Shown here: positions 1 to 64,000 of the stretch, in pieces
How positions within the stretch are numbered: the first letter of the stretch is position 1
Layout: each line of letters begins with the position of its first letter
Source of the DNA: Pseudomonadota bacterium
GTDB taxonomy: Bacteria; Pseudomonadota; Gammaproteobacteria; Burkholderiales; Sulfuriferulaceae
Length of the DNA: 64,000 nucleotides
Direction of reading: 5' to 3'
Assembly: GCA_021801025.1 (NCBI GenBank)
Contig: JAJYYK010000011.1
Span: 1-64,000, forward strand
Notes under the pieces: generated by a model
The model's input: the letters and a program-made list of their open reading frames with translations, nothing else
Told to the model about the DNA's origin: nothing
Database searches by the model: none
Translations under genes and position numbers: made by a program

Positions 1-195
1 CGCAAAGTGACCGAGATCGCACACAACCTGGAAACGCAACTGGTGCAATTGCTGGTGGAATATGCGCCAGCCGAAATAAAATCTGAAGTCAACACCGGTT
101 TGTTGAACGGCCCGGTCATTCATCATAGCGCCACAGGCGACACGGTTGCGAATCAGGGTCAGGTAGATGATTTGCTGGACAGTTTGGGTTTTTGA
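1..195 (+). CDS. cheZ: Chemotaxis phosphatase CheZ, C-terminal fragment
   Basis: The window opens inside this gene, so only the last 64 codons are visible. CheZ removes the phosphate from CheY-P and so ends the signal to the flagellar motor. The fragment ends with the acidic tail VDDLLDSLGF, which matches the CheY-binding helix at the extreme C-terminus of CheZ, joined by a typical flexible linker. It lies just upstream of cheV and an aerotaxis receptor, which agrees with a chemotaxis block. The phosphatase helices lie outside the window. Confidence 0.85.
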   Translation, partial: RKVTEIAHNLETQLVQLLVEYAPAEIKSEVNTGLLNGPVIHHSATGDTVANQGQVDDLLDSLGF

Positions 196-396
196 GGGTC
201 TGAATATTACACATAAGGTCTTTCGGTGCAATCACGGGCATGTTACTTGCCTGGGATTGGATGATGAATATCCGGTATTCAGTGCATGCTTGCATACACA
301 CCGCCCAGTCTGGTTAATGGAATGGCTGTTACCCAACGAACAGGTGGATGCATAATCTTTGCCTGCATGACGTACATTATTATATAGGGGATCACG

Positions 397-1353
397 ATGC
401 AATCAGCGCAACAGGAAATCGATGAACGCACTAATCTGACCGGTTCCAATAAATTCGAGTTGTTGCTGTTTACTTTGGGAGTCAGCGCCAACAGCGATCA
501 GGTTGAACTGTTTGGCATCAATGTATTCAAGATTCGTGAAATCGTTGCGATGCCTGAAATCACCACCGTGGCCGGCGCAGCACCGCACATGCTGGGTGTG
601 GTCAATCTGCGCGGACAAATCATTTCCGTCATCGACTTGCCTGCCATTGTGGGGCGTCAACCCAAAACCGGTTTGAATATTATGCTGGTGACGGAGTTTG
701 CGCGGACCACACAGGCTTTCGCAGTCGAATCGGTTGAAGACATCGTCCGTCTGGACTGGGGGCAGGTTCTTTCGGCGGAAGCGAATGCTGCGGGCGGCAT
801 GGTCACCAGCATCGCACGACTTGACGGTAACTCGGACCATACACGTTTGGTACAGGTACTGGATGTTGAAACCATACTGCGTAATTTGATGCCAACAACC
901 GAGTCTGCAATCAATCCCGATATGATTGGCCCGAAAATCAGTTTAAAACCGGGCACGGTTGTGCTCGCAGCCGATGATTCCGTGGTCGCTCGCGCAATGA
1001 TTGAACAAGGGCTGGATGCAATGGGTATCCCATATATCATGACCAAGACCGGAAAGGAAGCGTGGGATCAGCTTCAGTCTATTGCAACGGCTGCGGAAAC
1101 CGAAGGCAAAACCATCCATGACAAAATAGCGCTGGTGCTTACCGATCTGGAAATGCCGGAGATGGACGGTTTCACCTTGACCCGTAACATCAAGCAGGAC
1201 CCGCGTTTCAGATCCATTCCTGTGATCATTCATTCGTCGCTCACCGGTACCGCCAATGAAGTTCATGTCAAGAACATTGGGGCAGATGCTTATGTGGCAA
1301 AATTTGTGGCAGAGGAACTTGCCGCTACGATTCGTAAGGTACTGGAAAAATAA
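397..1353 (+). CDS. cheV: Chemotaxis coupling protein CheV (CheW-REC)
   Basis: A 318-residue protein with an N-terminal CheW-like coupling domain (about residues 15-165) and a C-terminal receiver domain (about 185-318). The receiver shows the acidic pair AADDS near 192-193, the phospho-acceptor Asp in LVLTDLEMPEMDGF near 250, and the conserved Thr/Ser and Lys late in the domain (HSSLTG, VAKF). CheV couples chemoreceptors to CheA and can be tuned by phosphorylation. A GGGG stretch lies 8 bases before the ATG, so the start is well supported. It follows cheZ by about 200 bp and precedes the Aer-type receptor by 41 bp, which may be one transcript. Confidence 0.93.
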   Translation: MQSAQQEIDERTNLTGSNKFELLLFTLGVSANSDQVELFGINVFKIREIVAMPEITTVAGAAPHMLGVVNLRGQIISVIDLPAIVGRQPKTGLNIMLVTEFARTTQAFAVESVEDIVRLDWGQVLSAEANAAGGMVTSIARLDGNSDHTRLVQVLDVETILRNLMPTTESAINPDMIGPKISLKPGTVVLAADDSVVARAMIEQGLDAMGIPYIMTKTGKEAWDQLQSIATAAETEGKTIHDKIALVLTDLEMPEMDGFTLTRNIKQDPRFRSIPVIIHSSLTGTANEVHVKNIGADAYVAKFVAEELAATIRKVLEK

Positions 1354-1394
1354 GCAGGCAAGATTTTATTTAAATTAATTTATGGATAATCATT

Positions 1395-3041
1395 ATGCGT
1401 AATAATATGCCGGTAACTGGTGTTGAATATGTATTAAGCAGTTCAGAAACCATCGTTTCGAAAACAGATCTGCAAGGAAATATCACTTACATTAACCAGG
1501 ACTTCATCAATATCAGCGGGTTTTCAGAAGATGAATTGCTGGGCGCACCACAGAACATCGTACGCCACCCGGATATGCCAAAAGAGGCTTTCGCCGATTT
1601 CTGGCGTACCTTAAAAAGCGGCAAGGCATGGACTGGGCTGGTCAAGAACCGTTGCAAAAATGGCGATTATTACTGGGTGGAAGCCAATGCGGCACCCATG
1701 CTGGAAAATGGTCAAATTGTCGGTTATACCTCCATACGGATCAAACCCAGCAGAGAACAAATTCAGGCGGCAGAAAGTGCTTACCGGGAAATCAGGGCCG
1801 GTAACACCCGCCTTGAAGTGGTTGAAGGGGAAGCTGTCAGACGTTCCCCGTTTGCCCGTTTCAATTTTCTAAAAAGTGCATCAATCAAGGCAAAGATGAT
1901 CATGTCATCCGGCTTGCTGGCTATTTTATTTGCAGCCAATCTGCTGGTTACCGCAATGAGTAGCGCACAATATGACGTCTGGTCGATCACGATTTCCGTG
2001 ATAGGTTTGCTACTGTCTGTGTTGTTCGGTGTGACGTTTTATCATGGCATCGTGACGCCACTTGAGCGGGTCCGGCACGATATAGACCGGATGAGCGCAG
2101 GTGATCTTTCCGGGAAAATTGTATCAGACAGCGATAATGAGTTGGGTAACGTCATGCAGGCACTGCGTATTTTACAAATCAATGTGAAATTGCTGGTGGG
2201 TCAGATTAAGGAAGCCGCTGATATTGTCAACACCGGGGCAAGGGAAATTGCCGCTGGCAATAGCGATTTATCGGGACGTACCGAATCACAAGCCAGCTCG
2301 CTGGAACAAACAGCTTCCGCAATGGAACAGCTGACCAGTACCGTGAAACAAAATGCTGACAATGCACACGAGGCAAACAAACTCGTTGCGACCACCTCCG
2401 ACATCGCTGTCAAAGGCGGTACCGCTGTGGGTAATGTCGTCAACACCATGAATTCTATCCAGGAGAGTTCGCGCAAGATTGCCGACATTATTAGCGTCAT
2501 TGACAGCATCGCATTCCAGACCAACATTCTGGCGCTGAATGCGGCGGTAGAGGCTGCACGTGCAGGCGAACAGGGACGCGGTTTTGCGGTGGTGGCAACT
2601 GAAGTGCGCAGTCTGGCGCAACGCTCGGCAGATGCTGCCAAAGAAATCAAGGCATTGATCGACGACTCGGTAGAAAAAGTTGACCTGGGCAGCAAGCTGG
2701 TTGATGCCGCAGGTAAAACCATGGATGAGATCGTGACTTCAGTGAAGAACGTTGCGGGTTATATGAGCGAAATTACCTCCGCCAGTAAAGAGCAAAGTGC
2801 AGGGATAGAGGAAGTCAATCAGGCCGTCACGCAGATGGATGAGGTAACCCAGCAAAATGCAGCGCTGGTCGAACAGGCGGCTGCAGCAGCGGAAACCATG
2901 CAAGAGCAGGCCACCAAATTGACTCATCTGGTGGGCGAGTTTCGTTTGGTCGCCGGTGGACAGGCAATGCAATTGGACCGTTCGCCGTCTGTGAATACGG
3001 CTCGTGGTGCGATGCGTGCATTGCCTCATCACGGGAAATAG
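1395..3041 (+). CDS. aer: Aer-type PAS methyl-accepting chemotaxis protein
   Basis: A 548-residue receptor without a periplasmic domain. A PAS domain fills residues 10-125 and keeps Arg57, His58 and Asp60 in IVRHPD, at the positions that contact FAD in E. coli Aer. Two membrane segments follow (about 168-190 and 194-220), then a HAMP region. The long cytoplasmic coiled coil has the invariant hairpin tip FQTNILALNAAVEAARAGE at about 373-391. It probably senses redox or oxygen through FAD and signals to CheA. There is no C-terminal CheR-tethering pentapeptide. The gene faces the GGDEF/EAL gene across a 13 bp gap. Confidence 0.92.
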   Translation: MRNNMPVTGVEYVLSSSETIVSKTDLQGNITYINQDFINISGFSEDELLGAPQNIVRHPDMPKEAFADFWRTLKSGKAWTGLVKNRCKNGDYYWVEANAAPMLENGQIVGYTSIRIKPSREQIQAAESAYREIRAGNTRLEVVEGEAVRRSPFARFNFLKSASIKAKMIMSSGLLAILFAANLLVTAMSSAQYDVWSITISVIGLLLSVLFGVTFYHGIVTPLERVRHDIDRMSAGDLSGKIVSDSDNELGNVMQALRILQINVKLLVGQIKEAADIVNTGAREIAAGNSDLSGRTESQASSLEQTASAMEQLTSTVKQNADNAHEANKLVATTSDIAVKGGTAVGNVVNTMNSIQESSRKIADIISVIDSIAFQTNILALNAAVEAARAGEQGRGFAVVATEVRSLAQRSADAAKEIKALIDDSVEKVDLGSKLVDAAGKTMDEIVTSVKNVAGYMSEITSASKEQSAGIEEVNQAVTQMDEVTQQNAALVEQAAAAAETMQEQATKLTHLVGEFRLVAGGQAMQLDRSPSVNTARGAMRALPHHGK

Positions 3042-3054
3042 TCCGAACTCTGTA

Positions 3055-5856
3055 TCAACTCATGTCATCATTATGGAATAATTTATGCGCCATTTCCTGA
3101 TGATGCGGGCAGATGTCCGCCGTGGTGATGGCTTGTTCTTCACTGGGGAGTGACTGGTCATCAGCGGCTAAAACAAGCGTAACCATTAGACTCTGGGCAA
3201 CACAACCCTTTAATTGTTCAAGCATACTGTCCCGGAGCCCATGGAGTTCGCGCAGTCTTGCCAGTGCCTCCGTGGTTTGGTTCTGGGCATGAAGTTCCAG
3301 TAAGTCAAGTGCCAGGGCATGCACCTGTTGGTGCAAGGCTTCGATGGCCTGGAAAGCGGGTTGCAGGGTGTGGCGGGAACTGTCCAGCCAGATTCCGAAG
3401 CGGCATTGGTGGTGATCCAGCGGGGGTGGGGTTTCACGCTCACCTCTCAGGAAGTTTTCTATGTCTGCAATCCAGGCGCGGTGTTCGACGCCAGCAAAGA
3501 GTAGCGGCAGGTTGTCGCGACTGACCACAGGCCGGTTAGTCCAAATTGGATCAGGCCGCCAGGTTGATGACCAGTCGGGAAACTCATGCGCGGGCATGGG
3601 GCGTGCGATGCCGTAGCCTTGAGCCAGTTCGCAACCGAGTTGCAGCAGCAGTTCGCCGTGTTCAACGGTTTCTACACCTTCAGCGATCACTTTGCGCCGG
3701 AAAGCAGCTGCCAGGCCGATCACCCCATCCAGAATCGCCAGGTCATCGGGGTCGCCGAGCATGTCGCGCACGAAGCTCTGGTCGATCTTCAGCAGGGCGA
3801 CCCGCAAGTGTTTCAGGTAACTCAACGAAGAATAGCCGGTGCCGAAGTCATCCAGAGAAAACGATATCCCGATTTTCCTGCAGTCTTCAATGATCTGGGA
3901 TACCCGAATCAGGTCTTCCAGCGCGCTGGTTTCCAGCACCTCCAGTTCGAGCTTGCCCGGTTTGACATTCGGATGCGCAGTCAGCAGGGTATGCAGGCGC
4001 TCGACGAAGTCCACCTGCTGTAACTGGCGAGCGCCGACATTGACGCTGACAGGGATGTCCAGTCCGGCTGCATGCCAGATCTCCATCTGGGTTAAAGCGG
4101 TGTCGATCACCCATTCCCCTACTTCGATGAATAGAGGGTGATTTTCGATAAGCGGGAGGAATGTCGCTGGCGGCAACAGACCTTTTTCCGGATGTTGCCA
4201 ACGAATCAGTGCTTCAGCACCGACGACTGTCCCCGTGCGCATATTCACTTTGGGCTGGTAATGCAGCACAAATTCGCGTTCGGTCAGCGCGCGGCGGAGG
4301 CGTACCAGACTTTCATGGTGACCGTGAATCTCTCGATCCCGTTTGGCATCGAAGACATGGTAACGGTTCTTTCCGGTTAACTTGGCTTGATACATGGCCT
4401 GATCGGCCTGACGCAGCAGTTGATCGGCTTCAATGTCTTCTTCTTGCGGATAAAAAGTGACACCGAGGCTGGCCGAGACCTGGAGCAAAGTGTTATTGAT
4501 ATATACCGGCTGGGCAGCAGCGGCGAGCAGGCGAGTCAGCATAGGTACGCTGGCTTCGATGTCATCCAGGCTGCCAAGCACAGCGATGAACTCATCGCCG
4601 CCCATGCGGGCAAGGGTGTCGTTTTCACGCAAAGCCTGTTTCATGCGCGTGGCCACAGTCATCAGCAATTGGTCGCCGACATCATGCCCATAATGATCAT
4701 TGACGGGTTTGAAGCCGTCCAGATCGAGGTACGTGACTGCCAGCCGCTGTCCACGCCGTTTGGCCTCAATCATATCCCGGTGCAGTTGATCGGCCAGCTG
4801 CACCCGATTGGGCAGACCGGTCAGTGTATCGTAGTGAGTGATATGTTCGAGTTGCTGCGCATGACTCTTCAGCGCGCTGATGTCGGAAAACAGCGCCACG
4901 TACTGTTGAGTGTTGCCCTGAGCATCACGCAGAGCACTGATGGTAAGCCGCTCCGCATATGTTTCGCCATTTTTGCGCCGATTCCAGATTTCCCCGTGCC
5001 AGTAGCCGTTCTCGTTCAGATCACGCCACATCGTGACATAAAACGCTTCTCCTTGCAGTCCGGAACTGAGGATGCTCGGATTTTGGCCCAGGGCCTCGTC
5101 ACGGGTGTAACCCGTGGTGAGGGTAAAGGCATTATTGACATCGACGATCATGCCGTCAGGCGCAGTGATCATGATGCCCTCGCGAGCATGGGTGAAGACG
5201 CTGGCAGCAAGCTGGAGTTTTTCTTCGGACCGCTTGCGCTCAGTGATGTCGCGCTGAATAATCACCATTTTTTTGCGTTGCCCCGTTTTTTCAAACATGG
5301 GCATCCTGCGCGTCTCGGTGGTCACATATTGACCTTCTTTCCCGACAAAGCGTTCCTCGCTGATCAACAGGTGTCCGGCCAGCCAGGCAGCTTCATCGCC
5401 TGTTACCGGGTGTTCGTGAGCAGCACAGAATGCCGGTTGCAGCGCTGACAATTCAATTTCGGTTTTCCCCTGCCAGGAACTGTTATGCAATTGGAACATC
5501 TGCTGGGCCGATTCATTGGTCACCAGATAGCGCCCTTCACTATCTTTCAGGAAAACCGCATCAGGAATGGCATCAATCAACGCCGTCAATTGTTCGTCGT
5601 GACGTAAAATTTCAACCTGATCTTCGAGTTCGGACTGCCGGTTACGCATTGGCCTGAAAATCAGGACATAGAGTGCGGGGAAAATGAGCGCTGAAAGGAC
5701 AATAGGGTCAAGGATCACCCAGAAAACTGGCCCCCTGTTTTTAAAGATGGGCTGGAGAGCACCGATCATCAGCATGATCACAAGCTCACTTATCAGAATA
5801 GTCACGCTAGCGACGATCATCATTTTAGCCGGGGTTAACCCAATAGTTTTTTTCAT
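3055..5856 (-). CDS. PAS-GGDEF-EAL-CZB membrane signalling protein
   Basis: A 933-residue c-di-GMP protein. Two N-terminal membrane segments (about 12-34 and 43-66) lead to two PAS/PAC units (about 85-330). A diguanylate cyclase domain with intact GGDEF in ARMGGDEF follows, then a phosphodiesterase domain with EAL in GAEALIRWQHPEKG and the DDFGTGYSSL loop. Residues about 787-870 form a CZB zinc-binding domain, with ligands in EHRAW, HQCRFGIW and the ALHQQVH helix (three His and one Cys). CZB domains bind zinc and occur in chemoreceptors and in the cyclase DgcZ. A CZB tail after EAL suggests zinc or redox control of c-di-GMP turnover. Which activity dominates cannot be told from sequence. Confidence 0.9.
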   Translation of the reverse strand: MKKTIGLTPAKMMIVASVTILISELVIMLMIGALQPIFKNRGPVFWVILDPIVLSALIFPALYVLIFRPMRNRQSELEDQVEILRHDEQLTALIDAIPDAVFLKDSEGRYLVTNESAQQMFQLHNSSWQGKTEIELSALQPAFCAAHEHPVTGDEAAWLAGHLLISEERFVGKEGQYVTTETRRMPMFEKTGQRKKMVIIQRDITERKRSEEKLQLAASVFTHAREGIMITAPDGMIVDVNNAFTLTTGYTRDEALGQNPSILSSGLQGEAFYVTMWRDLNENGYWHGEIWNRRKNGETYAERLTISALRDAQGNTQQYVALFSDISALKSHAQQLEHITHYDTLTGLPNRVQLADQLHRDMIEAKRRGQRLAVTYLDLDGFKPVNDHYGHDVGDQLLMTVATRMKQALRENDTLARMGGDEFIAVLGSLDDIEASVPMLTRLLAAAAQPVYINNTLLQVSASLGVTFYPQEEDIEADQLLRQADQAMYQAKLTGKNRYHVFDAKRDREIHGHHESLVRLRRALTEREFVLHYQPKVNMRTGTVVGAEALIRWQHPEKGLLPPATFLPLIENHPLFIEVGEWVIDTALTQMEIWHAAGLDIPVSVNVGARQLQQVDFVERLHTLLTAHPNVKPGKLELEVLETSALEDLIRVSQIIEDCRKIGISFSLDDFGTGYSSLSYLKHLRVALLKIDQSFVRDMLGDPDDLAILDGVIGLAAAFRRKVIAEGVETVEHGELLLQLGCELAQGYGIARPMPAHEFPDWSSTWRPDPIWTNRPVVSRDNLPLLFAGVEHRAWIADIENFLRGERETPPPLDHHQCRFGIWLDSSRHTLQPAFQAIEALHQQVHALALDLLELHAQNQTTEALARLRELHGLRDSMLEQLKGCVAQSLMVTLVLAADDQSLPSEEQAITTADICPHHQEMAHKLFHNDDMS

Positions 5857-6068
5857 TAATATCGTCTTGTAAATATTCAGTTAATTCAAAAAAAATTACA
5901 GTCAATAACGAGACAAGCGGATGATTGTATCAGAATTAAAGCGGGGTTTTTGGATAGAAGTAAATTTTCATGGGAACAACAACGGACTGCCAGTTTGTTC
6001 CCGTCAGCACGCAGGATATGGGTATGTTTTATCATCCTTTACGGTAGGTGATAACAAACCTTCACGGC

Positions 6069-7310
6069 TTATGGCTGCACAGTTTGGACTAACATGGTTC
6101 TGAATGCTTTAAAAAGTTTTTTCATCACGGGTTGCTTGTAAGGGAATAGTTCGACAGGGTCCATGGCGTGGACGAAGCCACGGTTGTCCAGTTCAAAAAT
6201 GAGCAAGCGGCCTTCCAGGGTTTCGCCACAGTCGATGACGAAATAATCGAGCCCAATTCGTTCATAAATTGCATGCAGCGCCATAGCGTGCCTGACGGCG
6301 AAAGCGGTGTCAAAGTTCGTCATAAAGAGAGCTTCTTCCGCACGCTTTTCAGCACTGTCCGACATGCCGGCATGCTTGTAGTGCACCATCCACTGTTCGG
6401 AAATTGCCATGTGACAGGCAAACGGATGTCCCGCTATCATGGCAATACGGTACTTGCGGAACAGTCCGTCGGCGCTGCGATAATCAATGAAGCGGGAAAC
6501 ATAAAATTCGTCTTCTTTCGCACCCGTCAGATAGTCATGAAGATCGGATGCCTGCGCCAGTTTTTTGAGGTCGCGCCCTGCATGGGCGTCGAGGGGACGG
6601 ATGATGATGGGGAAACTGTCATTGCCCAGAAAATCGGTGATGGTGCGTTCGCCGAGAGCGATTTGGATGAGGGGCTGCCGCTGAATACGCGCTGTGACCG
6701 GTAAGTCAACACCGTCGGCAGTACCAAGTAAGGTGTGCAACCGATCACGCGACAGTTGCATAATTTTGTCAGGGAGGTTGATGACGGGGCGCGGCCATGT
6801 CGCAAGCCGCGCACCGATTTTTTCCAGTAAGGGAGCATTTTCGATGGATTCACCGATTGCAACGAACAGGACATCATGCTCTGGAATATCAGAAGGCAAT
6901 GCGTGCATGGTTGAAACGTAAAGTAAATTCAATGCCACACCGGATTCTTCCAGCAGAAAATCCAGTGGTGTATTGTCCATCATGTCGCCCGGACGCATCA
7001 GGGCAAGCATGGTGATCGTGACAGGCGTTGTTTGCGCCGGAAGGTAATAAAGCCGCCGCATAGCCAGCGCTTTTGCTTGTATTTCAAAAGCCACCTCGCG
7101 GTTTCCGGTGAGCTGAAAGACCATGGACAAATTCATGAGCAGATTGGCGTCATCAGGATTATAAGCGGCCATATTGACCAAATTTGACAAGTCCGCGCCG
7201 CTTTCTACAAGTCGCATCAGGCGGGCTACGCCGATGACGGGTTCGTAGTGCTTGTCAACTTCGTCGCGGGAGTTCGAAGCGATGAAAGCATTGTTTTTAT
7301 CTGGGTGCAT
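6069..7310 (-). CDS. ATP-grasp-like protein, paralogue A
   Basis: A 413-residue protein of unrecognised specific function, clearly homologous along its length to the divergent gene at 7824. The N-terminal third is helical and TPR-like (NPDDANLLMNLSMVFQL). The centre has an alpha/beta pre-ATP-grasp portion (EHDVLFVAIGES). The C-terminal half resembles an ATP-grasp fold: FPIIIRPLDAHAGRDLKKL as the ATP-binding strand and loop, LFRKYRIAMIAGHPFACH, and FVIDCGE followed by FELDN as likely metal ligands. ATP-grasp enzymes join a carboxylate to an amine or thiol through an acyl-phosphate. The start at 7310 is preferred because GAGTGAG precedes it; an in-frame ATG lies 28 codons upstream at 7394. Confidence 0.75.
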   Translation of the reverse strand: MHPDKNNAFIASNSRDEVDKHYEPVIGVARLMRLVESGADLSNLVNMAAYNPDDANLLMNLSMVFQLTGNREVAFEIQAKALAMRRLYYLPAQTTPVTITMLALMRPGDMMDNTPLDFLLEESGVALNLLYVSTMHALPSDIPEHDVLFVAIGESIENAPLLEKIGARLATWPRPVINLPDKIMQLSRDRLHTLLGTADGVDLPVTARIQRQPLIQIALGERTITDFLGNDSFPIIIRPLDAHAGRDLKKLAQASDLHDYLTGAKEDEFYVSRFIDYRSADGLFRKYRIAMIAGHPFACHMAISEQWMVHYKHAGMSDSAEKRAEEALFMTNFDTAFAVRHAMALHAIYERIGLDYFVIDCGETLEGRLLIFELDNRGFVHAMDPVELFPYKQPVMKKLFKAFRTMLVQTVQP

Positions 7311-7823
7311 ATTGATTATCTCACTCTTTAATTCCGTATTTCTGTCACTGTAACGCATTACCGGCCTGGACCCCGCATAAATTTGCGCGAACAAATCCAG
7401 TCATCCCGCTTGCTTTTCTGGTAGGATTGTTGCAATTGTTGGGCCATGTTTTGCATAAACCAACCTGTTCTTTGGTATTTTTTGTAACCTGTAACTTTAT
7501 AGGTACTGTAATGCAATTTGGCAATTTTTTGGATAAAAACCGGGAATATAAGGGCTCGTTAATGAATAACTTGGATTTACGCTGGGGGCGCTTTGGGATG
7601 CAGCCCAAGGCGCGAGACGTGCAGTTGTGTCGTTCACAAAAAACGGATCGTAATACCGGGATGCGCCCAAAGCGACCCCAGCCCGAAGGGTTGCCGTGTA
7701 TTCGGGCGTCTGCGGCGTTGCAAAGCTTGCGAATGAAACAACCATTCGCTGCACTTTGCGCCTTGCATCCATCCCGAATACACGACAACGTAAGCCCAAG
7801 TTATTCATTAACGAGCCCTAAGC
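7311..7823. other. Divergent intergenic region carrying a MITE
   Basis: This 513 bp gap separates the two divergent ATP-grasp-like genes. The half next to paralogue A (7311-7548) is AT-rich and presumably holds both promoters, but no confident -35/-10 pair was picked. The other half is the palindromic element at 7552-7818. No coding sequence is supported here; the overlapping open frames on both strands are products of the palindrome. Confidence 0.7.
7552..7818. mobile_element. Palindromic MITE with 23 bp perfect TIRs and TAA duplication
   Basis: A 267 bp non-autonomous element. Its ends, 7552-7574 and 7796-7818, are perfect 23 bp inverted repeats (GGGCTCGTTAATGAATAACT plus TGG), and similarity continues a few bases inward through TTACG. 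The direct repeat TAA flanks it at 7549-7551 and 7819-7821. Inside are two further hairpins: 7581-7597 pairs with 7666-7682 (16 of 17), and 7695-7706 pairs with 7773-7784 (12 of 12). It encodes no transposase. A 3 bp TNA duplication is compatible with mobilisation by an IS5-group transposase, but that is inference. It ends 5 bases before the ATG of the gene at 7824. Confidence 0.88.
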
Positions 7824-9062
7824 ATGAATTCTGAGTCAACATTGCGCAGCGATGTCAGCAAACCAGCGAAAGTGCCGTTTATCGGGTTGCCATCGTTGTT
7901 GCGTATGGCCATGAAAGGGATAGATCTGACGCCGCTGGGAATGCGCCTGATCGAGTATGTCAAGATGCATCCCGATGCAGCCGAGGCGTTTATGGATATT
8001 GCCACTATTTTCCAGCTTAAGCAAAACAGGGCATTTGCCCTGACCATGCAGTCTGAAGCCTTGAAGATGCAGCAGGTTTATTATCAGCCGGCCAAATATG
8101 AACCAGCGGTCGTTCGTGTGTTGGCAATCATGGGACCGGGCGATCTGATGGCCAATACGCCGCTGGAATTTTTAGTGGAAGACAGCGATGTGTCACTGGC
8201 TATGCTTTATGTGTCACCCGGTATTCCTTTTCCGTTAACGCTCCCTGAACACGATCTGATATTTGTCGCCATCGGCGAATCCGATGAAAATCGCTCCCTG
8301 CTAGGCTATGTGGATCAGTTGATGCGTACTTGGCCGCCGGTTCCCATACTCAATCGGCCCAAACACATCAGCCAGTTGGCCAGAGATGATGCCTATGTCT
8401 TACTCAAATCGGTGTCTGGCATCGTTATGCCGAATACGGTACGTGCAGACAGGGCGAGTTTGACTCAGCTTGCCAGGGGCCAGTTATCGATGACCGCCAT
8501 CATCGATGATGGCGATTTTCCGGTGATTATCAGGCCGATTGATTCCCATGCCGGTCGGGGTTTGATGAAGCTGGATACCCCAGCAGAGATGGCAGCTTAC
8601 CTTCTGGTACATTCAGAGCCAAAATTTTATGTGGCGCGCTTTATCGATTATAGTCAGCCGGATGGTTTGTTCAGAAAATATCGGATTGTTCTGATTAAAG
8701 GGCGACCTTATGTGTGTCATCTGGCTTTATCCCGGCACTGGATGGTGCATTACCTGAATGCGGAAATGCTGGATAAACCCGAAAATCGTGCTGAGGAAGA
8801 AGCGTTTATGGCGAACTTCGACGACACTTTTGCGTTGAAACACCAGGCAGCTTTTCGCGAAATTGCCGAACGAACCGGTCTGGATTATTTAGGGATAGAC
8901 TGCGGTGAAACAACAGATGGCAAGCTGCTGATTTTTGAAATTGACAGCAATATGATCGTGCATGCGTTAGATCCGGTCGAGATATTCCCCTACAAGCAAC
9001 CGCAGATGCAAAAAGTATTTGGTGCATTCCGTGAGATGCTGGTGAATGCCATTGAGTCTTGA
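7824..9062 (+). CDS. ATP-grasp-like protein, paralogue B
   Basis: A 412-residue paralogue of the minus-strand gene at 6069. A helical N-terminal part (about 20-90) precedes a domain containing EHDLIFVAIGESDEN. The ATP-grasp-like half has FPVIIRPIDSHAGRGL (232-247), an LFRKYRIVLIKGRPYVCH segment (282-299), and candidate magnesium ligands Asp358 in GIDCGE and Glu371/Asn375 in FEIDSN. No substrate can be named. The downstream PLP enzyme overlaps it by 17 bases, so the two are likely co-translated. No Shine-Dalgarno is visible before this ATG, because the MITE ends 5 bases upstream. Homology to paralogue A begins near residue 18, which supports this start. Confidence 0.78.
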   Translation: MNSESTLRSDVSKPAKVPFIGLPSLLRMAMKGIDLTPLGMRLIEYVKMHPDAAEAFMDIATIFQLKQNRAFALTMQSEALKMQQVYYQPAKYEPAVVRVLAIMGPGDLMANTPLEFLVEDSDVSLAMLYVSPGIPFPLTLPEHDLIFVAIGESDENRSLLGYVDQLMRTWPPVPILNRPKHISQLARDDAYVLLKSVSGIVMPNTVRADRASLTQLARGQLSMTAIIDDGDFPVIIRPIDSHAGRGLMKLDTPAEMAAYLLVHSEPKFYVARFIDYSQPDGLFRKYRIVLIKGRPYVCHLALSRHWMVHYLNAEMLDKPENRAEEEAFMANFDDTFALKHQAAFREIAERTGLDYLGIDCGETTDGKLLIFEIDSNMIVHALDPVEIFPYKQPQMQKVFGAFREMLVNAIES

Positions 9063-10596
9063 AGTAAATACCGGTTTGCCTGCCACCACGCAGTTGTTGA
9101 CGGACGGCGGCGATGTCCGGATACAGCTCGACGGGCAAAGCGGTTTGAATCAATATGGTTGTCCCCCCTATCCTGACACAGGTTTGGTTGCGTTGGGATC
9201 CTCTACGGCATCGGTGATTTCCGAACAGGGCTTTGCTGCCGCTGACCATTTGCGCGACAGGTTGCTCAGCCGGTCCGCCTGTGAGCCGGTTGCAAGCATT
9301 TATGCCCGCGAGCTCGATAGACTCCGTGACGAACTGAAGCAGCTTTGTGGTATTCCGGATCTGTCGGGTGTGGATGTGGTGTTTGCAGCGTCCGGTACGG
9401 ATGCCCATTTAATTGCCGCGCAAATCATTGATCATGCCGTGGGGGCGCCTTTGTGTGCCATTATGGTGGAGGCGGCTGAGACGGGAAGCGGTGTAGCGGC
9501 TGCGTTATCCGGCAGGCATTTCAGCAGCCGAACAGCACTGGGCGCGTTGGTGCCGGAAGCGATGCCTCTGGCTGAGCGAACGATTGTGGTCAAGGTGGTA
9601 TCCATTCGGTTGATCAATGGCTGTCCGCGCCCAAGCGAGGAAGTCGACGCCGAGATAGCCATGCTCGCGTCTGCTGCTTTGGCACAAGGACAGCATGTGC
9701 TGTTGACGCTGGTCGATGTCTCCAAAACGGGGCTGATTGCCCCCAGTCCGGCCTGTGTCGCTGCACTCTATCAAGCATATCCAGAGCAACTGACGGTGTT
9801 GGTTGATGCTTGCCAGTTCCGGATTTCACCTGCGACACTGCGGGCTTATTTGCACTGTGGGTACATGGTGGCGATTACCGGTTCCAAATTTATGACGGGC
9901 CCCAGTTTTTCGGGCGCATTGTTATTGCCGCCAGTTGTGACTCAACGCGTGCATCGAATACCCGCAACCTTGCTGCATTATTCTGCAGCGGGTGATTGGC
10001 CGCCACGTTGGCAGGGCTGTGGATTGAATGTTATTGCCAATGTCGGCTTGTTACTGCGCTGGGAAGCCGCATTGACGGAAATGCGGGCATTTTATGCCAT
10101 GCCCGCCGTACAGGTAGGTGAGTTTTTGCAACAATTTGCCGATGCGATACTGCATCGTCTGGAATGTGATCCTTTGTTCCAGTTGTTGCCCGGTGCCCAA
10201 CTGGATCGAAGTTCTCTGGTGATGGCATCCGGTTGGGACAGCTTGCCGACTATTTTTCCGTTCCTCCTCTGCCGTGCCAGATATGGAAATAGTCGGGTGC
10301 CATTGAATCGTGAAGAAACAGCGGCTGTTTATCGGCGGTTACAACAAGATATGAGCCACGAACAGGATCGGTTGGATGGCGTTGCGCCGGCAGCGTTGCG
10401 CGCACAGCGTTTTCAATTGGGTCAGCCGGTTTTATGTGGTAGCCGTGATGGTGTGCCCGTGAGTGCCTTGCGCTTATGTGTCAGCGCACGATCAGTTGTT
10501 TCCGCAATGGGTCCAACCGGGTTGGGTATCGCTGGTGTGATTGCACAGGCGATGGCGGCTCTGGACAAGATCACATGGCTGATTCGGGTCGCATAA
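9046..10596 (+). CDS. PLP-dependent enzyme, aminotransferase class V fold
   Basis: A 516-residue protein. The pattern fits a fold-type I PLP enzyme of class V style: ASGTDAHL (115-122) is placed to bind the cofactor phosphate, Asp254 in VLVDACQF would contact the pyridine nitrogen, and Lys281 in TGSKFMTGPSFSG is the likely Schiff-base lysine. It is longer than most class V aminotransferases. It may be an aminotransferase, desulfurase-like or lyase enzyme, and the substrate is unknown. Translation probably couples to the upstream ATP-grasp-like gene through the 17-base overlap. Together they suggest a small pathway that modifies an amino acid and then ligates it; this is inference. Confidence 0.75.
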   Translation: MPLSLEVNTGLPATTQLLTDGGDVRIQLDGQSGLNQYGCPPYPDTGLVALGSSTASVISEQGFAAADHLRDRLLSRSACEPVASIYARELDRLRDELKQLCGIPDLSGVDVVFAASGTDAHLIAAQIIDHAVGAPLCAIMVEAAETGSGVAAALSGRHFSSRTALGALVPEAMPLAERTIVVKVVSIRLINGCPRPSEEVDAEIAMLASAALAQGQHVLLTLVDVSKTGLIAPSPACVAALYQAYPEQLTVLVDACQFRISPATLRAYLHCGYMVAITGSKFMTGPSFSGALLLPPVVTQRVHRIPATLLHYSAAGDWPPRWQGCGLNVIANVGLLLRWEAALTEMRAFYAMPAVQVGEFLQQFADAILHRLECDPLFQLLPGAQLDRSSLVMASGWDSLPTIFPFLLCRARYGNSRVPLNREETAAVYRRLQQDMSHEQDRLDGVAPAALRAQRFQLGQPVLCGSRDGVPVSALRLCVSARSVVSAMGPTGLGIAGVIAQAMAALDKITWLIRVA

Positions 10597-10745
10597 TCCT
10601 GAAAATGCTGTCCTGCGCCGAGAGGAGTGCGCAATCCATTTCGTAGTATGCTTAACTCATTGGGTGAAAGAAAAAACAGTGAAAATACACTTTGGTTGCG
10701 CGACGTGACCTGAACAAATAAACAGTCAATTGCCGTTTTCAGGAT
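10596..10745. repeat. Region bracketed by ATCCTGAAAA inverted repeats, locus 1
   Basis: ATCCTGAAAA at 10596-10605 is matched by its exact inverse TTTTCAGGAT at 10736-10745. The left arm starts at the last base of the PLP gene stop codon, and the right arm lies 33 bases before the convergent HDOD gene stop. The same 10-mer pair brackets 44572-44648. The sequence between the arms differs in the two loci and shows no gene. Confidence 0.45.
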
Positions 10746-10778
10746 AATGGGAGCGATTCCGGCCCCTGCAATATCGGG

Positions 10779-12344
10779 TTAATGCATGGACAGCGAAACC
10801 AGTATTTGTGCTTTCAGCATTTTAATTAATGTCGCTTCTTCCGTAGAGACCCCTTCTGTGGCAATAACGGTTCGATCCGCATAAATCAGGCCAAATGACT
10901 GTTTTTTGACGATCAACGGCAACACAATAAAACTGGCGGCATCCGGCAGTAACTGCATATGCCAAGTGGGTAACAGCGCCTTAACATTGGCTTGTGCAGC
11001 ATCTGAAATTAGCACATCGACATCGTTTTGCATGGCCAAATGAAATAAATTATTCCCTGTTGTGACAGGAAATATAAAGCCGGACTGATGCAACTCACTG
11101 TCTTTACCCAGAGACATGCGTGCGCGAAACTGTTGCGTCTTAACATCTTTAATGCATGCCGTTGCAAAACGAAATCCCATACCGTGAGATAAGGTCTCTA
11201 ACACCAGCATGATTAAATCATTGACTTTGCAGCGCCCAGACGCCACCATTTCGCTGGCATCCTGTACGCCAGTCAATAAAAAATGACTTGCGTTCAAAGG
11301 TTTGCCGCTAGGGTGTCGTTTAACTTCATTTTCCTGAACCATTTCTGGCTCAGCAGTTAATAATAAAAATGCGTCCAGTGCATTGCCAGTACTCGTCTCT
11401 TCGACCATTGTGGCAGGTGCAGATGCCGGTTCTGTAACGATTAACGGGCATATTGTATTCGTCAGGATTTGGGTTTCCTCAGCTACACTTGTGATCAAAT
11501 CCTGTAATGCCTGATGATCCAGACTGAATGCGGTGCCGTAACGCGCGAGCAGGTTGTGTGTCATCAATGCCAGGTTGGCCTGGTTGTTCGGAGACAATAG
11601 CATCGCTACTTCGGTGCTAAAACAGGCCACCTGTTGTAACCAGTCTTGTCGTGTGGCGGCAAGCTTTAACGTGGTTGCAGGCAATGGTGCAAGTGCATTG
11701 ATGATTGTTGTTGGAATTTGCCATTGTCTGAGCATGGAATCCGCCAAACGATCAAATCCACACCCCAGCACTTGCATGGTGGCCTGCAACAATGAGCACG
11801 CACCTGTTGAACTGAGTGCCATGATTTCATCATAAGAAGCCTGGTCATGCATCACGACCAGCAAGCGGCCCAAATTTTTGAATAGACCCACCACAACCGC
11901 TTCTTCTGCATCTTTAAATTCGCTATGGCGCGCCAATCTCCTGCCAACCAGACTGGCTCCCACCGCCTGCACCAGCTCCTGACGTACTTGCGCCGCCGAT
12001 CTTCCGCTCAACCCTTCAGCGAGCAGCATGGTCAGGGCAATGGTCTTTACCATATCGAATCCAAGCAGAAAGATTGCTTTGGAAATGGTGGTTACCGGCG
12101 CGCCGGATGCGGTTCGATAACCCGCAGTGTTTGCCACACTCAGTATTTTTTGCGTGAGGGCCATGTCAGACAAAATGAAATGCGCCAGACTCTGTACGGC
12201 TTCATGGCTGGATGTGGCGATTCTTACCACATGGGAGACGGAACTGCCTAATGCAGGCAATGCCGGATCATCCTGAATTTTTTGTAATAACAGTTTTCGC
12301 CTGTCAGTCGCTGCTTCTGTTTCTATTGAACCAAATTTTACCAC
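10779..12344 (-). CDS. HDOD domain signalling protein with GAF-like tail
   Basis: A 521-residue protein. Residues about 20-225 form an HDOD domain, a relative of HD hydrolases that usually lacks the metal ligands and serves in signalling (DPALPALGSSVSHVVRIA, ISKAIFLLGFDMVKTIALT). Residues about 365-520 look like a GAF-type sensor (ASFIVLPLIVKKQSFGLIYADR). Proteins of this build often link to c-di-GMP, motility or stress control, and it lies beside the flagellar region. The first codon appears to be GTG. It is 54 bp downstream of aroB on the same strand and may share its transcript. Confidence 0.85.
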   Translation of the reverse strand: MVKFGSIETEAATDRRKLLLQKIQDDPALPALGSSVSHVVRIATSSHEAVQSLAHFILSDMALTQKILSVANTAGYRTASGAPVTTISKAIFLLGFDMVKTIALTMLLAEGLSGRSAAQVRQELVQAVGASLVGRRLARHSEFKDAEEAVVVGLFKNLGRLLVVMHDQASYDEIMALSSTGACSLLQATMQVLGCGFDRLADSMLRQWQIPTTIINALAPLPATTLKLAATRQDWLQQVACFSTEVAMLLSPNNQANLALMTHNLLARYGTAFSLDHQALQDLITSVAEETQILTNTICPLIVTEPASAPATMVEETSTGNALDAFLLLTAEPEMVQENEVKRHPSGKPLNASHFLLTGVQDASEMVASGRCKVNDLIMLVLETLSHGMGFRFATACIKDVKTQQFRARMSLGKDSELHQSGFIFPVTTGNNLFHLAMQNDVDVLISDAAQANVKALLPTWHMQLLPDAASFIVLPLIVKKQSFGLIYADRTVIATEGVSTEEATLIKMLKAQILVSLSMH

Positions 12345-12398
12345 GCCCTACCACTCCCTATTTTTTTGTCTGGTCTCGAATTCTTCGCGAAATCCGGA

Positions 12399-13505
12399 TT
12401 AAGAAAGGGCGGGCTTGATCCGGGATGTGTTGCACGAATGCAAAGTTTCAAGCAATAAATGCTGTGCCACATCACCGCTTACCACGCCATCACCCACTGC
12501 GCGCAACAGAACAAAACGAATCCGGCCGTCTTCCACTTTCTTGTCCAGTCCCATCCAGCGTAAATAGGTTTCTACGCCCAAATCCGGTGCCGCATCGGGC
12601 AGTCCGGCAGCGCAATACAGTGCCCGTATACGCGCCACATCGTCTTCAGTCAACCAACCCAAACGACGGGATAAGTCTGCCGCCAGCATGGTGCCAGCTG
12701 CCACAGCTTCGCCATGTAGCCAGTTGCCATAACCCATGCCGGATTCGATGGCGTGGCCGAAAGTGTGTCCCAAATTCAGCAGTGCGCGCAGCCCGGATTC
12801 CCGTTCATCTTGCGCCACGATATCCGCCTTGATGGCACAGGCGCGTTCAACAGCGTAGCTTAAACATGTCATATCCAAAGCCCGCAAAGCGGCCATATTG
12901 TTTTCCAGCCACTCCAGAAATTCGATGTCAGCAATCAGACCATATTTAATCACCTCGGCCAGACCCGCAGACAGTTCTCTGGCGGGTAAAGTACGCAGGG
13001 TGTGTAAATCGGCGATCACCGCTTGCGGTTGGTAAAATGCCCCAATCATATTTTTACCTAACGGATGATTGATGCCGGTTTTTCCTCCTACCGAAGAATC
13101 CACCTGCGCCAATAAAGTCGTTGGGATTTGGATGAAGGGCACCCCGCGCAAGTAACATGCTGCTGCAAACCCGGTCAAATCACCGATCACCCCGCCGCCC
13201 AATGCAATTAAAGTGGTTTTGCGCTCGCAATGCGCCGCCAGTAACGCGTCGAATATCAGGTTGAGCGTTTCCCAGTTTTTATAAATCTCCCCATCGGGCA
13301 GTATAATTTCCTGTACTGCAACACCTGCATCATGTAACGCATTGACCAAATTGGACAGGTATAAGGGGGCTATCGTGGAATTGGTGACAACAGCCACCCG
13401 CGGCTGAGCCAAATGCGGCAGCAATAAATCCACTTGCGTCAATAAACCTGAGCCAATGTGGATAGGGTAACTGCGCTGGCCCAGCGCAACATTCAATGTT
13501 TGCAT
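12399..13505 (-). CDS. aroB: 3-dehydroquinate synthase
   Basis: The 368-residue protein converts DAHP to 3-dehydroquinate, the second step of the shikimate pathway, in the cytoplasm with NAD and a divalent metal. It shows the NAD-binding [13 protein letters not shown], the substrate lysines around KTGINHP and EVIKYG, and metal ligands in [11 protein letters not shown] and LHGEAVA. The ATG at 13505 gives the family length; the open frame continues 138 codons upstream without resemblance to AroB and runs over the end of fliR. The usual partner aroK is not next to it here. Confidence 0.96.
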
Positions 13506-13630
13506 GGTTAAACCATTTTCAAAAATAAAACTTGTACCAATTATAACGGATTGTTGTCGTAATCCCGTGCCTGACGTACAAGAAGGTGTTTGCTGCGAGC
13601 GTAAATTGATGACTGTTGCATCTCTGGTGG

Positions 13631-14404
13631 CTATTGCTGAACGATCTGTTGCGTGAATTCCAGTCCTTGTTGTAACACCTTTTGCACCGGTGTCGCCAGA
13701 TAGGGGAGAGATAAAGCCAGTGTCAGGAATCCCACACCGATGGTGATGGGAAAGCCAATACCGAATAAATTGAGCTGGGGAGCTGCGCGGGTAAGAATGC
13801 CTAATGCAATGTTGGTAATCAGCAGTGCCGCGATGATGGGTAATGACAGTTGCACGCCCGCATGCATGATGATGCCGCTCCAGTCCACCATTTGCAGGAA
13901 AATATGATTGCCGGGCCACATCCCTACGGGCAGTGTGTGAAAGCTGTCTATCAAATTTTTGATTAAAACCAGATGGCCATTGATACTTAAAAATACCAGT
14001 GTGGCAAGCAGCGTTAAAAATTGGCTAACGACTGTCGTTTGACCTTGCGTCTGGGGATCAAAGAAACTGGCAAAACTTAATCCCATGGTCATGCTGATGA
14101 TCGCTCCAGCCATATCGACAGCCATAAAAGCGATGTTCATGGCAAAACCCATTGCACTGCCGATGATGAATTGTTGTACCAGGATGAGTATACCCGGGAG
14201 TGAGGCCGGGTTGACGTCCGGGAGATGGGTAAGATTGGGGGCAACAATGATCGCCAGAAGGACGCCCAATCCTATTTTGGCCATAATCGGTACGCTGCTG
14301 TGACCGAAAACAGGGGCCGTGCTGATTAATCCCAGAATGCGTGTTAATGGCCATAAAAAAGCACCCATCCATGCATAAAGTGTCGCGGCTGTAACGGTAA
14401 TCAT
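13631..14404 (-). CDS. fliR: Flagellar export apparatus protein FliR
   Basis: A 257-residue integral membrane protein with about six hydrophobic segments, the usual FliR size. With FliP and FliQ it forms the export gate of the flagellar type III system in the inner membrane. Family features include an N-terminal [13 protein letters not shown] stretch and [17 protein letters not shown]. It is the last gene of the minus-strand fli operon, 94 bp after fliQ, an unusually wide gap that holds a MITE-end-like sequence. AGG lies directly against the ATG, so the ribosome binding site is not clear. Confidence 0.95.
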
Positions 14405-14458
14405 CCTGGAATCGGCCCTTCAACTCGTGGTATATTCATAGATAACCATAAGAATGAT

Positions 14459-14482
14459 TGAGTATTCATTTACGAGTCCTTA
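14459..14482 (-). repeat. Degenerate copy of the MITE terminal repeat
   Basis: Read on the minus strand this segment begins TAAGGACTCGTAAATGAATA. That follows the outer end of the element at 7549-7574 (TAAGGGCTCGTTAATGAATA) with two mismatches in 20 positions. It sits in the fliQ-fliR gap. The opposite side of the gap shows only a short CTCGT match near 14424, so this is at most a decayed remnant. Confidence 0.4.
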
Positions 14483-14498
14483 CCCAGGATAATGCTCA

Positions 14499-14768
14499 TT
14501 ATCCCACCAGAGTCGGTAGGCTGGTGAACACCTCGCGCATGTAATCGAGCATGACGGACAACATCCATGGGCCTGCCACGATGAGTGCTATAAAAATACC
14601 GACCAGTTTCGGGATAAACGATAGCGTCGTTTCGTTGATTTGGGTCGCGGCTTGAAAAACGCTGACGATCAAGCCAATGACCAGGGCAACCAAAAGCATC
14701 GGTGCCGCGACCATCAGGGTAATTTCCATAGCGTGGCGGCCCAGAGTCATAACGCTTTCAGGAGTCAT
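14499..14768 (-). CDS. fliQ: Flagellar export apparatus protein FliQ
   Basis: An 89-residue protein with two membrane segments, the standard FliQ size and layout. It packs around the FliP/FliR core of the export gate. Recognisable are the start MTPESVMTLGRHAMEITLMV and the loop QAATQINETTLSFIPK, a strongly conserved family signature. It starts 9 bp after the fliP stop, in the conserved order fliP-fliQ-fliR. Confidence 0.96.
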   Translation of the reverse strand: MTPESVMTLGRHAMEITLMVAAPMLLVALVIGLIVSVFQAATQINETTLSFIPKLVGIFIALIVAGPWMLSVMLDYMREVFTSLPTLVG

Positions 14769-14777
14769 ATTGATCCT

Positions 14778-15539
14778 TTAATAGAAACTTTGGGCAAGAG
14801 AGCCCATTAATAATTGCCATCCATCAACCAGTACAAACAGCATAAGTTTAAATGGCAGCGATACGATCGATGGTGCGACCATCATCATCCCCATGGACAT
14901 CAGCACGCTGGCAACCACCATGTCGATGATTAAAAAGGGGATGAAAATGGCAAAGCCGATCTGGAATGCGGTCTTTAGTTCACTGGTCATGAAGGCGGGT
15001 ACCAATACACGTAAAGGTACATCTTCAGGGCCCTGTAATGCGGGGGTATTGGAAATTTTTACGAACAGCGCCAAATCCGTTTGACGGGTTTGTTTCAGCA
15101 TAAAGGCTTTGAGCGGCACGCTGCCTTTGTCTATGGCAACCTGAAAGCTGATTTGATTTGCTGCAAAAGGTTGATAAGCCTCAGCGTATATTTTGTCGAA
15201 TACCGGCCCCATGACGAATAAAGTTAAAAACAATGCCAGCCCGATCAACACCTGATTAGGTGGGGAAGTTTGGGTGCCCAAGGCTTGACGTAATAAAGAA
15301 AGCACAATAATGATGCGCGTAAAACTGGTCATCATCAATAATACTGCCGGCAAAAATGACAGGGAGGTGAGAAACAGCAGCGTTTGTATCGTTAATGAAT
15401 AAGTCTGTCCGCCGCCCGCACCTGGTGCGCTGGTAAAAGCGGGCAGGGCGGATGGTTCTGCCCAGGCGCCCAGCGGCATGAGGCTTAACAGGATGATAAG
15501 GCTAAGAATGCCGTGGCGGGGGCGCAGGGAAAGAGGCAT
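14778..15539 (-). CDS. fliP: Flagellar export apparatus protein FliP
   Basis: A 253-residue protein with an N-terminal signal peptide (cleavage probably after GAWA) and four further membrane segments. It is the main ring component of the flagellar secretion gate. Strong family motifs are [27 protein letters not shown] and [19 protein letters not shown]. It lies 71 bp after fliO. Length and order are normal. Confidence 0.97.
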
Positions 15540-15610
15540 GGTGATTAAAGTTTATTTAAGTGATTGTTAATAAATAATTACTTCGTGTCGATCATCCGCT
15601 CGAATAATGT

Positions 15611-16039
15611 TCATTCGCGGCCTGCTTCCCGCATTTGTTTGAAGCGTGCAGACATGGCAGCAGAAAAAGTCTGGCGCGTCTCATTGGGATGATGGGTTGT
15701 AACAGGCTGGCGCGGCATGGTGGTCAGAGTGCTGATATGTCCTGGCGCGACGCCGATGACGACCCATTGTTCGCCCACTTCCAGTAACAGGACCCGCTCC
15801 CGTCCACCTACGTTGAGTCCACTGATCATTTTGATTGCTGTATTGGTGGAAGTGTGGCTACTTAAATAGCGTTTTGCGAACCATGCCATGCCCATAATCA
15901 GCACCAGAATCACCAGCAAGCTTAGCGCGACTTGCAACAGACTGAATGCAGACGATAGCGAACCTTCGGCATGGGTGGTGGTTGCCGCTTGAGCGAAGCT
16001 GGTGGCCCACAACATCAAGAGGGGGGTAAGACGTTTCAT
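15611..16039 (-). CDS. fliO: Flagellar assembly protein FliO
   Basis: A 142-residue protein with a signal-like N-terminus and one membrane segment (about 32-55), followed by a cytoplasmic domain. FliO acts as a scaffold for assembly of the FliP ring. GGRERVLLLEVGEQWVVIGV is the typical FliO core. The start overlaps the fliN stop by four bases, so translation is probably coupled. Confidence 0.92.
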   Translation of the reverse strand: MKRLTPLLMLWATSFAQAATTTHAEGSLSSAFSLLQVALSLLVILVLIMGMAWFAKRYLSSHTSTNTAIKMISGLNVGGRERVLLLEVGEQWVVIGVAPGHISTLTTMPRQPVTTHHPNETRQTFSAAMSARFKQMREAGRE

Positions 16040-16464
16040 TTGTTCAGTTTGCGAATGCGCTCAGCAGGGCTGATGATGTCGGTGACGCGTATGCCAAATT
16101 TATCGTTGACCACAACGACTTCGCCCTGTGCGATCAGAAAGCCGTTAATGAGTATGTCCATGGGTTCACCAGCCATTCCGGCTAATTCTACCACCGAGCC
16201 TTGAGCGAGCTGCAACAGATTTTTGATGGCGATTTTAGTGCGCCCGAGTTCTACAGTCAGCTGTACGGGGATGTCTAAAATAAAATCAATGTCATTATGC
16301 GTCTCCGTTGTGCCGCCACTGCTGCTGAGTTCCTTGAAGATGGACTGGGAATTGTTATTCGAAGTGGTCTCTGGTGTTGCATCAGTCGGCGTTGCGTCAG
16401 CCGCCGTCTGTTCGGCCATTGCGGCACCCCAATCGTCCATTATTGCGTCAGTATCTTCGCTCAT
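16036..16464 (-). CDS. fliN: Flagellar motor switch protein FliN
   Basis: A 142-residue C-ring protein that binds CheY-P together with FliM. The first 60 residues are acidic and rich in Thr and Ala, followed by the SpoA domain (IPVQLTVELGRTKI, LAQGSVVEL, GEVVVVNDKFGIRV). It overlaps fliM and fliO by four bases at each end, which indicates tight translational coupling of these switch genes. Confidence 0.96.
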   Translation of the reverse strand: MSEDTDAIMDDWGAAMAEQTAADATPTDATPETTSNNNSQSIFKELSSSGGTTETHNDIDFILDIPVQLTVELGRTKIAIKNLLQLAQGSVVELAGMAGEPMDILINGFLIAQGEVVVVNDKFGIRVTDIISPAERIRKLNK

Positions 16465-17459
16465 GATTTATCTCCTCCTACAGCATCTGATGTCGTATAT
16501 GAAATCAGTTTTTCCACACGGAGTGCATACTGCCCGTGCAGTGTACCATATGTGCATTCCATGACGGGGACTTGATCGACAGTGGCGAGTATGGTGGAAG
16601 GAATGTTGAGCGGGATGATATCGCCGACCTGCATGTTCAGGATATGACCAAAAGTACTGTCGGCAACACCCATGTTAGCGACAATTTCTACTTCGGCCGT
16701 TTGAATTTGTTGTGTCATCAAACGGGTCCAGCGCTTGTCTATATCCAGCGTCTCGCCTTGCAGGCTGCTGCTGAGTATGTCGCGTATGGGTTCTATCATG
16801 GAATAAGGCATGCAACAATGAATTTCACCTTGTGACGGACCGATTTCAACTGTGAACGTCGTGGTCACCACCACTTCGTTGGGGGTGGCGATATTGGCAA
16901 ACTGGGTATTCATCTCTGATCGCATGTATTCAAATTCGATAGGGTAAATGTGCGCCCAGGCTTTCTCGTAATTTTCAAAGAAAATATTCAAAATGCGTTG
17001 AATGATGCGTTGTTCCGTTTGCGTAAAATCCCGTCCTTCGACCCGGGTATGGAAACGGCCATCGCCGCCAAACAGGTTGTCGATAATCAGAAAGACCAAG
17101 GTCGGATCGAAGACGATTAATGCAGTGCCGCGTAACGGTTTGATTTGCACCAGATTAAGATTGGTTGGCACGACCAGATTGCGAATAAACTCGCTGTACT
17201 TGGAAACTTTAACCGGTCCGGTTGTTATTTCTGCCGTGCGTCGCATAAACCCGAATAAGCCAATACGAAATAAACGGGCAAAACGTTCATTGATGATTTC
17301 CAGTGTGGGCATGCGCCCACGTACAATACGTTCCTGCGTGGCCAGGTTATACGGTTGTACGCCAGAAGTGTCTGCCGGTGCTTTGTCCTCATCCTGCTCA
17401 CCGGTAACACCTTTGAGTAAGGCATCGACCTCGTCTTGAGAAAGGAAATTTTCTGCCAT
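16461..17459 (-). CDS. fliM: Flagellar motor switch protein FliM
   Basis: A 332-residue C-ring protein that sets rotation direction. The N-terminal peptide FLSQDEVDALLKGV is the CheY-P binding segment. The middle domain includes GPVKVSKYSEF and a GGDGRF loop, and the C-terminal SpoA domain pairs with FliN. Length is normal. It follows fliL by 20 bp and overlaps fliN. Confidence 0.97.
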   Translation of the reverse strand: MAENFLSQDEVDALLKGVTGEQDEDKAPADTSGVQPYNLATQERIVRGRMPTLEIINERFARLFRIGLFGFMRRTAEITTGPVKVSKYSEFIRNLVVPTNLNLVQIKPLRGTALIVFDPTLVFLIIDNLFGGDGRFHTRVEGRDFTQTEQRIIQRILNIFFENYEKAWAHIYPIEFEYMRSEMNTQFANIATPNEVVVTTTFTVEIGPSQGEIHCCMPYSMIEPIRDILSSSLQGETLDIDKRWTRLMTQQIQTAEVEIVANMGVADSTFGHILNMQVGDIIPLNIPSTILATVDQVPVMECTYGTLHGQYALRVEKLISYTTSDAVGGDKS

Positions 17460-17479
17460 GATAGCGTTAGGGCGAGTTC

Positions 17480-18007
17480 TTATTGAATGACAAACGAAGT
17501 GAAGAATACCCCGGAGACTTTTTGCGGATCGCCTGCCGGGTCAAAGGGTTTATTGATCGCACTGATAATTTCCCTGGTAAGCTGATTTTTACCTGCTTCG
17601 GTGAGCAAGTCCGAGGCTTTTTGACTCGATAACAGGAGCAAAACACGGTCTCTGACCTGTGGCATATGGGCTTTAATATTGTCCGCATCTTTTTCGTCAG
17701 GAACTTGCAGGGTAAGCGTAACCTGTAAATATTTGTCTCCGTCGTCAGGGGACAAATTTACCGTAAAGTTGTCAAGCGGAAGAAATACGGGGGGCTTTAA
17801 GTCTTCTTTTTTGGCGACAGCAAGGTTATTGCCAGGCTTATGCATAAAAAAATATGCCGCAGCACTGCCCCCGGCGATCAGCAAGATAAGTACGACACCA
17901 GCGATAATCAGCATTTTTTTCTTTGGCTTGCCTGCGGACGTTTCTGTCGTCTCTGCTTCTGTTGGAGCGGATTTTGCAGAGGTAGATTTGGGTGACGCTT
18001 GAGCCAT
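17480..18007 (-). CDS. fliL: Flagellar basal body protein FliL
   Basis: A 175-residue single-pass protein with a Lys/Thr-rich cytoplasmic N-terminus and a membrane helix at about 31-53. The periplasmic domain contains FLPLDNFTVNLSPDDGDKYLQV and ends GVFFTSFVIQ, both typical for FliL. It interacts with the stator ring and supports torque. It lies between fliK and fliM, as in most proteobacteria. Confidence 0.95.
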   Translation of the reverse strand: MAQASPKSTSAKSAPTEAETTETSAGKPKKKMLIIAGVVLILLIAGGSAAAYFFMHKPGNNLAVAKKEDLKPPVFLPLDNFTVNLSPDDGDKYLQVTLTLQVPDEKDADNIKAHMPQVRDRVLLLLSSQKASDLLTEAGKNQLTREIISAINKPFDPAGDPQKVSGVFFTSFVIQ

Positions 18008-18068
18008 TTTCTAATCCTTGGTTGAGCAGTGAAAGAGATATTTTTCACGCACGTATTGTAACGAGAAG

Positions 18069-19271
18069 TTAGACAAAGGTGTTGACTAAACCATGTCCGG
18101 TAATGGTTTTTCCGGAAATATTTATTGTTGCGTCGATTCCGGTGGCCCGGGTTGTATTCAAAGTTTGAAATGTACGTGAATCGGTCTGTCCATTTTGCTG
18201 CTGATTCTGATGGCCGGACATATTCGCGTGGACATTGGTTTGCCCTAACTGGATCCCTGCGTTGTTCAGCATTTCGTGCAGTTTTGGCATGGCCGCTTCG
18301 ATGGCTAATCGAACCTCAGGTTGCGCAGCGATAAAGGTCGCGTTGGCCTGATTATTTGTCACATTCAAGACGATTTGCAGCGGGCCCAGGTCAGGAGGGT
18401 TGAGAGACAGCGACGCGGTTTGTTCCGCCCCACCAACCATCCAGACAATTTTTTCGCCCAATGCGTGGTCCCATGCCGATGTGCCGACTTGCGGTGACAG
18501 TCCTGACCCGGTTATTGGCGCAGTATTTTGCGCCAGATTAGACATCATTACCGGGTTCGGTAAAAGTTGACTTGTTGCAGCAACCGGCAAGGCCAATGGC
18601 AGAAGCGCGTCGTTCTTTTGCGTTGTTGTGAGTTGTGGGGCGATGCTGGTCAGTATTGCTGGTTTTATGCTGTCAGTAGGTTGCCCCTGGGCTTGCGGCG
18701 CGGTCTGCAAAGTGGGTATGTCAACACTGGTGTTATTTGTGGGCGTGGGCGTGGGCGAGGCCAAAACAGCCGTTGTTCCCTGTGGCAGTCCTGTTTCGAC
18801 GGGTAAATGAGATGCTGCCGCAAAATTAGAGGGAGCAATGCCAGACAGAGGGGGGGTAATCACGGCAGGGGTGCTGGTCACAGCGGCGTTACCGGTCACA
18901 GCAATGTTGCTTCTCGGCACAGCCGTGTCGCTCGTCGCAGCAGGCGTGGTATGTGCGACCGTTTGGTAATTCCCCATCATTGCCAACAGTTCGGCAGATA
19001 TGGGTGGCAAGCCGGTTTGCGGCGGCGTCACTGATTGTGAGGGGTCGGGCGATTGAGAAGCGCTTGTCGCTTTTTTGGTTTTGTCAGTGGGTGCTGTTTG
19101 TGGCGCAGGCGAATTGGTATTCGGTGCACTGGCCTTTGCATCCTGCTGCTGCGACATCTCGTTTGAGAGTACCTGATTGAATGTCCCATCAGACGTTCCG
19201 CCGCCGGATTGCTTGTCCTGCGTCGCGGGTGGCGTGGTGGCCTGGGTGACAGAGAGAATTGGCATGGTCAT
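18069..19271 (-). CDS. fliK: Flagellar hook-length control protein FliK
   Basis: A 400-residue secreted ruler protein that sets hook length and switches export specificity at FlhB. The first two thirds are low-complexity, rich in Pro, Thr, Ala and Gln, as expected for the extended ruler part. The compact C-terminal domain (about 265-360) has SLSLNPPDLGPLQIVLNV and QVRL-like helices followed by a Gln-rich tail. The ATG at 19271 is chosen because CCAGGA precedes it; the longer open frame reaches into fliJ. Confidence 0.9.
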   Translation of the reverse strand: MTMPILSVTQATTPPATQDKQSGGGTSDGTFNQVLSNEMSQQQDAKASAPNTNSPAPQTAPTDKTKKATSASQSPDPSQSVTPPQTGLPPISAELLAMMGNYQTVAHTTPAATSDTAVPRSNIAVTGNAAVTSTPAVITPPLSGIAPSNFAAASHLPVETGLPQGTTAVLASPTPTPTNNTSVDIPTLQTAPQAQGQPTDSIKPAILTSIAPQLTTTQKNDALLPLALPVAATSQLLPNPVMMSNLAQNTAPITGSGLSPQVGTSAWDHALGEKIVWMVGGAEQTASLSLNPPDLGPLQIVLNVTNNQANATFIAAQPEVRLAIEAAMPKLHEMLNNAGIQLGQTNVHANMSGHQNQQQNGQTDSRTFQTLNTTRATGIDATINISGKTITGHGLVNTFV

Positions 19272-19296
19272 TGGGTTATCCTGGAGTTTAACCTCA

Positions 19297-19767
19297 TCAT
19301 TTTTGCTCCGTTGCCGGGCCGTAGGGATGGGGTCTGTTCGCCAGCATTCTGCTGGCATGTTCGTCGGTTAATTTTTGCTCGCGGCGTACTGTTTTCAGGT
19401 GAGTTTGTTGTTGCGCACGTTGGGCCAGGGTATCAAAAGACATGCGCTTTTGTTCGGCTGTTTGCCAGGCTTTGCGTTCAATCTCTATGGCGGCGAGTGA
19501 CTGGTTCACAATGGCTTGTTGTCCACCAATAGCATCTTCGAGCTTGGTCAAAAAGACCCTGAAGTTGTGGTGGTCATTGATACTCAGACCAGTCGTCAGG
19601 CCTCGTTGGTAACGTTGCGTATAGTCATCACGATACTGTTGTAGCGTGGTCAGTTTCTGTTCATTTTCCTGATGGTTGCGAATGGCAAGACCGAGGCGTT
19701 TGGCGAACTTGTTCACGTCTTTGTTTGCTAATTCTATGAGCGTTTGAATTGCCAGATGTTGCGCCAT
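19297..19767 (-). CDS. fliJ: Flagellar export chaperone FliJ
   Basis: A 156-residue, highly charged coiled-coil protein. FliJ is the central stalk of the FliI ATPase and ferries export chaperones. The family start MAQHLAIQTLIELA fixes the ATG at 19767; an in-frame GTG at 19848 would overlap the fliI stop but adds residues unlike FliJ. Placement directly after fliI and before fliK is standard. Confidence 0.9.
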   Translation of the reverse strand: MAQHLAIQTLIELANKDVNKFAKRLGLAIRNHQENEQKLTTLQQYRDDYTQRYQRGLTTGLSINDHHNFRVFLTKLEDAIGGQQAIVNQSLAAIEIERKAWQTAEQKRMSFDTLAQRAQQQTHLKTVRREQKLTDEHASRMLANRPHPYGPATEQK

Positions 19768-19844
19768 CGTGAATATCCCAAGGAAATGAGCCTGCGCGAT
19801 CAGAATAACATTTTGCCTATTGTAATCTGATTTTAATGATTCAA

Positions 19845-21248
19845 TCACTCAAACAGAGCGGAAAGTTGCCCTAAACTCGTTTGAATACCAGCTTGTTCAT
19901 CGATATTTTGTTGTAAAAAAGACTGCATTTTTGGATATTTGGCGATGGCTTCATCCAGTACCGGGTTGCTGCCTGCGCTGTATGCACCGACGCTGATCAA
20001 GTCGCGGTTGCGCTGGTAGCTGGAGTAGAGTTGTTTCAATCGTCGCGCCTGCTGTTGGTGCAGGGGTGTTGTAATGTTATGCATGGCGCGGCTAATGGAT
20101 TGTTCAATGTCGATGGCAGGGTAATGGCCGCTTTCGGCTAAATTGCGGTCCAGAACGATGTGTCCGTCCAATATGGCGCGCGCGGCATCGGCGATGGGGT
20201 CTTGTTGGTCGTCGCCTTCTGTGAGTACAGTATAGAATGCGGTAATCGAACCGCCACCCACTTTGCCATTTCCGGCGCGCTCGACCAGTGTGGGCAACTT
20301 CGCAAACACGGATGGCGGATAACCCTTCGTTGCCGGCGGTTCACCAATAGCCAGTGCAATTTCGCGTTGCGCCATCGCGTAGCGGGTAAGCGAATCCATG
20401 ATTAATAGTACGTTCTGGCCTTGATCGCGAAAATGTTCTGCGATCGTGGTCGCATAAGCTGCACCTTGCAATCGCATTAAGGCGGGCGTGTCGGCAGGGG
20501 CGGCGATCACGATGGCACGTGCCATGCCTTGTGTACCCAGAATTTGCTCTATGAACTCCTTGACCTCGCGGCCACGTTCGCCGATGAGTCCAACAACAAT
20601 AATGTCGGCATTGGTATAACGCGCCATCATGCCGAGTAAAACGCTTTTCCCCACACCAGACCCAGCAAACAAGCCCATGCGTTGCCCCCGTCCGACGGTA
20701 AGCAGTGAGTTAATGGCACGCACACCGACGTCCAGTATGTCTGAAATGGGCGCGCGGTTCAGGGGATTGGTCGTTCGTGTGCTCAATGGCGCCGTCTCCA
20801 TGGACGGCAGCGGCCCCAAGCGGTCTAGCGGACGGCCTGCGCCGTCAAGTACCCGCCCTAGCAGACCCCTGCCTACAGGCAGGTGACGCGTGCGATCCAC
20901 TGTGCGCCGTTTGGGTGCTATGCCGGTGAACAGGTCTGGTGTAATCAGCGGAGGCTCTAATGGCAACACCAGGGTACCGGGAATGATCCCCTCGACATCG
21001 CTTTGTGGCATCAGGAACAAACGGTCATGATCGAAGCCGACGACTTCGGCTTCCAGTCGTGCGCCTGATGGCAAGGGAATGGCGCAAGCGCTGCCGACAG
21101 GTAATTTCAAGCCCACGGCTTCCATGACCAAACCTGCCACCCGCGTCACGCGTCCGGCCACCTGTACCGAATCCGTTGTCTCCAGCAGATGGTTGCAATT
21201 GTTAAGGTAGGCTTTCCAGAAATCGCTGTGACGGACAATCGCGTTCAT
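19845..21248 (-). CDS. fliI: Flagellum-specific ATPase FliI
   Basis: A 467-residue cytoplasmic ATPase of the flagellar export machine, homologous to the F1 beta subunit. Walker A is [15 protein letters not shown], Walker B is [18 protein letters not shown], and [11 protein letters not shown] carries the catalytic Glu. Length is typical. It overlaps the fliH stop by four bases, matching the FliH-FliI complex. Confidence 0.97.
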
Positions 21249-21898
21249 GGGTCAAGCCAATCCAGGTTTTGACCCAATGCCGCCGTCAGGCGCTGCCAGC
21301 GGGTATTGAGGGTGGCGTCGAGTTGGTTGCTGTTGCTCTCTATCCGGCAACCCCCAGCCTCTATTTGCGTATCTTCAACAATGCTCCAGCCATGCTGCGC
21401 AAGTTCATCGTGCAAATGTTCCCTGACTAAAGCCACGTCGCCAGGATTAAGGTTGAGTTTGGTATTGCGCTGCAATGCAGGCAGATCGTGAATGGCTGCG
21501 GTGATCACAGGGAGGAGCAGTTCTGGATGTATCGGTAAGGCTGTTTTAAGCATCGCATGGGCGATGCCGGTGGCCAGCGTGAGCAAGTCGGCGGCAATTT
21601 GCTTGTCGGCTTGTGCAAGCTCCTCGTTGTATTGTGTAATGATGAGATTTAACTGAGTGACCAATTGCTGGGTAGTCGCGCGACTTTCGTTCAGTCCTGA
21701 TTGGGTGCCCTCGTTATAACCCGCTTGATAACCTTCGGTCAGTCCGGCCGTATAACCTTCCCGGCGCGCCTGCTCATGGATGACTTTGAGTTCCTCGGCC
21801 GCAGCCAGATTTGCAACACTGGATTGCTGTTCCGGGTGATCTTCAAACGAAGCCATTTCCCATCTTTGGTAGGCGGTGAGCTGTTCCTTGGGGATCAT
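21245..21898 (-). CDS. fliH: Flagellar assembly protein FliH
   Basis: A 217-residue regulator of FliI. It has an N-terminal export-gate binding part starting [20 protein letters not shown], and a central glycine-repeat helix ([19 protein letters not shown]) that is the hallmark of FliH. The C-terminal FliI-binding domain resembles the peripheral stalk delta subunit. It lies between fliG and fliI. Confidence 0.94.
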
Positions 21899-21922
21899 GA
21901 GAACATCCCGCTCGTGCCATGT

Positions 21923-22927
21923 TTAAAGAAATGCATCATCGCCTTTACCGCCCAGAGAAATTTGGCCTTCGTCAGACAATCGGCGTACGATGAGCAGAAT
22001 CGCCTTTTGCTGCGCATCTACTTCTGAGACCCGCACCGGCCCTTTGGCTTCCAGGTCTTCGCGGAGCATGTCTGCAGCGCGCTGGGACATGTTTTTGAGT
22101 ATTTTGTCGCGCAGGTCAGGCGCGGCACCCTTGAGAGCGATAATCAATGAGTCCGATTGTACTTCGCGCAACAGTAATTGTATGCCGCGATCATCGATGT
22201 CTATCAGGTTTTCGAAACCAAACATCTCATCCATGATTTTTTGCGCCATGTCATTGTCATAATTTCTCAGCGCTTCCATGGCTGAGGTTTCTACTGTGCC
22301 ATTTAAAAAATTCAGGATATCTGCCGCAGTACGGGTGCCACCCATGGGTTGTTTTTTGATATTGTTTTCTGACCCCGACAAGAGTTTGGTCAGAACATCG
22401 TTGAGTTCGCGTAATGCTGCGGGTTGTACGCCGTCCAGCGTGGCGATACGTAGCAGCACGTCATTGCGCAGCCTCTCGGGAAAATTCGTCAATACCTCCG
22501 CTGCTTGATCCCGTTCCAGATGGACCAGAATCGTAGCAATAATCTGGGGGTGTTCGTTCAAGACCAGCTCGGCAACCGATTGCGAGTCCATCCATTTTAA
22601 ACTTTCGATGCCGCTGGCATCGTTATCGCCCAGAATACGGTTTAACAAGGATGCCGCTTTGTCGTTGCCCAGTGCCTGGATGAGTACTGTTCGTATGTAA
22701 TCATCTGAATCCAGACCTATGCCGGAATGTTGTGCGGTGATCTTGTGAAAATCGTTCAGCACGTCGGCAATTTCGTCATGTGCGATGGCGGACATGTTTG
22801 ACATCGCCTCACCCAGCTTGTGTACTTCGCGTGGGCCCAAATGTTTCATGACTTCGGCGGCCTCGTTCTGACCCAAAGCCAGCATGAGCACCGCAGCACG
22901 ATGAATGTTTTCGTTACTCATTGCCAT
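21923..22927 (-). CDS. fliG: Flagellar motor switch protein FliG
   Basis: A 334-residue C-ring protein that contacts FliF and transmits torque from the stator. It shows armadillo-like middle and C-terminal domains, the EHPQIIATILVHLERDQAAEVL motif family, and charged torque helix residues in DKILKNMSQRAADMLREDLE. Two ATGs are possible (22927 and 22921); both lie in the overlap with the fliF end. Size and position directly after fliF are normal. Confidence 0.96.
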   Translation of the reverse strand: MAMSNENIHRAAVLMLALGQNEAAEVMKHLGPREVHKLGEAMSNMSAIAHDEIADVLNDFHKITAQHSGIGLDSDDYIRTVLIQALGNDKAASLLNRILGDNDASGIESLKWMDSQSVAELVLNEHPQIIATILVHLERDQAAEVLTNFPERLRNDVLLRIATLDGVQPAALRELNDVLTKLLSGSENNIKKQPMGGTRTAADILNFLNGTVETSAMEALRNYDNDMAQKIMDEMFGFENLIDIDDRGIQLLLREVQSDSLIIALKGAAPDLRDKILKNMSQRAADMLREDLEAKGPVRVSEVDAQQKAILLIVRRLSDEGQISLGGKGDDAFL

Positions 22928-24572
22928 TTACCCATGTCTTGATGACGTTTGCGACAACTTTGGGATTGTCTTTTGCAAGCTGCTTCACTTTTTCCAGATT
23001 GGTGTGATAGTTAGCGTCGCGATGGGAGAGATGTACTTTGCTCCCTTCGACTTCGCTGTCTGCATCGAATTCCGGTTCGTTCTCTTCAGCAGAATGAACA
23101 GGAGGCGCCATCAGTTTATCAAACATCGGACGCAAGAATTTTTTGTACACATAAAGCAAGGCGATGAATGCGAGTAAATAGCGTCCGGCTTCTTTTGCCA
23201 GTTCAATATTGTCAGGTTGCTCCCACCAGGGGATTTCTGGAATGACTTCTCTGGTCGTGGCAAACGGGCTGTTGACTACATTGAGCGTATCGCCGCGGCT
23301 TTGATCGTAGCCCATCGCTTCTTTGGCCAGGTCGCTGATTTGGGTTTTTTGAAGCGCAGTAAGTGGCGTTTTTTTTAATTTGCCATTTTTGTCCGTGCTG
23401 GTCTGGTAATTCACAACGACAGCCACGGACAAACGTTTCAAGCCGCCCATTGGTTGCTGAACATAGCGTATGGTTTTATCTACCTCATAATTGGTGGTGG
23501 CATCTTTATGTACAATAGATGAGTTGTCCGGGGCAGGCGTCTTATTCCCGCTGGCAGATGGGGTGGCTGGCGTGTTGGTGGCCGGGGCATTTATTGGGGC
23601 GGTGGCGGGCGCAGGCGGTTGATTCGACAGTGCGCCAGGTATACCGCTGGCGGTATTGTTGTCGTTAAGCGTCTCGCTGGTTTGCTGGCTGCGTATGGCC
23701 GTGTCAGGAGCAGGATTGGGCTTGTATGTTTCTGCAGCCTGTTCACTGTGAGAAAAATCGATGTCGGCAGTGACTTCGGCATGGACATTGTTAGCGCCGA
23801 CTATGGGCGTGATGATGGCTTCAATCCGCTCTGCGATTTCGTGTTGTACGGTTTGTATGTATTTGAGCTGCGTGGGGTCCAGGCCATCGTTACCCGATTT
23901 GCTGGTGTTGTCTGAGAGAAGGTTGCCATTTTGATCGACAATGGTGACATTGTCGGCAGTGAGGTCAGGTACGCTACTGGCCAATAAGTGAATGATGGCA
24001 TTGACTTGTGCGGGGTCCAGTGCGCGCCCTGGTGCCAAATCGATCAGAACGGATGCGGTCGGTTTTTGCTGTTCCCGAACAAAGACGGAAGATTTTGGTA
24101 AGGCCAGATGCACCCGGGCTGCCTGTACCGCGCTGATTGCCTGTATGGTTTGCGCCAGTTCGCCTTCCAGCGCGCGCTGGAAGTTGACCTGTTCAAGGAA
24201 CTGGGAAGTGCCGAGTTTTTGGTTTTCCATTAATTCAAAACCGACATTGCCGCCTTTTGGCAAATCTTGCGCTGCCAATTTGAGGCGAAGATCGTGAACT
24301 TGATCGGCCGGGACAAGAATGGCGCCTCCGCCATCGGAATATTTATAAGGAACATTCATTTGTTGCAGGACGGCAACAATGGCACCGCCGTCTTTGTCGC
24401 TGAAATTGGAAAATAATACGCGGTAATCCGGCTTTTGGCTCCACATCCATATCCCCGCCATGATGGCGACCACTGCCGCGATACCCAACATCAGGAACAA
24501 TTTTCGGCCATTTGCCGACTGGGCAAATTCCGTTAATCGGGGTGTGGCGATTGGTCTGCTATCTGCCGCCAT
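22914..24572 (-). CDS. fliF: Flagellar MS-ring protein FliF
   Basis: A 552-residue membrane protein that forms the MS ring. A first membrane helix lies at about 25-45, followed by the ring-building motifs (YRVLFSNFSDKDGGAIV, ARVHLALPKSSVFVRE) and a Pro/Ala/Thr-rich loop at about 305-350. A second helix near 445-465 precedes the FliG-binding tail. GGAGAC precedes the ATG. It is the first gene of the minus-strand fli operon, divergent from fliE. Confidence 0.97.
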   Translation of the reverse strand: MAADSRPIATPRLTEFAQSANGRKLFLMLGIAAVVAIMAGIWMWSQKPDYRVLFSNFSDKDGGAIVAVLQQMNVPYKYSDGGGAILVPADQVHDLRLKLAAQDLPKGGNVGFELMENQKLGTSQFLEQVNFQRALEGELAQTIQAISAVQAARVHLALPKSSVFVREQQKPTASVLIDLAPGRALDPAQVNAIIHLLASSVPDLTADNVTIVDQNGNLLSDNTSKSGNDGLDPTQLKYIQTVQHEIAERIEAIITPIVGANNVHAEVTADIDFSHSEQAAETYKPNPAPDTAIRSQQTSETLNDNNTASGIPGALSNQPPAPATAPINAPATNTPATPSASGNKTPAPDNSSIVHKDATTNYEVDKTIRYVQQPMGGLKRLSVAVVVNYQTSTDKNGKLKKTPLTALQKTQISDLAKEAMGYDQSRGDTLNVVNSPFATTREVIPEIPWWEQPDNIELAKEAGRYLLAFIALLYVYKKFLRPMFDKLMAPPVHSAEENEPEFDADSEVEGSKVHLSHRDANYHTNLEKVKQLAKDNPKVVANVIKTWVNGNE

Positions 24573-24810
24573 GGTATTGCTGTCTCCTTAAATAACTTGT
24601 TTTTGATGAACTGTATGCGGCACCACGTCGGCGCATGTTTACGCCACACTCGCCCAAGTGCATGCGAACCCACGCCAATTTTAAATTATCGGGGTTCAAG
24701 CGCTGATGAAATGAGTGGAATAAAGGCGGATTTATAGCGTTAATCTCGAGTTGGCGTTGTGCTATTGTGCCCTAAAATGATCCCCAGTAGTATATGGGGG
24801 GCGAACTATC

Positions 24811-25149
24811 GTGATCACGGGCGGAATAGATTCAAGTAAAATTGAGGCCATGTTGGCGCAATTAAAAGCGACTGCGGCAAGTGCGCAAGGGTTGGATAAT
24901 TCTGTTCAGACTGCAACGGCACCGAAAACCGGATTTGCCGACGCACTTAAGTCTTCACTTGATCATGTTAATCAGGCGCAACAACAAGCGCAGCAGCTCG
25001 GCCAGAGCTTTGCCACTGGTGATGACAAAGTGAGCCTGTCCGACACGATGATCGCGATGCAAAAGGCAAATATCTCCCTTCAGGAAACAGTGCAGGTGCG
25101 CGACAAGCTGGTTGCCGCGTACACATCAATTATGAACATGCAAGTTTGA
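24811..25149 (+). CDS. fliE: Flagellar hook-basal body protein FliE
   Basis: A 112-residue rod/export junction protein that links the MS ring and export gate to the proximal rod. The C-terminal half is typical: FADALKSSLDHVNQAQQQA, FATGDDKVSLSDTMIAMQKA and YTSIMNMQV at the end. The start is GTG, preceded by a GGGGGG run. It stands alone on the plus strand, divergent from fliF by 238 bp; in many bacteria fliE and fliF share a direction. Confidence 0.94.
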   Translation: MITGGIDSSKIEAMLAQLKATAASAQGLDNSVQTATAPKTGFADALKSSLDHVNQAQQQAQQLGQSFATGDDKVSLSDTMIAMQKANISLQETVQVRDKLVAAYTSIMNMQV

Positions 25150-25599
25150 CGATTCGCCCGACATGGTCCAGACCCGGATCAGATTGTGTATCAGGTATTT
25201 CTGCGACAGCCTCCAATTATTTCTTCCAGACGTTTTTTATCCTTTTTCCTTGCTGGTTTAAAAACCCGGCTTTCAGGCCGGCAGGAGCGCCGAACCCCGC
25301 CCTGACTAAATATCCACCGGCCTGAAGGCCGGTGACCTCATTGCTAACACTTTCATATTTATCCGAATAATTCATTAGGCGACTCTTTGACCTATGTGAG
25401 GGTCGGCTGGCAATTTGCGTCGAAAACTTAAAACTGGGCAACGCGTACATTGATAACCTGTCTGGCCCGGAATGGGTGCTTTAGTCAAAAGCCAGAATAG
25501 AGTATACTTTCCATTGTAAGAAAGTTTGGTTTTTGGCGTGCTGAACAAGACCTGATATTGCAGGCGGGGCAAGTAAACCGGAGGTAAAGTTAACGCAAG
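25150..25599. other. Intergenic region between fliE and hyfB
   Basis: A 450 bp gap without a supported gene. It contains one copy of the 111 bp double-hairpin repeat (25235-25345). The rest is AT-rich and must hold the hyf operon promoter; no clear -35/-10 pair was assigned. GGAGGT lies 14 bases before the hyfB ATG, somewhat farther than usual. Confidence 0.6.
25235..25345. repeat. 111 bp double-hairpin repeat, copy 1
   Basis: Nearly identical over 111 bases to 44730-44840, with only a few substitutions clustered in the first hairpin. It contains two palindromes: CCGGC paired with GCCGG near 25266-25282, and CCGGCC-TGAA-GGCCGG at 25317-25332. It has no coding capacity. Paired hairpins at fixed spacing resemble ends of IS200/IS605-type elements or REP/BIME units, but no family is proven. 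Confidence 0.75.
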
Positions 25600-27624
25600 A
25601 TGGATGCAGCAAATATTTTGCCGATAGATGTGGCTGGTGCGATCATTGCGCTTTTGGTCGGGTTGGGTCTGCTTGGATTGGTATTGCAATGTTTGCCGCA
25701 GGTGATTTGCAACGTGATATTTCCGTTGAGTGCGTTTGCTTCACTTGGGCTGGCTCTGACCGGTTTATGGGCGTTGGGTGCAATACCCGATATTGCTGTT
25801 TTGCCATTAGGCCTGCCCGGTCTCCCGCTACATCTTCGTCTTGATCCCCTTTCCGGTTTTTTTCTGATTTTGTTAGGCGGCGCATCGTTTGGTGTGTCGT
25901 TGTATGCCGCAGGGTATTTCAAGACCATGGCGGGCAAGGTATCAGGTTTACTGTGCCTGGAATATCATATTTTTCTGGCGAGCATGGCCATGGTGTTGCT
26001 GGCAGACGATGCCTATTTGTTCATGGTGGCTTGGGAAACCATGGCGTTGTCTTCTTATTTCCTGGTAACTACCGATCACAACATTCCCGATATTCGCAAA
26101 GCGGGTTTTCTTTACTTGTTGATGGCGCATGTGGGTGCCATCGCTATTTTGCTCAGTTTCGGGGTGATGCAAGGTGGGCATGCGCTCAGCGCCTACACCT
26201 TCGATGCAATGCGTGCATCTCATCCGACACCGTTCTGGTCATCCGTCGCATTCTTGTTGGCGTTGTTTGGTTTTGGCGCAAAAGCAGGTGTTGTACCCAT
26301 GCATATGTGGTTACCCGAGGCACACCCGGCAGCACCCTCGCCAGTTTCGGCGCTGATGAGCGGTGTGATGCTCAAAACGGCGATCTACGGTATTCTGCGT
26401 ATGACCTTTGACCTGCTTCATGCCCAGATTTGGTGGTGGGGTGTACTGACGTTGACCCTGGGCTTGTTGACGGCTGTATTTGGCGTGATGTTTGCTGCCG
26501 TTCAGGAAGACATGAAGCGACTGCTGGCCTATTCATCCATTGAAAACATCGGTCTGCTGCTGGTAGGTATCGGCTTGACGATCATTTTCCATGTTTATGG
26601 CAAGGACGCTCTGGCGGCCTTGTCGCTCACCGCAACGCTTTATCATAGCCTGAACCATGCCAGTTTCAAAAGCCTGTTGTTCGTGGGTACGGGTTCGATC
26701 CTGCATGCGACTGGCAAGCGCGACATGGGACGAATGGGTGGATTGATCCGGTCAATGCCTTGGGTCGCTGCGTTGATGCTGGTCGGCGTACTGGCGATTT
26801 CCGGATTGCCGCCGCTGAATGGCTTTGTCTCGGAATGGTTGCTGTTGCAGGCTTTTCTGCTTTCGCCCGGCTTGCCGAACAGCTATATCAATATGCTGGT
26901 GCCGGTCGCAGCAGCGGTGATCGCATTGGCCGCTGCATTGGCCGCTTACGTGATGGTGAAGTTCTATGGGGTGATTTTTCTCGGTCAGTCACGCGGAGAA
27001 GTAATGGAAGCTGCGCACGATGAACATGCGCACGATGCCGGTTTTTGGGAACGCACGGGCATGGGCTGGCTGGCGCTGCTTTGCGTATTGCTGGGTCTTG
27101 CACCGGTATTCGTGGTGCAACAGATTGATCATGTGACACAGCGCTTGCTTGGCACTCACCTGGGTAATGCCGCCACGGGCTGGATGTTGCTGGCGCCGGT
27201 GGATACTGAACGCGCCAGCTATAGTCCGGTCTATTTCCTGTTGGCCGTGTTGGGTGTCATGCTGGCGACGGCATGGGTCGTGCATCATTATTATCATGGC
27301 AGGCTGCGTCGCGGCCCGGCATGGGACTGCGGCTTTCCCGCGCAGAATGCGCGGATGCAGGACACGGCCGAAGGATTCGGTCAGCCGATTCGACGTATCT
27401 TCGAGCCGTTCTTCAAGATTGAGAGCGATGTGCCTACGCCATTTGACACGCATCCAGAATACCATGGTCGCAGCGAAGACCGCCTGTGGTATCTGTTGTA
27501 TTTGCCCATCAAGCGCCTTACCGAAAAACTGGCTTCCTGGGTTTCGTTGTTGCAGCATGGGCACATTCATCTTTATCTGGCCTATACTTTTGTTACGCTC
27601 ATTGTTTTGCTGGTGTTTGTATGA
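25600..27624 (+). CDS. hyfB: Hydrogenase-4-like subunit HyfB (antiporter type)
   Basis: A 674-residue membrane protein with about 16 hydrophobic segments, of the NuoL/MrpA proton-channel family. Conserved features are WETMALSSYFLV (the glutamate of the channel), FGAKAGVVPMHMWLPEAHPAAPSPVSALMSG with its key lysine and HP motif, and YSSIENIGLLLVGIG. In group 4 hydrogenases such a subunit translocates ions. It opens a six-gene operon whose next start overlaps its stop by four bases. It closely resembles HyfB/HycC rather than complex I NuoL. Confidence 0.9.
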   Translation: MDAANILPIDVAGAIIALLVGLGLLGLVLQCLPQVICNVIFPLSAFASLGLALTGLWALGAIPDIAVLPLGLPGLPLHLRLDPLSGFFLILLGGASFGVSLYAAGYFKTMAGKVSGLLCLEYHIFLASMAMVLLADDAYLFMVAWETMALSSYFLVTTDHNIPDIRKAGFLYLLMAHVGAIAILLSFGVMQGGHALSAYTFDAMRASHPTPFWSSVAFLLALFGFGAKAGVVPMHMWLPEAHPAAPSPVSALMSGVMLKTAIYGILRMTFDLLHAQIWWWGVLTLTLGLLTAVFGVMFAAVQEDMKRLLAYSSIENIGLLLVGIGLTIIFHVYGKDALAALSLTATLYHSLNHASFKSLLFVGTGSILHATGKRDMGRMGGLIRSMPWVAALMLVGVLAISGLPPLNGFVSEWLLLQAFLLSPGLPNSYINMLVPVAAAVIALAAALAAYVMVKFYGVIFLGQSRGEVMEAAHDEHAHDAGFWERTGMGWLALLCVLLGLAPVFVVQQIDHVTQRLLGTHLGNAATGWMLLAPVDTERASYSPVYFLLAVLGVMLATAWVVHHYYHGRLRRGPAWDCGFPAQNARMQDTAEGFGQPIRRIFEPFFKIESDVPTPFDTHPEYHGRSEDRLWYLLYLPIKRLTEKLASWVSLLQHGHIHLYLAYTFVTLIVLLVFV

Positions 27625-28583
27625 TCATTAACGCGGTACAAATTCCTGCTGTGGTTTTTCAGCTGACCCAGTTGCTGCTGGTGGTACTGGCCGCACCTTT
27701 GCTGACCGGCTGGGTCAACCAGTGCCAGGCCTGGCTGCAAAACCGTTCCGGGGCAGGGGTGTTGCAACCCTATCGTGTGCTGCACAAGTTATTTTTAAAG
27801 GATGCGGTCATCGCATACAACGCTTCCTGGTTGTTCCGGGTGACCCCTTACGTTGTGTTCGGTTGTATGTGGCTGGCGGCAACCATCATCCCGATCATTG
27901 CGGTGGATTTACCCTTCTCGCGTGCTGCAGATGTGATCGCACTGGTCGGTGTGTTTGCACTGGCACGCATGTTCGGCGCGCTGGCGGCCATGGACATCGG
28001 TACGGCATTCGGTACCATGGGTGCACGGCGTGAAATGATGGTGTCCTTTCTTGCCGAACCGGCATTGCTGATGGTGTTGTTCACCGCTTCGATGCTCAGC
28101 CATTCTACCCAGTTGCCCTATATCGTGTCCGCTTTTTCCCGGCACCAGTTCATGTTGTATCCCAGTCTGGCTTTTGCTGCACTGGCGTTCCTGATCGTGT
28201 TGCTGGCAGAGAATGCGCGTATCCCGGTGGACAATCCGAATACCCACCTCGAATTGACCATGATCCACGAGGCGATGATTCTCGAGTATTCAGCCCGTCA
28301 TCTGGCATTGATCGAATGGGCCAGCAGCCTGAAACTGTTCGCCTATTTTTCTATCGGCATTGCACTGTTCCTGCCCTACGGCATTGCCGAAGTGGGCCAC
28401 TGGTCTGCTTTGCCGCTGTCTATCCTGCTGTTGCTGTTCAAACTGGCGCTGGCAGGTGTCGGACTGGCCCTGTTTGAAGCGCTGTCGGCCAAGATGCGTA
28501 TTTTTCGTGCACCGGAGTTCCTCGGCACGGCCTTTCTGCTGGCGGTATTGGGATTGTTAATTCATTTTCTGTTGAGTGCTTGA
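27621..28583 (+). CDS. hyfC: Hydrogenase-4-like subunit HyfC (NuoH-like)
   Basis: A 320-residue membrane protein of the NuoH/HycD family that connects the soluble redox arm to the proton channels. The signatures are ARIPVDNPNTHLELTMIHEA with charged residues in the connecting funnel, and EYSARHLALIEWASSLKLF. The ATG at 27621 overlaps the hyfB stop (ATGA); the longer open frame upstream lies inside hyfB. Confidence 0.92.
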   Translation: MIINAVQIPAVVFQLTQLLLVVLAAPLLTGWVNQCQAWLQNRSGAGVLQPYRVLHKLFLKDAVIAYNASWLFRVTPYVVFGCMWLAATIIPIIAVDLPFSRAADVIALVGVFALARMFGALAAMDIGTAFGTMGARREMMVSFLAEPALLMVLFTASMLSHSTQLPYIVSAFSRHQFMLYPSLAFAALAFLIVLLAENARIPVDNPNTHLELTMIHEAMILEYSARHLALIEWASSLKLFAYFSIGIALFLPYGIAEVGHWSALPLSILLLLFKLALAGVGLALFEALSAKMRIFRAPEFLGTAFLLAVLGLLIHFLLSA

Positions 28584-28584
28584 G

Positions 28585-29247
28585 ATGCAGATGCTACTGA
28601 CCTTGCAAATCGTCAACCTGCTGGCCTCCCTGCTGTTGCTGATCGTGTTCGCCATGCTGGCCCAACGGCGCATCTTGTCGCTGATCAACCTGTTCGCTTT
28701 GCAGGGCGCTGTGCTGGCACTCAGTACCTTTGTTGTGGGTTATTCTACCGGACAGCACCATCTTTATTACTCCGCCGGACTGACCTTGTTACTCAAGGTG
28801 ATGTTGTTGCCCTGGTTGCTGCATCGCTTGATCCGCCAACTGGACGTGAAATGGGATGTGGAAACATTACTGAATATTCCCGTCAGCATGCTGATTGGTA
28901 TCGCACTGGTGATCTTTTCTTTTAATCTGGCGGCACCCATTTCGCAACTGGCGCATGGACTGACGCGCGGGTTGATTGGTATCGCGCTGGCCAGTGTGCT
29001 GCTATCTCTATTGATGATGTTGACGCGGCGCAAGGCCGTTTCACAGGTGGTGGCTTTCCTGTCACTGGAAAACAGTCTGTTTTTTGCCGCAGCCAGCGCC
29101 ACGCAGGGTATGCCGCTGGTGGTTGAGTTCGGTATTGCCCTGGATGTGCTGGTTGCGACATTTATCTTTGGTATTTTCTTTTTCCAGATCCGCGAGACCT
29201 TCGATAGTCTGGACATCTCACATATGGAGAAGCTCAAAGATGATTGA
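28585..29247 (+). CDS. hyfE: Hydrogenase-4-like subunit HyfE
   Basis: A 220-residue protein with about six to seven hydrophobic segments, similar to HyfE. HyfE resembles NuoK in its C-terminal half and is found only in hydrogenase 4-type and related complexes. SLENSLFFAAASATQGMPLVVEFGIALDVLVA is visible in two adjoining parts around residues 155-195. The ATG follows the hyfC stop by one base, and its end overlaps hyfF by eight bases. Confidence 0.87.
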   Translation: MQMLLTLQIVNLLASLLLLIVFAMLAQRRILSLINLFALQGAVLALSTFVVGYSTGQHHLYYSAGLTLLLKVMLLPWLLHRLIRQLDVKWDVETLLNIPVSMLIGIALVIFSFNLAAPISQLAHGLTRGLIGIALASVLLSLLMMLTRRKAVSQVVAFLSLENSLFFAAASATQGMPLVVEFGIALDVLVATFIFGIFFFQIRETFDSLDISHMEKLKDD

Positions 29248-30697
29248 TTCGCAACTCCTGGCATTGTTACTCACGCCGCTGCTGGGTGGCGTGTTGCTGG
29301 CGTTGCTGGGGTCGCGTGCCTGGGCGGCAGAATTGAACTCGCTGATGAGTTTTTTCACCTTTATCGCTGCAGTGGTGCTTACCATGCGGGTCATTGATGC
29401 GGGACCGCAAATTGCTTTCCATGAGCAATTTTTCATTGATCCTTTCAATGTGTTTCTGGTGGCGCTGACCGCTTTCGTCGCTTTCACCACCTCGTTGTTC
29501 TCGCGTCCCTACATGCGTATCGAGCAGCACCACGGCAAACTTTCGACGGCCATGTTGCATCTGTATTACAGTATGTATCAACTGTTCACCTTTACTATGC
29601 TGGTTGCGCTGACCACCAACAACATGGGGATCATTTGGGTAGCGATGGAAGCGGCCACGCTCACTACGGTGTTGCTGGTCAGCCTGTATCGCACTCCGGC
29701 CAGTCTCGAAGCGGCGTGGAAATATTTCATTCTTTGCGGTGTGGGCATTGCGCTGGCCCTGTTCGGTACTATTCTGATGTATTTTGCCGCCCAGCACGTG
29801 CTGGGCGAAGGGGGTACGGCACTGTTGTGGACGCATCTCAACCAGGTCAAGGGTCAGCTTGAACCTACCGTGCTCAAATTGGCATTTGTTTTCCTGCTGG
29901 TCGGCTATGGCACCAAAATCGGCCTGGTGCCATTGCACAGCTGGCTGCCGGATGCCCACGCAGAAGGGCCTACCCCGGTTTCTGCCGTGTTATCCGGTTT
30001 GTTGCTGAATGTGGCTTTAACGGCAGTCATGCGCAGTAAAGTGTTGGTGGATGGTTCGTTGGGTACGCATTTCGCAGGTAATTTGATGATGGGTTTCGGC
30101 CTGTTGTCAGTAGCCGTGGCATCGTTGTCCCTGTCGCGGCAGAAAGACATTAAACGTATGTTCGCCTATTCCTCTATCGAACATATGGGGCTGATTACCT
30201 TTGCATTCGGTATGGGTGGCCCGGTTGCCACGTTTGCGGCCATGCTGCATATGACCATGCACTCTTTGACTAAATCTGCGATCTTTTTTGCCGTTGGCCA
30301 TGCCGTCCAGAAGTCGGGTACACAAGTGATGGAAAATATCCGGGGTATGATACAGGTCAGTCCGACTGTGGGTTGGGGTTTGATGCTCGGTACATTGGCG
30401 ATTTTGGGTATGCCGCCGTTTGGTGTATTTGCCAGTGAGTTCCTGATTATCACCACGGCGATGCACGCCTACCCGTGGGTCACACCGATCCTGCTGATCT
30501 CGTTGGGTATTGCCTTTGCCGCCATCTTCGGCAAAATACAGCCTGTCGTGTTCGGCGAAACCACCGCTAAGCCATTGCCACATTCACCTGCGCTGATTCC
30601 AGTCTTTATACATTTATTATTGGTGTTGATGCTGGGTTTGTATATGCCGCCTTATCTGGCAAACTGGTATCATCAGGCGGCAGCCTTGCTGGGTTAG
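29240..30697 (+). CDS. hyfF: Hydrogenase-4-like subunit HyfF (antiporter type)
   Basis: A 485-residue membrane protein with about 14 hydrophobic segments, related to NuoN/NuoM and HyfF. Channel features include WVAMEAATLTTVLLVSLYR, YGTKIGLVPLHSWLPDAHAEG and YSSIEHMGLITFAFGMGG. It supplies a second ion-channel subunit to the complex, so with HyfB at least two channels are present; HyfD is missing. The start codon overlaps the end of hyfE. Confidence 0.9.
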   Translation: MIDSQLLALLLTPLLGGVLLALLGSRAWAAELNSLMSFFTFIAAVVLTMRVIDAGPQIAFHEQFFIDPFNVFLVALTAFVAFTTSLFSRPYMRIEQHHGKLSTAMLHLYYSMYQLFTFTMLVALTTNNMGIIWVAMEAATLTTVLLVSLYRTPASLEAAWKYFILCGVGIALALFGTILMYFAAQHVLGEGGTALLWTHLNQVKGQLEPTVLKLAFVFLLVGYGTKIGLVPLHSWLPDAHAEGPTPVSAVLSGLLLNVALTAVMRSKVLVDGSLGTHFAGNLMMGFGLLSVAVASLSLSRQKDIKRMFAYSSIEHMGLITFAFGMGGPVATFAAMLHMTMHSLTKSAIFFAVGHAVQKSGTQVMENIRGMIQVSPTVGWGLMLGTLAILGMPPFGVFASEFLIITTAMHAYPWVTPILLISLGIAFAAIFGKIQPVVFGETTAKPLPHSPALIPVFIHLLLVLMLGLYMPPYLANWYHQAAALLG

Positions 30698-30780
30698 TGC
30701 CATCAGCGCCGCAGTCAAAAATAACCCTGAATCAACGAGGTTGGTTGTGTGACAGGGCATTATCTTTAAAGGGAAACAAC

Positions 30781-32328
30781 ATGCCAATTATTCATCCCGG
30801 TTTGCAACTGACCCCACTGCATGGTGCGGCACCAGCATGGCAGGGATTTATCGGACAGGATGATCTGCAGCCAATTTGCCGGAGTGTGTGCGATAGCGGT
30901 GGGCGATTAGTAGCGCTGTGGGGCAGCGATGAGCGTGCATCCGGTCCTGGCTTTGTGTTGCATCTGGTGCTGCTCAATGAAACTGGTCTAATTTGTCTGC
31001 ATTTGCCACTGTCGGCAGTGCAACCTGCTTATCCTGATGTCAGTGAAATTTTTCCGGCAGCAGGGCGTATGCAGCGCGCCGCATATGATTTGTTAGGTAT
31101 TGCGCATAATGGGACAGACCAGCGTCAATGGTTGCGCCATGCGGCTTGGCGTAGCGGAAGTTTCCCCTTGTGCAAGGATTTTGATGCCGTTCAAAGCCGC
31201 ACGGATGAATTGGACAACTATCCCTTCGTACAGGTTGCTGGCCATGGCGTCCATGAAATTGCAGTAGGGCCGGTGCATGCCGGGATTATCGAACCTGGGC
31301 ATTTCCGTTTCTCTGTCGTCGGTGAAAAAGTGTTGCGTCTGGAAGAGCGTTTTGGTTACACACACAAGGGTATTGAAAAACGTTTTGAGAGTATGAGTCT
31401 TGGGCAGGGCGCAAAGCTTGCGGGCAGAGTCAGTGGCGACAGCACAGTGGCTTATGCCTGGGCATACGCGATGGCTACAGAAAGCATTGCGGGCACGACA
31501 CCGCCAGATCGTGCCCTGTGGTTGCGCGCGCTGTTTCTGGAACGCGAGCGCATCGCCAATCATTTGGGTGATCTTGGTTTTCTTGGAAATGATGTCGCTT
31601 TTTCGTTCGGCCTGACCCAGTTCTGGATACTGAAGGAACAAGTGTTGCGTAACAATGCAGCGTTATTTGAACACCGCTATCTTATGGATACCATTTGTCC
31701 TGGGGGTGTTTCTGTTGATCTGGCGGAATCCGGCAAGCAAATATTGCTCGAAGAATGCGCCATGCTGGAACGCGAGGCGCACCTGCTCCGCAATATCTAT
31801 GAGGAGCATGCATCCATTCAGGATCGCTATATGGGTACTGGATATGTCGCGCCGAAACTGGCTGCGCAACTGGGCCTTTGTGGTTTGGCCGGGCGTGCCA
31901 GTTCGCAGGTTTGGGATGCTCGGGTGCAGTTTGCCTGTGCGCCCTATGATCAGCTGGACGTACGGATAGCGGTGCATCACAACGGAGATGTGGCTGCACG
32001 AGTGATCGTGCGGTTTGATGAATTGTTCGAGTCGTTGCGTTTACAGCGCAAAATCGTGAGTAAACTGATGCCCAGCGATATATTGATGCTTCCGCTGGAA
32101 AAATTGCCGGGCAATGGTTTTGGCCTGGGTTTGGTGGAAGGTTGGCGTGGTGAAGTGATGGTGGCGATTCATACCGATGCGCAAGGCAATCTGGCGCGCG
32201 TGCACCCGCATGATCCGTCCTGGCAGAACTGGCCAGTGCTGGAACACGCTATTATGAACAATGTCGTACCAGATTTTCCGCTGATAAATAAATCATTTAA
32301 TCTGAGTTATTCAGGACACGATCTGTAG
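30781..32328 (+). CDS. hyfG: Hydrogenase-like large subunit HyfG without NiFe ligands
   Basis: A 515-residue fusion of a NuoC-like domain (about 1-150; AYDLLGIAHNG, WRSGSFPLCKDF) and a NuoD/hydrogenase large-subunit domain. GPVHAGIIEPGHFRF and YTHKGIEKRF mark it as the HyfG/HycE type. Where active enzymes have the first CxxC (RVCGICG), it has RVSGDST at 216-222. Where they end DPCxxC, it has NKSFNLSYSGHDL at the C-terminus. All four NiFe cysteines are therefore absent. It presumably forms part of a redox-driven pump but cannot be a hydrogenase. The ATG at 30781 has AAAGGGA upstream; an earlier in-frame GTG lies at 30697. Confidence 0.9.
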   Translation: MPIIHPGLQLTPLHGAAPAWQGFIGQDDLQPICRSVCDSGGRLVALWGSDERASGPGFVLHLVLLNETGLICLHLPLSAVQPAYPDVSEIFPAAGRMQRAAYDLLGIAHNGTDQRQWLRHAAWRSGSFPLCKDFDAVQSRTDELDNYPFVQVAGHGVHEIAVGPVHAGIIEPGHFRFSVVGEKVLRLEERFGYTHKGIEKRFESMSLGQGAKLAGRVSGDSTVAYAWAYAMATESIAGTTPPDRALWLRALFLERERIANHLGDLGFLGNDVAFSFGLTQFWILKEQVLRNNAALFEHRYLMDTICPGGVSVDLAESGKQILLEECAMLEREAHLLRNIYEEHASIQDRYMGTGYVAPKLAAQLGLCGLAGRASSQVWDARVQFACAPYDQLDVRIAVHHNGDVAARVIVRFDELFESLRLQRKIVSKLMPSDILMLPLEKLPGNGFGLGLVEGWRGEVMVAIHTDAQGNLARVHPHDPSWQNWPVLEHAIMNNVVPDFPLINKSFNLSYSGHDL

Positions 32329-32339
32329 AGGTTAATTTT

Positions 32340-32858
32340 ATGTATCAGATACTCAAACAGATCATTAAAACAGGCATTAAGACAGAGCCCGCACCACAAG
32401 CCAATGAGGCGATGCGCATTCAGCCACAATTGTTGCAGCAGAAAATTCTGGATACATTTGGTCATGCGCTGAATATCCGGCTGGTTGATGCCGGATCGTG
32501 CAATGGCTGCGAGATGGAGATCAATGCGGTCAATAATGCGTATTACAACCTCGAAGGCCTGGGAATCAAGTTCGTTGCCAGTCCGCGCCACGCGGACATG
32601 TTGATGGTCACAGGTCCCGTGTCACGCCATATGGAAGTGGCGCTCAGGCGCACTTTTGATGCGATGCCCGACCCCAGACTGGTGGTGGCGATTGGCGATT
32701 GTGCTTATGATGGTGGGATATTTGGTGAGGGTTATGCAAGTTGCGGAAAAGTTTCCAATATTATTCCGGTGGATGTGGTGGTGAAAGGCTGCCCCCCGAC
32801 ACCTGTTGCAATGATGCAGGGTATACTTGCTGCAATGTCTCATTTCATCAAAGAATAA
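32340..32858 (+). CDS. hyfI: Hydrogenase-4-like small subunit HyfI (NuoB-like)
   Basis: A 172-residue iron-sulfur protein. Cys54 and Cys57 in SCNGCE, Cys121 in GDCAYDGG and Cys151 in KGCPPTP are all kept, so the proximal 4Fe-4S cluster should still form. It would lie next to the altered site of HyfG. It is shorter than E. coli HyfI. It ends the operon, and no NuoI-like ferredoxin subunit (HyfH or HyfA) is found in the window. Confidence 0.92.
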   Translation: MYQILKQIIKTGIKTEPAPQANEAMRIQPQLLQQKILDTFGHALNIRLVDAGSCNGCEMEINAVNNAYYNLEGLGIKFVASPRHADMLMVTGPVSRHMEVALRRTFDAMPDPRLVVAIGDCAYDGGIFGEGYASCGKVSNIIPVDVVVKGCPPTPVAMMQGILAAMSHFIKE

Positions 32859-32970
32859 ACCAGTGCGCATGACATCACACCGACTTATTTTAACTGTTTT
32901 ATAAGAAATGCGTGCCAAGTCATTCTATTTTTGTTATATTTAATCTTAATTTATTAATGGGGCACTCACC

Positions 32971-33942
32971 ATGAAATGGATATCGACTTTTTTATTGTTG
33001 TCGGTACTGCCAGGTTTGGCAATTTCGGTACAGGCCATGGCAAATGAAACAGTAGGTGCTCAGCATGTCGTTATAGCTGAACCCCAGTCCTTGCCAGATC
33101 AGCCACGATTAAGTGCGCTGTCGGTATTGGTGCTGGATGAGACCACTGGTTCAACTTTACTGGATAAAAACCCGGACCTGGAAACGCCCATTGCCTCTAT
33201 CAGCAAGTTGATGACCGCTATGGTGGTGCTGGATGCGAAACAGCCCATGAACGAAAAATTGGCGGTGACAGAGGCCGATGTAGATAAATTGCGCCATTCC
33301 AGCTCACGGTTGGCGGTGGGCACGGTGCTTACGCGCGCGCAAATGTTTCATCTGGCATTGATCGCATCGGAAAATCGTGCTGCTTTCGCTTTAGCGCGTA
33401 ATTATCCCGGCGGGGAAGCAAAATGTATCCAGGCGATGAATCGCAAGGCGCAGGCACTGGGTATGACTCACACGGTGTTTGAAGACCCTACCGGGTTAAC
33501 CAGCCACAATCAGTCCACGGCCGAAGATTTGGCAAAAATGGTCCAGGCAGCGGCAGGTTACCAGGTGATCCATGAAATTACCACCACGGCACATTACCAG
33601 ATCACACGCACCGCGAGGGTAAAAGTGCGCCAGAAACGTCATGCACATCATCATGCTGTGGTATGGCGCTCTGTGACGCAGGAAGTCGCATTTAACAACA
33701 CCAATCCACTGGTGCGTGAAGGTCAGTGGGATATTGGCCTGTCCAAAACAGGTTATATTAATGAGGCAGGGCATTGTTTGGTGATGCAGGCCAAAATTGC
33801 CAGCGAGCGAGTCGTTATCGTCATACTTGATTCCATGGGAAAATATGGCCGAATTAATGATGCAAAACGTATTCGGCAGTGGGTGGAAGCCCATGTGAAA
33901 CATAACGAGATGGCCAGTGCCGCGTCTGATTTATTGCCTTGA
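32971..33942 (+). CDS. pbpG: D-alanyl-D-alanine endopeptidase (PBP7 type)
   Basis: A 323-residue penicillin-binding protein of the S11 family, exported by an N-terminal signal peptide (cleavage after VQAMA). It has the catalytic SISK motif, SEN in IASENRAAFALARN and KTG in LSKTGYINEAG. PBP7-type enzymes cut D-Ala-mDAP crosslinks in peptidoglycan. It has its own 112 bp upstream gap after hyfI and GGGGC before the ATG. Confidence 0.93.
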   Translation: MKWISTFLLLSVLPGLAISVQAMANETVGAQHVVIAEPQSLPDQPRLSALSVLVLDETTGSTLLDKNPDLETPIASISKLMTAMVVLDAKQPMNEKLAVTEADVDKLRHSSSRLAVGTVLTRAQMFHLALIASENRAAFALARNYPGGEAKCIQAMNRKAQALGMTHTVFEDPTGLTSHNQSTAEDLAKMVQAAAGYQVIHEITTTAHYQITRTARVKVRQKRHAHHHAVVWRSVTQEVAFNNTNPLVREGQWDIGLSKTGYINEAGHCLVMQAKIASERVVIVILDSMGKYGRINDAKRIRQWVEAHVKHNEMASAASDLLP

Positions 33943-33948
33943 TAAAGC

Positions 33949-34512
33949 TTGGTCGTGCTCATTTTTATTCATGGTTTTAATAGCAGTGGCCGTTCTGCCA
34001 AGGCGCAGATGCTGGGGCATTACTTCCAGCACATCGGTCATCCTGATGAATTTAAGTGCCCAGATTTGCCGCATCGACCTGCCGCAGCCATGAATATGCT
34101 TGAATCCATGCTGGAAGGGCATGCGCCAGAGGCGGTGAAGTTGGTGGGCAGTTCGCTGGGAGGGTGGTACGCCACTGTGTTGGCTGAACGGTTGGGTGTG
34201 CGTGCAGTACTGGTCAATCCGGCTGTGCACCCGGCTCTCTTGCTCGCATCTGCCTTGGGTGAGCACACCAATTACAATACGGGTGAGCGTTATCAGTTTA
34301 CTGCGATGCATGTGCAGGAACTGGCTGACATGGAATTAACGGCCATTACGCACCCTGAGCGCTTGATGGTGCTGTTGGAAACAGGTGACGAAGTGCTGGA
34401 TTATCGGACAGCGCAAACTTTCTATCGCGGCTGCCGCCGGGTGGTGGTGCAAGGGGGAAATCACAGTTTTAATTCTTTTGCAGCGCATATTCCTGAGATA
34501 ATAGCGTTTTGA
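33949..34512 (+). CDS. yqiA: YqiA-like alpha/beta hydrolase
   Basis: A 187-residue alpha/beta hydrolase of the YqiA/YcfP family. IHGFNSSGRSAKA at the N-terminus and the nucleophile elbow VGSSLGGWYA are visible, with a late Asp (LLETGDEVLDY) and His (GGNHSF) completing the triad. YqiA is an esterase of unclear physiological substrate. The chosen TTG start gives the same spacing to the HGF motif as in E. coli YqiA; a GTG two codons later is also possible. Confidence 0.88.
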   Translation: MVVLIFIHGFNSSGRSAKAQMLGHYFQHIGHPDEFKCPDLPHRPAAAMNMLESMLEGHAPEAVKLVGSSLGGWYATVLAERLGVRAVLVNPAVHPALLLASALGEHTNYNTGERYQFTAMHVQELADMELTAITHPERLMVLLETGDEVLDYRTAQTFYRGCRRVVVQGGNHSFNSFAAHIPEIIAF

Positions 34513-34542
34513 CAGCGGTTCGCTTGACACGATATTTTCCAC

Positions 34543-36396
34543 ATGCACATCCTTTACGAAGAAGACGGCCAATACAAAGCAGGTACAATCGTTACCGATA
34601 ACGATACATCGCTGCAAATTGATACCCAGTTTGGTAAACGCGCCAAAGTGAAAGTAGCAAATGTTATTTTGCGCTTTGCCTCACCCTCACCCAACGAATT
34701 TATGGAAACCACCCGTCAGGTGAGAATGGATCTGGACGTGGATTTTCTGTGGGAAACGGCACCGGAAGCAGAGTTTTCCTATGAGGAATTGGCTAAGGCT
34801 TATTTTGGCAATGCGCTGCATGCGACTGAGTTGGCGGGCACGTTGCAATGCCTGCATGATTCCCCAATGTATTTTTACAAGAAGGGGCGTGGTCGTTACC
34901 GCAGTGCGCCAGCGGACGCGCTGGCGGCAGCGAAAGCCAGCGTGGTGCGCAAACAGCGCGAAGCCGCTTTACTGGACGAATATGTCGCAGAACTAAATTG
35001 TTTTCGTCTGCCGGATGCTTTGGTTAATGAAGTGGATAATCTGTTGTATGCACCGGACAAACAACAATTACCCTGGCGTGCGGTGGAGTCTGCCTGCAAG
35101 CATACCGGATTGACGCCGCTGCGTTTGCTTGACCGTTGCGGTGCGTTGGCTTCGAGTCATGATTACCATCTACGGCTGTTTGAACGGGAATATTTCCCCC
35201 GGGGTACGGGATTTACCGAAGTGGGTGATGATTTTCTTCCTCCCGAACTGCCTGCAGCGGACGTGTCTGCATTCAGTATCGATGATGCCAGCACAACGGA
35301 AATTGATGATGCATTTTCTGTGCAAGCCATTGGGGAAGGTCGTTGGCGAATCGGTATACACATTGCTGCGCCGGCTTTGGGGATCGCCCCAGCTTCGGCA
35401 TTGGATAGGATTGCGGCCACACGGCTTTCTACCGTTTATCACCCGGCGGGGAAAATCACCCTGTTGCCCGAGAGCGTGATTGCTGCCTATTCTCTTGATG
35501 CGGGCACGCGTAAGCCGGTACTGTCCATGTACATGGAAGTGCTTGAGGACGGTTGGCAGGTGCTGGCGCAACACAGTTGCGTAGAATCAATTGTGGTGGC
35601 GGCCAATTTGCGTCACGAAGATTTACCCCATGATTTAACGCCGGTGTCGGATCAGCCTGAATATCCCTATCAGCAAGAATTGAATGTTCTGTGGCGACTG
35701 TCTGGCGAGATGGAAGCGCGGCGAGGGAAAACGCCAGACCCCAATTTACCGCAGCGTCCCGATTATCAATTTCGGGTTGAGCAAGATCGCGTGAGCATTA
35801 CAGATCGGCAACGCGGTAATCCTGTTGACCGGTTGGTGTCGGAGATGATGATTCATGTCAACGCTGAGTGGGGAAAGCTGTTAGCAGAACAAAGTGTGAT
35901 GGCGCTTTATCGCGCACAGCAAAATGGCAAGGTCAAAATGAGTACCAAACCGGCGCCGCATGAGGGTTTGGGGGTGACGCAATATGCTTGGGCAAGCTCA
36001 CCGCTCAGGCGTTATGTGGATTTGGTCAATCAAAGACAGCTCATCGCTGTTGTGCAAGGCGATGTCCCGCCGTACCCACCGAAATCAGAAACGCTTTATA
36101 CGGTGTTGCGCGATTTTGAAATGGCTTATGATGCCTATGCGGTGTTTCAACGTAAAATGGAACGTTATTGGTGCTTGCGCTGGCTGCAACAAGAAAAGAT
36201 TACTGTCCTCAATGCCGGTGTGATCAAAGAAAACCTGGTACGTTTGGCTGGGTTACCATTGGTGACGCGGGTGTCGTCTTTACCAGAAATGCCGGTGGCC
36301 AGTGAAGTGGTGTTGCGGATTGATGAAGTGGATTTCCTGGATGTGGAATTGCATTGCACATTTCAAGAGCGCTTAATGGATACTGCTGCAGGATAA
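34543..36396 (+). CDS. RNB-domain exoribonuclease (RNase II/R family)
   Basis: A 617-residue 3'-to-5' exoribonuclease-like protein. The RNB domain begins near 240 with FSIDDASTTEIDDAFSV, which carries the four catalytic aspartates, and extends to GVTQYAWASSPLRRYVDLVNQRQ, the conserved C-terminal block. The N-terminal domain is unlike the cold-shock domains of RNase R. It probably degrades unstructured RNA. The order hydrolase-RNB-tonB is shared by many betaproteobacteria. Confidence 0.9.
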   Translation: MHILYEEDGQYKAGTIVTDNDTSLQIDTQFGKRAKVKVANVILRFASPSPNEFMETTRQVRMDLDVDFLWETAPEAEFSYEELAKAYFGNALHATELAGTLQCLHDSPMYFYKKGRGRYRSAPADALAAAKASVVRKQREAALLDEYVAELNCFRLPDALVNEVDNLLYAPDKQQLPWRAVESACKHTGLTPLRLLDRCGALASSHDYHLRLFEREYFPRGTGFTEVGDDFLPPELPAADVSAFSIDDASTTEIDDAFSVQAIGEGRWRIGIHIAAPALGIAPASALDRIAATRLSTVYHPAGKITLLPESVIAAYSLDAGTRKPVLSMYMEVLEDGWQVLAQHSCVESIVVAANLRHEDLPHDLTPVSDQPEYPYQQELNVLWRLSGEMEARRGKTPDPNLPQRPDYQFRVEQDRVSITDRQRGNPVDRLVSEMMIHVNAEWGKLLAEQSVMALYRAQQNGKVKMSTKPAPHEGLGVTQYAWASSPLRRYVDLVNQRQLIAVVQGDVPPYPPKSETLYTVLRDFEMAYDAYAVFQRKMERYWCLRWLQQEKITVLNAGVIKENLVRLAGLPLVTRVSSLPEMPVASEVVLRIDEVDFLDVELHCTFQERLMDTAAG

Positions 36397-36400
36397 ACGG

Positions 36401-37303
36401 ATGAACAGGGATCAGACAAAGCAATTTTGGTTGGCATTCAAGTCAAACTTGACCAGGTTGATGGTCATTTCTTTGTTGGTGTCCGTCATGCTGCACCTGT
36501 TTTTGCTGGCAGTACGTTTTCATTTGCCGGAAATTAAATCTGGAAATTTTTTCACGCCGCCGCTGAATGTGGTACTGGTTAACAGTAAATCGGCCACGCC
36601 ACCAGAACATCCTGACGCGTTGGCACAAAGCAATCTGGACGGAGGGGGGAATACCGACGAAGATCGTCAGGCGAAAAGCCCTTTGCCGGCCATGTCGCAC
36701 GATCAGTATCAATCTGATTTGGCTGATGCGCAGCAGCAAGTGAACCGGTTGGAAGAAGAAAATCGCCGCTTGATGATGCAATTTAAATCGAGTTTTTCTG
36801 CGCCGCCTAATCAAACCAAATCAACTCCGGACAACAAACTGGTTGCCGACCAGAGCGGGGATGCCCAATCGAATGCGAGCAGCCTGGAAATGGCGCAATT
36901 GGAAGCTCAAATTGCCCGGCAGTATGACGCTTACCAGAAACGACCTCACAAGCTGTTCCTGGGCGCTCGTACACAAGAATCGGCCAGTGCCCGCTATGAG
37001 GATGACTGGTGCACTAAAATTGAACGTATTGGCACAAATAATTACCCTGATGCAGCCCGCCAACAGAACATTCATGGTGAATTGCAATTGACCGTAACAA
37101 TCAAAGCCGATGGCTCAGTGGACAACGTAGAAATCACGCGCTCTTCCGGTTACAAGGTGCTTGACAATGCTGCGATAGGTATTGTGCGCCTTGCCGCACC
37201 TTTTTCCCCGCTTCCGGAAGAGATACGAAAGAAGTATGACGAACTTGTTATCACCCGTACATGGTCATTTGAACGCAACGACCAGTTGACCACGCATCAA
37301 TAG
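36401..37303 (+). CDS. tonB: TonB family energy transducer
   Basis: A 300-residue protein with a membrane helix near 20-40, a long polar linker containing a short coiled coil (about 105-125), and a TonB C-terminal domain at about 215-295. The domain shows GELQLTVTIKADGSVDNVEI, SSGYKVLDNAA and VITRTWSF. TonB couples the proton gradient to outer-membrane receptors. No exbB/exbD or receptor gene is nearby. It starts 4 bp after the RNB gene, so the two are co-transcribed. Confidence 0.88.
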   Translation: MNRDQTKQFWLAFKSNLTRLMVISLLVSVMLHLFLLAVRFHLPEIKSGNFFTPPLNVVLVNSKSATPPEHPDALAQSNLDGGGNTDEDRQAKSPLPAMSHDQYQSDLADAQQQVNRLEEENRRLMMQFKSSFSAPPNQTKSTPDNKLVADQSGDAQSNASSLEMAQLEAQIARQYDAYQKRPHKLFLGARTQESASARYEDDWCTKIERIGTNNYPDAARQQNIHGELQLTVTIKADGSVDNVEITRSSGYKVLDNAAIGIVRLAAPFSPLPEEIRKKYDELVITRTWSFERNDQLTTHQ

Positions 37304-37328
37304 GGCATCGAGAGTAACATCCTGCTTC

Positions 37329-37339
37329 TGGTATATAAT
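37329..37339 (+). promoter_or_regulatory. Possible extended -10 promoter of fbp
   Basis: TGGTATATAAT lies 36 bases before the fbp start in an AT-rich leader. It reads as an extended -10 element; no good -35 is seen at the right distance. The 71 bp gap between tonB and fbp is the only place for a separate fbp promoter. Confidence 0.35.
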
Positions 37340-37374
37340 GACACTTTTAATTTATTTTAGATAAAGGCAAACCC

Positions 37375-38385
37375 ATGCATACAGGCACAAACCTCATTCA
37401 ATTTCTTGCCGACGAACACCGCCGTACCGCCAGCGTTTGCCCGGATGTTCAGGCACTGCTCGGTCAAGTCGCGGTGTCATGCAAGGAAATTTCCAATGCG
37501 GTCAATCAAGGTGCTTTGTCCGGTGTGATGGGCAGTCTGGAATCAGAAAACATCCAGGGTGAGACTCAGAAAAAGCTGGACGTGATTACCAATGAAATTT
37601 TTCTGCGCACCAATGAGCGCAGTGGGCAATTCGCTGGCATGGCTTCAGAGGAAATGGATGATGTGTACACCATTCCGGATGGCTACGTGCGGGGCAAATA
37701 CCTGTTGGTGTTCGATCCGCTGGATGGCTCTTCCAATGTGGACGTGAATATCTCCGTCGGAACCATTTTTTCAGTGTTGCGTTATGAAGGCACAGCCAGT
37801 AACCCCGTTGCTGCTGATTTTTTGCAACCCGGTACACGCCAGGTGGCGGCGGGTTATGCCCTGTACGGTTCATCTACCATGCTGGTGTTGACCACTGGAC
37901 ATGGCGTAAACGGCTTCAGTCTGGATCGCAATGTGGGCGAATTTGTATTGACCCATGCCGGCATGACTATCCCTGCTGAAACCAAAGAATTTGCCATCAA
38001 TGCTTCGAACCAACGCTTCTGGGAAGCGCCAGTTCAGCGTTACGTCAGCGAGTGTGTGGCAGGGAAGACCGGGCCGCGCGGGCGTGATTTTAATATGCGC
38101 TGGGTGGCTTCCATGGTGGCTGAAGTGCACCGTATTCTGATTCGCGGCGGTATTTTTATGTACCCCAAAGACACCAAAGACCCTGCCAAAGCCGGGAAAT
38201 TGCGTTTGATGTATGAAGCGAATCCAATGAGCCTGATTGTTGAGCAAGCTGGTGGTTTGTCCAGCACCGGACGTCAGCGCATTCTGGATATTCAACCTGA
38301 AGGCTTGCATCAGCGCGTGCCTGTGATACTGGGTTCACGCCAGGAAGTTGAGCGTGTCATCGGCTATCACGCAGAGGCGAAATAG
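37375..38385 (+). CDS. fbp: Fructose-1,6-bisphosphatase class I
   Basis: A 336-residue enzyme that hydrolyses fructose 1,6-bisphosphate to fructose 6-phosphate, in gluconeogenesis and, in autotrophs, the Calvin cycle. The metal site [16 protein letters not shown] and Glu in ASEEMDD are intact, as is [19 protein letters not shown] near the end. Nothing in the window tells whether it serves carbon fixation. REP-like hairpins follow the stop. Confidence 0.96.
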
Positions 38386-38386
38386 C

Positions 38387-38427
38387 CGGACCGAAGTCCG
38401 ACCTGCATTTGACCGGTCTAATCCGGT
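38387..38427. repeat. Tandem REP-like hairpins after fbp
   Basis: Two small palindromes follow the fbp stop: CGGAC-CGAA-GTCCG at 38387-38400 and ACCGG-TCTAAT-CCGGT at 38412-38427. The first resembles the core of the hairpin at 54117-54134. No T tract follows, so a plain intrinsic terminator is unlikely. They lie in the convergent gap before tilS. Confidence 0.5.
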
Positions 38428-38589
38428 TGTTGCGCAGGCCGGGATTTGTTCCGACGCAGCGGTAGTTGCCTGATAAATATGGTTTTCCTCGAGTTTTGAT
38501 TCATCCCGGTATGGTGGTGATTGGGGAAATTGTCGGGTTAAAACCTGGCCTGCGCCTGCGCCTGACCTGCCGCCTTCGATATGGGGAGA

Positions 38590-39945
38590 TTATCTTTTGT
38601 CAACGTGCCAAGTTACCCCAAGCGCAGGCTCACCGCCTTGTGCCTGCCAATGACACGCTGTCCCCACTCCGGGTATATGCACCAGCTCATCTTCACAGTA
38701 AATCAGCGGCAGAACCAGGCGTTCCCAGGGTGGGATACCTGATTCCTGCAATAAGGTTTTCAGTGCCCGTCCCGGTCGATTGCATTCCGGTTGGATCTGT
38801 TCGCCACCCTGCCTGAGACGAATCGTTAATTCCCCTGATTGGTTCAGTTTGCACCTGCTTAGCCCTGTCTTTGCCTGCAGGTCGAAGTGGAGTGCGCCAC
38901 CCAGTTCAGGTAATTGTAATTGCGGTTCGCCCTGCCAAAACCATTGCTGATGGGGGTCTGGGTCAGCTTGGGTAGACACCAGTACGGCGAAATTGCGATA
39001 GCGGTGTAAGGTGAGTTTCCCCAAAGTAAAACGAATTTGTGCGTCGATATGGGCGCTAACCAGTTGGTGGTGCATATCGGCCAGGTGTCGCTGGTTGGGC
39101 ATGTCAACGTGATGCAGTGCCAGGTAGTACCTCAGCAGGTTACGCCCTCGGGCAGCACTCAAATCAGACAAGACTTTGCAGTTAAGTCGGGTATCCACGA
39201 TGCCGTGTTGTGCATCCAGACCGGCCAATTCATCAAGCAAGCTGGCGGCTTCCGCCAGGTGCTGCGCGCTGCGCGCCAGGGTAGTGCGCCATGCGCCATG
39301 CTGTTCAGCGATGAGCGGAAAAACCTTGTGGCGCAGAAAATTACGCGCGTACCGGGTATCCGTATTGCTGTCATCTTCTACCCAATGCAACCCCCGACTG
39401 TTTGCCCAAAGCATTAATTCATGACGTGCGACACCCAGCAGTGGGCGGATCAATGCGGTATGGTGAGTATCGGGACGTAGCGCAGGCATGGCACTGAGGC
39501 CTTTCAACCCGGCACCACGTAGCAGTTGTAATAATACTGTTTCTGCCTGGTCATCCTGGTGGTGAGCCAGTGCAATGAAATCGGCAGTTTGTTCGGAAAA
39601 TGCCTGATAACGGGCCTGACGCGCAGCCGCTTCGATGCCCAGACCACTGTCTCGCGGGATATCAACATATCTGGCGTGGAACGGCACCGCTAAAGTTTCA
39701 CAGTATTGTTGACAAGACATCAGCCATTGATCGGCTTGTGGACTGAGCCCATGGTGTACGTGCAGCGCGCTCAGTTGAATGGAATATCGTTCACGCAACC
39801 CCGCAAACAGGTGTAACAGCACCACAGAATCCAGACCGCCGCTGAGCGCCACGCAAACACGGCTACCAGGTGGAAGCCATGCCGCAACCTGGCCTGCGAA
39901 ATACTCAGGCAGCGGTACGTGGGGTGCTGTCTTTGTAGCGCCCAT
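38590..39945 (-). CDS. tilS: tRNA(Ile)-lysidine synthetase
   Basis: A 451-residue enzyme that attaches lysine to C34 of the CAU-anticodon isoleucine tRNA. The PP-loop [15 protein letters not shown] lies near residue 32, followed by [23 protein letters not shown] and RPLLGV, all typical of TilS. The C-terminal substrate-binding domains are present. Its start overlaps the end of accA by 41 bases, and a slightly later start is possible. Confidence 0.94.
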
Positions 39946-40882
39946 GGCTCATCAGACGCTGGTAACGGGTTTCAAGCAAGGTATCAACAGGCAGCTGTTG
40001 CACATCGGACAGCGCTTCGGACAGTGCAACTTTCATGTTGTGCATCATCAATGCAGGATCGCGATGTGCGCCACCCGCTGGTTCCGGGATGATGCGGTCA
40101 ATCAGATTGAGGGCTTTCAGACGCGGTGCGGTAATCCCCATGATTTGGGCGGCAGTAGATGCCATGTTTGCATTCTTCCACAGTATGGAGGCGCAACCTT
40201 CAGGGGAGATAACCGAATAGGTAGAGAACTGTAACATCATGGTGCGATCACCAACGCCGATAGCGAGTGCGCCGCCTGATCCGCCTTCACCAATCACAGT
40301 GCAAATAATGGGTACGCGCAGCTCAGACATCACATATAAATTGCGTGCAATGGCCTCCGATTGGCCGCGCTCTTCGGCATCAATGCCAGGGTGCGCGCCC
40401 GGCGTGTCGATGAAAGTCAGCACTGGGATACCAAATTTCTCAGCCAGACGCATCAGTCGCAGGGCTTTTCGGTAGCCTTCCGGACGAGGCATACCGAAAT
40501 TGCGATGGATTTTTTCCTTGGTGTCACGGCCCTTTTGGTGTCCTATCACCATGACAGGCTGGTCATTGAAGCGGGCGATACCGCCCACAATCGCGTGGTC
40601 ATCGGCAAAAGCGCGATCCCCGTGCAATTCTTCAAAGTTTGAGAACAACGCACCAATGTAGTCCAGGCTATATGGGCGTTGAGGGTGACGCGCTACTTGG
40701 GAAATCTGCCAGGGAGTGAGTTTGGCGTAAATATCCTGTGTGAGTTTTTCGATTCTTTTTTGCAGCAAGCCCAGTTCTTTGGAAATGTCTATTTCGGAGT
40801 CTTCTTGCGTGCCACGCAGGGTTTCAATTTTAATATCCAGCTCAGCAATAGACTGCTCGAATTCCAGAAACGTAGTTTTCAT
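39905..40882 (-). CDS. accA: Acetyl-CoA carboxylase carboxyltransferase alpha subunit
   Basis: A 325-residue subunit of the carboxyltransferase that forms malonyl-CoA with AccD. It has the expected start [16 protein letters not shown], the [20 protein letters not shown] block, [10 protein letters not shown] and [15 protein letters not shown]. The ATG at 40882 matches the family start; a longer frame begins 15 codons upstream with no better ribosome site. The accA-tilS pair is common in betaproteobacteria. Confidence 0.95.
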
Positions 40883-40963
40883 GGGTTTTGTTGTGCGTAA
40901 GGCTTCTTTGATCGAATGGAAATTCATCCTGCTTGCGGACCGGGTAAATGCCCAAAAACGGGT

Positions 40964-41452
40964 TTAATGCACATGGCCATGTTCGCCATGCGCATGTTCG
41001 TGGGTGATTTCTTCAGGAGTGGCTTTGCGCACATCAATGATCGTGCAATCGAATTTCAAGGTCTGACCAGCCAGAGGGTGATTGCCATCCACCACCACCG
41101 TGTCATCAGTCATGTCGGTCACGGTGTAAAGCATGTACTCATCCGTGCCTTCTGCGGCACCTTCAAACTGCATCCCCACGGCGACACTTTCCGGGAACAG
41201 GTTGCGGGGTTCGGTGCGAATGAGTTCAGGCTCGAATTCGCCAAATGCATATTCGGGCTCCATCGTGACCTGAACAGTGTCACCGACTTTTTTGCCTTCC
41301 AGAGCTTCTTCCACTGTAGGGAAAATGCCATCATACCCGCCATGCAAATAGCTGATGGCTTCTTCCGCATTTTCGGAATGTTCCAAAACTTCCCCGGACA
41401 GGTTGCTCAATTGGTAAGTCAAGGTGACAATGGTGTCTTTTGCAATCTGCAT
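40964..41452 (-). CDS. slyD: SlyD-type FKBP peptidyl-prolyl isomerase
   Basis: A 162-residue FKBP-type isomerase with an inserted-flap chaperone domain. It begins MQIAKDTIVTLTYQLSNLSG and contains YLHGGYDGIFPTVEEALEGK and NHPLAGQTLKFDCTI. The tail EHAHGEHGHVH is His-rich and could bind nickel or other metals, as in SlyD. In many bacteria SlyD feeds nickel to NiFe hydrogenases, but no intact hydrogenase is seen here. It is divergent from the RoxA-like gene. Confidence 0.92.
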   Translation of the reverse strand: MQIAKDTIVTLTYQLSNLSGEVLEHSENAEEAISYLHGGYDGIFPTVEEALEGKKVGDTVQVTMEPEYAFGEFEPELIRTEPRNLFPESVAVGMQFEGAAEGTDEYMLYTVTDMTDDTVVVDGNHPLAGQTLKFDCTIIDVRKATPEEITHEHAHGEHGHVH

Positions 41453-41513
41453 GGCGTACTCGTCATTTTAAAGTGAATGGCGGTATTTTAACGTATTTTG
41501 GGAGAATGGGTGA

Positions 41514-42632
41514 ATGCAGATCAAACAATTATTGGGTGGGCTGTCCGTTGAAGTGTTTTTGCGGGATTATTGGCAGAAGCGCCCCCTGTTGGTGCGCAAT
41601 GCTATTCCCGGATTTAAAGACTTGATTGAACCCAGGGCGTTGTTTGCACTGACGGGCCAGGAGGACATCACAGCGCGTATGGTGCGAGAGGATCAGGGGG
41701 GGTGGGATTTGTTGCACGGACCCTTCATGCGCAGAGATTTTCCGTCATCCAAATCATCTGTGGTGTGGACGGTGTTGGTGCAAGAACTCAATCACCATTT
41801 ACGTAGCGCGGAAGACTTGCTGCAACAGTTTGATTTTATTCCTCATGCCAGACTGGATGATTTAATGGTCAGTTATGCGGTGCCGGGCGGCGGTGTTGGG
41901 CCGCATTTTGATTCCTACGATGTTTTTTTACTGCAAGGTCGCGGTCAACGCCGATGGCAAATCAGTGCGCAAACCGATTTGAGTTTGGTCGACGGATTGC
42001 CTTTAAAAATTCTGCAACATTTTATGCCTGAACAAGAATGGGTGCTGTCCACGGGGGATATGCTGTATTTGCCGCCCTGTTATGCCCACAACGGGATTGC
42101 TGTGGATGAATGCATGACTTATTCAGTCGGCTTTCGTGCCCCCAGTGCGCAAGAAATTGCCACCCAATTTTTAATCTACTTGCAAGACCGTTTGCAATTA
42201 TCCGGTATCTACCAGGACCCTGATCTGCAGGCGCAAGCCCATCCGGCGCAAATCAGCGAACCCATGCTCACACAAGTGGAGCACATGATTCAGCAGTTGA
42301 CGTGGACACGCGCGGACATCGCTGATTTTCTGGGCAGATACTTAACTGAACCCAAAGCGCATGTGTACTTTAATCCGCCCGATGACATGCCGGATTTCGG
42401 GGAGTTTTGCCAACTGGTAGTTAAACAGGGCATACGACTCGCGCCCCAGTCGCGCATGTTGTTTCACGAAAACCAGTTTTATCTGAATGGCGAGCCGGTC
42501 ACTATCAATGAACCGGGTCTGCTGGAATTGGCTGACCGGCGGGCGAATGATGGGCGCGAATTGTCCAGGGTGTATTTGCAGTGGTTGTATGAAAGTATGG
42601 GGGATGGATTTGTGGTGTGGGACAAGGAATAG
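41514..42632 (+). CDS. roxA: RoxA-like cupin 2-oxoglutarate oxygenase
   Basis: A 372-residue JmjC-type cupin protein similar to YcfD/RoxA, the arginine hydroxylase of ribosomal protein uL16. The iron ligands are His and Asp in GPHFDSYDVFLLQG and His in LYLPPCYAHNGIA, and RGQRRWQI supplies a 2-oxoglutarate contact. A C-terminal winged-helix-like part follows. The adjacency to slyD is conserved in betaproteobacteria. Substrate assignment rests on family resemblance. Confidence 0.87.
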   Translation: MQIKQLLGGLSVEVFLRDYWQKRPLLVRNAIPGFKDLIEPRALFALTGQEDITARMVREDQGGWDLLHGPFMRRDFPSSKSSVVWTVLVQELNHHLRSAEDLLQQFDFIPHARLDDLMVSYAVPGGGVGPHFDSYDVFLLQGRGQRRWQISAQTDLSLVDGLPLKILQHFMPEQEWVLSTGDMLYLPPCYAHNGIAVDECMTYSVGFRAPSAQEIATQFLIYLQDRLQLSGIYQDPDLQAQAHPAQISEPMLTQVEHMIQQLTWTRADIADFLGRYLTEPKAHVYFNPPDDMPDFGEFCQLVVKQGIRLAPQSRMLFHENQFYLNGEPVTINEPGLLELADRRANDGRELSRVYLQWLYESMGDGFVVWDKE

Positions 42633-42647
42633 ACACGATTCGTGTGA

Positions 42648-43805
42648 TCACCATTTTTGCGCGTACCCAACCAGTCCCATTAACACCCGCACCAGCAGCA
42701 TCGCTATGCTTGCAAAAGCACGCTGGTGCCATGGCCGCTTGCGCCAACCGTCAGCCTTGACCCATTGTCCGCCCCGCTGTATTGCGGCCTGCAAGGCATT
42801 GAACAGTTCCTCTGCAAAACGGGGGCTATCCACCAGCACATTCGCTTCGCGTGCCAGCAACAAACTGAATGGGTCAATATTGCTTGACCCCACGGTTGCC
42901 CAATGTCCATCGATGACCGCGACTTTGGCATGCAAAAATCCGCGATGGTACTCGCAAATTTCTACACCTGCCGTCAATAATTCACCATACCAGGCCTGAG
43001 TGGCATAGTGCAACAAACGATATTCGGCTCGCCATTGCAGTAACAGCACCACCTGTACGCCACGTTGCGCAGCATCAGTCAGCGCATGGCGAAAACGCGG
43101 ACCGGGCAGGAAATATGCATTGGCAATCAGCACCTGTCGCTTTGCCGATGCAATCGCAGACAAATAGGCTTCTTCAATGTCCCGTCTGTGACGGAGGTTA
43201 TCACGTATCACGTAGGCCACTTTGTCATGGCCGACCAGCGTTTGCTTTGCTGTAGCCAATGCATGCCCGCTGTGCGAGATATGTCCATGCGCCCACGCAA
43301 TAAATGCCCATAACCGCCGTACGTCAATGGCAATCCGTTTCACTACTTTGCCTTGCACCCGTACCGCATAATCATAACGTGGCGGAATTTGTTTGTCGGT
43401 GTCCATGTCGTCTATGATGTTAATGCCGCCAATCAACACCAGCCTGTCATCGACCACCACCACCTTACGGTGCATGCGCCGCAATCGGTGGCGATGCAAT
43501 AAAAAGCGCAAACGCTCGGGGCGAAACACCAGCCACTCAACGCCAGCATCTTCCATCTCGTCCACCCAGGCAGGGTTTAACTCGCGCGAACCGAAACCGT
43601 CGACCAGCACGCGAACCGCCACGCCCCGGCGGGCGGCTGCCATTAACCATTCCGTCACGGTGCGCCCTGTGCCGTCATTGGCAAAAATATAAGTTTGTAA
43701 ATAAATAACATGTTGCGCCGAATCAACGGCTGCCTGTAAAGCAGGAAAATAAGCCGTCCCGCTTTCCAGCAAATCCACCTGATTGGCTTCCGTCCACATC
43801 GCCAT
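42648..43805 (-). CDS. clsB: Cardiolipin synthase-like phospholipase D protein
   Basis: A 385-residue protein with two HKD motifs: HRKVVVVDDRLVLIGGINI and HAKVAVIDGHWATVGSSNID. These are the catalytic pair of phospholipase D-type cardiolipin synthases. The size and lack of N-terminal membrane helices fit ClsB rather than ClsA. The start at 43805 is preferred; a longer frame begins 21 codons earlier inside the neighbouring gene. It follows the EEP-family gene with no real gap, the usual pair for ClsB. Confidence 0.88.
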   Translation of the reverse strand: MAMWTEANQVDLLESGTAYFPALQAAVDSAQHVIYLQTYIFANDGTGRTVTEWLMAAARRGVAVRVLVDGFGSRELNPAWVDEMEDAGVEWLVFRPERLRFLLHRHRLRRMHRKVVVVDDRLVLIGGINIIDDMDTDKQIPPRYDYAVRVQGKVVKRIAIDVRRLWAFIAWAHGHISHSGHALATAKQTLVGHDKVAYVIRDNLRHRRDIEEAYLSAIASAKRQVLIANAYFLPGPRFRHALTDAAQRGVQVVLLLQWRAEYRLLHYATQAWYGELLTAGVEICEYHRGFLHAKVAVIDGHWATVGSSNIDPFSLLLAREANVLVDSPRFAEELFNALQAAIQRGGQWVKADGWRKRPWHQRAFASIAMLLVRVLMGLVGYAQKW

Positions 43806-43806
43806 C

Positions 43807-44562
43807 CTATGCGTGCGCGACCAATGTGGCGACCAAAGCGGCGTGATCCGAACGATGCAAGCCATCACTTGTCCGTAACACCCGCGCCTCCGTCACCTGC
43901 CAGCCACGTACGTATATTCTGTCCAGTGACAACAAGGGCAAACGTGCCGGAAAGCTTTTTGCCGTCTGTCCATGCACGCTGGTAAATGCCTCTTGCAATC
44001 CTAAACCCTCAGCAAAATGACGCCCCGCACGACCGCGCCAATCATTAAAATCTCCCGCAATGATTAATGGCGCGGTATCCGGTACGGATTCACGCACGTG
44101 CTGTTGTAATATGGCTAATTGATGACGGCGACTCCGCTCAAACAACGCCAAATGCACGCACATCAGATGCACAGGTTCTGCCAAATCAGGCACGGTAATC
44201 TGCGCATGAAGCACGCCGCGCGATTCAAAGGCATGGGCCGACACATCCAGATTTTCACTTGCCACAATAGGGTAACGCGATAAAATGGCATTGCCATGGT
44301 GCCCGTTGGTATACACCGCATTTTTGCCATAGGCAAAATCTCCCCACACCTGATCCGCCAAAAACTCATGCTGTGGCGCGCTCGGCCAATTCTGCCAACG
44401 TTGCGCATGTCCTGTATGGCTACCCTGCACTTCCTGTAAAAACACTACATCCGCATGCACTGCACGCAAGCGATCGCGCAGATCATGGATAACCATGCGC
44501 TGATTCAGGCACGAAAAACCTTTGTGGATGTTATAACTCACTATTTGCAATGATGAGTTCAT
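43807..44562 (-). CDS. Endonuclease/exonuclease/phosphatase family protein
   Basis: A 251-residue EEP-fold protein. IVSYNIHKGF, FLQEVQG (metal-binding Glu), IIAGDFNDWRG (catalytic Asp and Asn) and the closing RSDHAALVA (Asp-His) are all present, so it should be an active metal-dependent phosphoesterase. YbhP of E. coli is a similar partner next to clsB. The natural substrate, DNA or phospholipid, is unknown. One ATCCTGAAAAT repeat lies just upstream. Confidence 0.85.
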   Translation of the reverse strand: MNSSLQIVSYNIHKGFSCLNQRMVIHDLRDRLRAVHADVVFLQEVQGSHTGHAQRWQNWPSAPQHEFLADQVWGDFAYGKNAVYTNGHHGNAILSRYPIVASENLDVSAHAFESRGVLHAQITVPDLAEPVHLMCVHLALFERSRRHQLAILQQHVRESVPDTAPLIIAGDFNDWRGRAGRHFAEGLGLQEAFTSVHGQTAKSFPARLPLLSLDRIYVRGWQVTEARVLRTSDGLHRSDHAALVATLVAHA

Positions 44563-44571
44563 TAGGAGACC

Positions 44572-44648
44572 ATCCTGAAAATGGTAATGTAACTTGTAGC
44601 GCTAAAATAACCAATTGGTTGCATGTCATCGCCCGCTATTTTCAGGAT
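44572..44648. repeat. Region bracketed by ATCCTGAAAAT inverted repeats, locus 2
   Basis: ATCCTGAAAAT at 44572-44582 is matched by its exact inverse at 44638-44648, enclosing 55 bases. The first ten bases are the same inverted pair as at 10596-10745. The left arm begins 10 bases upstream of the EEP gene start. Confidence 0.45.
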
Positions 44649-44729
44649 CATAACAAGTATTTACAGTGATTGGCCAAGGGTATCATCAACTCAGTCCAAT
44701 TTCAGTTGTATTGTTTACAACTCATGCTA

Positions 44730-44840
44730 TTTTATCCTTTTTCCTTGCTGGTTTAAAACCCCGGCCTTCAGGCTGGCAGGAGCGCCGAACCCCGCCCTGA
44801 CTAAATATCCACCGGCCTGAAGGCCGGTGACCTCATTGCT
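44730..44840. repeat. 111 bp double-hairpin repeat, copy 2
   Basis: Second copy of the repeat at 25235-25345, in the same orientation. The first hairpin is CCGGCC-TTCA-GGCTGG, which differs from copy 1 but still pairs (one change tolerated as G-T). The second, CCGGCC-TGAA-GGCCGG, is unchanged. Conservation of pairing hints at a structural role. Confidence 0.75.
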
Positions 44841-44911
44841 GGGAAAATAGCCGGGTTTTTTGAGTGACATGGCGCATTCTTTTGTGCTGACAGGAGCGGA
44901 AATATCCCGAT

Positions 44912-44989
44912 ATGGATGAATTTAAGGCGTGGGCAGACGCCCAAATTTCGGCTAAACAGGGTAGCAATATCGTTGCCCTGGCAGGCTAA
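44912..44989 (+). pseudogene. Possible 25-codon remnant reading frame
   Basis: A short frame starts ATGGATGAATTTAAGGCG and ends with TAA. The peptide (MDEFKAWADAQISAKQGSNI, then VALAG) looks protein-like in composition, and CAGGAG occurs upstream, though about 15 bases away. It could be the remnant of a decayed gene or chance. No function is claimed. Confidence 0.2.
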
Positions 44990-45265
44990 AAAACATCAGT
45001 TACCGGGGACAATTTACAGCATATTTTTGACCTGACCCGGTTAGCGTTTTTCAGATTAATCTGGAGAACGTGGTCTCACTATAAGTAACTGTTAACCTTG
45101 CAGTCAAGCGGGATGGGTCAATTTTGACAGGTGAAGGCAAATTATCCTTATTTATCGGTATTTTTAATGTGGATGCAAATATCGCCAGCCATTAAGATGA
45201 ATTTGTACCCATTTCAGGCTAAAATGAAAACTGTTTGAATTTTAGTGAATATACCCTCTATCATT

Positions 45266-47893
45266 ATGAAAAGCAGTGAGATTCGTCAGCGTTTTCTGGA
45301 TTTTTTCGCGCGTAATGGCCATGCGGTGGTCGCATCAAGTTCTTTGGTGCCGGGCAATGACCCGACCTTGTTGTTTACCAATGCAGGCATGGTGCAGTTC
45401 AAGGATGTATTCTTGGGTCGCGATGTTCGTGCTTACACCCGTGCGGTCAGTTCTCAGCGTTGCGTGCGTGCAGGCGGCAAGCACAATGATCTGGAAAATG
45501 TAGGTTATACCGCGCGTCACCACACTTTCTTTGAAATGTTGGGCAATTTTAGTTTTGGCGATTATTTCAAAGCCGATGCAATCCGTTTGGCGTGGGATTT
45601 TCTGACGGCCGAATTGGCATTGCCGAAAGAGAAACTTTGGATTACGGTTTATCACACCGATGATGAAGCGTACCGTTTGTGGACGGAAGTGGTTGGCGTG
45701 GCAGCTGAACGGGTGATTCGCATCGGTGACAAAGCCGGTGGCGGTTCGGATAATTTCTGGCAAATGGGTGACACAGGGCCTTGTGGGCCGTGTACTGAAA
45801 TTTTTTATGACCATGGGGCGGGCATTTTCGGTGGGCCACCGGGCTCACCTGACGAGGACGGCGACCGTTATATCGAAATCTGGAACTTGGTGTTCATGCA
45901 GTTTAATCGCGATGAGGCTGGGATACTGCATCCATTACCCAAGCCTTCAGTGGATACAGGCATGGGGTTGGAGCGCATCTCTGCGGTGATGCAGCATGTG
46001 CACAGCAACTATGAAATCGACCTGTTCGTTACCCTCATTCATGCGGCTTCCCGGGTAACTGGTTGTGCTGATTCGGGCAATAACTCACTGAAAGTGATTG
46101 CCGATCACATTCGTGCCTGTGCCTTCCTGATTGTGGACGGTGTGATCCCCGGTAATGAAGGGCGGGGTTATGTACTGCGCCGCATTATTCGGCGTGCGAT
46201 TCGTCATGGGTATCAGCTTGGGCAAACCCAGCCTTTTTTCCACTTTCTGGTGGGCGATTTGGCAGATGTCATGGGACAGGCCTATCCCGAGCTGGTCGCG
46301 GTACAGGAAAGAGTGGCCCAGACCTTGTTGCAAGAGGAAGTGCGTTTTGCGGAAACGCTGGAGCACGGTATGGCTGTGCTGCAGCAGGCCATGCCGCCTG
46401 CGGGCGGTTTGCTGGATGGCGAAACCGCATTCAAACTTTATGATACCTATGGTTTCCCGCTGGATTTAACCGCTGATATCGGGCGTGAACACGGTTTTAG
46501 TGTGGACACAGCAGGATTTGAGGCGGCGATGGCCGCGCAGCGTCAGCGTGCGCGCAGTGCGAACAAGTTTACCATGCAAAACAATGTGGATTTTGCGGGG
46601 GGTGACACGGATTTTCAGGGTTATGATTGCTTGAATGTGCTCGCAACGGTGCAGGCTATTTATGTGGAAGGTATTGCTGTCGCGCAGATCGCCGCGGGAG
46701 AGGAAGCCCTGGTGGTGCTCAATCAGACGCCATTTTATGCTGAATCGGGTGGTCAAATGGGCGACAAAGGTGTGTTGGTCTGGCATGAAGGACGATTTGA
46801 TGTGGCCGACACGCAAAAAATACGCACTCAGGTATTTGGGCATCAAGGCCAATTACAGCGTGGCATATTACGCGTAGGGGATGCCATCGAAGCGCATGTG
46901 GACGCTGAAAACCGTCGGCGCACGGCAGCCAATCACAGCGCTACCCATTTGCTTCACGCGGCCTTGCGCAAGGTTCTGGGCGGGCATGTCAGTCAAAAAG
47001 GTTCTTTGGTCGATGGCCAGCGTTTGCGTTTCGATTTTGCCCATGCCGTACCCGTTCAATCCGAACAAATTGTTCACATCGAAAATTTGGTTAATGCAGA
47101 GATTCAGAGTAATCATGTCATAGGAACTGACCTGACTGATTACGATACTGCGGTGCGTCGTGGTGCCATGGCCTTATTCGATGAAAAATACGGCGATGAG
47201 GTGCGAGTGGTGAGTATGGGTGCCTTTTCGGTGGAGTTGTGCGGCGGTACACACACCACACACACCGGTGATATTGGTCTGTTTGTCATCACAGCAGAAT
47301 CAGGCGTTGCTGCAGGCGTGCGTCGTATTGAAGCCGTCACCGGTGCATCGGCTGTGTCGTATCTTCAGCAACAACGTCAACAACTCCATGAACTGGCGAT
47401 GCAGTTTAAAGTGCCTGCCGCCGATTTGATGCAAAAATCGGAACAGTTATTGCGTACGCTTGTTGAGCAAAACAAGGAAATTGACGCGTTGAAATCACGC
47501 CTCGCCGGAGGAGAAATCGAACAGCTCGTAGCGGGTGCCGTGCTGATCGACGGCGTCAAAGTGGTGAGCGCCAGACTGGATAACGCCGATGGCAAACTGT
47601 TGCGAGAAATGCTTGATCGACTGAAATCCCGCTTGGGTGCCTGCGTAGTGGTCTTGGCTTCTGCGCAAACAGACAAAGTCAGTTTGATTGCGGGTGTTTC
47701 CAGTACGGAAACACAGCGTTACAAGGCAGGTGAGTTGGCCAATTTTGTCGCGCAACAAGTGGGCGGCAAAGGGGGGGGCCGTGCAGACATGGCGCAAGCG
47801 GGTGGAACTGATGTGGCTGCCTTGCCAGCAGCATTGGCTTCGGTACCGAATTGGGTGGCTCATCTTTCGGCCCCAACAACGATAAAATCATAA
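45266..47893 (+). CDS. alaS: Alanyl-tRNA synthetase
   Basis: An 875-residue class II synthetase that charges tRNA(Ala). The catalytic domain starts [29 protein letters not shown] in two recognisable parts and contains [18 protein letters not shown]-type motif 2. The editing domain has [13 protein letters not shown] and [13 protein letters not shown], and the C-terminal domain ends with [15 protein letters not shown]. The ATG at 45266 matches the family start; an in-frame GTG lies seven codons earlier. Confidence 0.97.
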
Positions 47894-47901
47894 AGGCCAC
47901 T

Positions 47902-48729
47902 ATGTCGATCACCCTTAAATCTCCCGCTGACATTGCCGCGATGCGCATCGCAGGGCGCCTGGCTGCTGAATTGCTGGATTACATCACGCCATTTATTCAG
48001 CCCGGGATCACTACAAATGAAATTGATAAGCTGTGCTACGATTATCAAGTAAATGTGCAGCATTCGATTCCCGCGCCATTGAACTATGCACCAGGTGGGC
48101 ACACACCTTATCCGCGCTCTATTTGCACCTCAGTCAACCAGCAAATTTGCCATGGTGTACCCAATGATAAAGCCCTTAAAGCAGGGGATATTCTGAACAT
48201 TGATGTCACCCCGATCAAGGATGGTTGGCATGGCGACAGCAGCCGCATGTATTATGTCGGCCAAGTGGCCCCTCATGCGAAACGTCTGTGTGAAATCACC
48301 TATGAATGCATGTGGCGCGGCATTGATCAGGTGCGCCCAGGTGCAACCCTTGGTGATATTGGCCATGCGATTCAAGTATTTGCTGAGGCACAAGGTTACA
48401 GTGTGGTGCGAGAATTTTGTGGTCATGGTATCGGGAAAAAATTCCACGAAGAGCCTCAGGTTTTGCATTATGGTCGGCCAGGCACCGGTTTGCGCCTGGA
48501 AGCGGGGATGGTCTTTACCATTGAGCCGATGATTAATGCGGGACGACGTGAAATTCGCCAAATGCCGGATGGTTGGACGATTGCGACCAAAGACCGCAGT
48601 CTGTCGGCACAATGGGAGCACACCGTAGTGGTCACGGATCAGGGATATGAAGTGCTGACCGTCTCAGATGCAACACCGCCTCCACCCGATTTTATCCGGC
48701 AGCGCAGTCATGGCACAGCAAAAACTTAA
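47902..48729 (+). CDS. map: Methionine aminopeptidase type I
   Basis: A 275-residue metalloprotease that removes the initiator methionine. Metal ligands lie in DILNIDVTPIKDGWHGDSSR (two Asp), GHGIGKKFHEEP (His), MVFTIEPM (Glu) and AQWEHTVVV (Glu). It starts 8 bp after alaS, and its end overlaps glnD by 20 bases. Map next to glnD is typical for proteobacteria. Confidence 0.96.
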   Translation: MSITLKSPADIAAMRIAGRLAAELLDYITPFIQPGITTNEIDKLCYDYQVNVQHSIPAPLNYAPGGHTPYPRSICTSVNQQICHGVPNDKALKAGDILNIDVTPIKDGWHGDSSRMYYVGQVAPHAKRLCEITYECMWRGIDQVRPGATLGDIGHAIQVFAEAQGYSVVREFCGHGIGKKFHEEPQVLHYGRPGTGLRLEAGMVFTIEPMINAGRREIRQMPDGWTIATKDRSLSAQWEHTVVVTDQGYEVLTVSDATPPPPDFIRQRSHGTAKT

Positions 48730-51277
48730 CCCCGCCGAAATGTGGCGTGACCGATTTCGCTCATCACGCGAACAGGCGTGGCAAGCATTCGTCAACGGTG
48801 CCAACGTACGCAGTTTGCTTAGCCATCAAACCAGGCTGACGGATCAGCTGTTACAGGACATTTGGCAAGTTTTGCAATTACCCTATACTTCCACACTGGT
48901 TGCGGTAGGTGGTTATGGTCGGCGTGAATTGTTCCCTTATTCCGATATTGATTTGTTGATATTGTTGTCCGAAGCACCCAGTGCAATAGAACAAGCCAGT
49001 ATTGAGCAATTCATTACGCTGCTGTGGGACATTGGGCTGGAAGTGGGTCATAGTGTTCGTACCGTCACCGATTGCCTGGAGGAATCAGCAGCCGATCTGA
49101 CTACACAAACCAATTTGCTTGAAGCCCGTTTCCTGACAGGGAACAGGGTGCTTTACCAGCAGTTTCAACAACAGTTTTTTGCTGCTTTAGCACCAAGGTT
49201 ATTCTTTGAAGGAAAAATTTCTGAACTGGACCAACGTCATGCCCGTTACAATGACAGCGAAGGACAGTTGGAACCCAATATCAAGGAAAGTCCCGGTGGT
49301 TTGCGTGATTTGCATACCTTGCGCTGGTTGTCACAAGTGGTGGGTATAGGCAATCAATGGCGTGATTTGGTTACAGCCGGCTTGTTAAATGCTGCAGAAG
49401 CACGACAAATGCAGCAGCTTGAACGCATTTTGTTTGATATGCGGGCGCGTTTGCATGCAATGGCTGGACGCTCGGAAGACCGTTTGTTGTTTGCTTATCA
49501 AGGCCAGCTGGCACAGCAATATGCAATTTCTGCCAGTGCTACGCGACGTGCCAGTGAGTTGCTGATGCAACGTTATTATCGTGTGTCAAAATCGGTGGCG
49601 CAAATGCGCGATATTCTGTTGCCCAGCTTGCGGGCGCGCGCTTTCGGCAATCCTGCATTGACAGCTGTGGCAATTAACGCACGTTTTCAAATTCGCGACA
49701 ACCTGCTCAAACTGGTTGATGAGCACCTGTTTGAACGCGAGCCACAGGCAATTTTTGAAAGTTTTTTGCTTTTACAGCAGCATTCAGAGTTGTCTGGTAT
49801 GAGCGCTTCTACTTTGCGCGCGCTGTGGCGCGCACGTCATGTGATCAACAAACACTTTCGTCAGGATCCTGCTAATCATAAGCAGTTTTTACAATTATTG
49901 CGCGCCCCGCATGGGGTGACCAGCGCTTTGCGTGATTTAAACCGTTATGGCATTCTTGGCCGGTACATTCCAGCGTTTGGCCGAATTGTCGGGCAAATGC
50001 AGCATGATCTGTTCCATATTTATACTGTTGATGCCCATATTCTGACTGTGTTGCGTAATTTGCGCCGACTGACCGTGCCTGAACTCGCCCACGAATACCC
50101 GCTGGCCAGTCGTCTGATCAGTGGTTTTCCGCAAGTTGAAGTGTTGTATTTGGCGGCCCTGTTTCATGACATCGCCAAGGGGCGTGGCGGCGACCATTCC
50201 CAGTTGGGGAGACGTGACGCCAGAAAATTTTGTCGTTTGCACCAGTTGAATGCTGCTGACACGGAGTTGGTGGTGTGGTTGGTGCAAGAACACCTGATAT
50301 TTTCTTCGGTGGCGCAAAAACAGGATTTGTCTGATCCTGATGTCATTGCCCGGTTTGTGGCGCATATTCCAGACCAACGGCATTTGATTGCCCTGTATTT
50401 GTTGACGGTTTGCGACATTCGTGGCACCAGTCCTTCGGTGTGGAATGCGTGGAAGGGAAAATTGCTGGAAGACCTGTTTTATGCCAGCAAGCAATGTCTG
50501 ACTGGCGATATGCCTCCACTTGACGGCGTGGATCAGAAAAAAGCCCTGGCCACCCAATTGCTTGGGCTGTACGATCTTGTCCCTGATATGGGGAATGCCC
50601 TGTGGAAGCAACTCGACAACAGTTATTTCATGCGACACAGTCCGGCAGAAATTGCCTGGCATTGTCGTCAACTTTGGCAAAACGTGAATACCCCAACCCC
50701 GATTGTGCGCGCGCACCTAAGCCCGGATGGCGCAGGCATACAGGTCATGATTTACACGCCGGATGAATCCAGCCTGTTTGCCCGGATTTGCGCTTTTTTT
50801 GATCAAATTCGTTTTACGATCGTGGATGCCAAAATTCAAACTACCCGCCACGGGTATGCTTTGGACAGTTTTATCGTGCTCGACCCTCAAGGGCATGGCA
50901 GCAGCTACCGCGATTTTCTGCAGTATATCGAGTCCGAACTTACCCAACAACTTTTAACCGATGCACCGATCAAGGCCAACGCACAGGGCCGCATCAGCCG
51001 TCAACTCAAGCATTTCCCCATTGATGCAGAAATACAGCTACGGGCCGATGAAAAAGGGCGTTTTTACTCGCTCAATCTGGTCGCAGGCGACCGTCCCGGT
51101 CTGCTTTTTTCTATTGCGCAAATGCTTTATCGGCACCACATCCATCTTCATCTCGCCAAAATCGGTACTTTGGGCGAGCGCGCTGAGGATAATTTTCTGG
51201 TATGGGGTGATACATTAAATCAGGTTCAGGCACGCACCAAATTTGAAACAGATTTACTGGAAGTGCTCAATGCATAG
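48710..51277 (+). CDS. glnD: Bifunctional uridylyltransferase GlnD
   Basis: An 855-residue nitrogen sensor that adds UMP to, or removes it from, PII proteins depending on glutamine. The nucleotidyltransferase motif GGYGRRELFPYSDIDLL lies near 75, the HD hydrolase domain shows LFHDIAKGRGGDHS, and two ACT domains follow (HLSPDGAGIQVMIYT and LNLVAGDRPGLLFSIAQM). The ATG at 48710 is inside the end of map, so translation is probably coupled. Confidence 0.96.
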   Translation: MAQQKLNPAEMWRDRFRSSREQAWQAFVNGANVRSLLSHQTRLTDQLLQDIWQVLQLPYTSTLVAVGGYGRRELFPYSDIDLLILLSEAPSAIEQASIEQFITLLWDIGLEVGHSVRTVTDCLEESAADLTTQTNLLEARFLTGNRVLYQQFQQQFFAALAPRLFFEGKISELDQRHARYNDSEGQLEPNIKESPGGLRDLHTLRWLSQVVGIGNQWRDLVTAGLLNAAEARQMQQLERILFDMRARLHAMAGRSEDRLLFAYQGQLAQQYAISASATRRASELLMQRYYRVSKSVAQMRDILLPSLRARAFGNPALTAVAINARFQIRDNLLKLVDEHLFEREPQAIFESFLLLQQHSELSGMSASTLRALWRARHVINKHFRQDPANHKQFLQLLRAPHGVTSALRDLNRYGILGRYIPAFGRIVGQMQHDLFHIYTVDAHILTVLRNLRRLTVPELAHEYPLASRLISGFPQVEVLYLAALFHDIAKGRGGDHSQLGRRDARKFCRLHQLNAADTELVVWLVQEHLIFSSVAQKQDLSDPDVIARFVAHIPDQRHLIALYLLTVCDIRGTSPSVWNAWKGKLLEDLFYASKQCLTGDMPPLDGVDQKKALATQLLGLYDLVPDMGNALWKQLDNSYFMRHSPAEIAWHCRQLWQNVNTPTPIVRAHLSPDGAGIQVMIYTPDESSLFARICAFFDQIRFTIVDAKIQTTRHGYALDSFIVLDPQGHGSSYRDFLQYIESELTQQLLTDAPIKANAQGRISRQLKHFPIDAEIQLRADEKGRFYSLNLVAGDRPGLLFSIAQMLYRHHIHLHLAKIGTLGERAEDNFLVWGDTLNQVQARTKFETDLLEVLNA

Positions 51278-51331
51278 GGTTCATCAACACCCAATCCGTT
51301 CCTTCCATGACAAGTAAGGACGCATGTCAAT

Positions 51332-51742
51332 TTATACAAAATCTTGACTATCTTGACTGAATGTTGGTTTTGCAAGATAGCTTTTCGAAGCGTTGCGCTT
51401 GCCTGGAAGTGATTTTTGAATGATGACGCCTTTTACGGCTGACAAATCCGTAATGGGTACATCGGGATAAGCTTCGTTGAGCGCGTGCAAACACCATCCG
51501 TCCCCGTAACGCATCAGCTGGCGAAAAATATATTCGTCATGGTGAAATGCCAGGACATAACAGCCTGCCGTGGTTAAACCGCCCGGTTCAATGACGATGA
51601 TTTCACCTTCATTGAATTCTGGCACCATGCTGTCGCCCAGTACCATTAAGGTGAACGGTTCAGCTCCAGCGCAGTCACTTTGGTTTCCCATGCCGGAGCT
51701 TTCAGCGACAAGCGGAATGGTTTTTCGGGTGAATGTTGTCAT
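51332..51742 (-). CDS. Stand-alone S24 (LexA-like) protein without catalytic Lys
   Basis: A 136-residue protein that is essentially an S24 domain. Ser38 in VLGDSMVPEFNEGEIIVIEP aligns with the catalytic serine of LexA and UmuD. The general-base lysine, normally in a VKRL-like strand about 37 residues later, is replaced by Arg74 in EYIFRQL. There is no DNA-binding helix-turn-helix. It may be a non-cleaving structural relative. GAGGAC precedes the ATG. It converges on glnD and has its own 89 bp upstream gap. Confidence 0.8.
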   Translation of the reverse strand: MTTFTRKTIPLVAESSGMGNQSDCAGAEPFTLMVLGDSMVPEFNEGEIIVIEPGGLTTAGCYVLAFHHDEYIFRQLMRYGDGWCLHALNEAYPDVPITDLSAVKGVIIQKSLPGKRNASKSYLAKPTFSQDSQDFV

Positions 51743-51831
51743 ATGGTTTTGTCCTCGGAGGATTGGATAAAGGTGAGAGCTCTACCAGTGAGCACTCACA
51801 GTGAAGTTTTTGGTGTGTCGAACAGGTCGTA

Positions 51832-53973
51832 TTACACTGTTTCCGCCATGCGTTTCAATGTCACATAATCGGTTTTACCCGTACTGAGCAAGGGCAGGGT
51901 ATCCACATATTGAATCTTGCGCGGGATGGAAATGTCTGTCATCCCCAGCGCTTTGGCGGACACGAGTAATGCATCCCGCGTCATGGTGAGGTCAGTGGTG
52001 AACAGCACCAGTGCTTCTCCACGCAAGGTATCGATTTGGCTGGATGCAGCGTGCATGCTTTTCGGTGAGGCGTGCGCAGCCAGTTTTTCTACCATTTCCA
52101 AAGACACCATTTCCCCCGCGATTTTTACAAAACGTTTTACCCGCCCCACAATCGAAATAAAATCATCTTGATCAATGGTGGCGATATCGCCCGTTTCATA
52201 CCACCCTTCCCCCATTTTGGAAACCGGGAATTGAAGTGTTCCAGGGGCATCGAAGAGATAATAGCCAGACATCATATTCGGTCCGCGCACATGCAATATA
52301 CCGCCATTGTCGATACCTTGCACCGGAATGATTTGATGTTCGATACCAGGGAGGAGTTGCCCTACCGTGCCGGAGCGGTAAGCCATCGGCGTGTTGACGG
52401 ATAATACTGGCGCCGTTTCTGTTGCACCATAACCCTCAAGGATGCGGATGCCAAATTTCTCATACCACAGATCCCGCACTGCTGACGAAAGTTTTTCTGC
52501 ACCAGCCACCACATATCGCAAGTGGTAAAAGTCGTAAGGGTGAGCAAATTTTGCATAATAGGCGAGAAAAGTGCTGGTACCGAACATGACACTGCATCTC
52601 CGGTCATAAATGATTTCAGGGATGACACGGTAATGCAACGGTGTTGGATAAAGAAACAAATTCATGCCTGTCATGATGGGTAGTATTGCGCCGATGAGTC
52701 CAAAAGCATGGAAGATGGGCAGCGCATTCATTACTTTGTCCTCCATTGAGAAATCGATGATGGCCCGAATTTGTTCGATGTTGGCAAGCAACGCGCGATG
52801 CGATAGTACCACTCCCTTGGGTTTGCCTTCCGAGCCTGATGTAAAGAGTACCACGGCAGCATTTTCAGGATTGACCGATTTTTGCATGACACGCGGGAAC
52901 AGCATGCCGAACAGTGTCCACAGTTTGTCGCCGGTGTTCATGCAGGGTTGCAAGTCTTCCAGATAAAGAATATTGATATTTTTTATCATCGCAATATCAT
53001 TGTCCAGTTTGGCTTGCTCAATGAAGGCGCGTGAAGTGAAAATAGTTCGTATTTTTGCTGTTGTACAGGCATCCTGTATGCCAGCCGGTCCGGTTTTATA
53101 ATTAATCAGGGCCGGTATTCGTCCGTGTACACCCACCCCAATGACTATACAAACTGTTGCAGCAAGATTTGGCATCAGGATACCCACGCACTCATTTTCA
53201 TCACTTTGTTTGGCCACCAAACGTCCCAGACCCAAAGTCATTTTAAGCAGGTTGCCATAGGAATATTCAGCTTGTTTGATGTCTTCCACGATAGTGCTGC
53301 CACGCCCGTAAGTGGTCATGGCGGCTAATAAAGCGGAGTAAAGCGTGTGTTTCGTGCGAAATTCAAATTGCATCGTTTGCATGAGTTTGCGCATGGTTTC
53401 CCCGGCGCTGCGACGGCGTTGTCTGGCACTGCCTTCTTTTGGCATGGCAATGACGGTCGTTGCTAAAGCTGAGATAGTGATACGCGGGAATAAATGGCGC
53501 GGCATTTTACCTGCGCTATGGCTGAAAAATGAATGCGCAGGGCCATCCAGATGAATGGGAAGTATGCGTGCACCGGCTTTTACTGCAATGAAGGCAGGAC
53601 CGTCATAGATTTTCATCAACGAACCCGTTTGGGTAATACGTCCTTCAGGGAAAATCATCACCGGACGGCCTGATTCAACTATTTTGATGACGTGTTTTAC
53701 GGCCATCGGGCTGGCTGGGTCGACCGAAAAGTAATCCACTTGTTTTAATGCCAGACGGAAAAAAAAGTGGCGCGTCAGTCCGGTATAGACGATAAAAACA
53801 GGATCGAAGGGTAGGAACACCGCAAGCAGCAAACCGTCCAGCAAAGATTCATGGTTTGCAATAATCAGCAGCTTGCCAGTATCGACAGGTCGATCCAGGC
53901 CTGAGGTGCGGACACGAAATAGTCCTCGCAACAGCATTCTTAAAACAAATTTAACGAAGCCTCTCATCATCAT
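51832..53973 (-). CDS. aas: Bifunctional acyl-ACP synthetase/lysophospholipid acyltransferase
   Basis: A 713-residue protein close to E. coli Aas (719). The N-terminal PlsC-type acyltransferase has NHESLLDG (HxxxxD motif) and FPEGRITQTGSLMKIYDG. The C-terminal AMP-binding ligase has VLFTSGSEGKPKGVVLSH, LFGTSTFLAYYAKFAHPYD-like core and EGYGATETAPVLS. Aas re-acylates 2-acyl lysophospholipids at the inner membrane. Three ATGs in a row begin the gene; AAAGAGA suits the third best. A longer frame starts at 54027. Confidence 0.94.
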   Translation of the reverse strand: MMMRGFVKFVLRMLLRGLFRVRTSGLDRPVDTGKLLIIANHESLLDGLLLAVFLPFDPVFIVYTGLTRHFFFRLALKQVDYFSVDPASPMAVKHVIKIVESGRPVMIFPEGRITQTGSLMKIYDGPAFIAVKAGARILPIHLDGPAHSFFSHSAGKMPRHLFPRITISALATTVIAMPKEGSARQRRRSAGETMRKLMQTMQFEFRTKHTLYSALLAAMTTYGRGSTIVEDIKQAEYSYGNLLKMTLGLGRLVAKQSDENECVGILMPNLAATVCIVIGVGVHGRIPALINYKTGPAGIQDACTTAKIRTIFTSRAFIEQAKLDNDIAMIKNINILYLEDLQPCMNTGDKLWTLFGMLFPRVMQKSVNPENAAVVLFTSGSEGKPKGVVLSHRALLANIEQIRAIIDFSMEDKVMNALPIFHAFGLIGAILPIMTGMNLFLYPTPLHYRVIPEIIYDRRCSVMFGTSTFLAYYAKFAHPYDFYHLRYVVAGAEKLSSAVRDLWYEKFGIRILEGYGATETAPVLSVNTPMAYRSGTVGQLLPGIEHQIIPVQGIDNGGILHVRGPNMMSGYYLFDAPGTLQFPVSKMGEGWYETGDIATIDQDDFISIVGRVKRFVKIAGEMVSLEMVEKLAAHASPKSMHAASSQIDTLRGEALVLFTTDLTMTRDALLVSAKALGMTDISIPRKIQYVDTLPLLSTGKTDYVTLKRMAETV

Positions 53974-54116
53974 TCTCTTTATGCTGTTGTCTGTCAGATG
54001 CAGACTGGACGCAGAATGGACTTTCATCCGGCAACGGCGATCACCGCGTCGTGTAAATCACGGCCTGCGTAACCACGCTGCCAGTTAAGCGCAAGTCAGG
54101 TGAGATTTGATTATAG

Positions 54117-54134
54117 GTCGGACTTTAGTCCGAC
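54117..54134. repeat. REP-like palindrome between galU and aas
   Basis: GTCGGACTTTAGTCCGAC is a perfect 18-base palindrome with 8 bp arms. It lies 16 bases past the galU stop. No T tract follows on the minus strand, so it is more like a REP unit than a terminator. A related CGGAC/GTCCG hairpin follows fbp. Confidence 0.6.
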
Positions 54135-54149
54135 AATGGCACTAAAAAA

Positions 54150-57066
<2,917 letters not shown>

Positions 57067-58260
57067 CTAATTAAACAAGCGCAAGGCGCGTTGACCACCT
57101 GCGGGAACTTCAAATGTTTCCATGGTTTGATAAATGTTAACCAGTTGCATTTTGATTTTATCGATTCCTGCAGGTGAAAGTGGGCGGATATTGTCATCCA
57201 CCAGTCGCCCCCCCAAGGTTTGCGCCATATGCATTCCCAATTGAGCCATTTCAGTAAAAACAGCCACGCCATTGTCTACACGCGGCACTTCAAATAACAG
57301 GGTTACGCCATGCGTGCGTAAAGCATCCATGTGTCCAAAACTGAATGGAATTTCTTCCTGGTTGCAAAGGGTGTAAAGAATGTCACCGTGTTCATTGCGC
57401 CGGTAAAAAACTCCGGTAGCATCCAGTGTCATCCCCGCCTTGTGCGCCAATTCATTCACAGCAGTGCCATTGAAAATTTGCCCATCATTTCCCACGATAT
57501 TCAAGCCGATTAAGACATCCACATCAATACAAAAGCGGTCCAGCTGGGCCGCCCGTTGCAGTGCAGGGCCGAGTTCTTCGGCACGGACGATGCCACGGAA
57601 ACGTGCGGCCAGTTGTTCGAGTGAGTTGATTAGAGTTTTGATGAATATTTCACTCATTGCGCCCTGACGGTCAGCCAATTGCAAGATCACCATCACATCA
57701 GTAAATGATTGATTACGCCAGGGGCTAATGTCTACCCATTTGTCCTGTTCCACCGTATATCCCAGCCATCGTATAGATGGATTTCCATCGCGTGGCGATT
57801 CGATGAGTGCAGTAAATGCCGTGCTGGTGATCGGGTCCAGGGTATACATCGCTATACCGTATTCCAGCAAGGGGTCCAGCGGTGCCAGGGGCAATGCCTG
57901 TGCTAAATCTTCACTCTCATCATCTGGTTCGGTTAAGAGGGAGAATGATGATGGGGCTTGTTCCTGAGGGGTAACCGTGATGGACAGGGACTCTTCATGT
58001 GGGCAGCAGGGTTCGGCTGGCAGGGAATCAAAAGGCGTTTCTATAATCGGTAATGTGGTTTCCGGGGTTTCGATCAGCACAGGTTCACTCCATGCTTCTT
58101 CATCGACAGGGTCTTGCGCGGCAACCAGACTTTGTGCAGGTCGGCCAAAGCTGGTCATCCATTGTTTGTGAAATTTGCGTTCTTGTCGCCAGTGATAGAT
58201 CCTTAAACCACTGACCACCACTACGGCGAGGACGATGAGACTGATTTGCAGGGTGTTCAT
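57067..58260 (-). CDS. zipA: Cell division protein ZipA
   Basis: A 397-residue protein with an N-terminal membrane anchor (about 5-22), a short basic stretch, an acidic Pro/Glu-rich linker up to about 130 and a C-terminal FtsZ-binding domain. The domain includes GTAVNELAHKAGMTLDATGVF and FSFGHMDALRTHGVTLLFEVP. ZipA tethers FtsZ to the membrane. Its order before ligA is the classical arrangement, and its ATG overlaps the ftsB stop. Confidence 0.88.
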   Translation of the reverse strand: MNTLQISLIVLAVVVVSGLRIYHWRQERKFHKQWMTSFGRPAQSLVAAQDPVDEEAWSEPVLIETPETTLPIIETPFDSLPAEPCCPHEESLSITVTPQEQAPSSFSLLTEPDDESEDLAQALPLAPLDPLLEYGIAMYTLDPITSTAFTALIESPRDGNPSIRWLGYTVEQDKWVDISPWRNQSFTDVMVILQLADRQGAMSEIFIKTLINSLEQLAARFRGIVRAEELGPALQRAAQLDRFCIDVDVLIGLNIVGNDGQIFNGTAVNELAHKAGMTLDATGVFYRRNEHGDILYTLCNQEEIPFSFGHMDALRTHGVTLLFEVPRVDNGVAVFTEMAQLGMHMAQTLGGRLVDDNIRPLSPAGIDKIKMQLVNIYQTMETFEVPAGGQRALRLFN

Positions 58261-58598
58261 TTTGGCGCTCCACGATCACTGGCTGGTGGGATGCCTGCGG
58301 CTTGAACAGTCGTCGACCCGTCAGATGGCGCATCCAGGATTTGGAAAAACAATTCGTCTTTGCGTACCATACCTAACTCCATACGGGCGCGCTCCTCTAT
58401 GGCACCCGTACCTTGTTTTAAGTCCAGCACCTCGGCTGACAATGCGGCGTTACGTGCGGTGAGTTCAACGTTAATGGATTGCTGATGCGCTAATTGCTGA
58501 TTCATTGCCCAAACCTTTTCCCAGCCACCTCGTCCCCACCACAGTGGATATTGCAGCGCCAGGAGTAAACCTATTAACAATGCGGTCAGCCAGCGCAT
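58257..58598 (-). CDS. ftsB: Cell division protein FtsB
   Basis: A 113-residue bitopic protein with one N-terminal membrane helix (about 3-20) and a leucine-rich coiled coil (about 30-70), ending in the conserved EERARMELGMVRKDELFFQ. FtsB works with FtsL and FtsQ in the divisome. It sits directly after eno, the usual position, and overlaps zipA by four bases. Confidence 0.93.
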   Translation of the reverse strand: MRWLTALLIGLLLALQYPLWWGRGGWEKVWAMNQQLAHQQSINVELTARNAALSAEVLDLKQGTGAIEERARMELGMVRKDELFFQILDAPSDGSTTVQAAGIPPASDRGAPK

Positions 58599-58612
58599 GG
58601 CAAATCTCGTGA

Positions 58613-59917
<1,305 letters not shown>

Positions 59918-59939
59918 TTAATTCGTATGGTATGTTTGG

Positions 59940-62425
<2,486 letters not shown>

Positions 62426-62535
62426 TCACAACGCAGGTAATGCCGAATTTTAGCCTAAAGTGCGCAATGCCACAATGCGGCAATGGTGTTTTTACTTTGT
62501 TTTAACCTGATCCTTCGCAATTAATTTGACGTGGT

Positions 62536-62730
62536 TTAAACAGCCAATTCTTTTGCGATTTGATCTAATGCAGCACGCACTGCGGTCACGATCAATTGAT
62601 CTGCGCCATGTTGATCCACTTCAGGGATGTCCCAATCGAAGATTGCCCGGTATTTTTCGACTAAATGGTGCATGTCTTTCAGAAGTTGTTTGCGGTGGTT
62701 ATCCAACTCAATCTGTTCCATATTTCCCAT
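62536..62730 (-). CDS. Small acidic protein of unknown function
   Basis: A 64-residue protein that was not recognised. It is predicted mostly helical, with a charged helix (HRKQLLKDMHHLVEKYRAIF), then DWDIPEVDQHGADQ, then a second helix ending DQIAKELAV. No Cys, signal peptide or membrane segment. The ATG at 62730 is chosen because AAGGTGA lies at ideal distance; the frame extends 26 codons further upstream without a start signal. It lies 116 bp upstream of pyrG. Confidence 0.65.
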   Translation of the reverse strand: MGNMEQIELDNHRKQLLKDMHHLVEKYRAIFDWDIPEVDQHGADQLIVTAVRAALDQIAKELAV

Positions 62731-62911
62731 GTTCGTCACCTTGATTAAAAGTTGTGTTTTCGAAAAACGATGCTGCAATACAGAATACAGCACGCGAATT
62801 AAGTCCACAATACACAGATAATGATCAAGTGGGTAACAATTTTGAATTCCAGTTCACAGCACTTTATGCTATAACCAAAAAAACACGTATTTTCTGGAGT
62901 ATGTTTTGATT

Positions 62912-64000
62912 ATGACAATAAACAAATGGTGTCAGCAAGGCCTGTATGCCAGTGCATTGATCGGTCTGTTGGGGTTGGGCGCGTGTAGTCAGCCTGATTC
63001 GGGTAGTGCAAGTGTCATTAAATTGGGTTCGGTGTCGCCTTTAACCGGTCCGCAAGCGCATTTGGGTAAAGACAATGAAAACGGTGCTCAATTGGCTGTC
63101 GATGAAATTAATATGGCAGGGCTGACTTTGGCAGGCAGGCGCTATCATTTGCAATTGCTGGCGGAAGATGATCAGGCCGACCCAAAAACAGCCACCACAG
63201 TGGCGCAACAATTGGTGGATGATGGGGTGGTTGGCGTAATCGGCCACCTTAATTCTGGCGCGACCATTCCCGCCGCCAAGGTGTATTTCGATGCAGGCAT
63301 TCCGCAAATCTCGCCTTCTGCAACCGCAATTGCTTACACGCATTTGGGTTTTAATACTGCATTTCGGGTCATGAGCAACGATGCACAGCAGGGCAGCGCG
63401 CTGGCGCATTATGCGACGGACGTGCTGCATGCGCAACGTATTGCCATCATTGATGACCGCACAGCATATGGACAAGGGTTAGCCGACGAGTTTGCCCGTG
63501 TCGCGGCTGCTGATGGGGCGAAAGTGGTTGCACGCGAATACACCACCGACAAAGCCACTGATTTTCTGTCCATTCTGACTTCAATCAAAGCCACATCACC
63601 GCAACTGGTGTTTTTTGGTGGTATGGATCCGCAGGCTGGACCGCTGGCGCGACAAATGAGGCAACTTGGTTTAACTGGCCAGCTGATGGGCGGTGACGGG
63701 ATGCAAACCGGTCAGTTTATTCATCTGGCCGGTGATGCAGCCGAAGGGGTGATTGCTTCTACGCCCGGGGTACCGCTGTCGGCCATGCCCCAGGGGCAGG
63801 CATTTAAAACTCGTTTCATGGCACGTTATGGCGATGTACAGAATTACGCGCCTTATGCTTACGATGCAGTGTATGTGCTGGTGGATGCGATGAAACGTGC
63901 AAATTCGGCTGATCCCCAGCGCTATTTGGCCTTGTTACCCAAGACCGATTATGCTGGTGTGACCGGACGCATTCGTTTCGATGCGCATGGCGATTTGGCA
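62912..64000 (+). CDS. Branched-chain amino acid-type ABC binding lipoprotein, partial
   Basis: An open frame of 363 codons that runs off the window. A signal peptide ends in the lipobox LGLGACSQ, so this is a periplasmic lipoprotein anchored to a membrane. The mature part is a Leu/Ile/Val-binding (LivJ/K) periplasmic fold: IKLGSVSPLTGPQAHLGKDN at its start, GVIGHLNSGATIPAAKVY, and NYAPYAYDAVYVLVDAM near the window end. The ligand is probably an amino acid or amide. Permease and ATPase genes, if present, lie beyond the window. Confidence 0.92.
   Translation, partial: MTINKWCQQGLYASALIGLLGLGACSQPDSGSASVIKLGSVSPLTGPQAHLGKDNENGAQLAVDEINMAGLTLAGRRYHLQLLAEDDQADPKTATTVAQQLVDDGVVGVIGHLNSGATIPAAKVYFDAGIPQISPSATAIAYTHLGFNTAFRVMSNDAQQGSALAHYATDVLHAQRIAIIDDRTAYGQGLADEFARVAAADGAKVVAREYTTDKATDFLSILTSIKATSPQLVFFGGMDPQAGPLARQMRQLGLTGQLMGGDGMQTGQFIHLAGDAAEGVIASTPGVPLSAMPQGQAFKTRFMARYGDVQNYAPYAYDAVYVLVDAMKRANSADPQRYLALLPKTDYAGVTGRIRFDAHGDLA

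Follow-up and report, generated by a model that had tools for sequence, protein, structure and literature searches.

Ehr has been described in Nitrospira (PMC5596200, PMC10284858), in Margulisbacteria and others (PMC6349859) and in Geobacter (PMC13194489) as a hydrogenase-4-like membrane complex, and complexes without the CxxC ligands are already known (PMC10284858, PMC6349859, PMC13194489). The sections of these accounts available to us consider formate dehydrogenase or CODH as partners and give no carbon-supply role, and Ehr, which is common in the order Burkholderiales, is left without a settled function. In Acidithiobacillus caldus (PMC3826726) hyf genes adjoin a beta-carbonic anhydrase gene and a second hyf set lies near carbon-fixation genes; the available sections of that account interpret them as an H2-evolving or formate-linked hydrogenase and do not discuss ligand loss.

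The locus described here lies in a window of 64 kb, the whole stretch of DNA that was analyzed, from a bacterium related to iron oxidizers. As the preliminary description had claimed, hyfB-C-E-F-G-I form a single operon (25600-32858), with six plus-strand genes in that order:

hyfB, 25600-27624, plus strand: antiporter-like membrane subunit of 674 aa (909 bits against NCBIfam NF005086, hydrogenase 4 subunit B, cut-off 667; Pfam Proton_antipo_M)
hyfC, 27621-28583, plus strand: NuoH-like membrane subunit, 320 aa (Pfam NADHdh; translation)
hyfE, 28576-29247, plus strand: small membrane subunit, 223 aa from a GTG start (83 bits against NCBIfam NF008556, hydrogenase 4 membrane subunit, below the cut-off of 136)
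hyfF, 29240-30697, plus strand: antiporter-like membrane subunit of 485 aa (869 bits against NCBIfam NF005045, hydrogenase 4 subunit F, cut-off 543; translation)
hyfG, 30781-32328, plus strand: large subunit without NiFe ligands, 515 aa (Pfam Complex1_49kDa and Complex1_30kDa)
hyfI, 32340-32858, plus strand: small Fe-S subunit, 172 aa (Pfam Oxidored_q6)

The junction of hyfB and hyfC is an ATGA overlap, and for hyfG the ATG at 30781 is the likeliest start, a longer GTG start at 30697 being possible. No hyfA, hyfD or hyfH was found between or beside the six genes, promoter- and terminator-like sites were at about chance level, and no Rfam match was obtained in 25000-33200. The suggestion that this locus stands out by its minimal set of subunits was not supported: hyfBCEFGI is a six-gene set already published for Nitrospira (PMC5596200), and the gene order was plainly B-C-E-F-G-I in 148 of 172 retrieved hyfB-containing loci, a total in which three duplicate pairs were retained and the remainder were tandem, cut or mis-sorted through overlapping frames. 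Of 399 genomes sampled from the order, 110 had a HyfG match at E ≤ 1e-40, a count that takes in some catalytic and divergent kin; 90 among the matches listed were retrieved, and some that were cut, near contig ends or frameshifted were dropped. Some Ehr carriers appear heterotrophic.

HyfG had been reported to lack all four cysteines of the NiFe site, and the alignments (one of which, A1, comprised the window sequence and 29 of the matches) agree with this. RVCGICG is replaced by RVSGDST and DPCYSC by NLSYSG, the four former ligand positions being S218, S221, S509 and G512, and the protein ends three residues past the fourth. The best solved relative, subunit 5 of the formate hydrogenlyase of E. 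coli (E=3e-46 to chain E of 7z0s), also ranked first in a fold search with the predicted HyfG model. Among 110 other aligned HyfG sequences the ligand cysteines were wholly absent from 100, nine had one and a single sequence had all four; with the window HyfG included, 101 of 111 rows carry none. Sequencing error was considered as the source of the ligand loss and rejected as untenable, because HyfG from a genome of the same genus (G601) is 92% identical to that of the window and because 100 of the 110 relatives are without the cysteines.

At the sequence level the former metal site carries a new conserved motif. Residues G219, D220, N503, K504, S505, Y510 and D514 are each identical in 110 of 111 HyfG rows, most aligned rows having 41-60% identity. 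Loss of the metal ligands might suggest a decaying, non-functional hydrogenase, and the Geobacter Ehr has been termed nonfunctional (PMC13194489), but this reading is scarcely credible, since both the motif and the cluster cysteines are strictly conserved at such identities and the gene order is conserved as well. The conserved histidines H166, H195 and H261 are common to HycE, and therefore no new zinc site is apparent in HyfG. The predicted HyfG model has pLDDT below 50 at residues 146-194 and 492-515, which correspond to the former metal site, and pocket geometry is therefore not argued from it.

In a tree of 65 hand-chosen rows, published Ehr sequences not being among them, the window HyfG fell on the opposite side of a 100/100 branch from the catalytic HycE/HyfG clade. 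The operon has a ligand-free large subunit, a small Fe-S subunit and antiporter-like membrane subunits, as in Ehr, and is without the features of group 4 NiFe hydrogenases, having no RxCGxC or DPCxxC ligands and a large subunit outside the HycE/HyfG clade. The earlier assignment to an Ehr-like, hydrogenase-4-like membrane complex is thereby supported within these 65 rows; an Ehr-type complex without a NiFe site is almost certain, and an operon product acting as a hydrogenase is very unlikely. The preliminary description had also stated that neither hyfD nor a hydrogenase maturation gene is in the window. The first point stands for the surroundings of the operon, and on the second the search of the full genome that it had called for found HypD (contig C4:55811-56863). 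A full-length NiFe large subunit is encoded about 6 kb from HypD (C4:62688-64268, PF00374, 793 bits), which HypD presumably serves. A hydrogenase matured by hyp genes elsewhere was rejected for this operon: HypD is present, but the HyfG ligands are absent.

The cluster cysteines of HyfI were kept, as first described. These are C54, C57 and C121, present in all 105 rows, and C151, found in 104 with a gap in the other. Quinone, which had been offered as a partner, is weakened by comparison with NuoD, although not at every position: the His and Tyr that we take to be quinone-site residues of complex I are Ile and Gly in HyfG, and the Asp that is presumably the third such residue aligns with the near-invariant HyfG D271. 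The window genome also has a separate NuoB-NuoC-NuoD set. A soluble Fe-S protein is possible as the donor.

The new part of the finding is the link of Ehr operons to genes for anion transporters of the SulP family, carbonic anhydrase (CA) and CO2 fixation. In an exploratory set of 75 operons, 10 had a gene for SulP, gamma-CA or a CsoSCA-like CA no more than 3.5 kb away, and SulP lay upstream on the same strand within that distance in 10 of the 75. In a second sample 24 of 69 operons were linked, 23 to SulP, 8 to gamma-CA and 4 to CsoSCA-like CA (duplicates removed). Upstream same-strand SulP was thus observed 10 and 20 times, against about 0.3 expected per set, a figure calculated at three times the measured SulP density and with that density as its sole basis. 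Linkage was limited to seven of the 24 families in the second sample, with 27 of 30 operons there and 0 of 42 elsewhere (before duplicate removal), and most operons in other genomes had no SulP or CA linkage. None of the operons counted in the two sets had E. coli-type beta-CA, RuBisCO or DabA at a distance of 3.5 kb or less, and the three SulP proteins scanned did not reach the BicA cut-off. The CsoSCA-like neighbor has C51, D53, R55, H111 and C121 in common with the CsoSCA-like protein of the window genome and matched 2fgy in a single-sequence PDB search (E=1.8e-4) and 8thm by fold (E=1.9e-11); structure prediction gave a weak model of this protein (pLDDT 64), and the profile search is partly circular as the window genome's protein is in the alignment. 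Neighbors that seemed related to carbon but were chosen after the data had been seen were kept out of the counts. Uncounted neighbors were malic enzyme-like genes (L052, L063, L064), PEPCK (L055), PEP carboxylase with a POR-type gene (L106), oxalyl-CoA decarboxylase (L117) and formyl transferase (L098).

RuBisCO clusters were located about 6 kb or less from hyfI at L262, L263 and L264, and at L267 the distance was about 0.2 kb; the L264 and L267 clusters have carboxysome-type genes too, and L264 also has DabAB-like genes. A form II RuBisCO gene follows hyfI by 0.25 kb in Thiomonas (L073), a locus left uncounted because its upstream sequence was too short. In the second sample, 25 of the 26 genomes with linkage and 27 of the 43 without it carried form I or II RuBisCO. 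All 61 other genomes with a match of at least 282.9 bits were taken, one fragmentary match being omitted, and 80 genomes were chosen for comparison across the phylum: the window's own, 46 of the 61, and 33 Ehr-negative genomes belonging to some of the same families. RuBisCO was not enriched with Ehr in this sample (30 of 46 positives, 25 of 33 negatives), and Ehr as a simple marker of autotrophy is therefore disfavored. DabA was likewise not associated with Ehr, with matches in 8 of the 80 genomes, 4 of 47 positives (the window's own included) and 4 of 33 negatives.

A general redox-driven cation pump in energy metabolism, fed by ferredoxin or another Fe-S donor and having no special tie to carbon, would ascribe the linkage to clustering of autotrophy genes in some families. 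It is consistent with the presence of Ehr in organisms without RuBisCO (16 of 46 in the phylum sample, 11 of 70 in the second sample) and in families without linkage, with the highly variable other neighbors of the operons and with the strictly kept cysteines of HyfI. Direct adjacency recurs, however, with SulP of different types and with two kinds of CA in varied arrangements, and we regard the general pump as possible without being probable.

The window genome carries RuBisCO, DabA, a CsoSCA-like gene and gamma-CA, and the gamma-CA, RuBisCO and DabA genes are all on other contigs. SulP was not found in this genome, and the 64-kb window had no match to SulP, CA, RuBisCO or DabA. In two genomes of the same genus (G629 and G760) convergent gamma-CA and SulP genes lie directly downstream of hyfI; five Ehr-negative genomes of the genus have SulP, gamma-CA and SulP at this place. 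Ehr is also present in three of the four SulP-less genomes of the genus, the window's included, although these numbers are small. Both patterns, and the near-invariant motif at the former metal site, would suit a complex that itself converts CO2 to bicarbonate or accumulates it, as NDH-1 and DabAB do, with SulP and CA as parallel devices. The histidines shared with HycE speak against such an activity, which would also leave the kept Fe-S cluster unexplained, and we consider it improbable. In its boldest form this reading, given equally little credence, would make Ehr the third carbon concentrator of complex-I type, after cyanobacterial NDH-1 and DabAB; the former NiFe pocket or a CA docked on it would hydrate CO2 one-way, and redox or ion flow through HyfB/HyfF would stop the back reaction.

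Our preferred reading, held with a confidence somewhat short of even, is a six-subunit cation-translocating Ehr complex with a role in supplying inorganic carbon, at least in certain chemolithoautotrophs. A carbon role in this branch, extended from the relatives to this genome, seems narrowly probable. The four membrane subunits would translocate cations, the former NiFe pocket of HyfG may have turned into a conserved polar pocket, and HyfI, with one predicted Fe-S cluster, would receive electrons from a soluble low-potential donor. The energy released would drive outward transport of H+ or Na+, and this transport would power or balance bicarbonate uptake and CO2/bicarbonate interconversion by whichever partners are present, SulP and carbonic anhydrase for example. 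As a whole this mechanism, with its electron flow, ion, direction and partners, is doubtful. The linkage to SulP, CA and CO2-fixation genes suggests a role for Ehr. If the proposal is true, Ehr would be a new component of the systems that supply iron and sulfur oxidizers with carbon, and an example of the reuse of a hydrogenase scaffold after loss of its metal site.

E. coli hydrogenase 4 and formate hydrogenlyase (HyfA-I, HycB-G) have homologous subunits; unlike them, the operon is without the four Ni-Fe cysteines, the HyfH/HycF Fe-S subunit and the C-terminal extension. With complex I (Nuo) it has NuoL/M/N-, NuoH-, NuoB- and NuoC/D-like subunits in common, and it differs in having neither the NADH module (NuoEFG) nor NuoI and in two of the three quinone-site residues. 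The operon has no gene for a subunit of DabA or CupA/B type, in contrast to DabAB and the cyanobacterial CO2-hydrating NDH-1 (PMC10880623). These are complex-I-type membrane proteins for carbon accumulation, and a carbon activity is what we propose for Ehr.

The six hyf genes lay where the preliminary description had placed them, on a single strand and with overlapping or close ends, in the following setting:

Upstream of the operon: flagellar genes, some identified only by reading of frames
25600-32858, + strand: the operon hyfB-C-E-F-G-I
Downstream of the operon: D-Ala-D-Ala peptidase, esterase, then class 1 fructose-bisphosphatase 4.5 kb on

Two subunits, HyfB and HyfF, resemble antiporters, HyfC resembles NuoH, HyfG is a fusion of NuoC-like and NuoD/HycE-like domains and HyfI is an Fe-S subunit of NuoB/MbhJ-like type. 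The best solved relative of HyfG, by sequence comparison and also by the fold of a predicted model, was subunit 5 (HycE) of E. coli formate hydrogenlyase. Charged residues of HyfB, HyfF and HyfC were kept in nearly all aligned rows. The small subunit set, which had been regarded as the special point, proved to be ordinary, as hyfBCEFGI is already described for Nitrospira in the accessible text of PMC5596200.

Alignment to HycE confirmed the loss of all four metal cysteines in HyfG, the ligand positions being S218, S221, S509 and G512. In an alignment of 111 HyfG rows (the window plus 110 others) 101 had none of the four cysteines, nine had one and a single row had all four, and G219, D220, N503, K504, S505, Y510 and D514 were each identical in 110 rows, the remaining row differing or being gapped. 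The cluster cysteines of HyfI were kept, as had been claimed, with C54, C57 and C121 present in 105/105 sequences and C151 in 104, with one gap. Because the ligand loss goes with near-invariant motif residues and kept HyfI cysteines, the pattern, judged from the alignments, is that of a HyfG site remade and constrained, not decayed. The window HyfG stops three residues past the fourth ligand position, whereas HycE has an extension there, which is removed by a protease.

The only row with four cysteines came from a betaproteobacterial MAG (L048), from the first of two tandem operon copies (L048:1656-3566, JACPTK010000096.1), and carried RICGVC and CYSC together with the NKSF motif, its C-terminal end being CYSCTDR. 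This copy is likely a sister of the ligand-less complex that still bears the ligands. In a maximum-likelihood tree of 65 rows (midpoint root, some long branches, published Ehr sequences not among the rows) a 100/100 branch separated 52 ligand-poor family rows and two divergent rows from the L048 copy with its ligands and from five rows each of HycE/HyfG and NuoD type, and the rows closest to the window's HyfG were from Gallionella and Gallionellales. Judged from this gene tree and from named contigs, the host probably belongs to Gallionellaceae or stands close to them. A second, divergent ligand-less type was observed in loci L254-L259, with HyfG 30-35% identical and a gene order that sorts as C-E-F-G-I-B. 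A very divergent HyfG/HyfI pair, with a ligand-less HyfG of 27% identity, occurred in a family with 2-Mb genomes (L155:5375-11999 and L160), preceded in L155 by additional membrane genes. The preliminary description saw no hydrogenase maturation gene in the window; elsewhere in the genome HypD was found near a full-length [NiFe] large subunit. The observation of a ligand-less hyf operon holds.

Since the complex lacks a HyfH-type subunit and has a single Fe-S cluster, any electrons passing through it would come from a donor touching HyfI directly, handing them straight to the HyfI cluster. Alternatively, the complex may have a non-redox role in which the Fe-S cluster is structural.

In an exploratory look at 80 loci and 36 further loci, the conspicuous neighbour was a SulP gene immediately before hyfB and on its strand, in some cases accompanied by a gamma-carbonic anhydrase (CA) gene. 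SulP lay within 3.5 kb upstream, same strand, in 10 of the 75 operons of this first set with at least 3.5 kb of upstream sequence. For a second sample, newly drawn from the order, the families SulP, alpha-, beta- and gamma-CA, RuBisCO and DabA were fixed beforehand (the alpha-CA reference was finally unused), and an extra family first met beside the L047 operon was counted along and only later recognised as CsoSCA-like. With duplicates, SulP or either CA was found within 3.5 kb of 27/72 operons, including one weak match (31% identity); 22 had SulP upstream on the same strand, against 0.29 expected at three times the measured density (118 matches in 197 Mb, from 61 genomes). After exclusion of matches below 50% identity and of operons sharing 99% or more identity with the first set, 24/69 operons were linked, with SulP in 23 (20 upstream, same strand), gamma-CA in 8 and the CsoSCA-like gene in 4. 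The 27 positives were confined to 7 of 24 families, with 27/30 operons there versus 0/42 elsewhere, counted with duplicates and subject to shared descent. E. coli-type beta-CA, RuBisCO and DabA were absent within 3.5 kb of the counted operons of either set.

The linked SulP proteins are of at least two types, the top PDB match being the BicA chain 6ki1 for L111 and a plant SULTR protein, then prestin, for L047. None of three scanned proteins reached the BicA cut-off, and one, that of L047, passed the cut-off of the general SulP model. The CsoSCA-like protein (about 350 aa) has the zinc and Asp-Arg residues of CsoSCA and is encoded away from carboxysome operons, and the L047 copy had no match in Pfam or NCBIfam. 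Its loci are:

L047:12334-13389
L180:15687-16742
L178:15703-16749
L224:3059-4099
L246:1-978
L215

Other neighbours were also observed. One operon (L118:11903-14950) is preceded by a gamma-CA, by a permease of CitMHS type that has TrkA_C domains, and by an isolated STAS-like fragment resembling the end of SulP. Small regulators recurred upstream of hyfB (L124, L126, L128, L131, L132, L135, L143, also L107:2268-2456 and others), read from their sequences as XRE-with-cupin-like, short XRE-like and ribbon-helix-helix-like, and a PurU-like formyl transferase gene stood between hyfG and hyfI at L098:11548-12399.

Larger carbon loci were found at L262, L263, L264 and L267, which were chosen for nearby RuBisCO and so illustrate the arrangement without giving its frequency. 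After the hyf operon come, in both L262 and L263, a CsoSCA-like gene, then a large gene of unidentified product, a regulator of LysR type, form I RuBisCO, its small subunit, CbbQ and CbbO, and SulP is also directly upstream of hyfB. L264 has CbbO, CbbQ and RuBisCO next on the opposite strand, then DabB-, DabA- and CsoS2-like genes, and the carboxysome-type cluster of L267 (RuBisCO, CsoS2-like, CsoSCA-like, CbbQ, CbbO) has its end some 200 bp away from hyfI. In a Thiomonas locus (L073) form II RuBisCO starts 250 bp past hyfI. Names in these and the own-genus loci follow similarity to own-genome references, those of regulators, small subunit, CbbQ, CbbO and CsoS2 the reading of sequence.

Form I/II RuBisCO was present in 25/26 linked genomes of the second sample (the other had a fragment) versus 27/43 unlinked, with forms judged by bit score, duplicates retained and kinship among the genomes. 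Across the phylum sample Ehr-positive genomes had RuBisCO no more often (30/46) than Ehr-negative genomes taken from some of the same families (25/33), and the complex is therefore no marker of autotrophy; the SulP/CA linkage is a trait of some autotrophic carriers. Bicarbonate uptake and dehydration would need a cation gradient and use up protons, and a cation pump would fit.

Within the window's genus 5/13 genomes carry the complex, the other four having a HyfG that shares 92% or 60-63% identity with that of the window, and this patchy presence suggests gain, loss or transfer. In two of the five (G629, G760) gamma-CA and SulP lie shortly after hyfI in convergent orientation. Among the 13 genomes, five Ehr-negative ones have SulP, gamma-CA and SulP consecutively, and Ehr is present in three of the four lacking SulP. 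The own genome (2.38 Mb, 20 contigs, listed completeness 99.96%) contained three RuBisCO large-subunit matches, a DabA sharing a stretch with RuBisCO and a CsoSCA-like gene, and a gamma-CA on contig C6; a search for a SulP transporter found none. A stronger result than the subunit set is the carbon setting in which this Ehr branch occurs; certain related families support it well, and for the window's own genome it is unproven.

A carbon-supply role for ligand-less Ehr was not found in the open-licence literature on hydrogenase-4 or hyf with SulP, CA, RuBisCO or carboxysome, or on SulP with carbonic anhydrase and complex I, which does not by itself prove novelty, and the accessible parts of PMC12285272, PMC4725956 and PMC9032823 do not treat Ehr. 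Ligand-less Ehr complexes are described, in the accessible text of each report, for comammox Nitrospira (PMC10284858), Margulisbacteria and relatives (PMC6349859) and Geobacter (PMC13194489). A carbon-toolkit review (PMC10880623) records CA next to the genes of formate hydrogenlyase in organisms of the Wood-Ljungdahl type, SulP adjoins a carbonic anhydrase in A. ferrooxidans as a proposed bicarbonate system (PMC6458275), and in Acidithiobacillus caldus hyf adjoins a beta-carbonic anhydrase, with a second hyf set near carbon-fixation genes, both read as hydrogenases (PMC3826726).
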